64,000 nt of DNA from Chitinophagaceae bacterium IBVUCB2 (GTDB taxonomy: Bacteria > Bacteroidota > Bacteroidia > Chitinophagales > Chitinophagaceae), in contig NFUV01000002.1 in assembly GCA_002127295.1 (NCBI GenBank), positions 992,001 through 1,056,000 on the forward strand. The letters run 5' to 3'. The position numbers and the translations under genes were made by a program. Of this stretch, positions 1-64,000 are shown piece after piece. The notes below the pieces were generated by a model that saw only the letters and a program-made list of their open reading frames with translations, did no database searches and had not been told where the DNA came from. Positions within the stretch are counted from its first letter, which is position 1. Each line of letters begins with the position of its first letter.

Positions 1-34
1 GAAAAGGTTAGAAAAGGGAATTTTAAAAGTATGT

Positions 35-88
35 TACATTCCAGTTCGGGGCATTAAATACCCCGATTAGCACTGAATGGGGAATGTA
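35..88 (+). other. Nested inverted repeats upstream of the cyclase gene
   Basis: An outer 8-bp arm pair (TACATTCC at 35-42 with GGAATGTA at 81-88) encloses an inner 6-bp pair (TCGGGG at 46-51 with CCCCGA at 61-66). If transcribed, it would fold into a stacked hairpin about 100 nt before the cyclase start at 191. No T-tract follows, so it is not an obvious terminator. It could be a leader structure or the end of an upstream unit outside the window. The function is unknown. Confidence 0.35.
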
Positions 89-190
89 TAATAACTTATC
101 ACTATACTAAACAAGTAAAAGGTGGCACGTTTTAAGCATCTAAAGGTCTACTTAATACCGCCTTACCATTAATTTCGAGAGCTCAATCAA

Positions 191-1339
191 ATGAATACTA
201 AGGAAAAGCAACTAACGCTGAAAAAAAGCGGTAAGCCTAATTTTATGACACTTACTGATATTTTCAGCAAAAATTCTATCCTTAAAAGATATTATTTCAA
301 AACGCTGGCTGTTATTGGAATTATATGGACATTCTTTGACTATTCAAGATTTCTTACTCTTTCTTTCACCGAAAAAACTGAGCAATATCCCTATACAGAA
401 CCAGGGCAAAGTCTTTTCATTCTCCGTTTAGTCCTGGGGCTTATTGCTTACTCTGCAATGGCCTATATGCTGATCTTCCCGTTGAAGAACAGATTTAGAA
501 AATATCCACTCTGGCTTAGCTTTATTTTCAAAACATTAATTCTATGTGTTCTCACTGCATTGTTTGCAATCATTAATTTTTATATCATTTATATTTTTGT
601 ATACTCCATTAACCCTATTGCGGCTACCCGAACCTTGTACTATTATGCCATACAAACTCCATGGCTGTTGAATTATGTCGAATCAAGGCTACTATTATAT
701 ATTATTACCTTATTAATACTGGAGATCAATGAAAAGTATTCACCCGGAGTGTTCACTGATATTTTTATTGGAAAATATTTAAAGCCGAAAGAAGAAAAAA
801 GAATCATTCTTTTCATTGATTTAAAAGATTCGACACCCACTGCAGAGAAATTAGGCCATAAAAAATACTTCTTTTATATCCGTGACTTTATTCATCATAT
901 TTCTCTTGCTTTACTTGAATACGATGGATTGATCTATCAATATGTTGGAGATGAAATTGTAGTATCCTGGTTATCTACTGCTGGAAATAAAAATAAATGT
1001 ATACAATCTGTTATAAGAGCTCGTCGTATTATACAGAGAGAAAGTAACTATTACCGGCGGGAGTATGGCATTGTACCTGAATATCGAATTGGTGTGCACC
1101 TGGGTATGGTGATGGTTGGAGAAATCGGCATCGTTAAAAAAGATCTCACCATGAGCGGCGATGCGATGAATACTACCGCACGGATCAGAACAATGACCGG
1201 GGAACTGAATCAAAAGTTTATAGGTTCAGCAGATTTTGTAAAAAATGCCGGTTTAGAAGCCTGGCAGGTGGAGAGCCTTGGGAGTATCGACTTAAAAGGA
1301 AAAGAATTACCTATGGAATTGTTTGCCATAAAAATATAA
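191..1339 (+). CDS. Membrane-anchored class III adenylate/guanylate cyclase
   Basis: Predicted to make a cyclic nucleotide from ATP or GTP. The N-terminal half holds about four hydrophobic segments (roughly residues 36-56, 74-97, 106-138 and 162-180) with no recognised sensor domain. The C-terminal part (about 203-382) is a class III cyclase catalytic domain. The two expected metal-binding aspartates lie in IILFIDLKDST (D210) and QYVGDEIVVSW (D254), and GVHLGMVMVGEIG matches the conserved glycine-rich core. The layout resembles Bacteroidota cyclases with four to six helices in place of HAMP or CHASE domains. The ATG at 191 is the first in frame after a purine-rich stretch. The gene stands alone, with a convergent lipoprotein gene behind it. 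Substrate choice (ATP or GTP) and the signal sensed cannot be read from the sequence. Confidence 0.85.
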   Translation: MNTKEKQLTLKKSGKPNFMTLTDIFSKNSILKRYYFKTLAVIGIIWTFFDYSRFLTLSFTEKTEQYPYTEPGQSLFILRLVLGLIAYSAMAYMLIFPLKNRFRKYPLWLSFIFKTLILCVLTALFAIINFYIIYIFVYSINPIAATRTLYYYAIQTPWLLNYVESRLLLYIITLLILEINEKYSPGVFTDIFIGKYLKPKEEKRIILFIDLKDSTPTAEKLGHKKYFFYIRDFIHHISLALLEYDGLIYQYVGDEIVVSWLSTAGNKNKCIQSVIRARRIIQRESNYYRREYGIVPEYRIGVHLGMVMVGEIGIVKKDLTMSGDAMNTTARIRTMTGELNQKFIGSADFVKNAGLEAWQVESLGSIDLKGKELPMELFAIKI

Positions 1340-1397
1340 TAGGATAAAACCTTTCCAAAGATTTGTGCCCCATTGATCTTTGTTTTACAATTTTAAA

Positions 1398-2057
1398 CTA
1401 CATAGCTTTTAGTGTGGGTGTTTTTTGATTGGCGAGTACTTTGTTTTTAATCATGTCTTTTACAATCATCTGTCCGTATCCATGACTCAGGCTTTCTGTG
1501 GATGCCGGTTCAAAGGATTGGCTTTGCGCTGAATAAAGCAGTGAGTTGGATACGAGATCATAGAAATTACTTTCCCAAAAATACCGGGTATCTGTAACGT
1601 AATAACCAGGGGAATATATCCGCTCATTAATAGTTTGATAATAACCATAAAAGCTATTGTGATGAACATAGTAAGGAGAATTGGTTATTCTCCCGGGGAC
1701 ATAATACTTTTCCTTTTGCTTATCAAGTAATGTTACAGTCACCACCGCATCAACACCTGAATTCCTGAGTTTAGCGATGGCTTCTTTTTCACTTAGACCT
1801 TCGAAAGCTTTGGGGTTGTATTCTTCACAGGAGCATACGGCATCATAGCCCAGTTCTTTGAGATCCCCAACCATATGCTGCTCCATTTTTTCACGAACGG
1901 TCCGGTCTGCATCACGAATCAGGCCCAGCACAACAATTTTGCTATATTTTTTTGCTGTTACATCAGGTGCTTTCCATGAACTGGTGATGCGGGATGTAGG
2001 TCCACAACTCCAAAACAAGAGGAGGGAAATGGCAACTAGTTTAATAATGTGTTTCAT
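1398..2057 (-). CDS. Putative lipoprotein of unknown function
   Basis: A 219-residue protein with a signal peptide ending in a lipobox (LLLFWSC, cysteine near residue 18), so probably lipidated and envelope-located. After the anchor comes SSWKAPDV, then an alpha/beta-looking region with VVLGLIRDADRTVREKMEQ and AIAKLRNSGVDAVVTVTLLD. This resembles the DUF4136-like lipoproteins of Bacteroidota, which carry an N-terminal S-W motif and a Rossmann-like core. The C-terminal half is rich in Tyr, Ser and Asn. It is transcribed toward the cyclase gene, with the next stress gene upstream on the same strand after 29 bp, so the two may be co-transcribed. No enzymatic motif is visible. Confidence 0.7.
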   Translation of the reverse strand: MKHIIKLVAISLLLFWSCGPTSRITSSWKAPDVTAKKYSKIVVLGLIRDADRTVREKMEQHMVGDLKELGYDAVCSCEEYNPKAFEGLSEKEAIAKLRNSGVDAVVTVTLLDKQKEKYYVPGRITNSPYYVHHNSFYGYYQTINERIYSPGYYVTDTRYFWESNFYDLVSNSLLYSAQSQSFEPASTESLSHGYGQMIVKDMIKNKVLANQKTPTLKAM

Positions 2058-2086
2058 GTTTTTCGTTTTATGACTTACTTAATTTC

Positions 2087-2932
2087 TTAAAGAGGCAGTG
2101 CCAGTAATGGAATACTGGTGTGATACGACATTTTCTTTGTCATACTCCGGTTGAAAATGCTTTTTAAGAATGTCCGCTTATGCGTTAGCATAGCCACTAT
2201 ATCGATATTGTTCTTTGCAATATATTTTTCAATTGTTTTTTCGAATTTATTACCATCCAGGTGAATAAAACTGACTTGAATATTTTTATGTAAGGATTGT
2301 AATTTTTTAGCATATGCATTGCCAACTCTTTCCGCAGCTAAATAATCAGTTGCTTTTGCCGTGCCTTCTTTTGTAAATTTTGTAATGTGTATTTCCGCAT
2401 TGAATAATTCGGCCAGCTCAAATACCGGGTTTACAGCTAGGTTATTACCTTCCGCAAAATTGTTTATAGCCAACAGGAATTTTGCGGGCGGGGTCCAATT
2501 ACTTAATAATGGCACAGCAAGTATCGGAATTGTTGTATTACCAATGGCCGCAGCTGTTTTACTGCCCATTATTTTTTCTTGTATCCCGGCATTTCCCAGC
2601 GTTCCCATTATAATTAAATCCGCTTTGTTCACTTTGGCAGCATGAATTATTGTATTGCTTATGTCGCCTTCGTATAGTTTTATTTGAACTTTGACAGATT
2701 CAACACTCTCTATACTTTTTTTAAGGAGTGCAAGTTTTCCCTTAGCTTCCATAATCACTCCCCGATTGTATTCTTTTTTCAAAGCAAGGTTGTCTTTAAA
2801 AGTTAACTCCAGCAGATCACATGCATGTACCACTATGAGTGTTGCTTTTGCTTTTTTTGCAATTTGCACAGCTGTATTGAGTGCTTTGTCGGCATTGGGC
2901 GAAAAATCTGTAGGAACTACTATTCTTTTCAT
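2087..2932 (-). CDS. Tandem-domain universal stress protein
   Basis: A cytoplasmic UspA-superfamily protein of 281 residues made of two Usp folds (about 1-145 and 150-281). Domain 1 begins MKRIVVPTDFSPNADKAL and carries the ATP-binding signature G-x2-G-x9-G-S at G110, G113, G123 and S124. Domain 2 has a degenerate version (MLTHKRTFLKSIFNRSMTKK), so only the first domain probably binds ATP. These proteins accumulate in stress or low-energy states. The gene is divergent from the phospholipase-D-like gene, and a second Usp gene lies 3.2 kb away. Together with Hsp20 and the PNPOx-like protein they form a stress island. The ATG follows a clear intergenic region. Confidence 0.9.
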   Translation of the reverse strand: MKRIVVPTDFSPNADKALNTAVQIAKKAKATLIVVHACDLLELTFKDNLALKKEYNRGVIMEAKGKLALLKKSIESVESVKVQIKLYEGDISNTIIHAAKVNKADLIIMGTLGNAGIQEKIMGSKTAAAIGNTTIPILAVPLLSNWTPPAKFLLAINNFAEGNNLAVNPVFELAELFNAEIHITKFTKEGTAKATDYLAAERVGNAYAKKLQSLHKNIQVSFIHLDGNKFEKTIEKYIAKNNIDIVAMLTHKRTFLKSIFNRSMTKKMSYHTSIPLLALPL

Positions 2933-3082
2933 ATAATTTAAATAAGAGAAGGTAAAAGTAGTGTTGCCGGCAGATGCGGGTACTGATAATAGTCAGGGAT
3001 AAGATTGATTCTGATTATTAACCCTATTAGGAGTATCTTCTAATTTGGTTTAAACGTTGTGCCTGTCCACGAATGAGTATAT

Positions 3083-4228
3083 ATGAGCCTGAATAATATT
3101 AAATTAATAGCCGGAGGCAAAGAATATTTTGACCTTCTTATTGAGCTGATTAGCCAGGCAACTGAAAGCATTCACCTACAAACCTATATTTACGATGATG
3201 ATGAAACAGGCAGTTTGGTTGGAAACGCCTTGAAAGCAGCAGCTCAAAGGAAAGTAGCTGTTTATTTACTGGCTGATGGATATGCTTCCAAAGTGATGTC
3301 AAGGAGGTTTATAGATGAGTTAAAAGAAGCCGGGGTTCAGGTAAGGTTGTTTGAACCTCTTCTTAAAAGCAAATATTTTTATTTCGGAAGAAGGATGCAC
3401 CAGAAAGTTTTTGTGGTTGATGCAAAATTTTCTTTAGTGGGGGGTATCAATATCACTAACCGGTATAATGATATGCCGGGTAGCAAAGCATGGTTTGATT
3501 TTGCTGTGTATGCAGAGGGGGAAATTTCCCGGGATCTTTGTGTGTTATGCTGGAAGACCTGGTATGGGTTTCCGTCAAAAATGGGTATAACACCTTGTGA
3601 AGAGAAGCCAGTATTGGTTGATCTAAAAAAAGGGGAAATAGCAGCTGTAAAAATGAGGCGAAATGATTGGGTTCGTAAGAAAAACGAAATTTCCGAAAGT
3701 TTTTTTAACATGTTCAGGAATGCAGGATCGCATATCACTATTGTGTGCAGTTATTTTTTACCCGGAACTGCGATTCGGAGTTTACTAAGCAAAGCAGCAA
3801 GCAGGGGCGTAAAAATAAGAGTGGTTACTGCCGGGCCATCTGATGTAATGTTGGCCAAATATGCTGAACGCTGGTTGTATGATTGGTTGCTAAGGAATAA
3901 CATTGAACTTTATGAGTACCAGCCAGCTGTTTTGCATGCAAAGATGGCAATTTGCGATAGTGAGTGGTTTACCATTGGTTCTTTCAATATTAATAATGTA
4001 AGTGCTTATGCAAGTATTGAGTTGAACCTGGATATTTACCACCCGGGAGTTGCTGTAAAAACTGAAGAGTTGCTGGAGAATATTATTAAGAATGATTGTG
4101 TGCCAATCACTTTCAAATACCATGCACAATCAAAAAATATTTTTAAGCAGTTTATACGCTGGTTCTCGTATCAATTTATACGTACAGTGTTTTACCTGCT
4201 AACTTTTTACTACAAGCAAAGACGCTAA
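3083..4228 (+). CDS. Phospholipase D-like / cardiolipin synthase family protein
   Basis: A two-HKD-motif PLD-superfamily enzyme of 381 residues. Motif 1 is HQKVFVVDAKFSLVGG (H106, K108, D113) and motif 2 is HAKMAICDSEWFTIGSFN (H285, K287, D292). Both have the intact catalytic H-x-K-x4-D. The order and spacing fit bacterial cardiolipin synthases of the ClsB/YbhO type, which lack the N-terminal membrane helices of ClsA. The C-terminal about 30 residues are hydrophobic and basic (FIRWFSYQFIRTVFYLLTFYYKQRR is the tail region) and may seat the enzyme on the membrane. Likely reaction: phosphatidyl transfer to phosphatidylglycerol, or a related phosphodiester exchange. The setting among stress genes suggests membrane remodelling under stress, which is inference. 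Confidence 0.82.
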   Translation: MSLNNIKLIAGGKEYFDLLIELISQATESIHLQTYIYDDDETGSLVGNALKAAAQRKVAVYLLADGYASKVMSRRFIDELKEAGVQVRLFEPLLKSKYFYFGRRMHQKVFVVDAKFSLVGGINITNRYNDMPGSKAWFDFAVYAEGEISRDLCVLCWKTWYGFPSKMGITPCEEKPVLVDLKKGEIAAVKMRRNDWVRKKNEISESFFNMFRNAGSHITIVCSYFLPGTAIRSLLSKAASRGVKIRVVTAGPSDVMLAKYAERWLYDWLLRNNIELYEYQPAVLHAKMAICDSEWFTIGSFNINNVSAYASIELNLDIYHPGVAVKTEELLENIIKNDCVPITFKYHAQSKNIFKQFIRWFSYQFIRTVFYLLTFYYKQRR

Positions 4229-4292
4229 CCTATACTACCGTATTTTACTCTTTTTTACTGACGAATATCATCCTTCTAACTGACGAGAGTCC

Positions 4293-4324
4293 TTTGTAAA
4301 CACTTGTTAACAATGATACATTTG
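4293..4324 (+). promoter_or_regulatory. Consensus Bacteroidota promoter of the hsp20 gene
   Basis: TTTG at 4293-4296 and TACATTTG at 4317-4324, separated by 20 bp, match the Bacteroidota vegetative promoter TTTG-N19/20-TAnnTTTG. Transcription would begin near 4330, giving a leader of about 43 nt. Confidence 0.7.
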
Positions 4325-4360
4325 ACAGGCAGAAAACAATTTTAATCTTTTTTTAAAAAA

Positions 4361-4366
4361 AGGAGG
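4361..4366 (+). promoter_or_regulatory. Strong Shine-Dalgarno site of hsp20
   Basis: AGGAGG lies 6 nt before the ATG at 4373. Bacteroidota genes seldom carry such a site, and most genes in this window have none. It supports this start and suggests very efficient translation. Confidence 0.7.
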
Positions 4367-4372
4367 ATTGAT

Positions 4373-4816
4373 ATGGGAACACAAACATTAATTAAACAGC
4401 CGGAAAGAGTTTCATCAGGATTTGATGATTTTTTCAAACCATGGAACGATTTGTTTGGCAATGGTGGATTTTTGGGAAAGACCATGAATCTGCCTGCTGT
4501 TAACATTACAGAAGCAAAGGGGGATTTCCTCATTTCATTAGCCGTACCCGGAATGAAAAAGGATGATTTCAAGATCGATGTAATTGGTAACATGTTAACT
4601 ATTAGCAGCGAGAAGGAAGAAACTAAGGAGGAAAAGGAAAAAGTGTTTACAAGGAAAGAATATAATTATTCTTCATTTAGCCGCACATTTACATTGCCTG
4701 AAGAAATCAACAAAGAAAAAATTGAAGCAACTTATGACGATGGGGTTTTGAAAATCTCCTTGCCAGCAAAAGAAGAAGCAAAAAAGCTTCCTGGAAAGCA
4801 GATTGCTGTTAAATGA
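4373..4816 (+). CDS. Hsp20/alpha-crystallin small heat shock protein
   Basis: An ATP-independent holdase chaperone of 147 residues. The alpha-crystallin domain covers about residues 40-135 (VNITEAKGDFLISLAVPGMK, then the FSRTFTLPEEINKEKIEATY region with DDGVLKISLPAKEE), and an I-x-V tail motif (QIAVK) ends the protein, as expected for oligomer assembly. The Phe- and Pro-containing N-terminus (FDDFFKPWNDLFGNGGF) is the usual substrate-binding arm. The gene has a consensus promoter, a rare strong Shine-Dalgarno site and its own rho-independent terminator, so it is a monocistronic, highly expressible unit. No CIRCE-like inverted repeat is visible upstream. Confidence 0.95.
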   Translation: MGTQTLIKQPERVSSGFDDFFKPWNDLFGNGGFLGKTMNLPAVNITEAKGDFLISLAVPGMKKDDFKIDVIGNMLTISSEKEETKEEKEKVFTRKEYNYSSFSRTFTLPEEINKEKIEATYDDGVLKISLPAKEEAKKLPGKQIAVK

Positions 4817-4835
4817 GTTTCTTAAACGTTTGCTT

Positions 4836-4868
4836 AACGCCCCGTCATTTTTGAGGGGCGTTCTTTTT
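4836..4868 (+). terminator. Rho-independent terminator of hsp20
   Basis: AACGCCCC (4836-4843) pairs with GGGGCGTT (4855-4862) around an 11-nt loop and is followed by CTTTTT. It lies 20 bp behind the hsp20 stop codon. Confidence 0.85.
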
Positions 4869-4985
4869 AAGACTGAAATAAATTCTCAGCAGGCAAGTAT
4901 GTAAAAATAGTTGTTATAGAAAACGGTTATATTATAGTCAGCGGCTGGTAGCGAACGAAAAAATTTATGGCCTCTTATAAATCGT

Positions 4986-5273
4986 TCATTTAAAGAATTT
5001 ATTTAACCTTTCTTCAGCCCGGGTTGCAAATTTTTTTACCAGCAATGTAATGCCATAGGTAATTGCACTTTTAACTACGTTCTTGTTGTTTATGGTTGAT
5101 TCTATTTTAGTTTCAACTAGCTGATCCCAGGCTTCCTTTGCTAATGAAGAGGGTGTTGCAGCATCTTTTAATTCCTTCCAATTGACATGGATTTTTTTTT
5201 CCAGGTCAGCATGGCGCTGCTTTAATTCTTTTTTCTCCACCTTTAATTGGTGTATGCTTTTAATTTTCTTCAT
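4986..5273 (-). CDS. Small hypothetical protein coupled to a holin-like membrane protein
   Basis: A basic protein of about 95 residues. The frame stays open nine bases further to a TTG, but I chose the ATG at 5273, which begins MKKIKSIHQLKVEKKELKQR. The first half is a charged, probably coiled-coil helix (KVEKKELKQRHADLEKKI); the second has a mildly hydrophobic stretch (SAITYGITLLVKKFATRAEE). The gene overlaps the end of the upstream membrane-protein gene by 14 bp, which indicates translational coupling and a joint role. I do not recognise a named family. Confidence 0.65.
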   Translation of the reverse strand: MKKIKSIHQLKVEKKELKQRHADLEKKIHVNWKELKDAATPSSLAKEAWDQLVETKIESTINNKNVVKSAITYGITLLVKKFATRAEERLNKFFK

Positions 5274-5616
5274 CGTCGGCAAAAAATTGTTTAATTAATG
5301 CATTCATTATGGGCAAACGAATGATTTTTTCTCTGCAAGACCAGACAATCAAGCCTATCAGCAAATACAAAGCTGCTACTATCAGAAATCCTGCCCAGGT
5401 ATTACTCACCCATTCTCCCAATACTAATGAAAGTGCAATACCAGCGAATAAAAAAAAGAAAAAAAGAATAGCTGTCACTATAATAGCCGCCATGGCATTT
5501 GCCATTAATTTGGAGCTTTTTTCAGCCACACTTAGTTTGGCAGATTCAATACGGGTGTTAATGTAATCTTTTACATTGTCAGCCATTTCTTCTGCTTTGG
5601 TAAATATTTTTTCCAT
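5260..5616 (-). CDS. Phage holin-superfamily III-like (DUF1469) membrane protein
   Basis: A 118-residue protein with an amphipathic N-terminal helix (KAEEMADNVKDYINTRIESAKL), two close transmembrane segments (about 43-68 and 73-93) and a basic-to-acidic tail (REKIIRLP, DDEEN). This is the layout of the DUF1469/holin-superfamily III proteins common in free-living bacteria. Despite the family name there is no phage gene nearby and no reason to think it lyses cells. It sits third in a four-gene minus-strand unit after a Usp gene and a PNPOx-like gene and overlaps the next small gene. A role in envelope stress is plausible but inferred from the neighbours. Confidence 0.72.
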   Translation of the reverse strand: MEKIFTKAEEMADNVKDYINTRIESAKLSVAEKSSKLMANAMAAIIVTAILFFFFLFAGIALSLVLGEWVSNTWAGFLIVAALYLLIGLIVWSCREKIIRLPIMNALIKQFFADDEEN

Positions 5617-5635
5617 CTTTTTTTGGGTTTAATAA

Positions 5636-6091
5636 TTAATCATTTTCAAAACGCCCTGTTTTTTCAGTAATTATTATCCTGTATATAATGGGTTTTATAT
5701 TACCCGGAGAACGGGGGTGAACTCTTAGTTCTGAAATTTCAGGGGGAATAGCAGTTTCGCTAATTTTCATTTTTATCGTTCTGTCAACAAACAATTTCAT
5801 TGCGGCGTACCTGTCCCGTTCTTCTTGTAATTCCTGGTATTCGCCCCATACAATCACACTCTTCCAGTTGGTAAATGATTTCAGTTCATCCACTTGAAAA
5901 CATACAGCCGGATTTTTCCGCATCATCTGTATTTTTAAACCTGCAACTGAATGACAAATTATCGATTTGCCATCAAACACATAATTCACCGGCACTATAT
6001 ATGTTTTCTTTCCATCAGTACAACCAATACGACCAATAGTATTATTTTCTAACACCCCATCAATTTGTTCAGTGGATAATCTTCCAATCAT
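5636..6091 (-). CDS. Pyridoxamine 5'-phosphate oxidase-like flavin-binding protein
   Basis: A 151-residue split-barrel protein of the PNPOx-like/FMN-binding superfamily. It opens with MIGRLSTEQIDGVLENNTIG, followed by IVPVNYVFDGKSIICHSVAGLK and then VCFQVDELKSFTNWKSVIVW. This is the pattern of the Bacteroidota and actinobacterial proteins that bind FMN, F420 or heme and act in redox or stress responses. It is not a PdxH by length or motif. It lies between the second Usp gene and the holin-like gene, 19 bp from the latter, in one presumed operon. The cofactor and substrate cannot be decided from sequence. Confidence 0.82.
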   Translation of the reverse strand: MIGRLSTEQIDGVLENNTIGRIGCTDGKKTYIVPVNYVFDGKSIICHSVAGLKIQMMRKNPAVCFQVDELKSFTNWKSVIVWGEYQELQEERDRYAAMKLFVDRTIKMKISETAIPPEISELRVHPRSPGNIKPIIYRIIITEKTGRFEND

Positions 6092-6156
6092 AATATATTT
6101 TTAGATCAATTTAAATATAAAAAATTAGTTCTGATTTTAGCTTGTTGCCTAAATCC

Positions 6157-6996
6157 TTATTTATTGTGGGCAATAAACAATGGTAACTTTACTTCCTTCA
6201 TAAGGATATCAGCCATACTTTCACGGAACCACCTGCTAACAGCACCTCTTCTATAAGCACCCAATACAACCATGGTATGTTGCTGGTCTTTTTTCAGGTG
6301 AGCTACAATCTCGTCTTCGGCATAACCCTTTAGTAGGGTATATTTTGCTGCAGGATAATGTCTTTTCATGAATTCCTTCATCAATTTATTATCCGGCATA
6401 TGTAAAGATTTATTAAGCGGCTTCACTGATATGATCTCGGTTTCCAGGTGTTTTAACTGTGGCAATAGATAGCTGAACATTTTGATAGCATGTACGGAAG
6501 AAGGTTCTCCATCATATAGCAGCACTATTTTTTTTAAGGGTCTATATTTCCCGGACACTATTATTACAGGGCATTGCACATCACCTAAGAGGTCACGGAT
6601 GAACCGTGTAGGAATTTTTTCTTCATAATGGGTAAGTGTTTCTTTCGAATCTATTACCAGTAAGTCGGCATAAATACTTTCATGTTTCAATTCATGAATG
6701 GCTATTGAACGGTCATGATGAACAGTAAATTCTAATTTATTTTGCTGGCATCTTTTTTCAAAATCAGCAGCTGCAGCTACCCGGGTTGCTTTGTCTTTTT
6801 CCTCCATTTTTTTTAGCTTCTGCGGTGATAAACCGTCTTGGGTAAGCAATTCATATACTTTGTAACTGGTATAGGTTTGATCGTCCATAAAAACCCCGAC
6901 AATATGAGTCTTTGTTTGTGCAGCAAGATACATCCCATAGTCCCGGGTGCTCTCTGCATATTTCAGACCGTCAAATGCCAGTATAATCTTTTTCAT
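6157..6996 (-). CDS. Universal stress protein (two Usp domains)
   Basis: A 279-residue tandem Usp protein. The open frame extends upstream to 7053, but the ATG at 6996 gives the family-typical N-terminus MKKIILAFDGLKYAESTRDY, so I use it. Domain 1 (about 1-145) and domain 2 (about 150-279) both keep the alpha/beta Usp fold (IVLLYDGEPSSVHAIKMFSY starts the second). The glycine-rich ATP motif of domain 2 is partial (VVLGAYRRGAVSRWFRESMA). It heads the operon Usp - PNPOx - holin-like - small protein, and the two-component regulator gene ends 150 bp upstream. It may be under that regulator, which is inference. Confidence 0.87.
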   Translation of the reverse strand: MKKIILAFDGLKYAESTRDYGMYLAAQTKTHIVGVFMDDQTYTSYKVYELLTQDGLSPQKLKKMEEKDKATRVAAAADFEKRCQQNKLEFTVHHDRSIAIHELKHESIYADLLVIDSKETLTHYEEKIPTRFIRDLLGDVQCPVIIVSGKYRPLKKIVLLYDGEPSSVHAIKMFSYLLPQLKHLETEIISVKPLNKSLHMPDNKLMKEFMKRHYPAAKYTLLKGYAEDEIVAHLKKDQQHTMVVLGAYRRGAVSRWFRESMADILMKEVKLPLFIAHNK

Positions 6997-7146
6997 AAAA
7001 AACTTTTCGTTTTGAATATAGGTGTTCAATAACCGAAAATATTTGTTTTGCAAAGGGGAGACAATGATAAAGAGAAGGCGAGAATATGATTTATATCAGC
7101 AGGGGCAGGGCAGGTAAAATCTTTTGGTTTTTAGGTAAACGACGGG

Positions 7147-7767
7147 TTAGAGTAAATCATTCTCCACTGCAAACCTCACCAACAAGGCTGTATTATTTAC
7201 ATTCAGCTTGGTATGTAAATTTTTCCGGTGACTATCCACTGTGTCAATGCTAATGAACAGTTTTTCAGCAATCTGGGCATTTGTTAGTCCTTCTGCTATA
7301 TACAGTAGCACTTCTTTCTCTCTTTTAGTAAGTGGGGGAATAGCATTTTGCCGCTGCTCATCTGACTTGAGTGCCTGGCCAGCATCGAAACTTAGGTAAG
7401 TCTTTCCTTTTGCTGCCAGTTTAATAGCTTCAATAATTTGTTCTCTTCCGGCATTTTTTAGCAGGTAGCCACTGGCGCCATTTTCCATCATCTTACGAAT
7501 ATAAGTACCTTGGTTAAAAGTGCTTAAAGCCAGCACCATAATACCGGGGTAATTTTTTTTTATGGTTTTACAAAGATCAACTCCATTCATATCAGGAAGA
7601 CTGATATCCATTAATATTACATCAGCGGTGTGAGATAAAAAATATTCCAGGCAATTAGCACCGTTGCCGGCATAGCCAGCTATTTCAATATCACTCTCTT
7701 TTTGTAGCAGTGAATAAATACCCTCTATCACCACAGCATGATCATCAACCAGATATACTTTTATCAT
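7147..7767 (-). CDS. NarL/LuxR-family response regulator
   Basis: A 206-residue DNA-binding response regulator. The receiver domain (1-120) holds the acidic pair in YLVDDHAVV, the phospho-acceptor D54 in VILMDISLPDMNG and the conserved lysine in GYLLKNAG. A LuxR/GerE helix-turn-helix (about 143-203, LTKREKEVLLYIAEGLTNAQ then VDSHRKNLHTKL) ends the protein. The gene begins 2 bp after the kinase gene stop, so the pair is a classic operon. Expected role: activates or represses genes in response to its TPR kinase. Its target operon is unknown, though stress genes start just downstream on the same strand. Confidence 0.93.
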   Translation of the reverse strand: MIKVYLVDDHAVVIEGIYSLLQKESDIEIAGYAGNGANCLEYFLSHTADVILMDISLPDMNGVDLCKTIKKNYPGIMVLALSTFNQGTYIRKMMENGASGYLLKNAGREQIIEAIKLAAKGKTYLSFDAGQALKSDEQRQNAIPPLTKREKEVLLYIAEGLTNAQIAEKLFISIDTVDSHRKNLHTKLNVNNTALLVRFAVENDLL

Positions 7768-7769
7768 TT

Positions 7770-9794
7770 TTATGCGATTAATTGAATGTTTACAGAAGTT
7801 CCATTGCCCGGTGATGATACAATATCCAGTTTGCCATTGAAATATTGTACCCTGTATTGAAGATTCGTCATACCATTTCCCGACGTGGTTGCTAATTTAT
7901 ATTTATCAAACCCTTTCCCATTATCTTCTACTGTAATGCTTATTTTGTGCTCATGCATTGTCAGCTGAACAATGATCTCACTTGCATTAGCATGTTTAAC
8001 AGCGTTGTTAACTAATTCCTGGATTATCCGGTAGATGTATACTTCAGCCGTATTTTCTAATTTCCTGTTTTCTCCAAACTGCTGGTATAATATCTTTACA
8101 GCGGGCAACGATTGCATTGATCTGCAAAAATCCCTGAGTGCATCTTCCAATCCAAACTTTACCAGCGTCTCCGGCATCAGGTTTTGTGCCACCTTACGAA
8201 GGTCCCCAATCGTATTGTCGAGCATACTTACAGATCTATCAAACATTGTTTTGTTTTCAACGGATAGTGCAATATGCTCTTTTACATTTATGAAAGACAT
8301 TTTTGTTCCGGATAATAAACTGCCAATCCCATCATGTAATTCTTTGGCAATACGACTTCGTTCTTCTTCCTGGCCTTTTAACATTGCATTAATCGTCAAC
8401 AATTGTTTGTCTTTCTCAAGCTCAATGATTTTTTGTTGTTGTAATTCTTGCTCTTGTTTCGTGAGTTGTTGATTTTTTTTAAAATTAATATAGCCGAGAT
8501 AGCCAAAGAACAAGAGTGCAATGATAGAGCCAATAAAAAATTTATTCAGCAATGACTTTTGTTTTACAGAAGCAGTCTGTATTTCTTTTTCACTTTGCAA
8601 CTGTATAATCTCTTTTTCTTTTTTGTCTGATTCATATACGGCTGCCAGTGTATTCATCTGGTTGAGGTTTGCTTCTACAGACAGGCTGTCTTTTAGCGCA
8701 GCTGCATTAGCCAGGAAAGTATATGCTTTTGCATTGTCATTTATTTCGTGGTAATAATCAGAAAGGTTCAGGAGTGCATTTATTTTCCCGATTTTCGCAT
8801 TTATTTTGTCAGCCACAGCTAGATTTTCGTCTGCATATTTTTTTGCTAATTCTGTCTTTCCTGATTGTAATGCTGCTTTAGAAAGATAATATAAGGCAGC
8901 AGTTTTATTATCGTTATGCCGGCTTGCAGCTGCTACTTCATAAGCTTTTTGATAGTAAAAAATGGATGAATCATATTGCTGTTCCATAAAATAAATCAAC
9001 CCCCGGTTCATATAATAACCTGAATTGATCATTAATTGTACGGGATCCGGCATATAAGGCTTCATTTTATCAAGATAGATAGTGGCCAATGCTAATTCAT
9101 TATTTCTTAAATAGATCTCAGCTAATGATAAGTGGGCCTGCACTTGCATTATCGTATCCGCTCCCTGTGTGGCAAGGGTCACATTTTTTGTGGCATACAC
9201 AATTGCCTGTGGATAATTGTTAACCCGGGAATAGGTATTTGCAATGATGGTATATAAGTTCATGGTGGCAACCTTGTTCCTGCTTTCAAAGTATTTTAAT
9301 GCCTCAAAAAAATGATTTAATGCCGTGTAATAATTTTCCTGTTCATGATAAATCCATGCTTTTCCCCGATGACTATTTGCTTTGTATTCTAATAAAGTTT
9401 CATTGAATGAACCTTTCGCCAGTTTAATGGCCGAATCGTAATATAGATGGGCTGTTTCCCGGTACAGCTCACTCTTATAAAAGTGCCCTTTCCACACATA
9501 ACATTTTACTAATCCCTCCTGGTAATTCAATTGACGGCTAATTGATATCGCTTCCTCGCAATAAGGAAACAGCTCTTGTCTTTGTTTTTTTATAAGTGCA
9601 GTTGAAATTACATCCACCAAAGCGTTAACTCTCCCTGTATCTGGGTGTGGGAATTTCTTGAGGGCAGCAATAGCTTTTTCTTTTCTTTCTTCGTATCCAC
9701 TGACTATGCTACTTCCAATATCCTGTGCTCTCAGTTGAGTGCACTGTAAAAAAGAAATTACTCCTGCTAAAATGAAAGAACGAAACTGTAACAT
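7770..9794 (-). CDS. TPR-repeat sensor histidine kinase (HisKA_3 type)
   Basis: A 674-residue kinase with an N-terminal signal segment (ILAGVISFLQCTQLRAQ) and a long run of tetratricopeptide repeats (about 35-385, outside the cytoplasm). One transmembrane helix follows (FFIGSIIALLFFGYLGYINF), then a coiled coil (KKNQQLTKQEQELQQQKI) and a HisKA_3 dimerisation domain with phospho-acceptor H487 in AKELHDGIGSL. An HATPase_c domain (IQELVNNAVKHAN, DNGKGF, GNGMTNL) closes it. This layout is common in Bacteroidota, where the TPR part is thought to take the place of a ligand sensor. It partners the NarL-type regulator directly downstream. The signal is unknown. Confidence 0.93.
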   Translation of the reverse strand: MLQFRSFILAGVISFLQCTQLRAQDIGSSIVSGYEERKEKAIAALKKFPHPDTGRVNALVDVISTALIKKQRQELFPYCEEAISISRQLNYQEGLVKCYVWKGHFYKSELYRETAHLYYDSAIKLAKGSFNETLLEYKANSHRGKAWIYHEQENYYTALNHFFEALKYFESRNKVATMNLYTIIANTYSRVNNYPQAIVYATKNVTLATQGADTIMQVQAHLSLAEIYLRNNELALATIYLDKMKPYMPDPVQLMINSGYYMNRGLIYFMEQQYDSSIFYYQKAYEVAAASRHNDNKTAALYYLSKAALQSGKTELAKKYADENLAVADKINAKIGKINALLNLSDYYHEINDNAKAYTFLANAAALKDSLSVEANLNQMNTLAAVYESDKKEKEIIQLQSEKEIQTASVKQKSLLNKFFIGSIIALLFFGYLGYINFKKNQQLTKQEQELQQQKIIELEKDKQLLTINAMLKGQEEERSRIAKELHDGIGSLLSGTKMSFINVKEHIALSVENKTMFDRSVSMLDNTIGDLRKVAQNLMPETLVKFGLEDALRDFCRSMQSLPAVKILYQQFGENRKLENTAEVYIYRIIQELVNNAVKHANASEIIVQLTMHEHKISITVEDNGKGFDKYKLATTSGNGMTNLQYRVQYFNGKLDIVSSPGNGTSVNIQLIA

Positions 9795-10098
9795 GGAGTT
9801 GAAATTGAAGATGCAAATTATGAATTTATCGGCCTTGCTAAGAATGTTCTGAAAAAAATCACCCTTTTACGGGATAAATTTTCGGAGCAAATAATTGTCC
9901 TCCATCGTTGTTATTTACTTTGATAACCAAGTTACAGAGATTTGATAGCTACAATAAATCACTCTTTTACGTTAGATACTCTAATTGGCGTACTTAGAAT
10001 ATTTGCAGCTGTATTTATTGCAACTTATAAACCCTTTAGTAAAAAATAATTCAACATGCAGTAGGTAATGTTGATGCTAAACTTACAAATCAATTTAA
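9795..10098. other. 304-bp divergent intergenic region with a spaced direct repeat
   Basis: This region separates the kinase gene (minus) from a small secreted-protein gene (plus), so it should hold both promoters. I see no exact TAnnTTTG on either strand; AATATTTG near 10000 is a one-mismatch candidate for the plus-strand gene. The only striking element is the 16-bp direct repeat listed separately. No small ORF or RNA gene is evident. Confidence 0.5.
9856..9971 (+). repeat. 16-bp direct repeat with 100-bp period
   Basis: AAATCACCCTTTTACG at 9856-9871 and AAATCACTCTTTTACG at 9956-9971 differ at one base and are exactly 100 bp apart, in the shared upstream region of the kinase pair and the next gene. 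They could be paired operator sites. The function is unknown. Confidence 0.5.
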
Positions 10099-10623
10099 AT
10101 GGTAAGCAATTTTAAATATCCGGTTGTTATGGCATTGATCCTTTCATCAGTTTCCTTGTGTGGACAAAACGATAGTCATGTATCCCTTAAGAATACGCCG
10201 ATTTATGAAGGAGAAATTGGCCGACAGGTAGCGATACTTGAAATTGATTATCCCGAGATAGCCGCAGGGTTCTCAATCGTATTTCCTGCAGCCAGCAACC
10301 CGTTGTGGTTGAAGGAGGGGAATAGTTTGTATGTATACTTTTTAAATATGGATAAAAAAGTAACCGCCGTCTTCTCTGACAAGGGTAGGATGAGTTATTC
10401 TATCGCTGTTCTTAACCTGGCAGATATACCGGAGTTATTTATACATCAGATCAAGAAAGAATACCCATTCTTTTCTTTTTTCAGTGGTAAACAAATTCAG
10501 GCAGGTGGCTATACTGCTTACGAATTAATAATTGAAAATGGGAATGAGTTTATTGCTCTTTCTACAACAGACGAGAATGAAATTGTTGTGACAGGAAGAA
10601 TGCGTAAAACGGCTAAGGTTTAA
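10099..10623 (+). CDS. Hypothetical secreted protein, PepSY-like in outline
   Basis: A 174-residue protein with an N-terminal signal segment (VVMALILSSVSLCGQ). The mature part has alternating strands and a helix: HVSLKNTPIYEG, VFPAASNPLWLKEGN, DMDKKVTAVFSDKG-like text and LFIHQIKKEYPFFSFF. The last stretch recalls the helix and strand of small Bacteroidota PepSY-like (DUF2874) proteins, but I would not assign it to that family without a profile search. No catalytic motif is visible. It is divergent from the histidine kinase gene and stands alone. Confidence 0.6.
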   Translation: MVSNFKYPVVMALILSSVSLCGQNDSHVSLKNTPIYEGEIGRQVAILEIDYPEIAAGFSIVFPAASNPLWLKEGNSLYVYFLNMDKKVTAVFSDKGRMSYSIAVLNLADIPELFIHQIKKEYPFFSFFSGKQIQAGGYTAYELIIENGNEFIALSTTDENEIVVTGRMRKTAKV

Positions 10624-10816
10624 AATTGCACCGGAAATTATCCTTACCGTATTTGTGCTGCAAAAAAATAGGAGAGGAAGTTAGTTTAAATAGGATAACT
10701 ATAACGAAGGTAAGGTTTGGTTATGGGTGGCAGTATTGTACGATAAGCGAACAACTGCCACCGCTTTTAGTAACCAGTAATTACTTATCATTTTTTCTAA
10801 CATAAAAATTAAAATA

Positions 10817-11635
10817 ATGAGGAAGTTTTTATTCCATTGTGTTTTATTATCATTCACGATACTGATTGGCAGTTCGTGCAAAAAAGAAAAAGGGGTACCA
10901 ACGTTGCCAACAGTTCCGCCAATATTATTAAAGGAAATTAATACACCCAGCCTGCCTTCACCTTATTATCGCTTTGAATACAATATGGCAGGCAAACCCA
11001 TCTTCGCATCTTTTGCTTCAGGGCTTTTTAGTTACAATATTATCTATACTGGAGAACGAATTAGCGAGATGCAAAATAATATTATAGTGAATAAAGATAA
11101 GCTGCAATATATATATGGTAGTGCCAGCCGAGTGGACACTATCCTGTATGCTGATTCTACCGGGTTTGTGTATAAACGAGTTTGTTTCAGCTATGAAGGG
11201 CAGAAGCTAATTAAGGCAGAAAGGCAACGGAAAACAGCTGACTGCTTTATCATTGAAAAGACAATGACATTATTTTATTACCCCGATGGTAATCTTAGAG
11301 AACTTAAGGATCATCGTCATCCGGTCAATGGACAAGTAGAATATACTGCAGTTGATATGTTTGAGCAATATGATGACAAAACGAATGTTGACGGGTTTAG
11401 CCTCTTGCACAATGATTTTTTTGAACACCTATTCCTGTTGCCAGGGGTGAAATTACAGGAAAATAATCCCGGAAAGTTAACCCGTACGGGGGACGGTCTT
11501 AATTATTCAATCGGTTATAGTTATTTCTATAATGATAATAAGCTTCCCTTAACTAAAACAGGACTGGCGACTATTTCTTCAGGACCTGATGCTGGGAAAA
11601 CCTTCCAGACAAGATCTGATTTCTCGTATTATTAA
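10817..11635 (+). CDS. Hypothetical lipoprotein (RHS-like/DUF4595-type beta-rich)
   Basis: A 272-residue lipoprotein. The signal peptide ends in the lipobox IGSSC (cysteine 21), followed by KKEKG. The mature part has repeated beta motifs of the kind YRFEYNMAGKPIFASFASG, RVCFSYEGQKLIKAERQR and IGYSYFYNDNKLPLTKT. This Y-D/N-G repeat style is seen in Bacteroidota lipoproteins of the DUF4595/DUF5032 sort, which resemble YD-repeat proteins. It should be anchored in the outer membrane. The plus-strand neighbours are an esterase-like gene and a GNAT gene, with no sign of a shared pathway. Confidence 0.7.
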   Translation: MRKFLFHCVLLSFTILIGSSCKKEKGVPTLPTVPPILLKEINTPSLPSPYYRFEYNMAGKPIFASFASGLFSYNIIYTGERISEMQNNIIVNKDKLQYIYGSASRVDTILYADSTGFVYKRVCFSYEGQKLIKAERQRKTADCFIIEKTMTLFYYPDGNLRELKDHRHPVNGQVEYTAVDMFEQYDDKTNVDGFSLLHNDFFEHLFLLPGVKLQENNPGKLTRTGDGLNYSIGYSYFYNDNKLPLTKTGLATISSGPDAGKTFQTRSDFSYY

Positions 11636-11681
11636 GTAAAAATTATTCATTTTGGAATGAGTAAAAAAAAGTTCATAGCGT

Positions 11682-12578
11682 ATGCAAAAGATAACAATTA
11701 TAGCGGCGGACGGGTATCAATTAAGTGCTCTGTATCTAAGGCCCGTTGGGGAGAGTATAGGCAGCATTATTCTTAGTTCAGCTACCGGAATTAAAAAAGA
11801 ATTTTATATCAACTTCGCCCGATTTTTAGTGCAGAACGGGTATAGGGTTTTGTTATATGATTATAGAGGTATTGGTGAATCAGCACCGTCAAATTTAAAA
11901 ACATCCTCCTCTTACATGCATGAATGGGGAACCCTCGATATGAATGCGGTACTTGACTATCTTGTCAATGAAAAAGGCCTTAGTGATATTATTTGGGTGG
12001 GGCATAGTGTAGGTGCACAAATGGTAGGTTTTATTCGCCATCGTCAGCACATCCGCAAAGTAATAGCCATTAGTGCTGCGTTTGGTTATTGGAAATATTT
12101 TCCTTCTCCCGTTAAATGGAAGATTTGGGGTTTGTGGTTTTTTATAGGGCCGTTAATGGTAAAGATGTATGGGTATGGAGCCATGAAAAAAATTGGATGG
12201 GGTGAAAATCTTTCCAGGAATATGATGAAACAATGGCGGGAATGGTGTCTTAGTAAACGATATTTCACCGGTATGTTAAAACAACAACTCCAAACTGATA
12301 AATTTTACAAGTTCACTTTACCAATAACCTCCGTTTATATGAGCGATGATTATATTGCAAACGATAAAACAGTACCGCTCATGATGAAGTTTTTCCCTAA
12401 TTCGCCAAAGAAAATATACAAATTGCTGGTGGAGAAATATACCAAACACGAAGTAGGGCATACAGGAGTATTCCGAAGGAAGTTTGAAAATAATTTATGG
12501 CCGGTGCTGGTAAATATTATTGAAGGGGATACGTTGAATCAAGACCAGGAAAATCAATTGGTGAGAGCAATTATATGA
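11682..12578 (+). CDS. Alpha/beta hydrolase family protein
   Basis: A 298-residue serine hydrolase. The nucleophile elbow is GHSVG (S109), preceded by an oxyanion-type loop (LSSATGIKKEFY) and the strand VLLYDYRGIGES. A likely catalytic histidine lies in the C-terminal stretch KHEVGHTGVFRRKF, and an acidic residue in SVYMSDDYIANDKT. There is no signal peptide, so it is cytoplasmic. The pattern fits the alpha/beta hydrolases annotated as 'serine aminopeptidase S33' or esterase. The substrate is unknown. It begins 46 bp after the lipoprotein gene and is followed by a GNAT gene 48 bp on, so loose co-transcription is possible. Confidence 0.85.
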   Translation: MQKITIIAADGYQLSALYLRPVGESIGSIILSSATGIKKEFYINFARFLVQNGYRVLLYDYRGIGESAPSNLKTSSSYMHEWGTLDMNAVLDYLVNEKGLSDIIWVGHSVGAQMVGFIRHRQHIRKVIAISAAFGYWKYFPSPVKWKIWGLWFFIGPLMVKMYGYGAMKKIGWGENLSRNMMKQWREWCLSKRYFTGMLKQQLQTDKFYKFTLPITSVYMSDDYIANDKTVPLMMKFFPNSPKKIYKLLVEKYTKHEVGHTGVFRRKFENNLWPVLVNIIEGDTLNQDQENQLVRAII

Positions 12579-12626
12579 AATTGTAAATAAAATTCGTTTA
12601 TGAGTTTTATATTAAAACCCTGGTAA

Positions 12627-13136
12627 ATGAAGTCTTCTATACTAACGCCTCGTCTTAAAATCAATCCACTTTCAACAAAAGACAATGAGTTTATTTTTGA
12701 ATTAGTTAATACGCCGGGTTGGTTGAATTTTATTGGAGACCGGAATGTTCGATCTGCAACTGATGCGGATGCGTATATTCAAAAAATTATTAGCAACCCC
12801 AACATATTATTTTGGGTAGTGCGACTAAATGAAAATGAGGCACCGCTTGGAATTATAAGTTTTATAAAAAGGGATTATTTGATGTACCATGATATTGGTT
12901 TCGCCTTTTTGCCAAACCAAACTAGTAAGGGATATGCTTACGAAGCAACTAAAGCAGTATTGCAAAATGTAATACCAGAATTTCAACTATCGCACATACT
13001 TGCAACGACCGTTCCGACCAATATTCGTTCTATCCGTTTATTAGAGAAGTTCGGATTCTTTTTTGAGTCAGAAATCGAAGTTGAGAACAAAAAATTGCTT
13101 GTGTATGGAACTCCAACCAATAAACTTGTGATCTAA
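12627..13136 (+). CDS. GNAT-family N-acetyltransferase (RimJ/RimL-like)
   Basis: A 169-residue acetyltransferase of the RimJ/RimL branch. It opens with the typical TPRLKINPLS, continues with ELVNTPGWLNFIGDRNVRS, and has the acetyl-CoA loop in QTSKGYAYEATKAVL (the Q-x2-x-G-x-A pattern). The late motif HILATTVPTNIRSIRLLEKF is the usual N-x2-S-x2-L-x-E/K-x-F element. Acceptors for this branch include ribosomal proteins and small amines; which applies here is unknown. It is followed by a convergent gene. Confidence 0.88.
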   Translation: MKSSILTPRLKINPLSTKDNEFIFELVNTPGWLNFIGDRNVRSATDADAYIQKIISNPNILFWVVRLNENEAPLGIISFIKRDYLMYHDIGFAFLPNQTSKGYAYEATKAVLQNVIPEFQLSHILATTVPTNIRSIRLLEKFGFFFESEIEVENKKLLVYGTPTNKLVI

Positions 13137-13178
13137 TACTAGACAATAGGGTACTTAGTACCGGGTTTGACAACTCTT

Positions 13179-14087
13179 TTAATTTTCAATATATACCCTT
13201 TTCCCATTTAACCTGGTAAGTGAATCGAGCACCCTGCTGGTATCAGCAATATTTACAGGAAGCAGCATGAATATTTTATAGGAAAGTGAATCCGCTGTTT
13301 CCATCTGCACATTCCATTGAAAGTTTTTTAATCGGTTAAGACGTGGAAAAGCTCTAGCGGCATCCGCTGTTTCTAATACAAACTTTACAGTTCCTGCAGG
13401 AATATTGCTAACGGTAGTAATTAAAGTATCTTTTTTTACAATGGCAACTGTATCAGGTAACATGATTGTTTGGTTTTCTGTATTGGCAGGGGCCTCATTT
13501 GCATCGGTAATACTATCATCAGCAGAAGAAGTTCTTTTGTAAACCGTATAGCCTCCCCAGATCGCCAGTCCAATCCCTACTAAAACCAGTATTAAAGTGA
13601 CGGGTTTGGCCCATTTCATTTTTACTTTAGGGCCATAGAATACACTTTTATAATCATCAGGGGCTTCAACTGTATTACTATTGGTTTCTTTTGTTTGGTG
13701 TTCAACAAATTTTTCTGCTAGTACCTGCCCGGGGGTAAAAATAAAGTCGCTTGATTTTATTTTAGAAAGACTGCCGATACCTTCAAATAAAAAAGGTTTG
13801 CCGATATTAATAAATTGCTGTGCCAGTCCAAGGTGAGATTCAAGGTCTGCTGCTGCCAATGCCTTTATTTTACCTGCTTGTATTGAAATAAACTGGATAA
13901 GCTCAGGAGATTCTTTTACTGATGCGTTCGTTTCAAAAGTTACCCCTTCAATGATAGGCGATTTGGCCTGGTTTGTATTTTCCTGATCAATGATAGTAGA
14001 AGAATCAAGCAGAAAAGTTCCCAGTCCCGGAAGATCCAGGCGTTTGTGGATATATAAATACTGAGCTAATAGTGGAGCTAATTTCAA
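13179..14087 (-). CDS. HU-CCDC81-type and SPOR-like domain membrane protein
   Basis: A 302-residue protein typical of Bacteroidota. Residues 1-125 match the bacterial HU-CCDC81 module (LAQYLYIHKRLDLPGLGTF, then GKPFLFEGIGSLSKIKSSDF), an HU-like fold thought to bind peptidoglycan or nucleic acid. One transmembrane helix follows (about 162-182, VTLILVLVGIGLAIWGGYTVY). The C-terminal part after a Ser/Thr-rich linker (FVLETADAARAFPRLNRLK and RVLDSLTRLNGKRVYIEN) has the outline of a SPOR domain, which binds denuded glycan strands at division sites. A link with cell division or wall turnover is inferred. It is divergent from the small membrane protein at 14177. Confidence 0.78.
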   Translation of the reverse strand: MKLAPLLAQYLYIHKRLDLPGLGTFLLDSSTIIDQENTNQAKSPIIEGVTFETNASVKESPELIQFISIQAGKIKALAAADLESHLGLAQQFINIGKPFLFEGIGSLSKIKSSDFIFTPGQVLAEKFVEHQTKETNSNTVEAPDDYKSVFYGPKVKMKWAKPVTLILVLVGIGLAIWGGYTVYKRTSSADDSITDANEAPANTENQTIMLPDTVAIVKKDTLITTVSNIPAGTVKFVLETADAARAFPRLNRLKNFQWNVQMETADSLSYKIFMLLPVNIADTSRVLDSLTRLNGKRVYIEN

Positions 14088-14160
14088 GGATATAAGTATT
14101 TTAGACCTGTAAGATATATATTTTGATTGGTGGATGCAAGGCTATCAGCGTTTTGTGCTT

Positions 14161-14168
14161 TAACTTTG
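14161..14168 (+). promoter_or_regulatory. Candidate -7 element (TAACTTTG)
   Basis: TAACTTTG matches TAnnTTTG exactly, 8 bp before the ATG at 14177. No clear -33 TTTG lies at the right distance. If used, the transcript would be almost leaderless. Confidence 0.4.
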
Positions 14169-14176
14169 CGTAAAAT

Positions 14177-14488
14177 ATGCTGAATAAAGAGGAAATAAGC
14201 TTTATCGAGTACTGGGAACAAAACAGGTTACGCAAGAAAAAAGTGTGGAAGCAGCTTTCTGTTGGCCTTCCACTTGGAGTTGCGCTGGCAGGTGCTATTC
14301 TTGTTAATATTTTTTCAGGTTGGAACACAAGGGGTACTCAAATAGTGAATAACCCGGGTCTTTTTTTTGTAGTATTGATTGCCATCATCCTCGTAGTAAT
14401 TTTTATCGTAATGTTTTCTGCTCATCACCGTTGGGATATGAATGAGCAGCACTACAAAGAGTTACTAAAGAAGAGAGAACAAACATAA
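14177..14488 (+). CDS. Small membrane protein of unknown function
   Basis: A 103-residue protein with a charged N-terminus (NKEEISFIEYWEQNRLRKKK), two transmembrane segments (about 28-48 and 61-82) and a basic cytoplasmic tail. The order and the FIEYWEQNR opening resemble small Bacteroidota membrane proteins seen next to cell-envelope genes, but I cannot name the family. It is divergent from the HU-CCDC81/SPOR-like gene and precedes the FKBP lipoprotein gene by 67 bp. Confidence 0.65.
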   Translation: MLNKEEISFIEYWEQNRLRKKKVWKQLSVGLPLGVALAGAILVNIFSGWNTRGTQIVNNPGLFFVVLIAIILVVIFIVMFSAHHRWDMNEQHYKELLKKREQT

Positions 14489-14555
14489 TTTTATACATCT
14501 TTGCAGCGAAATAAACTTTTAAATGGTCATATACCTGATTCGAATAAAAAATACC

Positions 14556-15035
14556 ATGAAGAAAATATTTGTTTTGTCGGTTATTGTTTCACTTTTATTA
14601 ACTACTGGAACTGGTTGTATAAAAGAAAAAGATGTTTGCCAGCAAAAGACCGTGGAAAGTGAAGAAGCTGCAATGGTAAACTATGCAGCATCCATTTCAA
14701 TACCGGCAATTAAACACTCCAGTGGAATGTATTATTATATAGAAAATCAGGGTAACGCAACAATGCCTACCCTTAATTCTAACTTAAAAGCAAATTACAT
14801 AGGTAAATTACTAAATGGAACTGTTTTTGACCAAACTACTACCACTACTGGCCCAGCTACTTTTGCGTTAGGAGGTGTAATATTTGGATGGCAGCTTGGC
14901 TTGCCACTTATCGGCGAAGGTGGTATCATTCATCTTTTCATTCCCTCATCATTGGCATATGGATGCTCTGATAATGGTCCTATTCCGGCTTATTCTGTGC
15001 TCTACTTTAGAGTAGAGTTGGTTGATGTTTTATAA
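14556..15035 (+). CDS. FKBP-type peptidyl-prolyl isomerase lipoprotein
   Basis: A 159-residue prolyl isomerase. The frame is open from 14523, but the ATG at 14556 starts a proper signal peptide (MKKIFVLSVIVSLLLTTGTG) with lipobox cysteine 21, so I take it. The FKBP domain runs from about 60 to the end: LKANYIGKLLNGTVFDQT, FGWQLGLPLIGEGGIIHLF, SSLAYG and LYFRVELVDVL. The G-x-VFD, E-G and LAYG elements are conserved. It would act in the periplasm, anchored to a membrane, helping envelope proteins fold. A terminator follows. Confidence 0.88.
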   Translation: MKKIFVLSVIVSLLLTTGTGCIKEKDVCQQKTVESEEAAMVNYAASISIPAIKHSSGMYYYIENQGNATMPTLNSNLKANYIGKLLNGTVFDQTTTTTGPATFALGGVIFGWQLGLPLIGEGGIIHLFIPSSLAYGCSDNGPIPAYSVLYFRVELVDVL

Positions 15036-15064
15036 AATGCGCTGAAACTATCTGCTTTGCTTAG

Positions 15065-15092
15065 CCCCTGACCTTAACAGTCAGGGGTTTTT
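15065..15092 (+). terminator. Rho-independent terminator after the FKBP gene
   Basis: CCCCTGAC (15065-15072) pairs perfectly with GTCAGGGG (15080-15087) around a 7-nt loop, followed by TTTTT. It separates the FKBP gene from the serine dehydratase gene. Confidence 0.9.
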
Positions 15093-15097
15093 AATTG

Positions 15098-15105
15098 TAT
15101 TTTTG
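15098..15105 (+). promoter_or_regulatory. Candidate -7 element of the serine dehydratase gene
   Basis: TATTTTTG fits TAnnTTTG and sits right behind the terminator. A transcript from here would begin near 15110-15112, after the TTG at 15095. That favours the later TTG at 15122 as the true start. No clear -33 partner is visible. Confidence 0.4.
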
Positions 15106-15121
15106 TTACAAATCACTTTCC

Positions 15122-16549
15122 TTGTCATACGAAGCCATATCAACCTTTGATATTTTTAAAATAGGAGTTGGACCATCCAGCTCACATACACTAGGCCCCT
15201 GGCGGGCTGCGCAACGATTTGTTCAAACACTTCAGCAAAAAAATATATTAAAAGATGTAATTGAAGTAAGAGTGCTGCTTTATGGTTCATTGGCCAAAAC
15301 TGGCAAAGGCCATGGAACCGGTGTCGCAGTACAATTGGGTTTATGTGGTGATGACCCGGTTACATTTGCGGTCGACCAGATAGATCCCAAGATCAATGAC
15401 ATTGCTGCCATGAAAAAGATAGTGTTGCTTGGCTTACATGAAGTAGATTTTGACCCCAATGAAGACATTGATTTTTTGATTACGGAGACGTTGCCTTTTC
15501 ATCCCAACGGACTCAGTTTCTTAGCTACGTTGAACAATGGTGATGCTGTGGCAGAAACCTATTATTCCGTGGGTGGTGGCTTTGTAGTTAAAGAAGGAGA
15601 GGAGAGTTTATCTAAAGATGCGGTACAACTATCTTTCCCTGTTAATACGGCAGATGATCTGCTGCACTGGTGTATAAAAACTGGTATGTCCATAAGCGAA
15701 ATTGTAATGGAGAATGAAACCGCATGGCGCAGCGAAAAAGAAACGAAAGATGGCACAGTAAATATTTGGCGGGTGATGAAAGAGTGTATTTACCGTGGTG
15801 TTCATACACCCGGTATGTTACCCGGCGGTTTAAATGTAAAACGTCGTGCTGCAGCATTAAATAATAAATTAGTTGCGGGCAGAGAATATAAAGATTATGA
15901 TTCCTGGGTAGATGTGATACGTTCGGGCGGAAACGATTTTAAATATACATTGGATTGGGTAAGTTGTTTTGCCCTGGCAGTAAATGAGGAAAATGCGTCC
16001 TTCGGTCGGGTAGTTACTGCGCCCACAAATGGGGCTGCGGGGGTTATACCTGCCGTACTACAATATTATATAGCATTTTGTGATGGCAACAAAGAAGAGA
16101 AAATCATTCAATTCTTATTAACTGCCGCAGAAATAGGCAGCATTTTTAAAAAAGGTGCTACACTTTCTGCTGCTATGGGCGGATGCCAGGCAGAAATTGG
16201 TGTGTCATCGGCAATGGCAGCGGCTGGATTAACCGAATGCATGGGCGGAACCCAAAAGCAAGTAATGATGGCTTCTGAAATAGCGATGGAACATCATTTG
16301 GGTCTTACTTGTGACCCGATCGGTGGCCTGGTGCAAGTGCCTTGTATAGAAAGAAACACCATGGGAGCAATAAAAGCCATAACAGCTTCTCAATTAGCGC
16401 TGCAAAGTACTCCGGATTTTGCAAAAGTGTCCTTAGATGCTGTTATTAAAACCATGTGGGATACGGCTCTCGACATGAGTCAGAAATACAAAGAGACGGC
16501 CGATGGGGGGTTGGCGGTAAATGTACCATTGAGCTTACCGGAATGTTGA
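15122..16549 (+). CDS. sdaA: L-serine ammonia-lyase (iron-sulfur, single chain)
   Basis: Deaminates L-serine to pyruvate and ammonia in the cytoplasm. This is the one-chain iron-sulfur type, with the beta domain first ([20 protein letters not shown]) and the alpha domain second. The [4Fe-4S] cysteines are recognisable in [15 protein letters not shown] and VPCIERN, and [14 protein letters not shown] is the catalytic-loop signature. No ATG is available. The frame is open from a TTG at 15095, but I prefer the TTG at 15122 ([11 protein letters not shown], 475 residues), because it matches family N-termini and lies after the -7 box. Both ends are isolated by terminators or non-coding sequence, so the gene is monocistronic. 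Confidence 0.92.
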
Positions 16550-16678
16550 GTGTATTATTTCTACTTCGTCTTTATTTCATTTTTATTTTTTTGCTTTAGT
16601 GGCTTTTAAACAAAAGCAAGTTGTAATTTTAGAATCCCCTGCAACGCAGATTATTTAAAACAACTAAATCATAGAACT

Positions 16679-17218
16679 ATGGCTACTAAAAAGAAAGCAA
16701 ATAAGAAGGCTGCAAAACCTGCCAAAAAAACCGCAACAAAAAAGACTGCCCGCCGCGGAGGGAAAGTAAGCCGTAAAAAAGCTGCACCAAAAAGAAAAGC
16801 AGTAAAGGCAAAACGTAAACCTATTGCCAAAAAGAAATCAACTCCTAAAAAAGTAAAATCTGCCAAAAAGAAAGTAGTAAAGAAGGCGATTAAAAAAGCG
16901 GTAAAAAAGGTAGTGAAGAAAGCGGTTAAGAAAGCTGCTAAGAAAAAAGTCGCACCAAAACCTGTTGCGAAAAAGGTTGCTCCAAAACCAAAGCCAGTAA
17001 CAAAGAAAGTAGCAACACCAAAGCCTAAAGCTGCAGCACCAGTGCCTGCTCCCGTTGTAGTAGAAAGAATAGAAGAAGTTTTTGTAAGCCCTGAAGAAAC
17101 AGTAGTAGTAGAAACTATTGTTTTAGAAGAAGAAGCATCTGATGAAGGATTTGATGTTGGGGATGAAGCAATAGCTTCTGATAACGGGGTTAATGAAGAT
17201 AAAGACGAAGAAGCATAA
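16679..17218 (+). CDS. Histone H1-like Lys/Ala-rich protein with acidic tail
   Basis: A 179-residue protein of striking composition. Residues 1-120 are almost entirely Lys, Ala, Pro, Val and Arg in KKAVKK- and PKPVAKK-type repeats, like the C-terminal tail of histone H1 and bacterial Hc1/AlgP-like proteins. Residues 125-179 are strongly acidic (ERIEEVFVSPEE, VVETIVLEEEASDEG, NEDKDEEA). The basic part should bind DNA without sequence preference; the acidic tail may weaken or regulate binding. It probably helps compact the nucleoid, which is inference. The gene has its own terminator. The low-complexity repeats could expand or contract between strains. Confidence 0.8.
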   Translation: MATKKKANKKAAKPAKKTATKKTARRGGKVSRKKAAPKRKAVKAKRKPIAKKKSTPKKVKSAKKKVVKKAIKKAVKKVVKKAVKKAAKKKVAPKPVAKKVAPKPKPVTKKVATPKPKAAAPVPAPVVVERIEEVFVSPEETVVVETIVLEEEASDEGFDVGDEAIASDNGVNEDKDEEA

Positions 17219-17237
17219 GCTATCTTATAATATTTTT

Positions 17238-17266
17238 AAAGCCGCCTTATTGAAGGTGGCTTTTTT
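17238..17266 (+). terminator. Rho-independent terminator of the H1-like gene
   Basis: AAAGCCGCCTT (17238-17248) pairs with AAGGTGGCTTT (17253-17263) with one G-T wobble, followed by TTT. It lies in the gap before the convergent oxidoreductase gene. Confidence 0.88.
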
Positions 17267-17278
17267 ATGCAGTTAAAA

Positions 17279-18418
17279 TCAGAAAGGGTTTCCATGCGTT
17301 TGTCTTACTAAATAGCTAACGAACCCCGGGAAAGGTTTTGCAATAGTGATAAATAAATTTGTAAGCCAGTTGCGGCCAAATAATCGTTGAATTCTCCTGC
17401 CCATTACTAACCGATGTGCAAACACATTGCTCCATTGCCGGCTATATTGTTTTTCCATTTCATCTCTTGTAATAGTATGCTTCAGAAAATTCTGCATAAG
17501 AGTGGCGGCAATCTTACTCCCGTGTAAAGCCATGCTCATACCATTTCCACAAAGCGGAGTTATCATACCTGCAGCGTCACCAACCATCAAAACATGATTC
17601 TCCACCTGTGATTTTTTATCAAAGCTTATTTGTGAAATAGTAAGTGGTGTAACTAATGTGACATTACTTTCTGTGAATATTTTTTTGAGATGCGGGTTCT
17701 GGCTTAAAATCATCGCCTCCATTTGTTTAATATTACCGTTGCTCTTCTGTAAATTAGAGGCCGTTGTCATATAGCAGATATTATAATTGTCATCTTCAAT
17801 TTTTACAATGCCGCAATAGCCATTTTTAAAATTGTGAAGAGCAATCGTATCCACAGGAAAGGCTGATTTTACATGGTACTTTACACCGATATAGTTATTT
17901 AATTTATTTTTTGCAGCGCTAATGAAGGATCTCTTCCATTTAATATCAATATTGCTGCGTTTGCCATAGCTGCCAGCCACCAACTTTGACTGGTATTTTT
18001 TTAATGAAGTATGAATACTAAACTCATCTCCGGAAAACGTAACATCGTTAACTTTTGTGTTTTCTAATATATCAACACCCTGGGTCTTTGCTATTTGTAC
18101 TAATGTATTATCTAACCTGTACCGGCTAATACCAAAGCCTCCCAGTGGTAATGAATGCTCAAGCATTTTCCCACTTACGGATGAAACCTGGAGTTTGGTA
18201 ATGATTGGAACTTTCATACTATCAAGATCAACACCCAGGTCATTCAGAAAATCCCATGATTCCAGGCTAATATATTCTCCGCAAATTTTGTGAAATGGGT
18301 ATTGCTCCTTTTCAAAGAGGATAACAGAATAACCTTGTCTTTTTAGTTGAATGGAAAGTGAAAGACCTGCGAGCCCACCTCCAACAATGGCAACATCATA
18401 TGTTGTAGCAGTTTCCAC
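17279..18418 (-). CDS. FAD-dependent oxidoreductase of the polyketide-lipid operon
   Basis: A 379-residue flavoprotein of the geranylgeranyl-reductase/aromatic-hydroxylase class. The FAD ADP-binding fold is at the N-terminus (VAIVGGGLAGLSLSIQLKRQ, then the acidic VILFEKE), and the second FAD motif is VLMVGDAAGMITPLCGNGM near 275. A short HKICGEYISLE follows the first motif, as in menaquinone-lipid and phenolic-lipid oxidoreductases. It is the last gene of the operon, 3 bp after the methyltransferase. By analogy with SrsC of Streptomyces griseus it may hydroxylate or oxidise the phenolic ring to a quinone; reduction of a prenyl chain is the alternative. The actual substrate is unknown. Confidence 0.82.
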   Translation of the reverse strand: METATTYDVAIVGGGLAGLSLSIQLKRQGYSVILFEKEQYPFHKICGEYISLESWDFLNDLGVDLDSMKVPIITKLQVSSVSGKMLEHSLPLGGFGISRYRLDNTLVQIAKTQGVDILENTKVNDVTFSGDEFSIHTSLKKYQSKLVAGSYGKRSNIDIKWKRSFISAAKNKLNNYIGVKYHVKSAFPVDTIALHNFKNGYCGIVKIEDDNYNICYMTTASNLQKSNGNIKQMEAMILSQNPHLKKIFTESNVTLVTPLTISQISFDKKSQVENHVLMVGDAAGMITPLCGNGMSMALHGSKIAATLMQNFLKHTITRDEMEKQYSRQWSNVFAHRLVMGRRIQRLFGRNWLTNLFITIAKPFPGFVSYLVRQTHGNPF

Positions 18419-18421
18419 TCG

Positions 18422-19123
18422 TTAATTTTTTACTTCTGCAACCACTAACCATCGGAAAGCCCATTTCCAGGTGATAGTGAAATTTGCAATGCCGGATTGT
18501 CGAAATAATTGTTGCCAGTCTTTTTTTCTAAAACTTCGGGCCACCGATAAGCAGGCATCATTTTTTACCAGGTATGATTTACTGAAAAATTTTGTAATGT
18601 ACTTGATGAGATAATAAGCCAGCCAATGCCGTTGCAGATCATTGATGAAAAAGCCGGTTTTGCTATTCTGTTGTAGCCAGCGAAGCATATTTATTAATTG
18701 CTCATTGGTAAAATGATGACAAAAAAGGGAAGAGAAAATGATAGTTGGTTTATTGTTTCCAAAATTTACTTTCTCATAATCGCTGCAAATCCATTGACAG
18801 GGTAGTTGTGGATATTGTTGTTTCGCAAAAGCTAAACATTCGGCGTTCATATCAATACCAATGAAACTGACCGGAATATTATTTTTTGTGCAATATTTAT
18901 AAATGGCAAAAAGATTATCACCTCCACCGCAACCGATCTCACAGATAGTAAGTGGAGTTGCATTGCCTTTTAATTTTTTTAACCCTTTCAATGTAATAGC
19001 ATGCCCGCCGAGTCTTGTATTGATAATATTTAACTCCTTTAGTGTTTGTGCCATGGCATCGAAGGAGATATCATCTCCGTCCATTAATTCTTTCTGGTAA
19101 CTGCGTTGCTGTAGATTTATCAT
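18422..19123 (-). CDS. SAM-dependent methyltransferase of the polyketide-lipid operon
   Basis: A 233-residue class I methyltransferase. The SAM-binding motif I is LTICEIGCGGGDN (about 59-70), with the acidic end of strand 2 in VSFIGIDMNAECLAFAKQQY and a motif IV-like IIFSSLFCHHF. A basic C-terminal part (SFRKKDWQQLFRQSG) completes it. Its start overlaps the polyketide synthase stop by 4 bp (ATGA), and it is followed by the oxidoreductase after 3 bp. By position it parallels SrsB, which methylates alkylresorcinols in Streptomyces griseus. Expected substrate: the phenolic product of the type III synthase (inference). Confidence 0.83.
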   Translation of the reverse strand: MINLQQRSYQKELMDGDDISFDAMAQTLKELNIINTRLGGHAITLKGLKKLKGNATPLTICEIGCGGGDNLFAIYKYCTKNNIPVSFIGIDMNAECLAFAKQQYPQLPCQWICSDYEKVNFGNNKPTIIFSSLFCHHFTNEQLINMLRWLQQNSKTGFFINDLQRHWLAYYLIKYITKFFSKSYLVKNDACLSVARSFRKKDWQQLFRQSGIANFTITWKWAFRWLVVAEVKN

Positions 19124-20202
19124 GCAGATAAAATAAAAGTTTCCATCGTTAAGCCCGGTCCGAAGGCGGCACCGAAAATGGTATTCTTTTGTTTTTTGTT
19201 GAGAGTAGCCATTATATTTTCTAACACAAACAAAACAGTCGGGGAAGACATATTGCCATAATCTCTTAGCACATCATAACAAGTTTGCAATTGACCATTG
19301 GTAAAACCAAGGCTTTTATGAACAGCTTCCAGTATTTTTTTTCCTCCCGGATGTATGCACCACTGAGTAATGTTTTCTTTATTTAGGTTAGCAGCTGCCA
19401 ATGCTTGTTGTACTAAAACATCAAAATCTTCTTCTATCATATCTGCCACATAGCCGCTTAATGTCATCAGGAAGCCTTTTGAAGATAATTGCCAGGCCAT
19501 ATCTTTTTTCCCTTTTAAAGAGACCATTGAATAAAAATTATCAATTGTTAAGCCATCCTGTTCTTCATTACCGGTCACTAAAACTGCTGCAGCTCCGTCT
19601 GAAAATAACATACTGCTCGTCATGTTGTCAACTGTATGTTCTTTTTGAAAATGCAGGGTACAGAGTTCTGTGCATACTATTAATACAGTTGCTTTTTTAT
19701 CAGCTTTACAAAATGCGTCTGCTATTTTCAATGCGTGGATCGCTGCATAACAGCCCATGAAGTTGATTGAAGTGCGGAAAGTAGTGGTGGGTAAGTTTAG
19801 TAGTTCGAGCAACTCAAGATCAAGACCGGGGGCACTCATGCCAGTACAACTAACGGTAATGAGATGAGTAATTGTATGCTCCGGCGATTGGTCAATACAT
19901 TTATTGATAGCTGCAAGAGAAAGTTGGGCTGCATGCTGCTGGTACCATTGCATCCGTTTTTCCAATTTTGGAAATGGTTCCAGGTTTTCAGTTGAGGAAT
20001 AAAATGCCCATTCAGCCGCAGGTGAACTATAATCGGGAATAACAGAATAACGGGTATCAATACCGCCTTGCCGGTACAGGTATTTTAATTTTCGTTTATC
20101 CTTTTCATCAAGGGCATAAACCCGTTGCATAAAATCAAGAATAACAGATTGTTCATGTTTAAATGCCGGAATGGCTGTGCCAATGGATATTATTTTACTC
20201 AA
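19120..20202 (-). CDS. Type III polyketide synthase (chalcone/stilbene synthase family)
   Basis: A 360-residue homodimeric-type ketosynthase that acts on acyl-CoA starters with malonyl-CoA, without an acyl carrier protein. The catalytic triad is complete: C119 in TVSCTGMSAPGLD, H284 in WCIHPGGKKIL and N317 in RDYGNMSSPTVLF. The thiolase-fold N- and C-domains are both present at normal length. The product could be an alkylresorcinol, alkylpyrone or phloroglucinol; sequence alone does not tell. It is the second gene of the operon, overlapping UbiA and the methyltransferase by 4 bp each. The closest characterised layout I know is the srsABC operon of Streptomyces griseus, which makes methylated phenolic lipids and alkylquinones. 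Confidence 0.92.
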   Translation of the reverse strand: MSKIISIGTAIPAFKHEQSVILDFMQRVYALDEKDKRKLKYLYRQGGIDTRYSVIPDYSSPAAEWAFYSSTENLEPFPKLEKRMQWYQQHAAQLSLAAINKCIDQSPEHTITHLITVSCTGMSAPGLDLELLELLNLPTTTFRTSINFMGCYAAIHALKIADAFCKADKKATVLIVCTELCTLHFQKEHTVDNMTSSMLFSDGAAAVLVTGNEEQDGLTIDNFYSMVSLKGKKDMAWQLSSKGFLMTLSGYVADMIEEDFDVLVQQALAAANLNKENITQWCIHPGGKKILEAVHKSLGFTNGQLQTCYDVLRDYGNMSSPTVLFVLENIMATLNKKQKNTIFGAAFGPGLTMETFILSA

Positions 20203-21059
20203 AAAAACCTCCAGGTTAATAGAATGATAAATGCAATGTTTGTACAGGCGGCAGCTATCCAGTTCATCTTCATCGTATTTTTAAAATTAGCGGCTTCGTT
20301 ATTTTTTCTTACTTGTAAAAACCAGATGATGAAATAAACGATAACGGGAAGGAAAAGGATGCTAACAACCAGTAATTTGTTTATTTCTTTTAAATGGATA
20401 AAGAACTGTGCCATAAATATCCATGCAAGCAGGTAAACAATTGCACAGAAGATAAAAGTACCGTTATATCCCAGCTTATAACTTATGGTAGCTACACCAT
20501 CAGCCAGGTCTTGTTTGTGCTGATAAATTTGTGTAAGCGGATAAAATCCGCCAATCAGCAATGCGCAGATAACCATTCCCTGCCAGGGTACCCATATAGT
20601 TGTGTCTGCATTGCTGCCATAATATACTAATGCAAAAGTCAGAGCCCCTTGAAATATGATGACGGTGAGGTAGCCAATCACCGGATACTTTTTTAACCGG
20701 ATGCCACGGTAGCTATAAGCTTTAGAGGCTCCGATGTATAATACAGCTACACCTGCAAATAAAGGACTTATCAAAAAACTGAGTAGAATGGCTGCAACAT
20801 CTAATACAATCGTAAGTAAAAAGAGTTGACGGGATGGAGGGGGTGGCTTTTCCAATCCGCCAATACTTTCGGTATCCCGGTCCATATAACTATTGTAACC
20901 ATTACTGGCCGGGTAAATTAATAAATGCAGTATAAAGAAAATCAAGGCGGCTTTGTTCCAATCAATGACCGGTACCTGGGATAAGGAAAAAAAATATAAT
21001 GGCGACAAAAAAACAGAGAAAGGTATCCGTAGTAGTTTAATGGTAGATGCGGAAAGCAT
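20199..21059 (-). CDS. UbiA-family prenyltransferase of the polyketide-lipid operon
   Basis: A 286-residue integral membrane protein with about eight to nine helices. The first Asp-rich motif is NSYMDRDTESIGG (N56, D60, D62), which would bind the prenyl diphosphate through magnesium. A second motif region is YQHKQDLADGVATISYKLG. UbiA enzymes attach isoprenoid chains to aromatic acceptors or other nucleophiles. It opens the operon and overlaps the type III synthase gene by 4 bp, so its acceptor is probably the polyketide ring; this is inference. MqnP or MenA of the quinone pathway are alternatives, since mqnE lies just upstream, but the NSYMDRD motif and the coupling to the synthase argue for a pathway-specific enzyme. 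Confidence 0.85.
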   Translation of the reverse strand: MLSASTIKLLRIPFSVFLSPLYFFSLSQVPVIDWNKAALIFFILHLLIYPASNGYNSYMDRDTESIGGLEKPPPPSRQLFLLTIVLDVAAILLSFLISPLFAGVAVLYIGASKAYSYRGIRLKKYPVIGYLTVIIFQGALTFALVYYGSNADTTIWVPWQGMVICALLIGGFYPLTQIYQHKQDLADGVATISYKLGYNGTFIFCAIVYLLAWIFMAQFFIHLKEINKLLVVSILFLPVIVYFIIWFLQVRKNNEAANFKNTMKMNWIAAACTNIAFIILLTWRFF

Positions 21060-21254
21060 AAGGCCGTCAATGTTTCTTGAAAGGTAGGATGATGGGATGA
21101 GAATTGAGGAAAATGTTCATTGGTTGAATCAGAAATTCATGAATCTATCAAATCTTTTACTCAGCCTTTTTCTAAATAAGTTATTGCCTTATAGATGAAT
21201 TGAATCGTAATGGTGTATAGGCTCTTATTAAAAGAAATATCTAGAAAATAAATC

Positions 21255-22397
21255 TCAATTCATTTCCGGATCCGGTTCTGCATTCAATCCACTATAATCC
21301 TTAACCACATTATACAAAGTATCTCTTTCAACAGGGGCTCTTTTAGCTTGCCTGATTAATGTAACTAATTCAGCGGTTGTCATAGATGGAGTTTGTTCTT
21401 CAGATCCAGCCATGCTATAAATTTTAGTTGTATCATCAATTGTTCCGTCAATATCATCCACACCAAAAGAAAGGGAGAGTTGTGCATTCTGCCTGCCCAG
21501 CATCGGCCAGTATGCTTTCAGGTGAGGGAAATTTTCTAAATAGATTCTTGCGATGGCATAAGTCCGCATATCCTCAACTACACTGCTTTCAGGGATATTG
21601 CTCATGTCATTATCCTTATTGCGAAACTTAAGTGGAATAAAAGTATTAAAGCCACCAGTTTTATCCTGCAAATCTCTTAACCTCCTCATATGGTCAATGC
21701 GGTGTTCATATTTTTCAATATGACCAAACAGCATCGTAGCATTTGAGTGTAATCCCAGTTTGTGTGCAGTTTCATGAATTAATAGCCAGCCATTGCCGTC
21801 AACTTTATCAGCACAAATTTTTTCCCTTATCTCCGGGTGAAAAATTTCTGCACCGCCACCGGGAATACTATCCAGGCCTGCTTCAATTAAAAATTTCAAT
21901 CCTTCTTCCACACTCACCTTTGCTTTGCGGAACATATAGTCATATTCCACCGCTGTAAATGCTTTAATGTGTAATCCGGGACGATGTGCTTTAATAGCTT
22001 TTAACAGGTCAGCAAAAAATTTCAGGTCCATTTTTGGATGAACACCACCCACAATATGTACTTCTGTTATTGGTTTGCCATCATATTTTTTTACGATGTG
22101 CAGCATTTGCTCAATACTCATTTCCCAACCTTCTTCCCGGTGAGCATATAATTTACTGTAGGCACAAAAATTACAACTGAACACACATACATTGGTAGGC
22201 TCTATATGAAAATTGCGGTTGAAATAAACTTTATCGCCGTTCTTTCTTATTCGAACTTCGTTAGCAAGGCTACCCACAAAACCCAGGCTTCCTTTTTCAA
22301 AAAGTAATAATCCTTCCTCATCGGTAATGCGTTGCCCCGCTTTTACTTTATCAGCAATCGCCTTCAGTTCAGCGGATATATCGGTTGTAGCTATCAT
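21255..22397 (-). CDS. mqnE: Aminofutalosine synthase (radical SAM)
   Basis: A 380-residue radical SAM enzyme of the futalosine menaquinone pathway. It joins the enolpyruvyl benzoate made by MqnA with a SAM-derived adenosyl radical to form 6-amino-6-deoxyfutalosine. The iron-sulfur cysteines are C71, C75 and C78 in NVCVFSCNFCAYS (C-x3-C-x2-C). Later stretches TEVHIVGGVHPKMDLKFF, DSIPGGGAEIFHPEIR and TMLFGHIEKYEHRIDH are typical of the MqnC/MqnE/CofH group. Length and the CAYSK motif fit MqnE better than MqnC. No other menaquinone gene is adjacent. A promoter lies at 22423. It implies that this organism makes menaquinone by the futalosine route. Confidence 0.9.
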   Translation of the reverse strand: MIATTDISAELKAIADKVKAGQRITDEEGLLLFEKGSLGFVGSLANEVRIRKNGDKVYFNRNFHIEPTNVCVFSCNFCAYSKLYAHREEGWEMSIEQMLHIVKKYDGKPITEVHIVGGVHPKMDLKFFADLLKAIKAHRPGLHIKAFTAVEYDYMFRKAKVSVEEGLKFLIEAGLDSIPGGGAEIFHPEIREKICADKVDGNGWLLIHETAHKLGLHSNATMLFGHIEKYEHRIDHMRRLRDLQDKTGGFNTFIPLKFRNKDNDMSNIPESSVVEDMRTYAIARIYLENFPHLKAYWPMLGRQNAQLSLSFGVDDIDGTIDDTTKIYSMAGSEEQTPSMTTAELVTLIRQAKRAPVERDTLYNVVKDYSGLNAEPDPEMN

Positions 22398-22422
22398 AGT
22401 TTTTATAACAATTAACTGGCGG

Positions 22423-22454
22423 CAAAGTTACGATTCAGCAGGCTATTTATTAAA
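22423..22454 (-). promoter_or_regulatory. Probable promoter of mqnE
   Basis: On the minus strand TAACTTTG (22430-22423) matches the TAnnTTTG -7 box, and TTTA (22454-22451) lies 20 bp upstream as a near-consensus -33. Transcription would begin near 22416, about 20 nt before the mqnE ATG. Confidence 0.5.
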
Positions 22455-22492
22455 CAGTAAAATCCTTATCTTCCCAATTACAAACCCTCCGT

Positions 22493-23749
22493 ATGAGTAT
22501 AAAATTGAGATTGACCATTTTAAGCTTCTTGCAATTTTTTGTTTGGGGCGCCTGGCTTATCACTATTGCCAACTATTGGTTTGGTACAAAGCAATGGGAT
22601 GGAGGGCAATTTGGTGATGTATTTGCAACATTAGGATACTCATCTTTATTGATGCCCGCATTAACAGGTATTTTGGCTGACAAATGGATTAATGCCGAAA
22701 AACTCTATGGGGCGCTACATATCTTGGGCGGTATTTGCCTGGCATGCATTCCCATGGCTGAAAGCACTGCTAGTTTTTTTTGGATAATTTTCGCAGCCAT
22801 GATGTGTTACATGCCCACTATTTCACTGTCAAATTCCATTGCATATACTATTCTAAAAAATAACAATGAAGATGTAGTAAAAGTATTTCCTCCCATTCGT
22901 GTATGGGGAACAATTGGTTTTATTGCCGCTATGTGGGTAACCAATCTTACAGGAAATAAATCATCTGCTAATATGTTTTATATCGCAGCTTTCGCTGCAG
23001 TCGTATTGGGTGTTTATTCATTTACATTGCCAAAATGTCCTCCTCCAAAATTAATTTCAGCAAACTCCAGTTGGACGCAGAAACTTGGATTGGATGCTTT
23101 CAAATTATTCGGAACAACTAAAATGGCGTTGTTCTTTATCTTCTCCATGTTTTTGGGAGCTGCATTGCAATTAACAAATATGTATGGGGATGTATATCTT
23201 TCGGAATTTGAAAAAGTACCGGAGTATGCGGATTCATTTGTGGTGAAGTATTCTACTATCATCATGTCCATATCACAGATTTCCGAAACGTTATTTATCC
23301 TGGCAATCCCATTTTTCCTGAAGCGATTTGGTATTAAACAGGTAATGCTCATTTCAATGATAGCCTGGGTGCTTAGGTTTGGATTATTTTCCTATGGCGA
23401 CCCTGAAGGGGGATTATGGATGATCATTCTTTCCTGTATCGTTTATGGAATGGCATTTGACTTTTTTAATATATCCGGTTCGTTGTTTGTAGAAACAACA
23501 ACTGATTCAAAAATGCGTTCGAGTGCACAAGGTTTATTTATGATGATGACGAATGGAGTAGGTGCAGTACTTGGAAGCAAAATAAGTGCATGGTTAATTT
23601 CAACCTACTATACCAGCGAAGGTGGTGATAGGAACTGGCAGGGAATATGGCTGGCTTTTGCTATCTATGTATTAATTGTCGCAGTATTATTTGCCCTATT
23701 CTTCAGGCATAAACATAATCCAAAAGAGGTTGCAGAAATTAAGCATTAA
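22493..23749 (+). CDS. Nucleoside:H+ symporter (NupG-like MFS permease)
   Basis: A 418-residue MFS-type inner-membrane transporter with about twelve helices. It opens with LRLTILSFLQFFVWGAWLIT, followed by LMPALTGILADKWINAEKLY, the style of the nucleoside:H+ symporter family (NupG/XapB). The middle stretch KVFPPIRVWGTIGFIAAMWV and the late SSAQGLFMMMTNGVGAVLGS are also conserved there. Predicted role: uptake of nucleosides driven by protons. The gene is alone between mqnE (divergent) and the repeat-containing gap before an ABC ATPase gene. Substrate range is not visible. Confidence 0.85.
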   Translation: MSIKLRLTILSFLQFFVWGAWLITIANYWFGTKQWDGGQFGDVFATLGYSSLLMPALTGILADKWINAEKLYGALHILGGICLACIPMAESTASFFWIIFAAMMCYMPTISLSNSIAYTILKNNNEDVVKVFPPIRVWGTIGFIAAMWVTNLTGNKSSANMFYIAAFAAVVLGVYSFTLPKCPPPKLISANSSWTQKLGLDAFKLFGTTKMALFFIFSMFLGAALQLTNMYGDVYLSEFEKVPEYADSFVVKYSTIIMSISQISETLFILAIPFFLKRFGIKQVMLISMIAWVLRFGLFSYGDPEGGLWMIILSCIVYGMAFDFFNISGSLFVETTTDSKMRSSAQGLFMMMTNGVGAVLGSKISAWLISTYYTSEGGDRNWQGIWLAFAIYVLIVAVLFALFFRHKHNPKEVAEIKH

Positions 23750-23776
23750 AGATTTTATCTACCCAACTGCAATGCT

Positions 23777-23804
23777 ACTATCGGCTTCGTTGCGTCGCAC
23801 TCTT
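23777..23804 (+). repeat. Dispersed intergenic repeat, copy A
   Basis: A segment of about 28 bp whose core is GCTTCGTTGCGTCGCAC (23784-23800). A second copy at 32787-32814 shares 26 of 28 positions. Both copies are intergenic, behind plus-strand genes, 9 kb apart. There is no coding potential and no perfect hairpin. It looks like a small dispersed family element. Confidence 0.6.
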
Positions 23805-23902
23805 CAGGGTTCTGTTCACTATGCTGCATTTGCGAATGCTCAATATTGCTAGCCAATATTCCTTAATGCTTGTCATTTAACCTGCATGGTTTATTTTCGG
23901 GC

Positions 23903-24844
23903 ATGGCTTTATTAAGAGTATCGGATATTGGCAAGAAGGAAAACAATGTTTTTACAATAGAGAATATAAACTTCACCCAGGAAGCTGGACAAAAGATAGC
24001 AATAGCCGGAGAAACAGGTTCCGGCAAAACAACAATACTTAAAATGATTGCGGGTCTTTTGCAACCCGATGAAGGTGCTATTTATTTCGAAGGCGAAAGA
24101 GTGTTAGGACCTTTTGAGAAATTAATCCCTGGTCATCGATCTATAGCTTACCTAAGCCAGCATTTTGAATTACGTAATAATTACCGGGTAGAAGAGGAGT
24201 TAGAAAGTAAAAACTTATTGACTGATAAAGAGGCTGATAACATTTACAGCATTTGTAATATTAAGCAGCTGCTAAAAAGAAAGACAAATGAACTCTCCGG
24301 GGGCGAAAGACAACGTATTGTATTAGCGAGACTATTAACTACTTCTCCGAAATTGTTAGTGCTGGATGAACCTTTCTCCAATCTGGATCTGGCACAAAAG
24401 AATAATATCAAGTCAGTATTGCTGGATATAGGTTCGAAATTAGGAACCACTTGTGTTATGGTCTCCCATGATGCTGCTGATACACTTTCCTGGGCTGATA
24501 CAATAATTGTTATAAGGAATGGACAAATAGTTCAGCAAGGAACCCCAAAAGAAGTTTATAACAATCCCCTTGATGAATATTGTGCAGGTCTGTTTGGTGA
24601 ATACAATTTGTTGAACCAGGAAAATGCTCAAGCATTCCTTGTTGATCAACAGCAATTAATTGTACGACCAGAGCAGTTTAGTATAGCTTCTGAGGCCACA
24701 GGAGTGAAAGGTATTGTTCAAGCTGTTTATTTTTTTGGAAGCTATTATAACGTAGATGTGTTGGTTCATGATCAATTCCTACGGGTAAAAATCGCTAATA
24801 ATCCATTTCAAAACGGCGATGCTATTTATATTGCCATTAATTAA
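23903..24844 (+). CDS. Orphan ABC transporter ATP-binding protein
   Basis: A 313-residue ABC ATPase. The frame is open from a TTG at 23870, but the ATG at 23903 begins MALLRVSDIGKKEN and fits the family. Motifs: Walker A in GETGSGKTTILKM, signature LSGGERQRIVLARL, Walker B KLLVLDEPFSNLD and the switch histidine in VMVSHD. A C-terminal domain (QLIVRPEQFSIASEATGVKG and onward, about 75 residues) resembles the TOBE-like domain of the MalK/PotA/FbpC importers. No permease or binding-protein gene is near, so its partner lies elsewhere. An iron, polyamine or similar importer is possible; unproven. Confidence 0.82.
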   Translation: MALLRVSDIGKKENNVFTIENINFTQEAGQKIAIAGETGSGKTTILKMIAGLLQPDEGAIYFEGERVLGPFEKLIPGHRSIAYLSQHFELRNNYRVEEELESKNLLTDKEADNIYSICNIKQLLKRKTNELSGGERQRIVLARLLTTSPKLLVLDEPFSNLDLAQKNNIKSVLLDIGSKLGTTCVMVSHDAADTLSWADTIIVIRNGQIVQQGTPKEVYNNPLDEYCAGLFGEYNLLNQENAQAFLVDQQQLIVRPEQFSIASEATGVKGIVQAVYFFGSYYNVDVLVHDQFLRVKIANNPFQNGDAIYIAIN

Positions 24845-24849
24845 CTGCG

Positions 24850-25935
24850 CTACTTAGCTGTTATATCCTCTTTTTCATAAGGGCCTTTAAATTTAGAGGG
24901 ATCAATAGCAAAATGCCTTGTATAGATATTTGTTTTCTGAAAAACATTTTTTAACCAGGTAGCTGTTTGTGCAAATCCTTTTGCATCCTTTGCATCAAAA
25001 TCATTTAGCTCCAGCCCATTTGCTTCTTTCATCATTGCCTGCGGATCATCTAAATAGTAATACAAGACAGCTAAATTAAAATAACTGGCATATCTTATTT
25101 TCCGGTCATGCTTATTGGTGGAAGAATATTTCTTTTTGATCTTTTCAAAGTAATCAATTACTGGTTGTAGTTGTTCACGGGTACCTTCAATAGAACTGGT
25201 GGCGTTCATACTAAACAAAACTTCATTCATTTGCTGAAACGCATTCCTGTGTGCAGCATATTCAGGATGCTTCCTGCTGTCTATGATCCACATAAAATCA
25301 TTTGAAGTGGTTTCGCCAAATCCGAAATTAGTAGTGATGCGTTCACTTAAATAATGCATGGCTTTGTTTACACAGTTCCTGTATAAATCTCTTGTTACAG
25401 CTAATGAATTTAAAACAAAATATCCTTCCGCCAGAGGCCTGATAGCAAACTCCGGGCTTCGGTAGATTTGTTTATTACGACGATCAGCCAGTTGCTGATC
25501 CATAATGTGCATTCCTCTATAATCAGTAATAGTAGCATTGGCATCAAAAGAATACACTACTTCCTGGCGATAATAAATACGGGTGCCTGTAACATTACCG
25601 TTCCTGTCTTTAATGGATTCTGCTCTTTCTTTTACAGAAACCGACTCTGGCAATAAATCTCCCAGTTTTACTTTTATGCCCACATGTCCATCCTGCTGTA
25701 ATTTTCTCCAACCTTCAAGCAGCACTGTTTTTTCTGGTGATAAGTCTTGCAAAAAAGATTGCATTAGTTGAGTTCCTTCCACTTCAACATGGTATGTACG
25801 ATAAGTACTATCCAATTTAATTTCTGGTAACGAACGATGTTGTACCGTAAAACGATAGCGGTACAGGTCAACTGTTTTTTGTGCAGCAATGGCAAGTGGA
25901 AACAGGAAAACGATAAAAAAGTAGATTTTTTTCAC
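24850..25935 (-). CDS. Hypothetical secreted protein, Bacteroidota type
   Basis: A 361-residue exported protein with a clear signal peptide (KIYFFIVFLFPLAIAAQ). The mature part begins KTVDLYRYRFTVQHRSLP and has a beta-rich N-terminal half, then a helical half with TPR-like stretches (YASYFNLAVLYYYLDDPQ, AMMKEANGLELNDFDA). No lipobox or catalytic motif is apparent. I do not recognise a named family. It stops 5 bp from the end of the convergent ABC ATPase gene. The helical C-terminal half could mediate protein contacts in the periplasm. Confidence 0.7.
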   Translation of the reverse strand: MKKIYFFIVFLFPLAIAAQKTVDLYRYRFTVQHRSLPEIKLDSTYRTYHVEVEGTQLMQSFLQDLSPEKTVLLEGWRKLQQDGHVGIKVKLGDLLPESVSVKERAESIKDRNGNVTGTRIYYRQEVVYSFDANATITDYRGMHIMDQQLADRRNKQIYRSPEFAIRPLAEGYFVLNSLAVTRDLYRNCVNKAMHYLSERITTNFGFGETTSNDFMWIIDSRKHPEYAAHRNAFQQMNEVLFSMNATSSIEGTREQLQPVIDYFEKIKKKYSSTNKHDRKIRYASYFNLAVLYYYLDDPQAMMKEANGLELNDFDAKDAKGFAQTATWLKNVFQKTNIYTRHFAIDPSKFKGPYEKEDITAK

Positions 25936-26079
25936 AAGTTCGGATTTTGGGTATTACTAAGAACGGGATAAATCTGTAAATATTTTCTTAAATGGGTCGG
26001 ATTACTATCTAGAAATAAGCTTTAGATAAAGCAGGAAAGGATATTTACTAAGATGTATTACTACTTTGGTGTAAAATAA

Positions 26080-26114
26080 AAATCCCAAACTCCATCAACT
26101 GGAATTTGGGATTT
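26080..26114 (-). terminator. Rho-independent terminator of trxA
   Basis: A 15-bp stem with one wobble (26080-26094 with 26100-26114) around a 5-nt loop. On the minus strand it is followed by a T-rich stretch (TTTATTTTAC). It lies 20 bp behind the trxA stop. Confidence 0.85.
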
Positions 26115-26134
26115 ATAAATTATAACTTCTTCTC

Positions 26135-26452
26135 TTATATGTGAGCTTCAATTTTCTTTACAAAGTTTCCTTTAGGTTGAGCACCTACTAACTTGTCAAC
26201 TACCTGTCCGTTTTTAATGAACAAGATCGCAGGTATGGAAGTGATTCCGTAATTCATAGAAACATTTGGGTTGTTATCTACGTTTACTTTACCAATATTT
26301 ACTTTGCCATCGTATTCTTTGCTAAGCTCTTCAATAACCGGCCCGATTGCACGACAAGGTCCACACCATTCTGCCCAGAAATCGACTACGGTTAATTTAT
26401 CAGATGCTAATACGTCAGCCTGAAAATTTGAATCAGTATACTCTTTTGCCAT
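26135..26452 (-). CDS. trxA: Thioredoxin
   Basis: A 105-residue cytoplasmic thioredoxin. The redox motif WCGPC holds C30 and C33, preceded by [10 protein letters not shown], and the cis-proline loop is in [16 protein letters not shown]. It reduces disulfides in enzymes such as ribonucleotide reductase and methionine sulfoxide reductase; an msrA gene lies 12 kb away. No signal peptide is present, so it is not a periplasmic TlpA/ResA type. It is monocistronic, with a -7 element upstream and a strong terminator downstream. Confidence 0.97.
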
Positions 26453-26486
26453 TGTTTTAATTTTTGTTTTAACTGTTATGGGAGGA

Positions 26487-26494
26487 CAAATTTA
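26487..26494 (-). promoter_or_regulatory. Candidate -7 element of trxA
   Basis: TAAATTTG on the minus strand matches TAnnTTTG exactly, 34 bp before the trxA ATG. The -33 position is poor (a TGTTAA stretch about 19 bp upstream). Confidence 0.45.
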
Positions 26495-26610
26495 AGACCG
26501 TTCGGGTTAACATGCAGTAGTGACGTGGATTTGTGCAAAACTTGTCAGCCACTTATGTCAGCCAGCTTGCAAACATGCTAAAAAGGCGTTCATTTAAAGC
26601 AGATTTTCAA

Positions 26611-26634
26611 ATATGTAGTCCTTTTACTACATAT
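26611..26634 (-). other. Hairpin behind dnaE
   Basis: ATATGTAGT (26611-26619) and ACTACATAT (26626-26634) form a 9-bp stem with a 6-nt loop, 40 bp behind the dnaE stop. On the minus strand only TTT follows, so it is a weak terminator or a 3'-end stabiliser. Confidence 0.45.
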
Positions 26635-26672
26635 AAATTTAACAACATTTGTAGTTGTGCTTTTCGTTTCAT

Positions 26673-29600
26673 TTAACTCGTTTGCACCTGCACTTCAAAC
26701 TCCGGACTTTTCTCTAAAAATTCAATCATCTCTTCATTCATTTGAAAACCGGTGCCAGATGTTACCAGGCTGATTTTCATTTTATTCTTTGGTTCATGTA
26801 AAACAAATTTCAATGTTGCTTCACCTCGGTTTGCTTTCATATTCTTTTCTACAAACGTTAACACCTCTGGTGTAATTGACTGCGGATGCGCCTCAATGGT
26901 TATGGCCTTTGTCATGTTACGTTTCATTGTTTCTGCCAGCGACACGGAACCAACTACAAATTCAAACTCATCTTTATTATATCTGGGTTTAAAAAAACCA
27001 TTGATCAGCACTGTACTTCCCGGTTGTAAAATAGGAGTAAGCCGCAAATAATTTTCACTGAACAAAGGAAATTCTGTTTTGCCTGAATAATCTTCAACGA
27101 TAAAGTATCCATATTTGTTGCCGCTTTTTGCAACACGATGTTGTGCATCTGCGACTAAACCAACCAAACGAAACGGGCGGCTGGGATTGGGATGCATTTT
27201 GATCGCTTCTTTAAATTCATTGAAATCGGCTATAGGTGTTACACCATAATGTCGCATTTCAAATTTGTAGTTGTCGAGCGGATGGCCACTTAAGAAGATG
27301 CCTGTTACTTCTTTTTCATGGTCTAGTTTTTTTACTAACGGCCACGGCTCACACTCCATTATTCGGGGCGGTGGTATTTCCATACTAATTGGTAAATCGC
27401 CAAACAGTGTATTGGTGGTAGTGGCGTTTTGTGTAGCCATTACCTGGCCATATTTAATAACTTTTTCCAGCCCGTTTATCATTTCCCCATCGGGTACATG
27501 AAAATATTGTGCCCGGTGATATTCTGTAAAACAATCGAAGCCTCCTGCATAAGCTAAGCTCTCCAATGTTTTTTTATTAACAGTGCGTTGATTGATACGT
27601 TTAATAAAATCAAATATGTTAGGGTAGGAGCCGCCTTTTTTTCTTTCCTCAATAATGCTTTCTACTGCCGCCTCACCAACACCTTTTAATCCGCCCAAAC
27701 CAAAACGAATTTCACCTTTATCATTTACTGCAAAACCTTTTAATGATTCATTGATGTCTGGTCCCAAAACTTTTAATCCCATTCGTTTACACTCTTCCAT
27801 AAAGAATGTGATCTTATCGATGCTGCCGGCGTTGTTCAATACCGCCGACATATATTCTGCAGGATAATGGGCTTTTAAATAAGCTGTCTGATAAGCTACA
27901 TAAGCATAACAGGTGGAGTGTGACTTATTAAATGCGTATTGTGCAAATGCTTCCCAGTCTGTCCAGATTTTTTCCAACTTCTCTGCCGGCAATAATTTTT
28001 GAGTGGCACCATCAATAAACTGTGCCTTCATTTTATTCAATACCGCAATTTGTTTTTTACCCATTGCTTTTCGCAACACATCTGCATCGCCTTTGCTAAA
28101 GCCGGCTAATTTTTGAGCAAGCAACATTACCTGTTCCTGGTAAACAGTGATACCATAGGTTTCCTGAAGGTATTCTTCCATCTCTGGCAGATCATACTGA
28201 ATTGTTTCACGGCCATGCTTACGATCAATATAATTGGGAATATAAGCAATAGGGCCGGGGCGGTACAAGGCGTTCATCGCAATCAGGTCGCCGAATTTAT
28301 CGGGCTTCAGATCCCGGAGGTATTTTTGCATACCGGCACTTTCAAATTGGAATGTGCCAATAGTAGAACCATGCTGGTAGAGTTCAAATGTTTTTTTATC
28401 GTCTAACGGAATTTTATCGAGGTCAATTTCTACTCCGTGAATTAGCTTAATAAGAGCCAATGCATTTTTAAGAACCGTTAATGTTTTCAATCCCAAAAAG
28501 TCCATCTTAATAACACCAGCACTCTCAATATCATTTCCCTCGATCTGCGTTAACCACATCGGCGATTCTTTGGAGGTGGCAATCGGGATCAACTCCATCA
28601 GATCTTTCGGTGCAATGATGATACCTGCCGCATGAATGCCTGTACTACGAACAGAACCTTCCAAACGTTCTGCTTCATGTAATACTTTACTAAGAACGGA
28701 ATTAGTGTCTTTATAGATCTCCCGGAGTTTTTTTACATTCTCCATATCATCACTGCCCATCCCATCTTTTTCTTCCAATGACTTTTCGCCATCCTTTGTT
28801 TTCATTGGTGCATGTAGCACTCTGCGGAGCTCGGTGCCGGGACGGTCAGGAACTAATTTTGTTAAGGCCCTGCTTTCCGGCAATGGTATGTCCATTACTC
28901 TTGCTACATCGGCAATGCTCGATTTCGCAGCCATGGTACCATAGGTAATAATTTGTGCTACCTGGTTCTTGCCATATTTTTCAACAACGTAGTCAATTAC
29001 TTTTTGTCTTCCTTCATCATCAAAGTCAGTATCAATATCCGGCATTGATTTACGATCGGGATTCAAAAACCGTTCGAATAGTAAATTATATTTTATCGGG
29101 TCAATATTGGTGATACCAATACAATACGCAACTACAGAACCTGCAGCTGAACCACGGCCAGGGCCAATGAAAACTCCTTTATCTCTTCCGGCCTGGATGA
29201 AATCACCTACAATTAAAAAATAACCGGCAAAGCCCATCATTTTAATGGTGAACAATTCAAACTCCAAACGTTCTTTTATCTCATCGGTTAATTCAACATA
29301 TCGTTTGGCAGCACCTTCGTAGGTAATATGTTTTAAATATTCCCACTGATTTTGCGATTCGGCAGATACTTTGTATTTGCCGATCGTTTCTTCTTTGGTA
29401 TGAAGTTGAAATCTTTTTTCTATCGGGAAGTTGGGTAGCAGAATATCACGGGTAAGATTCAGCAATTCTACTTTATCAACTATTTCATTGGTATTATCAA
29501 TTGCTTCGGGCAGGTCGTGAAAGACCTTGCTCATTTCTTCCGTTGTCTTGAAATAAAACTGGTCGTTCGGAAATGCAAAGCGTTTATCTTTTACATTAAT

Positions 29601-30347
29601 ATCATCATCATTAAAATCCCGCAGGGCAGGAGTGGAGATTTTTTCCCCGGTATTGATACAAAGTAAAATGTCATGGGCATTAAAATCATCCTGGTCCACA
29701 TAATGCGAATCATTGCTGGCAATAATTTTTACATTATATTTTTTGGCAAATTTTATTAATACTTCATTCACTTTATCCTGCTCCGCCATACCATGACGCT
29801 GCAACTCAACATAAAAATCTTCCTGGAAAACATTCAGCCACCATTTGAATTCGTTCTCACCATCTTCTTCTCCTTTTTTTAAAATGGCTTGTGGTACAGA
29901 TGCGCCAAGACAGCAAGTAGTAGCAATCAACCCCTCATGATATTTTAGGATCAATTCTTTGTCAATACGAGGGTATTTGCTGTACATCCCTTCCGTAAAA
30001 CCAAGCGAAGTAAGTTTGATCAGATTCTTATAACCAATCTCATTCTTCGCCAAAAGTATCTGGTGTTGACGTTTATCCTTTATTTCTTTAGTGAATGTTT
30101 TTATGTGACGATTCTCTGTAATGTAAAACTCGCAGCCCACAACAGGTTTTACTTTTAGTGTGCCGTCTTCATTTTTGTGTTTATAGGCTTCTGCCACAAA
30201 TTCGAATGCACCAAACATATTACCGTGGTCGCTTATGGCGAGGGCAGGCATGCCATCTTTAATGGCTTTTTTATAAAGGTTTTGTATAGATGCAGCTCCG
30301 TCAAGAAGAGAGAATTGTGTGTGTACGTGGAGGTGAGAGAATTTCAT
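26673..30347 (-). CDS. dnaE: DNA polymerase III alpha subunit
   Basis: The replicative polymerase, 1224 residues. The PHP domain opens it (FSHLHVHTQFSLLDGAAS and ISDHGNMFGAFEF). The polymerase core has the catalytic aspartates in PDIDTDFDDEGRQ, preceded by the GPGRGSAAGSVVAYC nucleotide-binding loop. Then come the fingers (YAFNKSHSTCYAYVAYQTAY), a helix-hairpin-helix (FGLGGLKGVGEAAVES) and an OB-fold (RPFRLVGLVADAQHRV onward). The length is normal for Bacteroidota DnaE1. There is no exonuclease insert, so it is not PolC. The start ATG at 30347 lies 30 bp behind a large palindrome in its leader. Confidence 0.98.
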   Translation of the reverse strand: MKFSHLHVHTQFSLLDGAASIQNLYKKAIKDGMPALAISDHGNMFGAFEFVAEAYKHKNEDGTLKVKPVVGCEFYITENRHIKTFTKEIKDKRQHQILLAKNEIGYKNLIKLTSLGFTEGMYSKYPRIDKELILKYHEGLIATTCCLGASVPQAILKKGEEDGENEFKWWLNVFQEDFYVELQRHGMAEQDKVNEVLIKFAKKYNVKIIASNDSHYVDQDDFNAHDILLCINTGEKISTPALRDFNDDDINVKDKRFAFPNDQFYFKTTEEMSKVFHDLPEAIDNTNEIVDKVELLNLTRDILLPNFPIEKRFQLHTKEETIGKYKVSAESQNQWEYLKHITYEGAAKRYVELTDEIKERLEFELFTIKMMGFAGYFLIVGDFIQAGRDKGVFIGPGRGSAAGSVVAYCIGITNIDPIKYNLLFERFLNPDRKSMPDIDTDFDDEGRQKVIDYVVEKYGKNQVAQIITYGTMAAKSSIADVARVMDIPLPESRALTKLVPDRPGTELRRVLHAPMKTKDGEKSLEEKDGMGSDDMENVKKLREIYKDTNSVLSKVLHEAERLEGSVRSTGIHAAGIIIAPKDLMELIPIATSKESPMWLTQIEGNDIESAGVIKMDFLGLKTLTVLKNALALIKLIHGVEIDLDKIPLDDKKTFELYQHGSTIGTFQFESAGMQKYLRDLKPDKFGDLIAMNALYRPGPIAYIPNYIDRKHGRETIQYDLPEMEEYLQETYGITVYQEQVMLLAQKLAGFSKGDADVLRKAMGKKQIAVLNKMKAQFIDGATQKLLPAEKLEKIWTDWEAFAQYAFNKSHSTCYAYVAYQTAYLKAHYPAEYMSAVLNNAGSIDKITFFMEECKRMGLKVLGPDINESLKGFAVNDKGEIRFGLGGLKGVGEAAVESIIEERKKGGSYPNIFDFIKRINQRTVNKKTLESLAYAGGFDCFTEYHRAQYFHVPDGEMINGLEKVIKYGQVMATQNATTTNTLFGDLPISMEIPPPRIMECEPWPLVKKLDHEKEVTGIFLSGHPLDNYKFEMRHYGVTPIADFNEFKEAIKMHPNPSRPFRLVGLVADAQHRVAKSGNKYGYFIVEDYSGKTEFPLFSENYLRLTPILQPGSTVLINGFFKPRYNKDEFEFVVGSVSLAETMKRNMTKAITIEAHPQSITPEVLTFVEKNMKANRGEATLKFVLHEPKNKMKISLVTSGTGFQMNEEMIEFLEKSPEFEVQVQTS

Positions 30348-30376
30348 ATCGAGTACAAAGTCTGGAAGTCAGGAAA

Positions 30377-30431
30377 TCGGAAAGTCCGAAAGCAGTTGCC
30401 TTTATCAGGGTTTGTCTTTCGGACTTTCCGA
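30377..30431. repeat. Perfect 16-bp-arm inverted repeat in the dnaE leader
   Basis: TCGGAAAGTCCGAAAG (30377-30392) and CTTTCGGACTTTCCGA (30416-30431) are exact reverse complements around a 23-bp spacer. The word GGAAAGTC/GACTTTCC also recurs inside each arm. It lies between the beta-propeller lipoprotein gene and dnaE, both on the minus strand. It has no T-tract. It may be a REP-like element, an operator or an mRNA structure. Confidence 0.65.
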
Positions 30432-30445
30432 CTCTGGTCTTCTAA

Positions 30446-31687
30446 CTATTTCTTTTTAAATGAATAAATACTAATTGAGCCACTGCTATAACTACAAACC
30501 CATGCTTCCAGTTTATCGTCGTTCTCAAAAACATCAACACCAACCGGGTGGCCGCCGCATGGCAAAGATGCCACTTTCTCAAAGTTGTCAGGATTGATTT
30601 TGTACACATCTACGTAGTCGCTGGTGTAGCAGGTAACAAAAATAAATTTGTGATTTTTTGATAATATGATGGTTCGTGGCTGTGCATGAGTTTTAGCCGT
30701 AAATAATTGTTTGCCACTTGTAGCATCAATACAGGCAATGGTTCCAAGACTATTGTACGACACAAATAAATGTCCGCTGGTATCCATTACCACATGGCGT
30801 GGGCTGCTCCACACATTCATTATGCTTTCACTGGTCCAGGTATTATTATCAACAACATTCAGACTGGCACCGCCCATGATGGCGATATATGATTTTTTGT
30901 TTTTATCGTCCACAGCAATTCCTCTTGGAATAGCGGAAACCGGAATAGTGCTGATCACTTTTCCGTAGGGCATGCTGTTCTCATCCATTTCCAGTACGCT
31001 GGTGTTCCTCGAATGCCAGTTGCTCACTAATAAATATTTACTATCTGCAGTTCTTGAAATTACTTTTGGTGTTTTACCAGTTTCGATCAATGGCACACGG
31101 AACGAATCTTTTTTTACCTGCCCTGGATAAACAACAGTAACGGGCTTTGTTTTTTGCTCCTTAGTAGTAACAGCATTGTTTTTTGAAAAATCATTCACCC
31201 AGATCGGTACAATTCCTTCTGCATTGTGAAGCGAGATCCAAAGTATTTTATCATCATGGCTAAAGCAGGCTTCCACAGGTTTTTCCTGGAAAGAGTTAAT
31301 GGGACGACTTTTATTATAATCCCAGCCCATACCTCTTGTTGGGGTGAATTTGAACTCACGGGTTATCTTACGGCTGGCCTGGTCAAATTCATACACACTC
31401 ATCCCTTCCAAATTCATGGCGTATAGTTTTGACCCTGTTGAGTTGAATAACACCGATTTTGTGCCACCAGCGGCAGAAATAGTTTCCTTTTTTTCGTACT
31501 CAATACTGGAATATGGTTTTGGTGTTTTTACGACAGGTAGGCTGTCCTGTGCTGACCTGACATGATACTTTTTGAGCACATTTTTGGCCAGCGAATCATT
31601 TTCTGCATTGCTTGTTCCGGTGCTGCCAGAACTTTGGCAACCCGATGTTAAGTAGAATACAGCAATTAAGGATAAGAGTGTTTGCAT
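30446..31687 (-). CDS. YncE-like beta-propeller lipoprotein
   Basis: A 413-residue protein. The frame is open to 31759, but the ATG at 31687 begins a lipoprotein signal (MQTLLSLIAVFYLTSGC, lipobox TSGC), so I use it. The mature part carries seven-bladed-propeller repeats of the YncE/lactonase type (GTKSVLFNSTGSKLYAMNLE, VISRTADSKYLLVSNWHSRN, ARGIAVDDKN-like segments and HVVMDTSGHLFVSYNSLGT). Such proteins have been linked to outer-membrane transport and nucleic-acid binding, but no function is shown for this one. It ends 98 bp before dnaE, with the palindrome in between. Confidence 0.78.
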   Translation of the reverse strand: MQTLLSLIAVFYLTSGCQSSGSTGTSNAENDSLAKNVLKKYHVRSAQDSLPVVKTPKPYSSIEYEKKETISAAGGTKSVLFNSTGSKLYAMNLEGMSVYEFDQASRKITREFKFTPTRGMGWDYNKSRPINSFQEKPVEACFSHDDKILWISLHNAEGIVPIWVNDFSKNNAVTTKEQKTKPVTVVYPGQVKKDSFRVPLIETGKTPKVISRTADSKYLLVSNWHSRNTSVLEMDENSMPYGKVISTIPVSAIPRGIAVDDKNKKSYIAIMGGASLNVVDNNTWTSESIMNVWSSPRHVVMDTSGHLFVSYNSLGTIACIDATSGKQLFTAKTHAQPRTIILSKNHKFIFVTCYTSDYVDVYKINPDNFEKVASLPCGGHPVGVDVFENDDKLEAWVCSYSSGSISIYSFKKK

Positions 31688-31965
31688 AATTCGTATGTAA
31701 ATATCAATAATAATCAAATAATTGGACCCGGCAATTGCCCTAATTGCCTGAATATTCACACCTTGTTAAGAACTATAAATCACTTGTTTACAATGTTTTA
31801 AGGTTGTCGCTATTCAGATACAGGAAATTCGTTTGATTACTGTGGTCTTTTTTGGGCATTTACCTATATTTTTGCCCGCATCCCAAAAGATGCAATTTTT
31901 GCCACGTAGATTCGTTTTCTCATATTGAGAATTTGAAGACACGAAAACAGACTTTGAAAAACCCC

Positions 31966-32748
31966 ATGAAATCATCCTTAAAGAAAGACGTAATGGTTAA
32001 GAACACAATACCGGTTATAGCATTATTGGTTTTCCTGAGCAGTTGCTCTACATTTAAACCGCTGAATTTCACAAGTAATAAACAAGTGAGTTCTTCTGTG
32101 GCACCCGCCAACCCGCCTACAAAATTTATTGATGAAATAGCTGTGACGCCAAAAACGTCAACAGATAAAACATCCGTAAAACCAGAAGTAAAACAAATAG
32201 CAACAAAGAGTTTGGAAATTGTTGAAACTCCCGCACTTAAAAAAGAGTCCGACGAAATTTCCCGCATACTGGCTAGTCGCCATTCTGCAGTAGAGGATGC
32301 TTCTTCAGTACAATTAAAATATGCTGTTTTATTAAATACAGAAGTTGAATCTTTACCTTCTAAGACGTTACTGGAAACTGTTGACGAGTGGTACGGTGTT
32401 AGATACCGCACAGGCGGTAATACTAAAAGCGGAGTGGATTGTTCTGGTTTTACAGTAGCTGTATATGCAGCGGTATATGGACTGGCTCTTCCAAGAGTTT
32501 CAAGAGAGCAATATAGAACCAGCCGTAAAATTTCTACTACCGAATTACAGGAAGGAGATTTAGTATTCTTTAATACCAATGGAAGCGGAGTTTCTCATGT
32601 GGGAGTATATCTTGGTAACAATAAATTTATCCATGCTTCTGTATCAAGAGGAATAATGGTAAATGATTTGTACGAGCCTTACTATCTCAAACGCTATATC
32701 GGCGCCGGAAGAATGGATGATAAAGAAATGGTGACGGCCAAAAATTAA
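31966..32748 (+). CDS. NlpC/P60 (C40) peptidoglycan endopeptidase lipoprotein
   Basis: A 260-residue cell-wall hydrolase. The open frame reaches back to a TTG at 31852, but the ATG at 31966 starts a plausible signal (IPVIALLVFLSSC, lipobox cysteine 27). A low-complexity linker follows (TPKTSTDKTSVKPEVK). The NlpC/P60 domain fills the C-terminal 130 residues: catalytic C159 in GVDCSGFTVAVY, catalytic H211 in SHVGVYLG and a third polar residue in FIHASVSRG. It should cleave the gamma-D-Glu-diaminopimelate link of peptide stems in the periplasm. It resembles Spr/MepS of Escherichia coli, also a lipoprotein. Confidence 0.9.
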   Translation: MKSSLKKDVMVKNTIPVIALLVFLSSCSTFKPLNFTSNKQVSSSVAPANPPTKFIDEIAVTPKTSTDKTSVKPEVKQIATKSLEIVETPALKKESDEISRILASRHSAVEDASSVQLKYAVLLNTEVESLPSKTLLETVDEWYGVRYRTGGNTKSGVDCSGFTVAVYAAVYGLALPRVSREQYRTSRKISTTELQEGDLVFFNTNGSGVSHVGVYLGNNKFIHASVSRGIMVNDLYEPYYLKRYIGAGRMDDKEMVTAKN

Positions 32749-32786
32749 TCAATCAAAAATATTTTTATTGAGCCAGCGATAGAATG

Positions 32787-32814
32787 ACTATCAGCTTCGT
32801 TGCGTCGCACACTT
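32787..32814 (+). repeat. Dispersed intergenic repeat, copy B
   Basis: The second copy of the element at 23777-23804, with the identical core GCTTCGTTGCGTCGCAC (32794-32810). It lies 38 bp behind the NlpC/P60 gene. The flanks differ from copy A, which bounds the element to about 28 bp. Confidence 0.6.
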
Positions 32815-32899
32815 GTGCCACAATAATTCTATTCAGCAATTTTAGAGTGGTTGTATTTGTCTTGAGTTTTTTGTGGAGTATGCATTAACTCTTTATTTT

Positions 32900-34405
32900 T
32901 TAGCCTCTTATCCCTATTTTTTTCTTGATGGTCTGAATCACCGGTGGTATATCAGGGGACAACCTCAATCCTATAGCACCGGTAACATATAAAATGATGA
33001 AAGCAATGCTCCGCAAAAACATACCTCCAAACCCATGTATATTCATAAATGCAAAATAGCAAATGCCATAGCAACCGGCTGCCAACAAAACAGTGTATAA
33101 GGATTGCATCGTGAAAGGGAAGAGCTTAAACTTTTTCCACAGGAAAATAATCCGGATAGCATTATAAACAGAAATAGAAATAAGATTGGCTAATGCAGTA
33201 CCGGTAATATCAAACTCCTTTGTCAGAAAATAATTAGAGGGCAGCATTACAAGTAATAAAGCTACTCCACTCAGCATTTCAAATCTCCAGTAGGTGGAAG
33301 TGCCGATTATCTGCGCATTTACACCTGTACCCATATCGATGATTTTCGTGAACCCTAATAAAATTACTACATAATAGGCATTCAGGTAAGTTCCTTTTAA
33401 ATTAAAAGTGGTAACCGCATCTGTAAAACTTAGTATAATCAATGAAAACAGTCCACAGGCAAATAGCAACTGGTTGATAGACGAACGTTGATAAATACGC
33501 TGTATCGTCGACATGTTTTTGTCTTTCCATGCCTGCGACAAATGACTGATAGAAGCTGCGATAATTCCCCGCTGCGGTACTTGTATCATCGCTACAATAC
33601 TTTGCCCCACGGAATAAACAGCCAGTTTGGATAATGCATCATCCAGCACAGAACTGATAAGTAACGAATCAAATACTTGTGAAATGGTAAATATTAATGT
33701 TCCTCCGTACACAAAAGCACAAAGCCGTACAATACTTTTCGAAAACCTGCGGGTGACTTTGCTTAGTTTAAAAGTGAAATTAATTTTGCCAGTAAAAAGC
33801 AAGTATAATAAAAGTGTGACAGCAATGAATGGATAGCTAAATGCAAATAGCTGGATAAATAAATCAAAACTACTGATGATGCCCGTTGCAAAAAGTATGA
33901 TTAGTACAGTGGTAAATAAACGCCACTGGACTTCCTTTAGGTAATTAGTGAATACGGATTTTTGTAGTTGCCAGGCATATGCTTCCAGTATGGTGTAAAC
34001 AGTAAGGCCTAAACCAAGTGGGAAGATCCAATTGTAAAAGGTTACAATTTCAGGGGCATTGGTGCCATATTTTCTTACAATTAATTCTTTAAAAGTAAAG
34101 CCTGCAATTATTACCAGTATGAAGCCAATAATGCTGATGGTAATAGCTAAAGTTAGCAGGTCGTTTTTTTTACCACCTGCATGCTCTTTATAATACGGGT
34201 AAAACTTATAAATAAAGGACGGCATGGCAAGATTAGCAAAAGCCATCATAATAGTGGCAATAGCAATAAATGCATTGTATAAACCAAATTGCGAGTCGAG
34301 AAATATTCCCTCTTTGGCAAACAGGTACGTATTCAATAAGCCGACAGCAAATCCAATGTAAATAACAACCGAAGAAATAATGCTTTGCCGGCGAATACTA
34401 CTCAT
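32900..34405 (-). CDS. Polysaccharide/lipid-linked oligosaccharide flippase (Wzx/MATE superfamily)
   Basis: A 501-residue inner-membrane protein with about 14 helices of the MOP (MVF/Wzx) superfamily. It opens with SIRRQSIISSVVIYIGFAVG, a typical Wzx start, and has the mid-protein stretch VYGGTLIFTISQVFDSLLIS. It should move undecaprenyl-linked glycan across the membrane for O-antigen, capsule or exopolysaccharide. No glycosyltransferase or polymerase gene is nearby, so the glycan is unknown. A TACCTTTA box sits 5 bp before the ATG, which would make the transcript nearly leaderless if it is used. The M1 peptidase gene lies 40 bp upstream on the same strand. Confidence 0.83.
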   Translation of the reverse strand: MSSIRRQSIISSVVIYIGFAVGLLNTYLFAKEGIFLDSQFGLYNAFIAIATIMMAFANLAMPSFIYKFYPYYKEHAGGKKNDLLTLAITISIIGFILVIIAGFTFKELIVRKYGTNAPEIVTFYNWIFPLGLGLTVYTILEAYAWQLQKSVFTNYLKEVQWRLFTTVLIILFATGIISSFDLFIQLFAFSYPFIAVTLLLYLLFTGKINFTFKLSKVTRRFSKSIVRLCAFVYGGTLIFTISQVFDSLLISSVLDDALSKLAVYSVGQSIVAMIQVPQRGIIAASISHLSQAWKDKNMSTIQRIYQRSSINQLLFACGLFSLIILSFTDAVTTFNLKGTYLNAYYVVILLGFTKIIDMGTGVNAQIIGTSTYWRFEMLSGVALLLVMLPSNYFLTKEFDITGTALANLISISVYNAIRIIFLWKKFKLFPFTMQSLYTVLLAAGCYGICYFAFMNIHGFGGMFLRSIAFIILYVTGAIGLRLSPDIPPVIQTIKKKIGIRG

Positions 34406-34445
34406 GTCGTAAAGGTAAGAGTGGAATGGCGAGTGACAAGTAACG

Positions 34446-36152
34446 TTATTCTACTTTCTTTACTGTAATATAAAAATTTTTGTCAGCTGAAATTGATTGT
34501 CTCATCAGGTCTGTTGTCATTGCGGAGGATTTCCATTGGGTGGTGGCTTTCAGCCATACTTCTGTTCCTTCCAGTTTAACAGGCATTGCAAATCCACTAA
34601 CACAATTGGTCCAGCGATAGGAAATATTATCCCCTTTTATTTTATACTCTAATTGAGGAATTTTAGTTGTCCGCAAATATTGATCAAAAATCTTCGACAG
34701 ATCTTTTCCCGATTGTTTGGACATATATGTTTCCACGTCCTGGGAAGTTACTGTCATGTGGTAGAAATCTTTATTCAATCCTCTTAGTATTTTTCTAAAA
34801 AGTGAATCATCATCGATTACTTGCCGGATCGTATGCAGAAGATTTGCTCCTTTGTTATACATATCACCACTGCCTTCCTGGTTTACACCATAAGGACCAA
34901 TAAGTGGCTTGTCATTACTGATATTCTCCCGGATTCCCTGCACATATTCATCTCCTGCTTTTTTACCCCAATAATATTGCACAAACAATGCTTCGGAGTA
35001 CATAGTAAAACCTTCATGCACCCACATATCAGCAATATCTTTGGTAGTAATATTATTGGCAAACCATTCATGCCCGGCTTCATGTACTATAATGTAATCC
35101 CACTTTAATCCCCAACCTGTTCCTGATAGATCGCTGCCGAGATAACCATCTTTGTACTGGTTGCCATAGGCAATTGCACTTTGATGTTCCATTCCAAGGT
35201 GAGATGATTCTACCAGTTTGAATCCATCTTCATAAAAAGGGTAGGGGCCAAACCAGTACTCAAATGCTTTCAACATTGGTTTTACATCTCTGCCAAACTG
35301 TTTCTTTGCTTTTTCAAGATTATAATCGATTACCCAATAATCAAGGGAAAGATTTTTTTCTGTTTCTCCCATGTAGTCGTCAGCAAAATGAACATATTTA
35401 CCGATGTAGGGAACAATATTATAGTTATTGATAGGATTTTTTACCTGCCAGGTATATAGCATTGTACCATCTTTCTGATCATCTTTTGCATAAAATTTCC
35501 CATTAGCTATTGCTACCAAAGTGTCAGGAACCCTTACTTGTATCATTGCGCCTAAATCTGGTTCATCACTTTGATGATCTTTACAGGGGTACCATACACT
35601 GGCGCCAAGTCCCTGGCAAGCCACTGTCATCCAGGGCCTGCCTTTAGCATCTTTGGCAAAAATCCAACCGCCGTCCCACGGTGCATTTACAGCTTCCCTT
35701 GGCTTGCCGTGGAAATAAATAGTTATACTATGTAATGGAACGGCTTTATCTTTTTTTACCAATGTTCTGGCAGCGGTAAATTTGAAACTTCCAAAATCAA
35801 TTATATATACATTGCCATTACGTTTGTAAGAGGTAATTTTTTTCTTGTTAAAAATAATGCTGTCAATCTGCATCGGTTGCTGCAGATCAATCTGCATTTT
35901 TCTGTTTTTACCGTCAGCATTTACATCAAAACTTATCTGGTTCCAACCTTTAATGGTTTTGTTTTTATAGTCTGGAAATACATAAATATTATACGATGCT
36001 ACATCCCACCAGGCCCGTTCCGGAGTAATGCTTCCACGAAGACTATCCTGTTTAGTAAACTTGCCTTTATTGTGAAGCGGCTGGGCAGAAGCAGGACTTA
36101 TTAATAAAAGAGAAAAAAACAAGATGTAAACTATTCCGGCAATGTATTTCAC
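34446..36152 (-). CDS. M1-family zinc metallopeptidase, exported
   Basis: A 568-residue aminopeptidase with a signal peptide (IVYILFFSLLLISPASAQ). The zinc site is HEAGH (357-361) followed 18 residues later by E380 in ADMWVHEGFT, the exact HEXXH-x18-E of family M1. The exopeptidase motif usually written GXMEN is GMEHQ here (320-324), as in several Bacteroidota M1 enzymes. It lacks the C-terminal helical domain of PepN, so it is the short form. It probably trims peptides in the periplasm. A peptide-binding lipoprotein gene is divergent next door, which fits peptide scavenging (inference). Confidence 0.92.
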   Translation of the reverse strand: MKYIAGIVYILFFSLLLISPASAQPLHNKGKFTKQDSLRGSITPERAWWDVASYNIYVFPDYKNKTIKGWNQISFDVNADGKNRKMQIDLQQPMQIDSIIFNKKKITSYKRNGNVYIIDFGSFKFTAARTLVKKDKAVPLHSITIYFHGKPREAVNAPWDGGWIFAKDAKGRPWMTVACQGLGASVWYPCKDHQSDEPDLGAMIQVRVPDTLVAIANGKFYAKDDQKDGTMLYTWQVKNPINNYNIVPYIGKYVHFADDYMGETEKNLSLDYWVIDYNLEKAKKQFGRDVKPMLKAFEYWFGPYPFYEDGFKLVESSHLGMEHQSAIAYGNQYKDGYLGSDLSGTGWGLKWDYIIVHEAGHEWFANNITTKDIADMWVHEGFTMYSEALFVQYYWGKKAGDEYVQGIRENISNDKPLIGPYGVNQEGSGDMYNKGANLLHTIRQVIDDDSLFRKILRGLNKDFYHMTVTSQDVETYMSKQSGKDLSKIFDQYLRTTKIPQLEYKIKGDNISYRWTNCVSGFAMPVKLEGTEVWLKATTQWKSSAMTTDLMRQSISADKNFYITVKKVE

Positions 36153-36234
36153 AACGATATGTTTTGTTAATGTAAATTTAAGCCTCGATAATTATGGTGA
36201 ATAACTTCAAGTCTTCGAAAATATCAATTTATAG

Positions 36235-37869
36235 ATGAACGGTAAAGCTAATTACATAAAGGATGGGTTTATTCTGGCAATAGTTGTGTTATTTTCTGGT
36301 TGCTATAACAAAAAAAATAAAGAGGCCAATATATTCCACTACAATGAATTTAATGGCATTGCTTCGCTGGATCCTGCTTTTGCTAAAAGTCAGTCTGTAA
36401 TGTGGTCGGCTCACCAGCTATTTAACACTTTGGTAGAGATTGATGATAGCCTTCATATCATTCCCTCATTAGCTAAAAGCTGGGATATTTCAGAAGACAG
36501 AACAAGTTTCATCTTTCATTTAAGAACCGATGTTTTTTTTCATGACGATGAAGCTTTTCCCGGGGGTAAAGGAAGAAAAATGGTTGCTGAAGATGTGGTG
36601 TATAGTTTGTCCCGGATACTCGATACAAAAGTAGCCAGTCCCGGTTCATGGATATTTAATCGCAAAGTTGACAGTATTCAGCCTTTCAAAGCTATTGACG
36701 ATTCAACCTTTCAATTAAAATTGCTGCGACCATATAATCCAATTCTCGGAATTATTTCCATGCAGTATTGTTCAATAGTTCCCCAAGAAGTGGTAGAAAA
36801 ATATGGAACAGATTTTCGCCGCCATCCTGTTGGAACAGGCCCCTTTCAATTTGTAGCCTGGGAAGAAGGACAGGCCCTGGTATTAAAGAAGAATCCTTCC
36901 TACTTCGAAAAAGATGAAACAGGCAATAGGTTGCCTTATGTGGATGGGGTAAAGGTTTCTTTTTATGATAGCAAGGCTACTGAGTTTTTATTATTTCGGC
37001 AAAAACAATTGGATTTTATAAATGATATTGAAGCTTCTTTTAAAGATGAAGTGTTGACAAAAAAAGGAGTTTTGCGGAAAGATTGGGAAGATAAAATTGT
37101 GTTACAGGTGAATCCTTACCTGAATATTGAATACTTGGGTATATTGGTTGATTCAACAAATAGTTTGGTTAAAAATTCTCCCATGCGGTTAAAGAAAATC
37201 CGCCAGGCAATTAATTATGGCTTTGATAGAAGAAAAATGGTACTCTACTTACGTAATTCTTTAGGCACTCCTGCCGAATCAGGATTTGTGCCCATAGGAC
37301 TTCCATCATTTGATTCGTCGGTTGTAAAAGGATATACTTACGATCCGGCAAAAGCAAAACGGTTACTAGCTGAAGCTGGCTTCCCTGATGGAAAAGGAAT
37401 GCCCACCGTTAAGTTGCAGACAATCGCTATTTATGCAGATATGGCAAGTTTTATTGCAAAACAATTAGAAGAATCTGGTATTCCGGTACAGGTAGAGGTA
37501 GTACAAAAAGCATTGCTCTTAACCATGACTTCTTCTTCTACTACTTCATTTTTCCGTGCAAGCTGGATTGCAGATTACCCCGATGCCGAAAATTATTTGT
37601 CTGTCTTTTATTCTAAAAATCCTGCGCCACCAAATTATACCAGATATAAAAGTGCCGCTTTCGATGCTGCTTTTGAACAAGCCATCAAGGAAGACAATGA
37701 TTCCATTCGTTATAAACTATACCAGCAAGCTGATAAAATTATGATTGAGGATGCACCCGTTGTTCCGCTTTGGTATGATAAAGTGGTACGGCTTGTTCAG
37801 CCCAATGTAAAAGGCTTCAATCCTAATGCACTCAATCTGCTTGAACTAAGAAGAGTGAAGTTGAATTAA
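36235..37869 (+). CDS. Peptide-type ABC transporter substrate-binding lipoprotein
   Basis: A 544-residue family-5 solute-binding protein. The signal ends in lipobox LFSGC (C23). Family features: YNEFNGIASLDPAFAKSQSV at the start of the fold, AEDVVYSLSRILDTKV, HPVGTGPFQFVAWEEGQALV, IRQAINYGFDRR-like text and PVVPLWYDKVVRLVQ near the end. Such proteins carry peptides, nickel or sugars to an ABC importer. No permease or ATPase gene of that class is adjacent, so it is an orphan binding protein. Its stop overlaps the stop of the convergent msrA gene in a shared TTAA. Confidence 0.88.
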   Translation: MNGKANYIKDGFILAIVVLFSGCYNKKNKEANIFHYNEFNGIASLDPAFAKSQSVMWSAHQLFNTLVEIDDSLHIIPSLAKSWDISEDRTSFIFHLRTDVFFHDDEAFPGGKGRKMVAEDVVYSLSRILDTKVASPGSWIFNRKVDSIQPFKAIDDSTFQLKLLRPYNPILGIISMQYCSIVPQEVVEKYGTDFRRHPVGTGPFQFVAWEEGQALVLKKNPSYFEKDETGNRLPYVDGVKVSFYDSKATEFLLFRQKQLDFINDIEASFKDEVLTKKGVLRKDWEDKIVLQVNPYLNIEYLGILVDSTNSLVKNSPMRLKKIRQAINYGFDRRKMVLYLRNSLGTPAESGFVPIGLPSFDSSVVKGYTYDPAKAKRLLAEAGFPDGKGMPTVKLQTIAIYADMASFIAKQLEESGIPVQVEVVQKALLLTMTSSSTTSFFRASWIADYPDAENYLSVFYSKNPAPPNYTRYKSAAFDAAFEQAIKEDNDSIRYKLYQQADKIMIEDAPVVPLWYDKVVRLVQPNVKGFNPNALNLLELRRVKLN

Positions 37870-38525
37870 TTATTTGCTTTCAATTTGTCTTTAAATACTT
37901 TTCTGAATTTTTCCAGTTTAGGTTGAATTACCACTCTGCAATAAGGGTTCTGATTTGCATTGTTTTCGTAATACTGCTGGTGATAATCTTCTGCGGGGTA
38001 AAATTTACTGGCGGCAGTTATTTCAGTAACTATGGGTTTGTCAAAAGCACCGCTTTTATTTAATTCTTCTTTATACTTTTCAGCTTTTTCTTTTTGCGCT
38101 GCATTGTGATAGAAAATAGCACTGCGATATTGTGTGCCTACATCTGCCCCCTGGCGATTCAAGGTAGTGGGGTCATGGGTTTCCCAAAACACTTCAAGTA
38201 ATTGATCAAAACTGATTTTAGCAGGATCGTAAACTATTTGTAAACATTCTGCATGTCCTGTTTCACCCGTACCTATTTCTTTATAAGTAGGATTGTTTGT
38301 TTTTCCGCCTGAATATCCTGAAACGGCACTGATAACGCCATCGAGTTCTTCGAAAATGGCCTCGGTACACCAGAAACATCCATTGGCAAATGTGGCTGTT
38401 TCTGTATTAGCTGTAGATGTTGTAGTATTAGTCATATTCATTGTGGTGTTAGTTGTTGGGGTTTTTTGGGCACAGGAGAGAAGTGTTGTCAATCCGGCAA
38501 TTGCCGCTGTAAGAAATGTTTTCAT
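37866..38525 (-). CDS. msrA: Peptide-methionine (S)-S-oxide reductase, exported lipoprotein
   Basis: A 219-residue MsrA. The catalytic cysteine is C50 in FANGCFWCTEAIF, followed by VSGYSGGKTNNPTYKEIG, HAECLQIVYDP and YHQQYYENN, all hallmarks of the family. Unusually the protein starts with a lipoprotein signal (GLTTLLSC, cysteine 18) and a Thr/Asn-rich linker, so it should repair methionine sulfoxide in envelope proteins rather than in the cytoplasm. Electrons would have to come from a periplasmic thioredoxin-like partner, not the cytoplasmic trxA in this window. No MsrB domain is fused. Confidence 0.93.
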   Translation of the reverse strand: MKTFLTAAIAGLTTLLSCAQKTPTTNTTMNMTNTTTSTANTETATFANGCFWCTEAIFEELDGVISAVSGYSGGKTNNPTYKEIGTGETGHAECLQIVYDPAKISFDQLLEVFWETHDPTTLNRQGADVGTQYRSAIFYHNAAQKEKAEKYKEELNKSGAFDKPIVTEITAASKFYPAEDYHQQYYENNANQNPYCRVVIQPKLEKFRKVFKDKLKANN

Positions 38526-38682
38526 GCTATGAAATTTTTAATCGATTTGCAAATTTCATGCAATTTAATCGGATAGCAATAGCTTGTTTTGTAAGTTGCA
38601 TGACATTGGTTAGGTTTTGCATATTCATTAACATAGACTATAACAAAACCATTTACGAACAGTTCAATAAAAAAGATGTTGA

Positions 38683-39153
38683 ATGAAATTTGCTGCCGTT
38701 ATTTTAACAACTTTAATTTTTTCAGCCTGTCAATCTGGTAATATGAAGAAGGAAAATATATACAGCCATGCTTTTCGTTTAAAACCCGGTGAAGACCTGA
38801 AAGAAGGTATTGAAAAAAAAGTAAAAGAAAATAATATCAAAGCCGGGTGGATGGCTACATGTGTGGGAAGCCTGACTGATTATTCGATCCGCTTCGCTAA
38901 TATGCCTAACGGTAATTCAGGCCAGGGTCATTTTGAAATTGTAGGGCTGGTAGGTACAGTAAGTATAAACGGATCTCACCTGCATCTTAGCATTAGCGAC
39001 AGTACCGGAAAAACTATTGGTGGGCACTTGCTACCAGGCTGTAAAATTTATACCACTGCAGAAATAGTAATTCACTATTCAGATAAATATTCATTTACCC
39101 GGGAAAAAGATGGAACTACACCCTGGGAAGAATTACAAATAAAAGATAAATAA
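38683..39153 (+). CDS. PPC/DUF296-domain lipoprotein
   Basis: A 156-residue protein whose whole mature part is a PPC (DUF296) domain: HAFRLKPGEDLKEGIEKKVK, IKAGWMATCVGSLTDYSIRF, HFEIVGLVGTVSINGSHLHL and GGHLLPGCKIYTTAEIVI. This trimer-forming fold is found in plant AT-hook proteins and in free-standing bacterial proteins, which have a metal site built of histidines; the histidines in HFEI, GSHLHL and GGHL are kept. The N-terminus (KFAAVILTTLIFSAC) is a lipoprotein signal, which is odd for the family. There is no AT-hook. The role is unknown. It precedes mutS2 by 60 bp. Confidence 0.83.
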   Translation: MKFAAVILTTLIFSACQSGNMKKENIYSHAFRLKPGEDLKEGIEKKVKENNIKAGWMATCVGSLTDYSIRFANMPNGNSGQGHFEIVGLVGTVSINGSHLHLSISDSTGKTIGGHLLPGCKIYTTAEIVIHYSDKYSFTREKDGTTPWEELQIKDK

Positions 39154-39176
39154 AATTAGTGCAGCATAGTAGTGCT

Positions 39177-39184
39177 TAATTTTG
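39177..39184 (+). promoter_or_regulatory. Candidate -7 element of mutS2
   Basis: TAATTTTG matches TAnnTTTG, 29 bp before the mutS2 ATG. No -33 TTTG lies at the right spacing. Confidence 0.4.
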
Positions 39185-39213
39185 TGCTATAAAAAATTTC
39201 TTTAGAACGAAGT

Positions 39214-41319
39214 ATGAAACTATTTCCCGAATCGGCATACATACAACTTGAATTTAATAAGGTAAAAGAACTATTGGCAAACTATTGTCAAACCGATTAT
39301 GCAGTAACTAAGGCTGATCAGTTGCGTATTCATACACGGGTTGAATTTGTGCAAACGGATTTAAAACAAACTCATGAATACAGGCAGCTTATTGCCAATG
39401 CAATTTATTTCCCGAATGACTATATAATTAATCTTTCCAAAGAATTAAAATTATTATCTATACCCGGTGCAATGCTGGGGGGAGAAGAATTGCAACAGTT
39501 GCGAAAACTGGCTGAAAGCATTGAAAAAATTTTCAGGTGGTTTGATGCGGAAAGAAAAGCCGCTTATTCCGGATTGGCAAGAATTATCAGCGATACCTAT
39601 TACGAAAAAATAATTGCTGAATTGATTAATGATGTGCTGGATGAATATGGGCAGGTAAAAGATAATGCATCTGATGATCTGAAGGATATCCGCATGAATT
39701 TGTACAGGAAAAGAAATGAGTTGCGGCGTTTGTTTGATAAGATTGTTGCTAAACTAAATAAGCAAGGACACCTGGCCGAAATTGAAGAAAGTTTTATGAG
39801 TGGCAGAAGGGTGCTGGCAGTTTTTGCGGAACAAAAAAGAACGGTGAAAGGCATTTTGCATGGTGAAAGTGATAGCCGTAAAACTGCTTTTGTAGAACCT
39901 GAAGAAACCGTTGAATTAAACAATACGATTTACGAACTGGAAAACGAGGAAAGAAAAGAAATATATCGCATTTTAAAAGAGTTAACTGCAAAACTTTCGG
40001 TGTATGCTCAGTTGTTATCAGCATGGCACACGGTGATCGGAGAATATGATTTTATACGGGCTAAAGCAAAATTGGGGATTGAAATAAAAGGAGAATATCC
40101 TGCTGTAACAGATAAAGCCCATGTGCACTTAGTCAATGCTTATCATCCTTTACTTTATCTCTACAATCAACGAACCGGGAAACCTACCATTCCGGTAACA
40201 ATTACCTTAGACGACACAAAAAGGATTTTAGTAATCAGCGGGCCGAATGCTGGGGGTAAAACGGTTACGATGAAAACCATCGGGTTGTTACAAATGATGG
40301 TGCAAAGCGGATTGCTGGTCCCGGTTCATCCTTCTTCGCAGTTTGGTATTTTCAAACAATTGATGATTCATATTGGGGATACACAAAGTATCGAATTTGA
40401 ATTAAGCACTTATAGTAGCCATCTCTTGCATATGAAGCATTTTATGGAGAATGCAAATGGCCGCACCCTGTTTTTTATAGATGAATTAGGAAGTGGAAGC
40501 GATCCCAACCTCGGTGGTGCATTTGCAGAAGTAATAATGCAGGAGTTGGCAAAGAAACATGCTTTTGGAATTGTTACTACTCATTATCTCAACCTGAAAG
40601 TAATGGCCGGTAAAACACCGGGTATTATTAATGGTGCAATGGCTTTTGATGAGAAAAATTTACAACCACAGTACAAGTTATTAATTGGTAAGCCCGGTAG
40701 CTCGTACACCTTTTCAATCGCAGAAAGAATTGGTCTTGATAAAAACCTGATCAACCGGGCCCGGCAATTAGTGGATGATGACCAGTTTCGGCTTGATAAA
40801 TTATTGAACAGGACTGAGCAAGATCTACAAGATCTGGAGAAGAAGGAAAAGCATCTGCATCAATTATTAAAGGAGAATGAGAAGTTGAAAAAGGAAATGC
40901 AACTGGTGATCGATAAAGAAAAGCATCTCCAACAGGTAGAAGTGTTGCGGGAGCAGAATAAAATAGCGGAGGAAAGAATCGTTTACCTGAAGGATATGGA
41001 AAGAAAATTGAAACAGATGCTGGTGGAGTGGAGAAAAGAAGAGAATAAAAATAAAGTGATCAAATCAATGGAAGCCTTGTTGTTTAAAAAGGATGAGAAG
41101 AAAGTAGTGAGTAAAATGCAGAAGAAAATTGATTCAAAATTTAGTGAAGTAGGTGGGGAGATCAAAATCGGGGATAAGGTAAAGATGAAGAAAAACCACC
41201 AGGTTGGCCAGGTAATAGAATTGCGAAGCAAAAAGGCGGTGGTAAAAATTGGGTTATTGCCAATGCAGGTTGATATTAAGGATTTGGTAGTAGTTAAAGA
41301 AAAGCAAGAAGAGCAATAG
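39214..41319 (+). CDS. mutS2: MutS2-family ATPase lacking the Smr nuclease domain
   Basis: A 701-residue MutS2. The N-terminal core and lever (FDKIVAKLNKQGHLAEIEES, RTVKGILHGESDSRKTAFVE) precede the ABC-type ATPase: Walker A in ISGPNAGGKTVTMKTIG (about 341-357) and Walker B in FFIDELGSGSDPNLGGAF. A long coiled coil (about 520-640) and a KOW-like segment (IKIGDKVKMKKNHQVGQVIE) end it. The C-terminal Smr endonuclease domain of typical MutS2 (about 780 residues) is missing, and only 55 bp separate the stop from the next gene, so it is not displaced by a nearby frameshift. MutS2 acts on branched DNA or collided ribosomes; without Smr, cutting by this protein is doubtful. Confidence 0.88.
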   Translation: MKLFPESAYIQLEFNKVKELLANYCQTDYAVTKADQLRIHTRVEFVQTDLKQTHEYRQLIANAIYFPNDYIINLSKELKLLSIPGAMLGGEELQQLRKLAESIEKIFRWFDAERKAAYSGLARIISDTYYEKIIAELINDVLDEYGQVKDNASDDLKDIRMNLYRKRNELRRLFDKIVAKLNKQGHLAEIEESFMSGRRVLAVFAEQKRTVKGILHGESDSRKTAFVEPEETVELNNTIYELENEERKEIYRILKELTAKLSVYAQLLSAWHTVIGEYDFIRAKAKLGIEIKGEYPAVTDKAHVHLVNAYHPLLYLYNQRTGKPTIPVTITLDDTKRILVISGPNAGGKTVTMKTIGLLQMMVQSGLLVPVHPSSQFGIFKQLMIHIGDTQSIEFELSTYSSHLLHMKHFMENANGRTLFFIDELGSGSDPNLGGAFAEVIMQELAKKHAFGIVTTHYLNLKVMAGKTPGIINGAMAFDEKNLQPQYKLLIGKPGSSYTFSIAERIGLDKNLINRARQLVDDDQFRLDKLLNRTEQDLQDLEKKEKHLHQLLKENEKLKKEMQLVIDKEKHLQQVEVLREQNKIAEERIVYLKDMERKLKQMLVEWRKEENKNKVIKSMEALLFKKDEKKVVSKMQKKIDSKFSEVGGEIKIGDKVKMKKNHQVGQVIELRSKKAVVKIGLLPMQVDIKDLVVVKEKQEEQ

Positions 41320-41348
41320 AAAAAAGCGAAGCCTTACGGGGCTTCGCT
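41320..41348 (-). terminator. Rho-independent terminator of the CBS gene
   Basis: AGCGAAGCC (41325-41333) pairs with GGCTTCGCT (41340-41348). Read on the minus strand the stem is followed by TTTTT (41324-41320). It abuts the mutS2 stop, so it could also serve mutS2 weakly. Confidence 0.82.
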
Positions 41349-41374
41349 GGATATTTAATGAGTGAGTAAGTTCG

Positions 41375-41803
41375 TTACTGTTGGATATAACTTTGCAAAT
41401 GAGTAATCGTTTCCTTCTGCGCAAGGATGGTAGCTTTTACAATGTCGCTCATAGAAATAATGCCAGCTAATTTTCCATTCTCCATAACTGGTATGTACCG
41501 GATATTATTCTTCGTCATCAGTTCCATGCAATGTTCAATGCTTTTATCTGCACTTACCGGGGGAAGATCTGCAGTCATTATTTCGGATACTTTTGTATTC
41601 GTTGAATTTTTTCCTTTCAGTATTACTTTTCTTGAGTAATCTCTTTCCGTCATGATACCGAGATAATTTTCATTCTCAATTACAGCAACAGAACCTATAT
41701 TTTTATCGGCCATTAGTTGCAGCGCATCCATTACGGTGGCAGTGGGAGAAATACTGATAATAGTATTTCCTTTTCGGGCAAGAATGGAAGCGACGTTACT
41801 CAT
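41375..41803 (-). CDS. Two-CBS-domain protein
   Basis: A 142-residue protein made of a CBS pair and nothing else. CBS1 is about 10-65 (TVMDALQLMADKNIGSVAVI, then GIMTERDYSRKVILKGKN) and CBS2 about 72-130 (VSADKSIEHCMELMTKNNIR, GIISMSDIVKATI). CBS pairs bind adenosyl ligands such as AMP, ATP or SAM and sense energy state. The free-standing TERDYSRKV type is often part of stress regulons beside Usp proteins in other phyla. Here it lies far from the stress island. Its target is unknown. Confidence 0.88.
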   Translation of the reverse strand: MSNVASILARKGNTIISISPTATVMDALQLMADKNIGSVAVIENENYLGIMTERDYSRKVILKGKNSTNTKVSEIMTADLPPVSADKSIEHCMELMTKNNIRYIPVMENGKLAGIISMSDIVKATILAQKETITHLQSYIQQ

Positions 41804-41940
41804 ATTTAATTTTAATAATGAAATTTACAAAAACTAATTCCCTTTACAAAAACATTTTCACCACTTAAACTATAAACCAGGAAGAAATCGTTTCCTTTTT
41901 ATACCTTGTATTATATTTTGGGAATGCTCCGATACTTCTA

Positions 41941-42963
41941 ATGGAAAGAAAGCCAGCCACCATAAAAGAGATTGCCACCCGGTTGAATGTCTCTGTCTCC
42001 ACAGTTTCAAGGGCACTGCATGATCATCCCAGTATTGGCATACGAACAAAAACACTGGTTCAGAAATTAGCAGAAGAACTTAATTATGAACCTAACCAGG
42101 CGGCTATTTCATTTAAACAAGGTAAAACACTCACTTTAGGCGCCATTCTTCCAAATTTAAGGGAAGAGTATTTTTCAATGGCAATCAATGGTATTGAAGA
42201 TATAGCTACCAAAAATAACTATACAGTATTAATTGGTCAGTCGCATGATGAAGTGGAGAGAGAAATCAAAATCGTAGATTCAATGCGCCGGCACCGTGTA
42301 GATGGATTGATTGTGTCGCTTTCTAAAAACACCAAATCATACGAACATTTTGAACAGCTAAAGAAATATAATATACCTGTTGTTTTCTTTGACCGTGTGC
42401 CAGATATCGCTGATGCATATTGTGTTACCTGTAACCTGGAAAATAGTTCAATTGAATTGGTTGACTGGTTAGTTAGTAAAGGGCATAAACACATTGGTTT
42501 TATTAAAGGCCCTGATTCGATTATTATGTCGCAGGAAAGATTAAATGGTTATTATAAAGGTCTTGCAAAACATAAATTAAAATCTGAAAAGTCGTTGGTT
42601 GTTGGCACAGACCTCAGCAAGGCAAAGACTATAGATGCTATGCATAAATTGATAGCATTAAAAAACAGGCCTACTGCAGTTATTACTTTTAATGACTATG
42701 TGGCACTTGATGCTATAAAATATACCCGGAGACAGGGAATAAAAGTAAATAAAGATATTTTTTTTGTTAGCTATGCTAATCTTCCAATTACCAATTATAT
42801 GGATGAACCGCCAATAGTGTCGGTTGAGCAGTTCCCATACCAGCAGGCAGAAAAAGCAACCAATATTTTGTTCCAACTAATCCAGAACAAAGGTTTGAAG
42901 GATGACATTCCCAGGAAAATTGTACTGGAAAGCAAATTGGTAGTAAATGTCGATATAAAATGA
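41941..42963 (+). CDS. LacI-family transcriptional regulator
   Basis: A 340-residue DNA-binding repressor. The helix-turn-helix and hinge are at 5-60 (TIKEIATRLNVSVSTVSRAL, then KLAEELNYEPNQAA). The periplasmic-binding-protein-like ligand domain follows (LGAILPNLREEYFSMAINGI, DGLIVSLSKNTKSYEHFEQL, VVFFDRVPD). The ligand is probably a sugar or related compound. No catabolic or transport gene is adjacent on either side, so its regulon is elsewhere. The ATG lies directly behind a short non-coding gap, and a bidirectional terminator starts at the stop codon. Confidence 0.9.
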   Translation: MERKPATIKEIATRLNVSVSTVSRALHDHPSIGIRTKTLVQKLAEELNYEPNQAAISFKQGKTLTLGAILPNLREEYFSMAINGIEDIATKNNYTVLIGQSHDEVEREIKIVDSMRRHRVDGLIVSLSKNTKSYEHFEQLKKYNIPVVFFDRVPDIADAYCVTCNLENSSIELVDWLVSKGHKHIGFIKGPDSIIMSQERLNGYYKGLAKHKLKSEKSLVVGTDLSKAKTIDAMHKLIALKNRPTAVITFNDYVALDAIKYTRRQGIKVNKDIFFVSYANLPITNYMDEPPIVSVEQFPYQQAEKATNILFQLIQNKGLKDDIPRKIVLESKLVVNVDIK

Positions 42964-42989
42964 AAAAGCAGCTTTAAAAGCTGCTTTTT
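42963..42989 (+). terminator. Bidirectional terminator between lacI-type gene and tRNA-Ser
   Basis: AAAAAGCAGC (42963-42972) pairs perfectly with GCTGCTTTTT (42980-42989) around a 7-nt loop. The A-tract and T-tract make it work in both directions: for the LacI gene on plus and for the tRNA gene on minus. Its first base is the last base of the LacI-gene stop codon. Confidence 0.9.
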
Positions 42990-42990
42990 G

Positions 42991-43075
42991 CGGAGAGAGA
43001 GGGATTCGAACCCCCGGAAACTTGCGCTTCAACGGTTTTCAAGACCGCCGCATTCGACCGCTCTGCCATCTCTCC
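42991..43075 (-). tRNA. tRNA-Ser(UGA)
   Basis: An 85-nt class II tRNA on the minus strand. The acceptor stem GGAGAGA (5' end at 43075) pairs with TCTCTCC, and G is the discriminator base, as in tRNA-Ser. The anticodon loop CTTGAAAA gives anticodon TGA (43041-43039). A long variable arm separates it from the T arm, where GGTTCGAATCC is intact. CCA is not encoded. It would read UCA and related serine codons. Confidence 0.97.
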
Positions 43076-43153
43076 GGCGCAAAAATAAGGGCTAACTGTT
43101 TTCAACCCAAACTTTAGTGTATCAATCATTTACCTTCGCATCAAATTTTTTGG

Positions 43154-44986
43154 GTGAAGCAGCTAAAATCTCTCAATAAATACTTCTGGAAATATCGTAT
43201 TCGCCTAGTAATAGGGGTGTTTTTTGTTTTCCTGTCTAATTACTTCAACGTATTAACGCCTCAGGTAACAAGCTTTGTTATCGACTTTGTACAAAAGGCT
43301 TTAAATCTTCCGGGCTATAAATCGCCGGATAACAATGCTAATTACGATGTGCTGGTTGATAAATTTATTTTAAGTGTACAGGGACTTGATTCTGTTAGTA
43401 AGGTGGTTGCATTATGTGGTGTAACTATACTTGTGCTGGCACTGTTGCGTGGTTTCTTTCTCTTTCTGATGCGGCAAACTATAATTGTTATGAGCCGTCA
43501 TATTGAGTACGATCAAAAGAATGAGATATATTCAAAATATCAGCAATTGGATACAGCATTTTACAAAACAAATAGTACAGGAGATTTAATGAATCGTATT
43601 GCAGAAGATGTGAGCCGGGTGCGAATGTTTACGGGTCCTGCAATTATGTACCTGGCAAACCTGATAGCAGTAATATCCCTCAGTGTATTCTTTATGCTAA
43701 AGAGAGATGCAGAGCTTACTATGTATGTGCTGGCACCGTTGCCTATACTGGCGGTTACTATCTATTTCGTTAATAATACAATTAATAAAAAGAGTGAAGC
43801 CATTCAGGAATCCCTCTCTAAGCTCACTACAAATGCACAAGAATCTTATTCGGGCATTCGGGTGATAAAATCTTTTGTACAGGAAAAAGCGATGCTGGGT
43901 TTCTTTACAAAAAATAGCGAAGAGTATAAAAAAAATGCAATTGGTCTTTCTAAAGTGGAAGCTATCTATTTTCCCTCTATTACTTTACTCATTGGGCTAA
44001 GCACTTTGCTTACCATTATGATTGGGGGCTTGTATTATATTAATGGCGGGCATAATATTGGCGTTAATACTATTGTAGAATTTGTGATGTACATTAATAT
44101 GCTCACCTTTCCTGTAAGTGCAATCGGGTTAACAGCAAGTATGATTCAGCGGGCTGCTGCTTCCCAAAAAAGGATAAATGAGTTCTTAAAAACAGAGCCT
44201 GTAATTCAAAATGAGCTAAATCCTGTTCTAAAAAAGCTGGATGGGAATATTCATTTCCAAAATGTACAATTTGTATATCCGCATACCGGCATACATGCTT
44301 TAAAGGATTTTAATCTCGAAATTAAAAAAGGGGAAAAAGTTGCTATTGTGGGAAGAACAGGGAGTGGTAAATCAACAATAGCTCATTTGCTTTTGCGTAT
44401 GTATGATGTTACAGAGGGAAGCCTTGAAATTGATGGCGATAATATCCGCCATATCGAATTAAAAACACTAAGAGAGCAAATTAGCTATGTGCCACAAGAT
44501 GTTTTTCTATTTAGCGAAACGGTTGAAAATAATATCCGGTTTGGAACTCCTGCCACAGCGAGGGCAAATGTTGTAACGGCAGCTGCCAGGGCAAGCGTAG
44601 CAGGGGAGATTGAAGGATTCTCTCAGCAGTATGATACGATGATTGGTGAAAGAGGGGTAACACTAAGCGGAGGTCAAAAGCAACGAATTTCTATTGCCAG
44701 AGCCTTTATCAAAAATCCTGCACTTGTTATTTTTGATGATTGCCTGAGTGCAGTGGATGCAAGAACTGAAAAAGAGGTTATTGGCAATCTTAAAAACTAC
44801 CTGGATGGCAAAACAGCTATTATTATAACACACCGGATTTTCTCATTACTTGATTTTGATAGTATTGTCGTGTTGGAGGATGGGGTAATAATAGAAAAGG
44901 GGAGTCATAAGGAATTGCTGGAGAAGGATGGTTATTATGCAAAATTGTATAACCGGCAACAGCAAGAAGAAAAGCAAAATAGATAG
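43154..44986 (+). CDS. ABC exporter half-transporter (permease-ATPase fusion)
   Basis: A 610-residue half exporter of the MsbA/MDR type. The transmembrane domain covers about 15-330 (RLVIGVFFVFLSNYFNVLTP, then six helices). The ATPase domain follows: Walker A in IVGRTGSGKSTIAHLLL, Q-loop in QISYVPQDVFLFS, signature LSGGQKQRISIARA, Walker B in LVIFDDCLSAVDART and the switch IIITHRIFSL. Note the Walker B end DD rather than DE; the second acidic residue is still aspartate. It starts at GTG (43154) and no ATG fits. The substrate (lipid, drug or peptide) is unknown. A TACCTTCG box lies 16 bp before the start. Confidence 0.9.
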   Translation: MKQLKSLNKYFWKYRIRLVIGVFFVFLSNYFNVLTPQVTSFVIDFVQKALNLPGYKSPDNNANYDVLVDKFILSVQGLDSVSKVVALCGVTILVLALLRGFFLFLMRQTIIVMSRHIEYDQKNEIYSKYQQLDTAFYKTNSTGDLMNRIAEDVSRVRMFTGPAIMYLANLIAVISLSVFFMLKRDAELTMYVLAPLPILAVTIYFVNNTINKKSEAIQESLSKLTTNAQESYSGIRVIKSFVQEKAMLGFFTKNSEEYKKNAIGLSKVEAIYFPSITLLIGLSTLLTIMIGGLYYINGGHNIGVNTIVEFVMYINMLTFPVSAIGLTASMIQRAAASQKRINEFLKTEPVIQNELNPVLKKLDGNIHFQNVQFVYPHTGIHALKDFNLEIKKGEKVAIVGRTGSGKSTIAHLLLRMYDVTEGSLEIDGDNIRHIELKTLREQISYVPQDVFLFSETVENNIRFGTPATARANVVTAAARASVAGEIEGFSQQYDTMIGERGVTLSGGQKQRISIARAFIKNPALVIFDDCLSAVDARTEKEVIGNLKNYLDGKTAIIITHRIFSLLDFDSIVVLEDGVIIEKGSHKELLEKDGYYAKLYNRQQQEEKQNR

Positions 44987-45042
44987 TACAGGCAGTCTAT
45001 AAAAAAGATCTCATTCGGTTTTCAGTAAAACAGTTTTGAAAA

Positions 45043-45057
45043 GTGTCTGGCAGACAC
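45043..45057. promoter_or_regulatory. Palindromic operator-like site upstream of the DUF3276 gene
   Basis: GTGTCTG (45043-45049) and CAGACAC (45051-45057) are a perfect inverted repeat around one base. It lies 21 bp upstream of the -33 box at 45079. The geometry suits an activator or repressor dimer site. No cognate regulator is evident. Confidence 0.4.
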
Positions 45058-45078
45058 ACTTATAGACCCTTAAAAGCA

Positions 45079-45109
45079 TTTGGCTGTTTCAAAAACATCT
45101 CTATATTTG
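45079..45109 (+). promoter_or_regulatory. Consensus Bacteroidota promoter of the DUF3276 gene
   Basis: TTTG at 45079-45082 and TATATTTG at 45102-45109 with 19 bp between. This matches the TTTG-N19-TAnnTTTG consensus fully. Transcription should begin near 45115. Confidence 0.75.
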
Positions 45110-45156
45110 TGCCTTCCAAAACTAAAGTAATTCCTTAACTGCTAAAAACTTACACA

Positions 45157-45618
45157 GTGGCGTACGAAAACAACGAAAAAAAATTTGATAACAACGACAG
45201 GAAGATGGAGAGCATTTACAGCAAACGTATTCGTGCTGGTAAACGAAGAACTTATTTTTTTGACGTAAGGGCAACAAGAGGTAATGATTATTATCTTACC
45301 ATTACAGAAAGTCGTAAACGATTTGATGATAATGGGTATGATCGTCACAAAATATTTCTTTACAAAGAAGATTTTAATAAATTCATCAAAGCATTAGGAG
45401 AAGCGGTGGATTATGTGAAGACTGATCTGATGCCGGATTTTGATTTTGATGCATTCAATCACGATGAAAATATGGATGAGGCTGGTTTGCAAGAAACATC
45501 CCCGTCAACAGACAATTCTATTGAAGTAACTGCTGTAGAAAATAAACCAGAAACTACCTCTGTATCTGAAGATGGCCTCGAGCCGGAGAAGAATACAGAA
45601 GAAGTGGATAAATGGTAA
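45157..45618 (+). CDS. PUR-alpha-like DUF3276 nucleic-acid-binding protein
   Basis: A 153-residue Bacteroidota-specific protein. The PUR-like domain fills residues 15-100: ESIYSKRIRAGKRRTYFFDV, RGNDYYLTITESRKRFDDNG and KIFLYKEDFNKFIKALGEAV. Members of the PUR family bind single-stranded DNA or RNA. The last 45 residues are acidic and Ser/Thr-rich (ENKPETTSVSEDGLEPEKN), a common tail. It starts with GTG (MAYENNEKKFD), which agrees with family N-termini. It has a full-consensus promoter, so high expression is expected. Its in-vivo targets are unknown. Confidence 0.88.
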   Translation: MAYENNEKKFDNNDRKMESIYSKRIRAGKRRTYFFDVRATRGNDYYLTITESRKRFDDNGYDRHKIFLYKEDFNKFIKALGEAVDYVKTDLMPDFDFDAFNHDENMDEAGLQETSPSTDNSIEVTAVENKPETTSVSEDGLEPEKNTEEVDKW

Positions 45619-45721
45619 GTTGTTTTTTTTTTCGTGGTATTCAAAAAAAAATTATCTTACGTCCCGGATTCTGGACATTCTACTGCCATGAGGTAGTAAT
45701 CAATCATTTAAATAATATATT

Positions 45722-48700
45722 ATGCAACCAAAATTTACTCTATTAAAAGAGTTATTCTGCATGAGATTTCTTCCGATGGCAATCGTTCTGCTGCTATCGT
45801 TGCAATTCTCCTATGCACAAAAAGCTACTAATGGGGCAAGGCCTCAGCCCACAGTCACTAATAAAGTGACAAAGCCTTTGACAAAAGAGGATATGGAAAA
45901 GCAGCAAACCGCTGTTTTTTCGGGCAACAGCAATGATGCCGGACGTCCTGCTCCAGCAAAATTATTGACTAATGGAATTCAAACAGAAGCTATTTGTACC
46001 ACATATACTGGTGCATTGACTGCTGCTGATCCTACTTTAACTGGGGGCAGATTTTTTAGAGATGGTGTTCCTTCAACATGTGCTGTTCCTAAACCTGCTT
46101 GCCCTGGTACATCGGGTGCTGCGGGCAACAGTTATAGAACTCACACCTTTACAAATTCACAAGCGGTGCCTCAGTGTATAACAGTTACTGTAGGTACTAC
46201 GGATGCTACTTTTACTTCTTTTGTTTCTGCTCATCTTGGAAGCTTTGACCCAACCAATGTTTGTACTAATTACCTTGCTGATGCTGGTAGCAGTGCTGGT
46301 TTAGGAGCTCCTATAACTTTCTCATTCACTTTGCCAGGTAGCGCCACCGTTGTTTTTGCTGTGACTACACTTACACCTGGTGTATTTGCTGGTAACTATA
46401 GTATTTCAGTAGATGGTATTTGTACTCCTTGTGTACCTACAAATGCTACTGCTCCGGTTATTTCTTCAGTTCCTTCCAGCACTTGTGCCGGCTCACCAAT
46501 TACATTAAGTATTCTTAGTGGTTCATTGAATGGTGCTGCAAACTGGGTATGGTACGCTGGTGGCTGTGGAACTGGTGCTTCAATCGGTACCGGAACTTCA
46601 ATTACTGTTAGCCCCGTTGCTAATACAACATACTTTGCTCGTGGCGAAGGTGGTTGTGCTCCAGCTCCTGGTCCTTGCGGATCACAGGCTGTAACTGTCA
46701 GTGCTTGTAGCTGTATATCTCCTGATGTTTCTACAATATGTGCTGGTTCAGTGCAAGCTTTGAGAGTTAATCAAACTCTTCCGGCTACTGTTTCTGCTCC
46801 ATTTACCGCTGCCGGTGCTATAACTATTAATGCCTCAGGAAATGGTAGTCCTTATCCTGCTACTCTTGCAGTTGCAGGTTTACCAGGTGGTGCAACAATT
46901 AATTCAGTAACACTAACTGGACTTTCTCATACATTCCCTGCTGACGTTGATATCGCCTTACGTTCTCCATCAGGTCAAACTGTTATTCTTTTGTCAGATC
47001 AAGGCGGTGCTACAGATGCCGTGAACGCTAATCTTACTTTCAGAGATGGTTCACCGGCTGTGCCAGCTGTAATAGTTACTGGAATTTACAGCCCAACAAA
47101 TATTGGAGTACCTGATAATTTCCCTGCACCAGGTCCTGGTTCAGTTTCTCAGGCTACACCACTTTTATCTTCTATTTCTGGAAGTATGAATGGAACATGG
47201 GAGCTTTTCGTTGTAGATGACTTAGGTGGCGATGCGGGTTCTATTTCTGGTGGATTCAGCATTACATTTAATTTGCCAGCTACAACTGCTACCTGGTCTC
47301 CAGTAACGGGATTGTTTACTAATCCTAATGGTACTGGTGCTTATGTTGCCGGTACTCAAACTGCAGTCGTTTATGCAAGTCCGGCTACAACAACTACATA
47401 TACTGCTACTGTAAATAACGGACCTTGTGTAGGTGCCAACACAGTTACTGTAAATGTTCTTCCTGTTTCAACAGTATCAGTTACTCCTAACGGTTTACCT
47501 AGTGGAGTTTGTGCTCAGGCTACATTAGTTGCTACTGGAGCCAGTATTTATAACTGGACACCTGCAACAGGATTGAACACAACAACTGGTTCTACAGTAA
47601 TTGCTTCTCCTAGCGTAAATACAACTTATACTGTAAACGGGTATAGTGCTAACGGATGTCCTACAGCTCCAGTAAGTGTACAAGTTTTAGGAACTTCTAC
47701 TTCTGCTGTTATCAGCAGCTTAGGAGCACCTCCTACTACTATCTGGAATGAAGGTTTAGATGGTGTTATTCCTCCTGCAGGCTGGAGCATACAAAATAAT
47801 AGTGCTCCTTTGGGTGTTACTACCTGGCAGCAGGGAAGTACAACCGGTGTATTCCCATCTCAAAGTGGAGCTGGTTTTGCTTCGACTAACTTCAACAATA
47901 CTGCTGGTACAGGAACAATCAGTAACTGGTTCTTCAGCCCGACAACTACCATGCAGAACGGTGATATATTTGATTTCTGGGCCAGATCAATTAATGGAGG
48001 TTTCCCAGACAGACTTCAGGTTAGGTTGAGTACTAGTGGTGCGAGCACAAATGTTGGTGCAACTGCTACTTCAACTGGCGATTTTGGAACTCTGTTGCTT
48101 GATATTAACCCAACTTACAATACAACTGCATTTCCAAATGTTTGGACAAGATATACTGCAACTGTTTCCGGACTTCCTGGTCCAACATCGGGTCGAATCG
48201 CATTCAGGTATTTCGTTGAAAACGGAGGCCCTGCGGGTGCTAATTCAGACTTTATAGGTGTTGACAATGTGTCTTTACTAAGACCACCATTAGCAACTTG
48301 TGCTAATACATTATCCAATATTAAGGTTGATATTAGTGGCGGAACAGGACCTTATACATTGGTTTACACAAATGGTACAACCAACTTTATCGTTAATGGT
48401 TATGTAAGCGGAACACCAATCGATGTATTCCCATCAGCTACTACTACATATACAATTGTATCTGTAACAGGTGCTAATGGTTGCGTAGGTATTGGTAATA
48501 CAGGTGCAGCAGTTATCACTGTTACACCGCCGCCATCAATAACAACACAGCCGGTAAACAGAACAACATGTGCTGGTTTAAATACATCATTCACTGTGGC
48601 AGCAGGTCCATCACTTGGTACAACTTACCAGTGGCAGGTTAGCACAAACGGTGGTGGTACTTATACCAACATTGCTAATGCTGCTCCTTATTCTGGTGCA

Positions 48701-49660
48701 ACAACAAACACTCTAACTATAACTGGAGCGACTGTTGGTTTAAACCAAAACTTGTACCGTGTGGTTGTAAGTGGTGCATGTCCTGCTCCTGGTTCAAGTG
48801 TTACAAGTGCTGCAGCTACATTGTTTGTAAACGTAACTCCAACAATTGTTACACAACCTGCAAATACAACAAGATGTCTTGGTACTACTGCAACATTTAC
48901 TGTTGTGGCAAACACACCAAATGGTCCTGCGGCATCTACCTATCAGTGGCAGGTAAGTACTAACAATGGACTTACTTATACAAATATTACCGGTGCTACT
49001 GCAGCAACATTATCGCTTACAAACGTTGCGCTTATACAAAATAATAACTTGTACAGAGTGGTTGTAACTACTGCACCTTGTGCTACTACAGTTACATCAA
49101 ATGGTGCAAGATTGAATGTTAATGCGCTTCCTGTTATAACAATTTCATCTCCATTAGCTGAATTGACTCCTGGTGTTACGACTGTAATTACCGCTACTAC
49201 TTCACCAGCGGCACTTACTTCAACCAGCTATTCATGGACACTTAATGGAGTAACAGTTGCGGGTGCGAATACTTCAACTATTCCTGTTGACATCGACAAA
49301 TTGGGTGCATACCGTGCTACAGTTACCGATGTTAATGGATGTGTGAACAGTTCTAATGTACTGGTTATTGGTGCACAATCTTCTGACAGACTTTGGATTT
49401 ATCCAAATCCATCTGATGGCCAATTCCAGGTTAGATTGTTCTACGGATCGCCAACAGCTGAGGCCGATAGCCGTGTAGTTTCTGTATACAATTCACAAGG
49501 ACAATTGGTAGCGAGAAAGAACATTGATTTAAGAAGAACTTCTCCTCCATACGTTCAGGTTACATTTGATCTTAGCAATCAACCTGCAGGAACTTATGTG
49601 GTGAAGGTTACTGAAAAAACTACAGAGAAAGTTGTAAGTGGATTCCTTACTATACTCTAA
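45722..49660 (+). CDS. Giant T9SS-exported adhesin-like protein with P-domain and Ig-like repeats
   Basis: A 1312-residue surface protein. A signal peptide (LPMAIVLLLSLQFSYAQ) starts it. Next come a Cys-rich region, a proprotein-convertase P-domain-like segment (about 350-520, SLTGLSHTFPADVDIALRSP-type text with GTWELFVVDDLGGDAGSISG), then Ig-like and a choice-of-anchor-J-like domain (about 670-860, WNEGLDGVIPPAGWSIQNNS to DFIGVDNVSL). Two adjacent Ig-like repeats with TYQWQVSTN follow (about 940-1120). A T9SS type A sorting domain ends it (SDRLWIYPNPSDGQFQVRLF to VVSGFLTIL). It should be secreted and attached to the cell surface. It lies directly upstream of the chaperone-usher-like unit but has its own terminator. 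Ligand unknown. Confidence 0.88.
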   Translation: MQPKFTLLKELFCMRFLPMAIVLLLSLQFSYAQKATNGARPQPTVTNKVTKPLTKEDMEKQQTAVFSGNSNDAGRPAPAKLLTNGIQTEAICTTYTGALTAADPTLTGGRFFRDGVPSTCAVPKPACPGTSGAAGNSYRTHTFTNSQAVPQCITVTVGTTDATFTSFVSAHLGSFDPTNVCTNYLADAGSSAGLGAPITFSFTLPGSATVVFAVTTLTPGVFAGNYSISVDGICTPCVPTNATAPVISSVPSSTCAGSPITLSILSGSLNGAANWVWYAGGCGTGASIGTGTSITVSPVANTTYFARGEGGCAPAPGPCGSQAVTVSACSCISPDVSTICAGSVQALRVNQTLPATVSAPFTAAGAITINASGNGSPYPATLAVAGLPGGATINSVTLTGLSHTFPADVDIALRSPSGQTVILLSDQGGATDAVNANLTFRDGSPAVPAVIVTGIYSPTNIGVPDNFPAPGPGSVSQATPLLSSISGSMNGTWELFVVDDLGGDAGSISGGFSITFNLPATTATWSPVTGLFTNPNGTGAYVAGTQTAVVYASPATTTTYTATVNNGPCVGANTVTVNVLPVSTVSVTPNGLPSGVCAQATLVATGASIYNWTPATGLNTTTGSTVIASPSVNTTYTVNGYSANGCPTAPVSVQVLGTSTSAVISSLGAPPTTIWNEGLDGVIPPAGWSIQNNSAPLGVTTWQQGSTTGVFPSQSGAGFASTNFNNTAGTGTISNWFFSPTTTMQNGDIFDFWARSINGGFPDRLQVRLSTSGASTNVGATATSTGDFGTLLLDINPTYNTTAFPNVWTRYTATVSGLPGPTSGRIAFRYFVENGGPAGANSDFIGVDNVSLLRPPLATCANTLSNIKVDISGGTGPYTLVYTNGTTNFIVNGYVSGTPIDVFPSATTTYTIVSVTGANGCVGIGNTGAAVITVTPPPSITTQPVNRTTCAGLNTSFTVAAGPSLGTTYQWQVSTNGGGTYTNIANAAPYSGATTNTLTITGATVGLNQNLYRVVVSGACPAPGSSVTSAAATLFVNVTPTIVTQPANTTRCLGTTATFTVVANTPNGPAASTYQWQVSTNNGLTYTNITGATAATLSLTNVALIQNNNLYRVVVTTAPCATTVTSNGARLNVNALPVITISSPLAELTPGVTTVITATTSPAALTSTSYSWTLNGVTVAGANTSTIPVDIDKLGAYRATVTDVNGCVNSSNVLVIGAQSSDRLWIYPNPSDGQFQVRLFYGSPTAEADSRVVSVYNSQGQLVARKNIDLRRTSPPYVQVTFDLSNQPAGTYVVKVTEKTTEKVVSGFLTIL

Positions 49661-49684
49661 GCTGAATTAAATTTTGCAGCATAC

Positions 49685-49718
49685 AATCCCCCCGTTCAAA
49701 AACGGGGGGATTTTTTAT
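49685..49718 (+). terminator. Strong terminator behind the T9SS adhesin
   Basis: A perfect 12-bp stem, AATCCCCCCGTT (49685-49696) with AACGGGGGGATT (49701-49712), with a CAAA loop and a following T-tract. It separates the adhesin from the next unit. Confidence 0.95.
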
Positions 49719-50141
49719 TTAAATAATAGAAGTTTGTGTTTCAGTGTTTAAGAAAGTCAGCAGTATGTTACTGAATGAAGAATAAAGAATCCCATTCTAA
49801 CTCATACGTTCAGCGAAAACCATATTAATACTTATTGAATTCTTTATCCTTGTAAAAAAATTGAATGAGTTATAAATTCTAATTTATATTGTTGTTACAA
49901 CATTATTTTGAATCAAAGAAAATAGTAGATTTACGATGCGCTTTTTTTTGCATTATTAAAAAAATGTGGAAAAACAATTTCGCTTATATAAATAATTTAT
50001 CTACTTTAGCCTAATCAACGTTGAAAGGTTTTCTCTCTGATCAAGTAGCCCACTATCTACACTCCTCTGAACCCAACCACCGTAAATCAACCTCTGGATT
50101 ACCACAGTAACAATTTTTTTTTTAATTCTAAATGTAAAAAA
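49719..50141. other. 423-bp AT-rich upstream region of the fibre-like unit
   Basis: Non-coding on both strands as far as I can see. It holds a weak promoter (listed separately) and a leader of about 130 nt that is pyrimidine-rich (CACTATCTACACTCCTCTGA, AACCCAACCACCGTAAATCA), ending in a run of T before the ATG. A long leader of this sort is unusual in the window and may carry post-transcriptional control. No riboswitch motif is recognised. Confidence 0.5.
49978..50009 (+). promoter_or_regulatory. Possible promoter of the fibre-like unit
   Basis: TTTCG at 49978-49982 and TACTTTAG at 50002-50009 are one base each away from the TTTG and TAnnTTTG elements, with 19 bp between. Transcription would begin near 50015. 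Confidence 0.35.
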
Positions 50142-50771
50142 ATGAGAAAAATTTTTTTCACAGCCTTATTGGCTATTGGTTCGTTTGTAGCAGTAAATGC
50201 ACAAACAGCTAACACGGTTTACAACCAGAACTGTTGTTCAAGAGAGTCTGAAGTTAATTTAGACATTGACATCAGACCTATTCTTTGCCTTTATCCTGAG
50301 TGTGATCAGAATGGTTATGTTGATTACAATTGCAGAGAAGATTTTGATGCTGCAAAGTATTTCAGACAAAATAATGGTATCGGAAGCCCAGATTTCCAAT
50401 TCAGTGTTTGGTCTAACATCACTCACAAAGTAAGCACAACTGCTGATGGTGCTAACTTCAATCGTACAGGTGGTCCAGTTGCTGGATACAACAATTTCCC
50501 TGTAGGGAATGTACTTTGGAATCTTAAAGCTGCTCCAATTACAGCTATTGGAGCTCCTTTAGCTGCTCCTGGCAACTATCAGTTAACTGATAAGACTTTG
50601 AGCACAACTGATGCTAGTGGTGACAATACATTGAATAATGTACCATGGGGTGTTCGCAGTTTTACTTTGAATTTCAGAGTAAAGCCAGGTGCTGCTTTGG
50701 CACATCACCCAACTTCTTATGCTCCAGGTGAGTACACTATGCAGGTTGATATCACAGCTACTGCTGATTAA
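50142..50771 (+). CDS. Small secreted Cys-rich protein, candidate major structural subunit
   Basis: A 209-residue exported protein (signal FFTALLAIGSFVAVNAQ). The mature N-terminus has two adjacent cysteines (NQNCCSRESEVNLDID) and four more within 50 residues (ILCLYPECD, VDYNCRED). The rest is predicted beta-rich and ends in PGEYTMQVDITATAD, the sort of terminal strand seen in fimbrial and spore-coat-U-like subunits. I cannot name its family. It is the first gene of the unit, with a long leader before it and a terminator-like hairpin behind it, so it would be made in greater amount than the genes downstream. Candidate major subunit of a surface fibre or coat (inference). Confidence 0.65.
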   Translation: MRKIFFTALLAIGSFVAVNAQTANTVYNQNCCSRESEVNLDIDIRPILCLYPECDQNGYVDYNCREDFDAAKYFRQNNGIGSPDFQFSVWSNITHKVSTTADGANFNRTGGPVAGYNNFPVGNVLWNLKAAPITAIGAPLAAPGNYQLTDKTLSTTDASGDNTLNNVPWGVRSFTLNFRVKPGAALAHHPTSYAPGEYTMQVDITATAD

Positions 50772-50782
50772 TTTGTTCGCAT

Positions 50783-50820
50783 AATAGAAGTCCTTGCTTT
50801 ATGGCGGGACTTCTATTTTG
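50783..50820 (+). terminator. Hairpin between the subunit gene and the barrel gene
   Basis: AATAGAAGTCC (50783-50793) pairs perfectly with GGACTTCTATT (50807-50817), followed by TTG. A partial terminator here would lower expression of the downstream assembly genes relative to the subunit. Confidence 0.8.
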
Positions 50821-50866
50821 TGTTGAAAGTGTTGTGTTCCCAGTTATAGTTATAACTGTACTTTTT

Positions 50867-53623
50867 ATGAAACTGTCTTTACCTTACTTGCTGTCAATTA
50901 TACTATCATTAGCTGTCACAAGCTTTACAGAAGCTTCGGCACAGCTTGCTGATATTACTGTTTCCTATAGAGATTCACTGGAAAGCGAAGAAGAGGATAA
51001 TAAGCTGTTATCAAATAATATTTTTTTTTCGAATAAGGGCCTCAAAGAAAGTGAACTTTTAGTTAGTATTCATGATACTACAGGATGGAAGTTAATTGGC
51101 GAAAAAAAGCAAATTATAAAAATTCTGCCGGGCACTACCCGGCTCATTTCCTTAAATTTTATTAAAAGCGCAACCGCATCATCTAAATGGCTGCCAGTAA
51201 AAATAGTAGTGCTGGATAAAATCAATATTTTATCTGCCACCTATTCCTTCCAACTCAAAGCTCGACCAGTAAAGAGGTTTGAACTTACGGGTAATGAAAC
51301 AGAGTTTTATGTGCAAAAAGATACCCGTAACCTGGCGGTTAAATACACGGTAAAAAATACGGGCAATACTGACGATATAATAGATGTAAATATCCAGAAC
51401 CCATTTTTTAATTTATCGGAGAATAAGAGGTTGAAACTGGAAGGTGGTGAAGAATATAACGGGGTAATTAATTTAAGGGTCACTGACCTCATGAAACAAA
51501 AATTGATAAAAGAATCTATTAAAATATCTGCAAGAGGATATAGAAAGAAAACCGTACTGAGTTTAAATGTAAACAGGTTATTGAACACAGCAAAAAAGCA
51601 TACATCAGCATACCCCACTTTTCCCATAGAACTTGAAACCGGAATTTTAAAATCATTTAATCAAAACAGTTTTTATTTGGGCTTTAGTGGTGAAAAAGTA
51701 CTTAAAAACGGTGCAAAATTAAAATATGGCTACCGGAGCAAACAGTTTGGAATTGCTAACCGCTTAGAGCAACATATTTTCCGTGTCGGCTATACTACAG
51801 ATAAATGGTCAATCTATGCGGGAGAGATGGCTGATATGGGTTATTTTAATGCATTTGGCCAGGGATTTAGCGGTACACATTTTTATAAGAAAAAGCTGGA
51901 GCTGGGAGTTCGTTCCATTTTTCACAACCGTGCCTCTCCGGTTAAAAATGATATGGGGGAAATATTTGTTAAACACAAATTCAAAAAAGTATCTTTTAGT
52001 CATTCGTTAAGTGTAAATGTCAGCAGACCAGAACGTAGAGGTAGTGTTTTACTTTCTACAGAAGCATCGTTGATAAGCACAACTAATTTTTTATTGACAG
52101 TAAAAGCTGCTGCAGGCCAGGATCATTTTATGGTAAAGGTTCCCGGCGTTCCATTTGAAAAAGCCGGTACGTTATTCGGCTATTCAACGTCCTACACTTT
52201 GGGAAAAGTATCACTCAATTCAGACATGCAAATAGGCTCTTACTACTTGCCGGGTATTTATTCAGGAAGCAATATTCAGAACCATGCTTTATCTGTAGCA
52301 CTCGGAAAGTATGCGGTTGGTTTGAATTACCAGAGAAATGAAGTACAAACAAAAAATTTTCTTTTTCGGGACACCATCTTCAATACAGCTTTTTTTGAGT
52401 TAAACATGGAGCGGTATGGGGTCACCGTTTCGAGACAATTCAAAAAGATTAATATTTCCCTCGGTGCAGGAAAATTCAAACAAGTGTCCACCTTTACCTC
52501 GCAATTGCCGGCCTATAATTTTATTGATTTTGCTTCTACCTACAGAATTAATCAAAACCTCCTCTTTAGTATCAGATCGGCATCAGGATACAATTCTACG
52601 GTGGGTATTAAGGGGCAAAAAGTATGGGTATCAAATAGCAGTGCTTTATTGGATACTAAATTTGGAGGCATACGGGCTTTGTATGTAAGGATCCCAAGAA
52701 TATTACTAGGTTTAAGTGGAGCAGATTCATTGGTTGAACGGGAAACCATGAGTATCTCACCTTATATTAAACTTAGCCTGTTTCAAAAAACGCTGATTGG
52801 AAATATTGGATATTCAATTGCCCGTTCGTCGTTTGATAATAATACTATCTCATTTTTAACAACCTCTCTCAACTACAAGAATAAAAAAAATGGGTTTGAT
52901 GTAAGAGTTTTTGGAAACATACCTATTTCTTCCTCAGAATCTGATTTTTTTCAGCGGGGTAATAGTAATTTCAATATCACTATTTTTAAAAAACTTAATG
53001 TCCCTATACCGTTTAAGAAAAAATATCACACACTTAGTGTTAAGCTCTATAAGGATATTAACCAAAATAAACAGCTTGATGCTGGTGAACAGCCCATACA
53101 AAATGCAATTGTTAGAATAGGTCAAAACTCATTTGAAACAGATAAATACGGGAGTATTCATTATAAAAATATTGAAAATGGTTTTTACCCGTTAGATTTT
53201 TCCTCTGTAAGCACAGAAAAAAGCATGATCCCGGCAGATGGCTTTAGGCAATTCCCAGAAGTTAAAGGTCGTAACACATCTATATCTATTCCGTATCAAA
53301 AAGGAAAATTAATTGAAGGAAAAATTGATATAATTCTTGATACATTTTCTGCTAAGAAATTTTTTGCGAAAGGGTTAAAAATAGTTGTGTCAGATACTAG
53401 CGGTAACTATTATATCGCATTTGCTGATGAAGCAGGAGATTTTTTTGTAAGCGTTCCTGCGGGCAGATATAAGATTTCTCTTAATCCCGAAGCTTTCTCT
53501 GCTGAAATACAGCCCGATCAAATGGAATATGTATTAGATATTGGGAAAGATGAGGATGTGACAAAAATTTTATTTACAGTTCGGCAAAGAAACCGACAAA
53601 TAATTTATCTAAAAAATAATTAA
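50867..53623 (+). CDS. Usher-like outer-membrane beta-barrel protein
   Basis: A 918-residue outer-membrane protein. The frame is open from 50801, but the ATG at 50867 starts a proper signal (LPYLLSIILSLAVTSFTEASAQ). Residues about 25-230 look like one or two Ig-like domains (DSTRLI-type strands and VKNTGNTDDIIDVNIQNPFF). Residues about 250-720 alternate short polar and aromatic strands (LKYGYRSKQFGIANRLEQHI, TLFGYSTSYTLGKVS), as in a large barrel. The C-terminal 190 residues hold carboxypeptidase-regulatory/SdrD-like domains (LYKDINQNKQLDAGEQPIQN, FADEAGDFFVSVPAGRYKIS). This order (periplasmic domain, large barrel, two C-terminal beta domains) parallels fimbrial ushers. I see no detectable usher family motif, so this is analogy. 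Confidence 0.7.
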   Translation: MKLSLPYLLSIILSLAVTSFTEASAQLADITVSYRDSLESEEEDNKLLSNNIFFSNKGLKESELLVSIHDTTGWKLIGEKKQIIKILPGTTRLISLNFIKSATASSKWLPVKIVVLDKINILSATYSFQLKARPVKRFELTGNETEFYVQKDTRNLAVKYTVKNTGNTDDIIDVNIQNPFFNLSENKRLKLEGGEEYNGVINLRVTDLMKQKLIKESIKISARGYRKKTVLSLNVNRLLNTAKKHTSAYPTFPIELETGILKSFNQNSFYLGFSGEKVLKNGAKLKYGYRSKQFGIANRLEQHIFRVGYTTDKWSIYAGEMADMGYFNAFGQGFSGTHFYKKKLELGVRSIFHNRASPVKNDMGEIFVKHKFKKVSFSHSLSVNVSRPERRGSVLLSTEASLISTTNFLLTVKAAAGQDHFMVKVPGVPFEKAGTLFGYSTSYTLGKVSLNSDMQIGSYYLPGIYSGSNIQNHALSVALGKYAVGLNYQRNEVQTKNFLFRDTIFNTAFFELNMERYGVTVSRQFKKINISLGAGKFKQVSTFTSQLPAYNFIDFASTYRINQNLLFSIRSASGYNSTVGIKGQKVWVSNSSALLDTKFGGIRALYVRIPRILLGLSGADSLVERETMSISPYIKLSLFQKTLIGNIGYSIARSSFDNNTISFLTTSLNYKNKKNGFDVRVFGNIPISSSESDFFQRGNSNFNITIFKKLNVPIPFKKKYHTLSVKLYKDINQNKQLDAGEQPIQNAIVRIGQNSFETDKYGSIHYKNIENGFYPLDFSSVSTEKSMIPADGFRQFPEVKGRNTSISIPYQKGKLIEGKIDIILDTFSAKKFFAKGLKIVVSDTSGNYYIAFADEAGDFFVSVPAGRYKISLNPEAFSAEIQPDQMEYVLDIGKDEDVTKILFTVRQRNRQIIYLKNN

Positions 53624-53641
53624 GACATTGAAATTGTACAT

Positions 53642-54484
53642 ATGAAACGGAAATTATTTACAACATTATTATTTATTCTTTTCCTGATTGCGGCACAGGG
53701 GCAGAACCAGGGCGATACAAGCAGCTTAAAAAAAGCAAAGGGAATGATTGTGCTGCCCAGTATGGTATATTTTAATCTTACGAATGGCCAATCAGCAACT
53801 CGTGAAATAACGATCACTAACCGACTTCCTGAAAAGAAGCAATACAAAGTGTATCTTGGAGATTGGGAGAGGGATAGTATGGGTGATCATAAATATTCAC
53901 CTGCAAATTCCATTTCCCGTAGCTGTGCTAGATGGATTAAACTAAGCAGAGATGTTATAGAGTTAGAACCCGATTCTTCAGCTGTTATATCGGTACGAAT
54001 GCAAATGCCTGACTCAGCGGAAGCCATCCAGGAAATGAAATGGGCCATGGTGTTTATTCAATTGGTAAATGAAGAAAAAGCACATAAAACTGAAAAGGAT
54101 ATTACTCAGCAGGTTATTTATAATTTTCGTATGGGAGTACATGTATACCAAACACCCCCAAATTTGAAACGAGTTTATCTTAGCATGCTTAGTTTCAAGA
54201 ATATTGTTAATAAAAAGGATTCTATCCTTTATCAAATTGCCTGTCTTAATGAAGGTACCCAGCAGTTAAAAGTTAAATGTAACTTTATAATGACTAATCT
54301 TTCTACTGGGGAAAAAACAAAATTGCCACAGCAGGATTTTCCAATGTTCCCGGGTCAGAAGCGGTTGGTGAATTATCTTGTTCCAAATGGACTAAAGCCA
54401 GGTAAATATTCAATCCTGGCAACTGCTGATGGAGGTGATGATATGCCTTTGCAGGCATCCCAGGCAGAAGTTGATATTCAATAG
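53642..54484 (+). CDS. PapD/DUF916-like periplasmic chaperone
   Basis: A 280-residue exported protein (signal KLFTTLLFILFLIAAQGQ). It has two Ig-like parts. The first (about 30-165) fits the PapD-like pattern: MIVLPSMVYFNLTNGQSATR, EITITNRLPEKKQYKVYLGD, RWIKLSRDVIELEPDSSAVI and MKWAMVFIQLV. The second (about 170-280) is another beta sandwich (QIACLNEGTQQLKVKCNFIM, FPGQKRLVNYLVPNGLKPGK). In chaperone-usher systems such proteins cap subunits on the way to the outer membrane; DUF916 proteins of WxL systems have a similar fold. It starts 18 bp behind the barrel gene and is followed 13 bp later by a small secreted protein, all one operon. Confidence 0.72.
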   Translation: MKRKLFTTLLFILFLIAAQGQNQGDTSSLKKAKGMIVLPSMVYFNLTNGQSATREITITNRLPEKKQYKVYLGDWERDSMGDHKYSPANSISRSCARWIKLSRDVIELEPDSSAVISVRMQMPDSAEAIQEMKWAMVFIQLVNEEKAHKTEKDITQQVIYNFRMGVHVYQTPPNLKRVYLSMLSFKNIVNKKDSILYQIACLNEGTQQLKVKCNFIMTNLSTGEKTKLPQQDFPMFPGQKRLVNYLVPNGLKPGKYSILATADGGDDMPLQASQAEVDIQ

Positions 54485-54497
54485 TAAAAGTGAAAAA

Positions 54498-54980
54498 ATG
54501 AAAAGCGGCCTAACAATTATTGTATTAATGATAGCAATGGTATCTTTCTCTCAACCATTGATGCGGCAAAATGAAATGCTGGTTACACAGAACAGTGCTA
54601 TTAGTTTTTCATATGCCACTGCAGAAGAAATGCTTTATCCTAAAACTATTAATAATGCATTTAATGTAAAAGTGAATGTGGGTAGCGATATTGTAAAAGT
54701 TTATGCCAGTGTGATGGTTCAGGGCAGTATGCGCAACACAGAATTAGGAAATTCACTTAATCTTCACCTGAACCATAAATCCTCCGGGGCTGCTATAATA
54801 AGCAATATTGATGTCCCATTAAGCGGAACACCGGTTTTATTGTTTACTTTACCAAGGGGAAGTAGTACTAATTTGCAGGAATATTCTTTTGTGTATGATG
54901 TAAAGTTGCTGGCACCAAAGAATTTTATTAAGCCTGATATGTATAATTATACAATTGTATTTTCACAAACTATACAATGA
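54498..54980 (+). CDS. Small secreted beta protein of the fibre-like unit (A)
   Basis: A 160-residue exported protein. The frame is open from 54429, but the ATG at 54498 gives a clear signal (SGLTIIVLMIAMVSFSQ) and sits 13 bp behind the chaperone stop. The mature part is beta-rich: NEMLVTQNSAISFSYATAEE, NNAFNVKVNVGSDIVKVYAS, VPLSGTPVLLFTLPRG. It ends in DMYNYTIVFSQTIQ, a strand-like tail resembling subunit ends. No family is recognised. It overlaps the next gene by 4 bp. Likely a minor subunit, tip or anchor protein of the same structure (inference). Confidence 0.68.
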   Translation: MKSGLTIIVLMIAMVSFSQPLMRQNEMLVTQNSAISFSYATAEEMLYPKTINNAFNVKVNVGSDIVKVYASVMVQGSMRNTELGNSLNLHLNHKSSGAAIISNIDVPLSGTPVLLFTLPRGSSTNLQEYSFVYDVKLLAPKNFIKPDMYNYTIVFSQTIQ

Positions 54981-55468
54981 AAAAATTATTTATAATATCT
55001 TTCTTCCTGATTCCCCTTTTTGTTATGGGCCAAACAGGTAGTGGAATGCAAACCGTAGCTGGCTCAGTTGAAATACAGGCATTACAGGATTTGAAAGTGG
55101 AAATAGTTGATCCTTCCCCTCTTAGTTTTAATGATCCCCAGGAAATTGAAAAAGGAATTTTGCGTCCGGGTTACTATCGTTTAACCATCATAAGTAATGT
55201 GCCATGGTTAATTACTGTTGAAACTAATACTCCTTTTTTCAAACCCGCCAGTGTTGGGGCTGCTCCGAATGCGAATATCAGTATGGTAGAGGTAAAAGGG
55301 AACAAAGGAGGTTTTATCCACTTAACTAATACGCCACAAACTGTTCTCGTTAGTGAAACCAATGCCATTAAAACAGTTTTCTATCTTGATTTGCGGATCA
55401 AACCCTCGGTACTTACTTCTGGAGGTAAATATTCATCTCCGGTTTTATTTGTATTATCTCCACAATAA
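54977..55468 (+). CDS. Small secreted beta protein of the fibre-like unit (B)
   Basis: A 163-residue exported protein with signal KLFIISFFLIPLFVMGQ. The mature part has strands such as GSVEIQALQDLKVEIVDPSP, LSFNDPQEIEKGILRPGYYR and HLTNTPQTVLVSETNAIKTV, ending in KYSSPVLFVLSPQ. The LSF..P..I..G pattern and the end strand recall DUF4402/fimbrial-type subunits, but I would not assign a family. Its ATG lies inside the stop of the previous gene (ATGA), so the two are translationally coupled. It is the last gene of the unit, before the convergent pgi gene. Confidence 0.68.
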   Translation: MKKLFIISFFLIPLFVMGQTGSGMQTVAGSVEIQALQDLKVEIVDPSPLSFNDPQEIEKGILRPGYYRLTIISNVPWLITVETNTPFFKPASVGAAPNANISMVEVKGNKGGFIHLTNTPQTVLVSETNAIKTVFYLDLRIKPSVLTSGGKYSSPVLFVLSPQ

Positions 55469-55501
55469 ATAAATAGCCAGGTCGAAATTTTTATTTAGAA
55501 A

Positions 55502-57157
55502 TTAGTGCTGCATTTTCATTTTCTTCCATGCGTTTATCAACCCATTGGTAGAACAATCATGATTAGATACTTCTATTGTTGTTTCCAGCTCCGGTAAAAT
55601 TTTATTGGCTAATTGTTTGCCTAATTCTACTCCCCACTGATCGAAACTGTAAATATTCCAGATAACACCCTGCACAAATATTTTGTGTTCATATAAGGCA
55701 ATTAAGTTGCCTAATGAATGTGGGGTTATTTTTTTAATAAGAAAGGAGTTGGTAGGCTTGTTCCCCGTAAAAATTTTGTAAGGGAGTAGCTTTGCAATAT
55801 CATCGTTACTTAAACCGGCTTTCTCTAATTCCTGCCTTGCTTCTGTTTCTGTTTTCCCATTCATCAATGCTTCTGTTTGCGCAAAAAAATTGCTTAATAA
55901 TTTTACATGATGATCGCCAATTGGATTATGACTTTGTGCCGAAGCAATAAAATCACAGGGAACCAAAAGAGTGCCCTGGTGTATTAGTTGATAGAAAGCA
56001 TGTTGGCCATTTGTGCCCGGTTCTCCCCAAATAACAGGCCCGGTCGTATATTCAACTGCTTCACCATTTCTATCTATGCTTTTTCCATTGCTTTCCATAT
56101 TGCCCTGTTGAAAATAGGCAGCAAACCGGTGGAGATATTGATCGTACGGTAAAATGGCTTCAGACTGTGCACCAAAAAAATTAGTGTACCACACTCCAAG
56201 TAAAGCCATTAATACGGGAATATTTTCTTTGAATGGGGTAGTAGTAAAATGAACGTCAGCATCGTAAGCCCCTTTTAATAGTTCTTCAAAATTTTTGTAC
56301 CCAATTGTAAGGGCAATAGAAAGACCAATAGAACTCCATAATGAATACCGGCCGCCAACCCAGTCCCAGAATTCAAACATGTTCTTTTTGTCAATACCAA
56401 ACTTTACTACTTCGCTTTCATTGGTAGACAAAGCCACGAAATGCTTTGCTACATGGGATTCTTTTTTTGCCTTTTTAAGAAACCATTCCCTTGCCGTATG
56501 AGCATTGGTCATGGTTTCTTGTGTGGTAAAAGTTTTGGAAGCGATTAGGAATAATGTTTTTTCCGGGTCAACTTGTTTTAATACTTCAGCTATATGTGAA
56601 CCATCAATATTAGAAACAAAATGTGTTTCAATTCCATCAACCCAGTATGGCTTTAATGCTTCTGTTGCCATTTTCGGTCCGAGATCGCTGCCCCCAATTC
56701 CAATGTTTACAATATGTTTAATGCGTTTGCCGGTGTAGCCTCTAAGTTTGCCTTTGTGAATAGCATTACAAAAGGTCTTCATTTTTTTCAAGGCCTTTTC
56801 TATAGCAGGCATTATATCTTTTCCTTCAGTATAAACCGGTTTGCCTGAAAAGTTACGTAAGGCTATATGCAACACCGCTCTTTTCTCCGTGATATTTATT
56901 TTTTCTCCCTTAAGCATGGCCTCTAATGCTTCTTTTACACGGCACTCTTTTGCCAGTTGCAACAATAGGTTTATTGTTTCTTCTGTAATAATATTTTTGG
57001 AATAGTCGAATACCATCCCATCTGTGCAAAGAGAAAATTTTGTAAACCTGTCCTCTGCAAGAAATAATTCTCTCATGTGTACATCTTTCATCTGCTGATA
57101 ATGTACCTGCAGTTCTTTCCAGGAGTTTGTGTTGATGGGATTTATTTGAGGAAACAT
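55502..57157 (-). CDS. pgi: Glucose-6-phosphate isomerase
   Basis: A 551-residue cytosolic enzyme that interconverts glucose 6-phosphate and fructose 6-phosphate. Signatures: [79 protein letters not shown] and the C-terminal [18 protein letters not shown] with the catalytic lysine. This is the long (about 550 residue) eukaryote-like form found in many Bacteroidota. The adjacent threonine aldolase gene begins 9 bp upstream on the same strand, so they are likely co-transcribed. Confidence 0.97.
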
Positions 57158-57166
57158 ATTTAGATG

Positions 57167-58183
57167 CTATAGTTGAGTAAATACCTGTATTGTTTTTTGT
57201 ACCATTGCGGTGTTAATATCGAGGTGAGTAACCAGCCTTACTCTGTTAGGAGAAATAGCGTAGCCTAAGATAGAACTGTTTTTTAATTGAGCCACCAAAT
57301 CCGGAGCTGTCATTCCATCTTTCAATTCAAAAATGATAATATTTGTTTCGACCGGTAATACCATTTTTACAAAATCTTTTGTTGCAATGGCAGCAGCAAT
57401 TTGTTTTGCATGATTATGATCTTCTTCTAACCGGGCTATATTATTTTCCAATGCATAAATTCCGGCAGCAGCAATAAAACCAGCCTGCCGCATTCCACCA
57501 CCAAAAGCTTTTCTTATTCTACGGGCTTTTTTGACAAGTTCTTTTTTCCCTATTAATAAGCTGCCAACCGGGCAGCCGAGACTTTTACTCAGGCATACAG
57601 AAATGCTATCAAAAGCATCTCCATATTGCTTTGCAGATTCTTTTTTTGCCACCATTGCATTCCATAACCTGGCTCCATCGAGATGAAAGGCAAGATTTTT
57701 TTCTTTGCATAATGCCTGTATCTTTTTTATTTCTTTCATATCATAGCAACTGCCGCCTCCACGATTTGAAGTATTCTCTAACGATACCAGGCTTGTGTTG
57801 GCTCTGTGTGGATCATCAGGATTAATAGCAGCTAACACCTGCTCGGCAGTTATTCTTCCTCTATCACCATGTAATAATTTAACTGACGCCCCAGAATTAA
57901 AGGCTATACCTCCTCCTTCATATTGATATATATGTGAGCTTTCGTCGCAAATAACTTCATCACCCGGCTGTGTATGGCATTTAATTGCTATTTGATTGGT
58001 CATTGTTCCTGAAGGGCAAAAAATAGCGGCCTCCATTCCAAACATGCCAGCTGTTATACTTTCTAATTCGTTTATAGATGGATCCTCTCCAAATACATCA
58101 TCGCCTGTTTTCGCCTTCATCATTGCTTCCAGCATAGCAGGAGTAGGTTGGGTAACTGTGTCAGACCTATAATCAATTATCAT
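57167..58183 (-). CDS. ltaE: Low-specificity L-threonine aldolase
   Basis: A 338-residue PLP enzyme that cleaves L-threonine or allo-threonine to glycine and acetaldehyde. The PLP lysine is K200 in ISVCLSKSLGCPVGSLLIGK. Other conserved elements: DYRSDTVTQPTPAML, GEDPSINELE, FCPSGTMTNQIA, ESSHIYQYEGGGIA and NLAFHLDGARLWNA. The start ATG (58183) agrees with the family N-terminus. It runs into pgi after 9 bp. It is divergent from the LytS-type kinase gene, whose true start is 99 bp away. Confidence 0.95.
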   Translation of the reverse strand: MIIDYRSDTVTQPTPAMLEAMMKAKTGDDVFGEDPSINELESITAGMFGMEAAIFCPSGTMTNQIAIKCHTQPGDEVICDESSHIYQYEGGGIAFNSGASVKLLHGDRGRITAEQVLAAINPDDPHRANTSLVSLENTSNRGGGSCYDMKEIKKIQALCKEKNLAFHLDGARLWNAMVAKKESAKQYGDAFDSISVCLSKSLGCPVGSLLIGKKELVKKARRIRKAFGGGMRQAGFIAAAGIYALENNIARLEEDHNHAKQIAAAIATKDFVKMVLPVETNIIIFELKDGMTAPDLVAQLKNSSILGYAISPNRVRLVTHLDINTAMVQKTIQVFTQL

Positions 58184-58282
58184 TTCCTGTTTTTCTGCAA
58201 TATAATCAGTTCACTCTTTAAAACCGGCATTTTACGAACCGAATCTGCCATATTATTCCTGTTTTTATATCTTGTTGGCAAA

Positions 58283-59449
58283 ATGAAAGAGCCATCTACA
58301 CTTCAGTATGTATTGTTGATAACAGTATGTTTATTATTTGCTGTAGCTGGCCTCTATTTGTTAGCTGCCTTTAGCCGTTTATTTAAAAAGAGTATCCGGA
58401 ATGAATTATTAAGAAAGAATGTAGCTGCCTGGTTGATAATTTTTTGTATTTCTACCGCTATGCTACCGATGGGTGGTGGATTTTTTTATTTATTAGCTAA
58501 GCATGGATGGCTCTGGGCTATTTTGGGTCAATTAATTTCCGCAACACTTTGTACACTTATTATTTATAACCTGGTAAGAGTTGTTTCAGAAAGCCAGAAA
58601 CTTAAGAAGCTTTCTTTTATCAAGCATAACTTTTTAATATTAACAACACTTGTTGTAACGACACTTGCCATAAACATACCTTCTGGCTATTGGATTTATG
58701 GCAGTGACCGAACATTTCTGAAGTATGTAATCATCAACAGTATTTATCTGGCAGGAGCTACCGGGCTTGTATATATAGTTATCCGGTATCTTGATACAGA
58801 AAGAAAAAGAAAGTTTGATGAAAAGGAGCTTGAGCTAAGCCGCCTGCGTGAATTAAAAGTGAAAGCTGAGTTAGATGCTCTCCATTCAAAAGTTAATCCT
58901 CATTTTTTATATAATGCATTAAATTCTATTGCTGATTTATCCATAACGGATGGTAAAAAAGCAAGACGAATGACCATTGCATTGGCGGATTTGTTTCGCT
59001 ACAGTATTAATTATAGTCAGAATAATTATTCCACTATTAAAGATGAAGTGGCAATGGCAGAAGTGTATTTGCAAATAGAAAAAATAAGATTTGAAGATCA
59101 GTTAACCTGTACAATTAATGTGGAGGAAAACTTAAAACATTTCCTGGTTCCAAGATTTGTATTGCAGCCTTTGGTAGAGAATGCCGTAAAGCATGGATTG
59201 AAAGCAACGGGTATGTTGACTGAAATAAGTTTGAACGTCCAATCATATAAAGAGGGTATGAAGCTGACAGTTGCAGATAACGGCCCACTTTTCCCGGATG
59301 AGTTGAACCCGGGTTATGGGGTTAAAAGTGTGTATGATAAATTGGAACTACTTTTTCCCGGGAATTTTGATTTAAGCTTTAATAATACACCACAAAAAGA
59401 GGTTTGTATTTATATAAAAAAATTAATTAAGAATGAGCCAGGTATTTAA
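58283..59449 (+). CDS. LytS/YehU-type sensor histidine kinase
   Basis: A 388-residue membrane kinase. The frame is open from 58148 and overlaps the aldolase gene, but the ATG at 58283 (MKEPSTLQYVLLIT) is the likely start. About five to six helices occupy residues 8-175 (YVLLITVCLLFAVAGLYLLA, LIIFCISTAMLPMGGGFFYL and others). The His_kinase domain has the phospho-acceptor in SKVNPHFLYNALNSIADLSI, and the HATPase part has FVLQPLVENAVKHGLKATG and VADNGPLFP. It overlaps the LytTR regulator gene by 17 bp. The stimulus sensed by the membrane part is unknown. Confidence 0.9.
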   Translation: MKEPSTLQYVLLITVCLLFAVAGLYLLAAFSRLFKKSIRNELLRKNVAAWLIIFCISTAMLPMGGGFFYLLAKHGWLWAILGQLISATLCTLIIYNLVRVVSESQKLKKLSFIKHNFLILTTLVVTTLAINIPSGYWIYGSDRTFLKYVIINSIYLAGATGLVYIVIRYLDTERKRKFDEKELELSRLRELKVKAELDALHSKVNPHFLYNALNSIADLSITDGKKARRMTIALADLFRYSINYSQNNYSTIKDEVAMAEVYLQIEKIRFEDQLTCTINVEENLKHFLVPRFVLQPLVENAVKHGLKATGMLTEISLNVQSYKEGMKLTVADNGPLFPDELNPGYGVKSVYDKLELLFPGNFDLSFNNTPQKEVCIYIKKLIKNEPGI

Positions 59450-60197
59450 GGCAATAGTAGTAGATGATGAACCTGCAGCAAGAAGATTGATGAGAAGTCT
59501 TTTGGCGGAATATGCTGATGTAATTACTGTAATTGATGAAGCAGGTACAGGCAGAGAAGCTATCCAAAAAATTGAAGAGCTAAAGCCGGATCTTGTTTTT
59601 TTAGATATACAAATGCCCGATCTGACAGGGTTTGAAGTATTAGAGCAATTGGAGGTAAAACCAAATATCATATTTACAACAGCTTATGAGCAATATGCAA
59701 TAAAGGCTTTTGAAACTTTTTCTATTGATTATTTATTGAAACCTATAAAGGAAGAAAGATTACAGCAAAGCATTGATAAGCTGAAACAATTTGGCCGCCT
59801 AAACCAGGAGGTGAATACAGTAAGCTTACAGGAAATTATTCGGCAGATACAGGCCCCAAAACAAAGTACCGCTTTACCTATACGAACTGGCGACAGGATC
59901 GTTTTACTTAAATATGAAAATATAGTTTACCTGGAAGCTCAGGACAAATATGTATTCATACACACTATAGAAGGGCAGAAGCACCTTACGGATCAATCTC
60001 TCTCGGCTTTATCGGAAAAATTACCCTCCCAATTCTACCGGATCCAGAAATCATATATTATAAATAAGGAGAGGATTAGAGAAATGCACCGGCATTTCAA
60101 TGGCCGGTATCTATTTGTATTAGATGATAAAGAAGGAACCCGGCTAACTTCTGGCCGAACCTATCATGACGGTATACGTACTGAATTCGGATTATAA
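59433..60197 (+). CDS. LytTR-family response regulator
   Basis: A 254-residue regulator, partner of the LytS-type kinase. The receiver domain (5-120) has the acidic triad in AIVVDDEPAARRLM and phospho-acceptor D58 in LVFLDIQMPDLTGF, with the lysine in IDYLLKPIKEE. The LytTR DNA-binding domain is about 150-250 (RTGDRIVLLKYENIVYLEAQ, SALSEKLPSQFYRIQKSYII). Its start codon lies inside the end of the kinase gene. Targets are not known; the two outer-membrane barrel genes downstream on the same strand are the nearest candidates. Confidence 0.94.
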   Translation: MSQVFKAIVVDDEPAARRLMRSLLAEYADVITVIDEAGTGREAIQKIEELKPDLVFLDIQMPDLTGFEVLEQLEVKPNIIFTTAYEQYAIKAFETFSIDYLLKPIKEERLQQSIDKLKQFGRLNQEVNTVSLQEIIRQIQAPKQSTALPIRTGDRIVLLKYENIVYLEAQDKYVFIHTIEGQKHLTDQSLSALSEKLPSQFYRIQKSYIINKERIREMHRHFNGRYLFVLDDKEGTRLTSGRTYHDGIRTEFGL

Positions 60198-60398
60198 TAC
60201 CCCCCATTTTCAATCTGGTACAGTTCATCCTGCAAAATTTCCGCTTTACCCAGATATCCTTGTTGCCCCGCCTAAACGATCCTAGTTTTAATTATTAATG
60301 CAGCTAACTGCCATTTATGACAATTTTTTGCCGTTTATCCCAAAAAATTGAAGTGATGTAACCGTAATGTCAGCTTAGCGTCACACTGATATTATAAA

Positions 60399-60434
60399 AA
60401 ACGGCCGTACATCATTAAAAATGGCCGTTTAATT
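60399..60434 (+). terminator. Possible terminator of the LytS/LytTR operon
   Basis: AAACGGCC (60399-60406) pairs with GGCCGTTT (60423-60430) over a 16-nt loop, followed by AATTT. The T-tract is weak. Confidence 0.5.
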
Positions 60435-60465
60435 TAAAACAATGTTCTTGGTATTACAAAGTACC

Positions 60466-60473
60466 TATCTTTG
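60466..60473 (+). promoter_or_regulatory. Candidate -7 element of the first barrel gene
   Basis: TATCTTTG matches TAnnTTTG exactly, 38 bp before the ATG at 60512. A TTCTTG (60445-60450) stands upstream at a shorter spacing than usual. Confidence 0.5.
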
Positions 60474-60511
60474 AACTGTAATAATTAAAAACCAGTACTA
60501 AATCGTTAATA

Positions 60512-62968
60512 ATGAAACAAATTAAAAGCCTGCTGCTAGTTTTCCTGATAAGTTTATCAATATCCGGTCTTGCCCAGGTAAAAAACGGAACAGTAAATGG
60601 AACCGTTATCGATGGTAACACCAAAACCATTGAATCGGCAACAATTACATTGCTTAGAGCAAAAGACTCCACAGTTGTAAAAATGAGTGTTGCTGATAAA
60701 GCGGGAAAATTCAATTTTGAAGGAGTTGCAGAAGGAACCTACCTGGTTTCCATTTCTGCGGTTGGACATGATAAAGGTTTTTCTGAAGCCTTTACAATTA
60801 ATTCATCCAATACTTCTGTTTCGTTGAAAACTATTGAACTAATACCTGTTGCTAAATCAGTAGCAGGAATAACAGTTACCGCCACCAAACCACTTGTTGA
60901 ACAAAAGATAGACAGGATGATTGTAAATGTGGAAGCATCAATTACCAATGTGGGTAGTTCTGCTATGGAAGTGTTGGAAAAATCGCCGGGCATTACGGTT
61001 GATAAAGATGGTAACATCAGCCTGAAAGGGAAACAAGGAGTTGTTGTAATGATCGATGGCCGTCCCAGTTATTTAGGTGGCGCCGACCTTGCAAACATGT
61101 TGCGTAGTATGAGTGCAAGTCAGTTGGATCAAATTGAGATCATGACAAATCCCCCAGCGAAGTATGATGCATCCGGAAATTCTGGTGTAATTAATATCAA
61201 AACAAAAAAGAATAAACAGTTTGGATACAATGGTAGTTTGACGACAGGGTATACAAGAGGTCAATATTCAAGATTTAATGAAGGTGCAAATTTTAACTAC
61301 CGTAATGGGAAAATAAATTTGTTTACCAGTCTTAATTATAACAGAAATCATAGAGGTGAAGATTTGGACATATTAAGAAACTTCCGGGAAACAAATACCA
61401 AAGAAATTCTTAGTGTATTCGATCAAAAATCTGAAATGGAAAACCAGGGACATTTCTATAGTGGTAAGCTGGGATTAGATTATTCCGCTACTAAAAGAAC
61501 AACCATTGGTTTTGTGTTGAGTGGATTTTACAATCCAAGCAATTGGTTAAGTAATACCAATACTTATATATACGACCCCAATAATGTATTGATAAGCCAA
61601 ACTAAATCATTAGCTAAGAATAATGAGAAATGGAAGAACTTTAGTGGCAATGTAAACTTTCGTACAGCATTGGATTCAGCAGGCCAGGAATTAACGGCGG
61701 ACCTGGATTATATACAATACAGAGTAACCAATAACCAACCTTTATTCACCACCTATTATAATAACACGGGCAACCAAAATGGTAAAATAGATTCATTAAT
61801 GGGTACGCTGCCACAAGCAATTACTATTTACAGTGGCAAAATGGATTATACTTTGCCTCTAAAGAAAGGTGCAAAGTTTGAAGCAGGTTTTAAGTCGAGC
61901 TATGTAAAAACAGATAATGATGCAAATTATGATAGTATTCAAAACGGTCAGATAATACATGATTATAACAGAAGTAATCACTTTTTGTACGAAGAAAATA
62001 TCAATGCGGTGTATGTAAACTATAGCAGACCTCTAAGTAAAAAATGGACTGGGCAATTTGGTCTGCGTATGGAGAACACTAATGCTAAAGGCGATCAGTT
62101 GACAACCGGTATCAATTTTAAAAGAAATTATACGCAACTTTTCCCAACAGCCTATTTACAATATGCAGCAAATGAAAAAAATTCGTTTGTTGTTAATTAT
62201 GGCAGAAGAGTGAACAGGCCTAATTACCAAGATTTGAATCCTTTTATTAATTTCATTGATAGGTACACTTTTGAGCAAGGTAATCCAAACCTGAAGCCTC
62301 AGTTCAGTCATAATATAGAGTTAAGTCACACTTATGCGGGTGCTTTAACAACTACATTAAATTATAGCAATACTACAGATATTATCCAGCAGGTATTAGA
62401 GCAAAACGAGGTAACTAATGAAACCTTTATTAAAAAAGCAAACATTGCATCCCGTAAGCAATTGGGAATTGCGGTAAGTGCAAACAAACAGATCAATAAG
62501 TGGTGGAGTGGTAGCATTTACACTAATCTTTCCAATAACCGTTTTAAAGGCATAGTAAACAATGAGCAGGTTTCTCTTGGCATTGTAATGTTTATGGCCC
62601 AGGCACAGCAACAATTTAAATGGGGTAAAGGATGGGGTGCTGAAGTAAGTGGTTTCTTCAGATCAAAAGGATTGGAAGGTGTAATATTTATTAAGCCGAT
62701 GGCTCAGATGAATGTTGGGTTTAGCAAGCAAATCCTAAATAATAAAGGAAGTGTTCGTTTAAACTTCCGTGATATTTTTGCCGGCGGTGTTGCAAGAGGT
62801 TATAGCAAGTATAGCAATGTAGATGCAAAGTTCACAAATATAAATGATAGCCGTTCAGTAAGTCTTGGTTTTACCTGGAGATTTAGCAAAGGAAAATTAA
62901 AAGCAGGCAGTGGAAAAAAAGAAGGTGGCGCATCTGATGAGCAGGGTAGAGTAGGAGCAGGAAATTAA
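60512..62968 (+). CDS. Outer-membrane beta-barrel (TonB-receptor-like) protein 1
   Basis: An 818-residue outer-membrane protein. Signal (SLLLVFLISLSISGLAQ), then a carboxypeptidase-regulatory-like domain (about 25-115: TVNGTVIDGNTKTIESATIT, NFEGVAEGTYLVSISAVGHD). A plug-like domain follows (about 125-215: VTVTATKPLVEQKIDRMIVN, LKGKQGVVVMIDGRPSYLGG, YDASGNSGVINIKTKKNK). The C-terminal part (about 225-800) is the OMP_b-brl_3 barrel with TonB-receptor-like strands (YGRRVNRPNYQDLNPFINFI, GFTWRFSKGKLK). There is no TonB box that I can point to. A tail rich in Gly and Lys ends it (SGKKEGGASDEQGRVGAGN). The substrate is unknown. A close paralogue follows. Confidence 0.9.
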   Translation: MKQIKSLLLVFLISLSISGLAQVKNGTVNGTVIDGNTKTIESATITLLRAKDSTVVKMSVADKAGKFNFEGVAEGTYLVSISAVGHDKGFSEAFTINSSNTSVSLKTIELIPVAKSVAGITVTATKPLVEQKIDRMIVNVEASITNVGSSAMEVLEKSPGITVDKDGNISLKGKQGVVVMIDGRPSYLGGADLANMLRSMSASQLDQIEIMTNPPAKYDASGNSGVINIKTKKNKQFGYNGSLTTGYTRGQYSRFNEGANFNYRNGKINLFTSLNYNRNHRGEDLDILRNFRETNTKEILSVFDQKSEMENQGHFYSGKLGLDYSATKRTTIGFVLSGFYNPSNWLSNTNTYIYDPNNVLISQTKSLAKNNEKWKNFSGNVNFRTALDSAGQELTADLDYIQYRVTNNQPLFTTYYNNTGNQNGKIDSLMGTLPQAITIYSGKMDYTLPLKKGAKFEAGFKSSYVKTDNDANYDSIQNGQIIHDYNRSNHFLYEENINAVYVNYSRPLSKKWTGQFGLRMENTNAKGDQLTTGINFKRNYTQLFPTAYLQYAANEKNSFVVNYGRRVNRPNYQDLNPFINFIDRYTFEQGNPNLKPQFSHNIELSHTYAGALTTTLNYSNTTDIIQQVLEQNEVTNETFIKKANIASRKQLGIAVSANKQINKWWSGSIYTNLSNNRFKGIVNNEQVSLGIVMFMAQAQQQFKWGKGWGAEVSGFFRSKGLEGVIFIKPMAQMNVGFSKQILNNKGSVRLNFRDIFAGGVARGYSKYSNVDAKFTNINDSRSVSLGFTWRFSKGKLKAGSGKKEGGASDEQGRVGAGN

Positions 62969-62994
62969 TTATACTATAACCATTAACCATATCC

Positions 62995-63027
62995 ATCCTC
63001 CCGAGATAATATCGGGAGGATTTTTTA
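62995..63027 (+). terminator. Rho-independent terminator between the two barrel genes
   Basis: ATCCTCCCGA (62995-63004) pairs perfectly with TCGGGAGGAT (63012-63021) around a 7-nt loop, followed by TTTTT. The two paralogues are therefore separate transcription units. Confidence 0.93.
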
Positions 63028-63211
63028 TTCTATGTTAAGGCTTCATTAACATACATTATTGTTTAAATGATAAACTTACCGCTTGTGTATCGATAACAAA
63101 TAGTTACCCTTTGTCACGGGAAGTACGAAACTTGTCATATTTCTCTTTCTTCTGAACGTATTGTAATGCAATTTTAGTTTTTCTAACAGACCATTAACCA
63201 TAGCCATGATT

Positions 63212-64000
63212 ATGAGAAAGTATTTTACTCTCTGTTGTCTTCTATTTGTATGTGTTCTTCATTCAGCAGCACAAAACAAAAATGGAAAAGTATCTGGATC
63301 AATATTAGATGCTTCAGGTAAATCACTATCATCAGTGACCGTATCACTTTTAAAAGCAAATGATCTAGCACTTGTAAAAACTGCCGTGAGTAATAAAGAA
63401 GGTGTGTACGAATTTGAGAATATTCCTGATGGCGAATATATTATTCAGGCCAGTACTGTTGGCTTCGAAAAGGGAAACAGCGAAAAAATTATAATTACCC
63501 CAACAGCTAATACTGTTCAGCTTGCTGCCCTGCAACTTGTTCCTGCTGCAAAAGGATTAAGTGAAGTTACCGTAACAGCCAAGCGGCCATTTATTGAAAC
63601 CAAGATCGATAAAACTGTAGTGAATGTAGAAGCATCACCAACCAATGCAGGTGCTACTGCATTGGAAGTACTGGAAAAGTCCCCCGGTATAATGGTAAGC
63701 AATGACGGAGCAATCAGTTTACGTGGAAAGGCGGGTGTAATTGTAATGATGGATGGTAAGCCTACCTTTTTATCGCCTACGGATCTGGCGAATCTCCTTA
63801 AAAATTTGCCGGCATCCGCTATCGACCAGATCGAGATCATGACCAATCCTTCTGCTAAATATGATGCTTCCGGAAATTCCGGTGTTATTAATATTAAAAC
63901 CAAGAAAGGCAAGATCGCAGGGTTTAACGGATCAATAATGGCCGGTATTACCACCAGTTTTTTTGAAAGTCCTACCGGAACCTTTTATGTTATTCCCAAG
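63212..64000 (+). CDS. Outer-membrane beta-barrel (TonB-receptor-like) protein 2, cut by the window end
   Basis: A paralogue of the gene at 60512, of which 263 residues are visible. It begins MRKYFTLCCLLFVCVLHSAA (ATG at 63212; an ATG at 63206 two codons earlier is also possible). The carboxypeptidase-regulatory-like domain (VSGSILDASGKSLSSVTVSL, NIPDGEYIIQASTVGFEKGN) and the plug-like domain (VTVTAKRPFIETKIDKTVVN, EKSPGIMVSNDGAISLRGKA, YDASGNSGVINIKTKKGKIA) are intact. The barrel lies beyond base 64000. Near the end the sequence differs from its paralogue (GSIMAGITTSFFESPTG), which I read as divergence rather than a frameshift because the frame stays open. Confidence 0.88.
   Translation, partial: MRKYFTLCCLLFVCVLHSAAQNKNGKVSGSILDASGKSLSSVTVSLLKANDLALVKTAVSNKEGVYEFENIPDGEYIIQASTVGFEKGNSEKIIITPTANTVQLAALQLVPAAKGLSEVTVTAKRPFIETKIDKTVVNVEASPTNAGATALEVLEKSPGIMVSNDGAISLRGKAGVIVMMDGKPTFLSPTDLANLLKNLPASAIDQIEIMTNPSAKYDASGNSGVINIKTKKGKIAGFNGSIMAGITTSFFESPTGTFYVIPK

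Follow-up and report, generated by a model that had tools for sequence, protein, structure and literature searches.

A probable chaperone-usher-type fibre assembly unit encoded in a Chitinophagaceae genome

The DNA analysed is a stretch of 64,000 nucleotides (the window) from Chitinophagaceae bacterium IBVUCB2. Five open reading frames, all on the forward strand, were confirmed within the unit described here, and encode a small secreted protein (subunit 1), a large barrel protein, a two-domain periplasmic protein referred to as the chaperone, and two further small proteins (subunits 2 and 3; Table 1). The first gene is separated from the barrel gene by 95 bp, and the spacing given for the last four genes in the initial annotation, with gaps of 18 and 13 bp and a 4-bp overlap, is exact. 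The ATG at 50867, which provides a signal peptide, was taken as the start of the barrel protein (the listed frame begins at 50801), and the ATG at 54498 as that of subunit 2 (listed from 54429). The unit had been taken to begin at 49719, and this boundary had to be moved: no gene starts there, no open reading frame of at least 70 residues lies between 49719 and 50142, and the position falls just 3' of a terminator-like hairpin, which itself sits 3' of the preceding type IX secretion cargo gene. None of the five proteins gave more than weak matches in Pfam and NCBIfam, and on no protein of the window did a curated model for usher, PapD or pilin exceed its cut-off.

Table 1. Features of the unit, in window coordinates
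Feature	Position	Strand	Basis or remark
Terminator-like hairpin	49685–49712	+	12-pair stem followed by a T run; upstream boundary of the unit
Subunit 1, putative donor-bearing fibre subunit, 209 aa	50142–50771	+	5 Cys in the mature part
Usher-like outer-membrane barrel protein, 918 aa	50867–53623	+	AF2 model and Foldseek
Two N-terminal Ig-like domains of the barrel protein (model residues 5–212)	50954–51577	+	DSSP strand pattern
Predicted beta-barrel (model residues 226–704)	51617–53053	+	DSSP of the model
C-terminal carboxypeptidase-regulatory/SdrD_B-like beta domains of the barrel protein (model residues 723–882)	53108–53587	+	
Periplasmic chaperone, two Ig-like domains, 280 aa	53642–54484	+	AF2, Foldseek, hhalign of the wider family
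Low-confidence loop before the last strand of chaperone domain 1 (residues 122–142)	54065–54127	+	pLDDT blocks 64 and 56
Putative donor strand of the chaperone (model residues 143–150)	54128–54151	+	Proposed role
Subunit 2, no N-terminal donor segment, proposed tip or first subunit, 160 aa	54498–54980	+	
Subunit 3, donor-bearing, proposed adaptor or shaft subunit, 163 aa	54977–55468	+	

The AF2 model of the chaperone (pLDDT 90.2, pTM 0.83) was compared with known structures by Foldseek, which returned WxLIP (E = 4.0e-12), CfaA (5.2e-10), CsuC (4.4e-9) and Caf1M (5.5e-8); CEP192 and similar generic Ig tandems reach 1.9e-9 in the fold comparison, with lower TM-scores. The window chaperone itself does not reach the cut-off of Pfam PapD_N, scores 17.3 bits against PF06030 (DUF916; cut-off 27.3), and with its close family alone gives 10% against PapD. 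A 26-row profile of the wider family, compared by hhalign with seven PapD-type chaperones of K-12, matched at 96.3% (E = 1.6e-9), collinear across 197 columns. Since gene position was the sole basis for including one row (L145), and three others (L143, L144 and L146) rested on weak matches, the comparison was repeated without these four, and gave 95.5% (E = 1.4e-8) with an alignment that includes signal-peptide columns. The 26-row profile gave 40% against the subunits studied here, 1% against K-12 pilins and 0.6% against K-12 ushers, and a profile of EcpB/EcpE, which with two sequences is too thin to judge, gave 0.6% and 18%. The wider family also matched WxLIP of the Gram-positive Enterococcus faecium by sequence (E = 1.2e-11), making WxLIP the top match in both sequence and fold. 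The initial annotation of a PapD/DUF916-like two-domain protein is thus borne out, by fold for the window's protein and by profile for its wider family, which on these alignments is homologous both to PapD-type chaperones and to WxLIP. As in chaperone-usher chaperones, a flexible loop precedes the last strand of domain 1, and in this strand R143, H147 and Y149 are invariant across 48 aligned sequences; such a loop and conserved strand are compatible with strand donation.

The prominence of WxLIP (DUF916-DUF3324) among these matches points to another reading, in which the two-Ig protein would act not as an assembly chaperone but as an anchor of the WxLIP kind, remaining attached to the small proteins within a surface coat, with the barrel serving merely for export or display of that coat. 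Foldseek also matches the biofilm scaffold RbmA (4.7e-10, with a low TM-score), and WxLIP genes cluster with genes for one small and one large WxL protein (PMC10599100). According to the same paper, however, a C-terminal transmembrane helix is present in most WxLIP; none is found in the chaperone, where a beta strand belonging to domain 2 forms the end of the model. The match of the wider family to PapD chaperones also argues against an anchor, and we regard this reading as unlikely. It shares the strand-donation step in any case, because the disordered loop of WxLIP is predicted to complete the beta-sandwich of its WxL partner by a strand (PMC10599100). No WxL family is present among the 25 families listed, out of 41, for 86 subunits. 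To our knowledge, WxL clusters contain no outer membrane barrel.

The AF2 model of the barrel protein (mean pLDDT 83.9, pTM 0.56) shows, together with its DSSP pattern, the Ig-like N-terminus and C-terminal carboxypeptidase-regulatory-like domains that had been described from the sequence. Its architecture is of the usher type, with an N-terminal periplasmic domain, a large barrel and two C-terminal domains in the same order as in ushers. In a Foldseek search of 350,542 PDB chains the top seven matches were all FimD or PapC (E = 7.0e-15 to 2.2e-12), followed among non-usher barrels by LptD (2.2e-7); the TM-scores against the seven usher chains are low, at 0.25–0.30 (query) and 0.29–0.37 (target). 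Usher pores lacking their outer domains gave 5.5e-7 (2vqi) and 2.1e-6 (3ohn), which is at best on a par with LptD or TonB receptors, and the lead of the full-length ushers therefore comes from the barrel and flanking beta domains combined. The initial annotation had suggested looking for 24 strands and a plug: between model residues 226 and 704, DSSP lists 27 strands of at least 7 residues (a strand listing rather than a three-dimensional count), and no plug domain is visible in the AF2 model, the longest inter-strand stretch being 19 residues (468–486). The plug of ushers comprises about 80 residues.

By sequence, the window barrel does not match Pfam Usher (PF00577), and this family is not among the 25 families listed, out of 29, for the barrel and 26 relatives. 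A distant relative in locus L143 scores 20.1 bits against the Usher model, under the cut-off of 27.1, and no Usher match above cut-off was obtained in any of the 188 Bacteroidota genomes searched. Profile comparison likewise failed to relate the barrel to the ushers of K-12 (0.4% and 0.3%), and the earlier caution that no usher motif is recognised and common ancestry is unproven therefore stands.

The small proteins form one family. The initial annotation had set the first apart as a small Cys-rich secreted protein; the protein exists, but it belongs with the others, since phmmer links it to small proteins encoded next to barrels in three further genomes (E = 9.3e-6, 7.6e-5 and 2.3e-4). The last two had been described together; both are present, but subunit 2 lacks the N-terminal segment taken to be the strand donor, the distance from the predicted mature N-terminus to an aligned motif being 35 residues, compared to 63 in subunit 1 and 47 in subunit 3. 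The subunits end in a Gly-x-Tyr strand, and their similarity to profiles of K-12 pilins is limited to the last strand. Across the units compared, the donor segment is missing from 29 of 38 chaperone-adjacent subunits, a class that includes subunit 2 of the window, versus 6 of 76 others (P = 1.3e-13, ignoring genome relatedness); these counts leave out subunits that could not be measured (4 of 42 and 2 of 78, respectively). One donor-less subunit is thus found in most units measured, as in chaperone-usher systems. Units of Pedobacter have no donor-less adjacent subunit (43–45 residues), and four Chitinophaga-type loci each contain a single recognised subunit.

To identify homologous units, profiles of the barrel, chaperone and subunits were searched against other genomes, the subunit profile being built from 83 of 115 candidate subunits and the three of the window. 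Matches to the barrel profile were found in 61 of 147 genomes of the family; a tally from a second set (99 of 395 genomes, two candidates per genome scored) was not used. Most of the matches listed are short and confined to the C-terminal domains, and a full barrel was defined as a match covering more than 500 of the 908 profile positions. Full barrels are present in 22 of the 147 genomes, all 22 of which also contain the chaperone (P = 4.6e-21, ignoring genome relatedness), including all nine that had contributed no row to the chaperone profile. The chaperone lies on a contig other than that of the barrel in six genomes, in each of which subunit genes adjoin the chaperone. Six genomes contain a chaperone without a full barrel match: two have a weak barrel match within 3 kb, three are drafts of 60–89% completeness, and in one the chaperone match is itself weak.

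The initial annotation had named homologues in genomes without the small proteins as a result that would count against it. Examination of 53 chaperone loci revealed subunit-profile genes in 51, and a barrel within the stretch read in 27. No subunit genes lie within the stretch read around four barrel loci (L036, L037, L039 and L043), and in the corresponding genomes (G020, G117, G073 and G132) the chaperone is encoded elsewhere with subunit genes adjoining (in G132, at L067). The barrel, chaperone and subunits recur together in other genomes, and these recurrences, with full-length homologues of the barrel, exclude chance. Strains of Pedobacter, Chitinophaga and Niastella are among the carriers of the unit.

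The subunit profile was also compared with fibre proteins, and matched TLP-2 (4.7e-8) and TLP-1 (6.9e-7), the homology taking in the N-terminal strand. TLP-1 and TLP-2 (PDB 9ikj and 9ikk) are the Tsinghua Lotus Pond fibrils of CryoSeek, with donor-strand exchange. A TLP-2 fragment was used as query against 176 genomes belonging to one family; five contain homologues, all with the gene order barrel, chaperone and two subunits on one strand, and with one donor-bearing and one donor-less subunit, as judged by eye. The TLP chains are longer (236–237 residues), the fragment has no match in the window genome, and the fibres are tied to the window through distant relatives only.

These observations bear on a further possibility, that of a barrel acting as a general exporter or as a porin for nutrients, alongside small Ig-like surface proteins that stay monomeric and do not polymerise. 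Such a function would fit the low TM-scores to ushers and the comparable scores of LptD, TonB-dependent receptors and isolated usher pores; against it stand the match of the subunits to fibre subunits, the existence of two subunit classes set apart by an N-terminal segment of strand length, and the constant partnership with the chaperone, which leave it less probable still than the anchor. A known type V (FimA/Mfa) pilus, which would likewise be an Ig-like strand-exchange fibre of Bacteroidota, is highly improbable, as fimbrillin families of Pfam and NCBIfam match neither the window's proteins nor 30 subunits, the predicted mature N-terminus is a conserved Gln rather than a lipobox Cys, and type V pili are not known to have a chaperone-usher pair.

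Taken together, we assign a probability of about 0.8 to the unit being a chaperone-usher-type, donor-strand fibre assembly system, on evidence that is computational throughout. The proposal that it builds a surface fibre through an usher analogue is supported by the folds of the barrel and chaperone, the match of the subunits to TLP fibres, and the gene set travelling together. We hypothesize that the subunits enter the periplasm via Sec-type signal peptides, where the chaperone would bind each of them and lend a strand of its domain 1 (loop and strand, residues 122–150), completing a putatively incomplete Ig fold. The complexes would dock on the periplasmic Ig domains of the barrel, the N-terminal strand of the next subunit would displace the chaperone strand, and the growing fibre would exit through the barrel pore. 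Because subunit 2 lacks an N-terminal donor segment and could only accept a strand, we propose that it would be the tip subunit and leave first, with subunits 1 and 3 following as shaft and adaptor.

Divergent loci of similar design encode proteins of the DUF4402 family (PF14352): of 10 small proteins tested, 3 scored above its cut-off, and L144, L145 and L146 contain one each. The barrel in these loci matches within the C-terminal domains only, and the chaperone weakly (1e-6 in L144, 2.7e-5 in L146) or by position only (L145). A role of DUF4402 in such fibre units is plausible. The window's own subunits were considered as DUF4402 proteins and rejected, as they do not match.

The unit resembles chaperone-usher systems in its two-Ig chaperone, large barrel flanked by N- and C-terminal beta domains, small Ig-like subunits with a Gly-x-Tyr terminal strand, and clustered genes, but differs in a barrel with two N-terminal Ig-like domains and neither usher sequence similarity nor a plug, in a chaperone closest to WxLIP, and in its host phylum, Bacteroidota, from which machines of this type are not known. 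According to PMC4654587, archaic chaperone-usher systems occur in Proteobacteria, Cyanobacteria and Deinococcus-Thermus, and all others are confined to beta- and gamma-proteobacteria. A search of the open-licence literature found no description of such a unit, which probably represents an undescribed branch of chaperone-usher systems, one that perhaps reaches Deinococcota. We give slightly better than even odds to a branch that is phylum-wide in Bacteroidota and also on a Deinococcus plasmid, with a plug-less usher, TLP-type fibres, a chaperone linking PapD and WxL-interacting proteins, and DUF4402 pilins. The unit is a candidate for a second fibre pathway in Bacteroidota and for the assembly machine of the solved TLP fibres. 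If this reading is true, DUF4402 would become a pilin family, and a common origin is suggested for the chaperones that lend strands in the surface systems of Gram-negative and of Gram-positive bacteria.

The five genes of the unit lie where the initial annotation had placed them (Table), and an ORF listing gave exactly the intergenic spacing that it had described (18 bp, 13 bp and a 4-bp overlap). The 918-residue length of the barrel was likewise confirmed, the start at 50867 being the one that gives a signal peptide. The unit, in a genome of 3 contigs and 4.0 Mb, is preceded by a terminator-like hairpin, which separates it from a type IX secretion cargo protein immediately 5'. In a close relative, a Bacteroidia metagenome bin (L051), the five-gene order is identical and the chaperone 88% identical.

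Table. Coordinates of the unit, its surroundings and selected homologues
Feature	Source	Positions	Strand	Remark
Cargo protein	window	45722-49660		1312 aa; Por_Secre_tail, choice-of-anchor J domain, proprotein convertase P-domain match
Terminator-like hairpin	window	49685-49712
Subunit 1	window	50142-50771	+
Barrel	window	50867-53623	+
Chaperone	window	53642-54484	+
Subunit 2	window	54498-54980	+
Subunit 3	window	54977-55468	+
Longer barrel homologue	L036	7199-10372		1057 aa
Longer barrel homologue	L039	5697-9182		1161 aa
Apparent subunit fusion	L097	8952-9869		305 aa
Tandem subunit genes	L121	6660-9461		four, each 181 aa
Large gene	L144	7197-10712		C-terminal SPOR, 1.3e-16
Large gene	L145	6967-10440		C-terminal SPOR, 5.4e-7
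Chaperone-, subunit- and barrel-profile genes	L147, Deinococcus sp. D7000 plasmid p_2	5876-11541		design as in window, outside Bacteroidota

A model of the barrel built from 27 sequences (the window and 26 of the 27 barrel-bearing loci, the split L088 being left out; pTM 0.56, mean pLDDT 83.9) has two N-terminal Ig-like domains, barrel strands, and then C-terminal beta domains, with 27 strands of at least 7 residues in residues 226-704. The model has no inserted plug domain. In support of the usher analogue inferred by the initial annotation, FimD and PapC take Foldseek ranks 1-7 against the PDB (E 7.0e-15 to 2.2e-12). The eighth match is a serine protease; the first non-usher barrel is LptD (2.2e-7). 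The TM-scores to the top ushers are low (0.25-0.30 by query length), and isolated usher pores (2vqi, 5.5e-7; 3ohn, 2.1e-6) do not outscore LptD or TonB receptors. Pfam Usher, with an E. coli positive control, was above the cut-off in none of 188 Bacteroidota genomes. Its one weak match (G315, locus L143) is to an ORF that is matched by the window barrel profile too, in its C-terminal part, and that neighbours a chaperone-like gene and DUF4402-like genes. Sequence profiles gave no usher relation. The usher likeness is judged good for architecture and function; usher ancestry is unproven, as the initial annotation had held. Close-clade barrel homologues share a conserved basic C-terminal tail (consensus FEIKQKKRxINIKK).

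The chaperone was modelled from 48 sequences (the window and 47 of 53 loci) with pTM 0.83 and pLDDT 90.2; a poorly ordered loop (122-142) is followed by a strand (143-150) in which R143, H147 and Y149 are invariant. Foldseek placed the Gram-positive WxL-interacting protein (WxLIP) of E. faecium first (4.0e-12), followed by RbmA (4.7e-10), CfaA (5.2e-10), CEP192 (1.9e-9), CsuC (4.4e-9) and Caf1M (5.5e-8), with query TM-scores of 0.52-0.53 for WxLIP, 0.44-0.51 for chaperones and 0.30-0.35 for RbmA and CEP192. Compared with seven K-12 PapD-type chaperones by hhalign, the close family of the window chaperone reached 10% only; a profile of 26 rows picked by hand across the whole family reached 96.3% (E 1.6e-9), collinear across both domains, and 95.5% (E 1.4e-8) once the four weakest-supported rows were dropped, each E-value being that of one single comparison. 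Controls with the 26-row profile gave 40% over 45 columns for Ig-like subunits, 1% for pilins and 0.6% for ushers. Against the PDB the same profile found WxLIP at 1.2e-11, with no PapD-type chain among the matches listed at E 1. A WxLIP loop that is unstructured alone is predicted to turn into a strand completing the WxL sandwich (PMC10599100), which is the step proposed for the window chaperone.

A profile of 30 subunits had strong PDB matches to TLP-2 (5.1e-4) and TLP-1 (1.1e-3) only, and one of 86 subunits (the window's three and 83 of 115 candidates) reached 4.7e-8 and 6.9e-7, respectively. The TLPs are fibrils from lotus-pond water, found by cryo-EM and joined through donor-strand exchange. 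With a TLP-2 fragment as query, 1 of 395 phylum genomes and 5 of 176 in that genome's family matched; in all five the gene order is barrel, chaperone, a TLP-like subunit with a donor-length N-terminus and a second TLP-like subunit, judged by eye, without one. The stretch between the predicted mature N-terminus and an aligned motif spans 35 residues in subunit 2, 47 in subunit 3 and 63 in subunit 1. Across the 53 loci this stretch is at most 35 residues in 29 of 38 measured chaperone-adjacent subunits versus 6 of 76 others, exceptions including Pedobacter (43-45 residues). The L097 protein has a donor-less-type start and the motif aligned again 182 residues further, and apparently arose by natural fusion of a donor-less subunit with another one. 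The L121 tandem lies upstream of the chaperone with ends nearly alike, which suggests repeated duplication of the shaft subunit.

Within the family, the single barrel sequence matched 19 of 147 genomes (window genome counted), many at full length and 21-29% identity; chaperone homologues adjoin the barrel in 13 of 23 other loci read, and small exported proteins sharing the C-terminal strand motif are also found beside many family barrels. By profile, the chaperone is present in 28 of 147 genomes and 22 have a full-length barrel (more than 500 of the 908 positions matched), all with the chaperone. Thirteen of these 22 contributed sequences to the chaperone profile; nine contributed none and are a fairer check, and the chaperone is present in 9/9. 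In six of the 22 the two genes are on different contigs, with subunit-profile genes beside the chaperone in each. Of seven barrel loci without a nearby chaperone, L034 and L038 have a clear subunit gene and L033 a weak match; the remaining four have none in the stretch read. Among these four are the longer barrel homologues of L036 and L039; in both genomes the chaperone sits on another contig. Six genomes have a chaperone but no barrel matched in full: in G022 and G145 a barrel is weakly matched within 3 kb, G079, G092 and G049 are drafts (completeness 89, 60 and 83%), and in G085 the chaperone match is itself weak (E 6e-10).

When named genomes were searched with the chaperone, 53 loci were obtained, including Pedobacter, Chitinophaga, Niastella, Longitalea, Flaviaesturariibacter, Lacihabitans and Litoribacter, with subunit-profile genes in 51 and the barrel inside the stretch fetched in 27. 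The two without subunits are a 4-kb contig (L078) and a contig that stops inside the barrel gene (L088). Across the phylum, the chaperone profile matched at least 36 of 395 genomes and at least 23 of 170 genera, lower bounds with up to six candidates scored per genome. Of 45 listed places 20 were opened; in 18 the barrel profile matches no more than five ORFs away (two at E 0.004-0.006 only), and 16 have a subunit match (E 0.1). In eight (L115-L118, L120-L122, L124) a 341-478-residue protein, also matching the subunit profile, adjoins the chaperone or barrel; by analogy, these proteins recall two-domain tip adhesins.

The Deinococcus plasmid chaperone homologue was the sole match among 72,556 plasmid records (E 3e-6, 24% identity; 1.6e-25 by profile). 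Next to it lie a gene matching the subunit profile (1.1e-6) and a large one matching the barrel profile (1.2e-18) in its N- and C-terminal domains; no match was found over the pore strands. In divergent loci of the Bacteroidota phylum the small proteins are DUF4402 or DUF4402-like (3 of 10 tested above cut-off), the barrel-sized gene matches over the C-terminal domains only, and one chaperone (L146) scored 18.8 bits against PapD_N (cut-off 23). The L144 and L145 large genes neighbour DUF4402 proteins as well as a further gene, which is chaperone-like in L144 and of chaperone size in L145; judging from the SPOR domains of the large genes, some proteins of this type may be associated with the cell wall or the site of division.

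Most likely, the unit is a functional fibre system of the chaperone-usher type, belonging to a branch that existing family models do not cover. A classification as a classical chaperone-usher operon would be wrong, because the barrel has neither a match to the Usher model nor the plug of such systems. Literature searches on fibres and ushers among open-licence papers listed no description of the unit. The novelty lies in the links taken together: Bacteroidota, TLP fibres, WxLIP and DUF4402.
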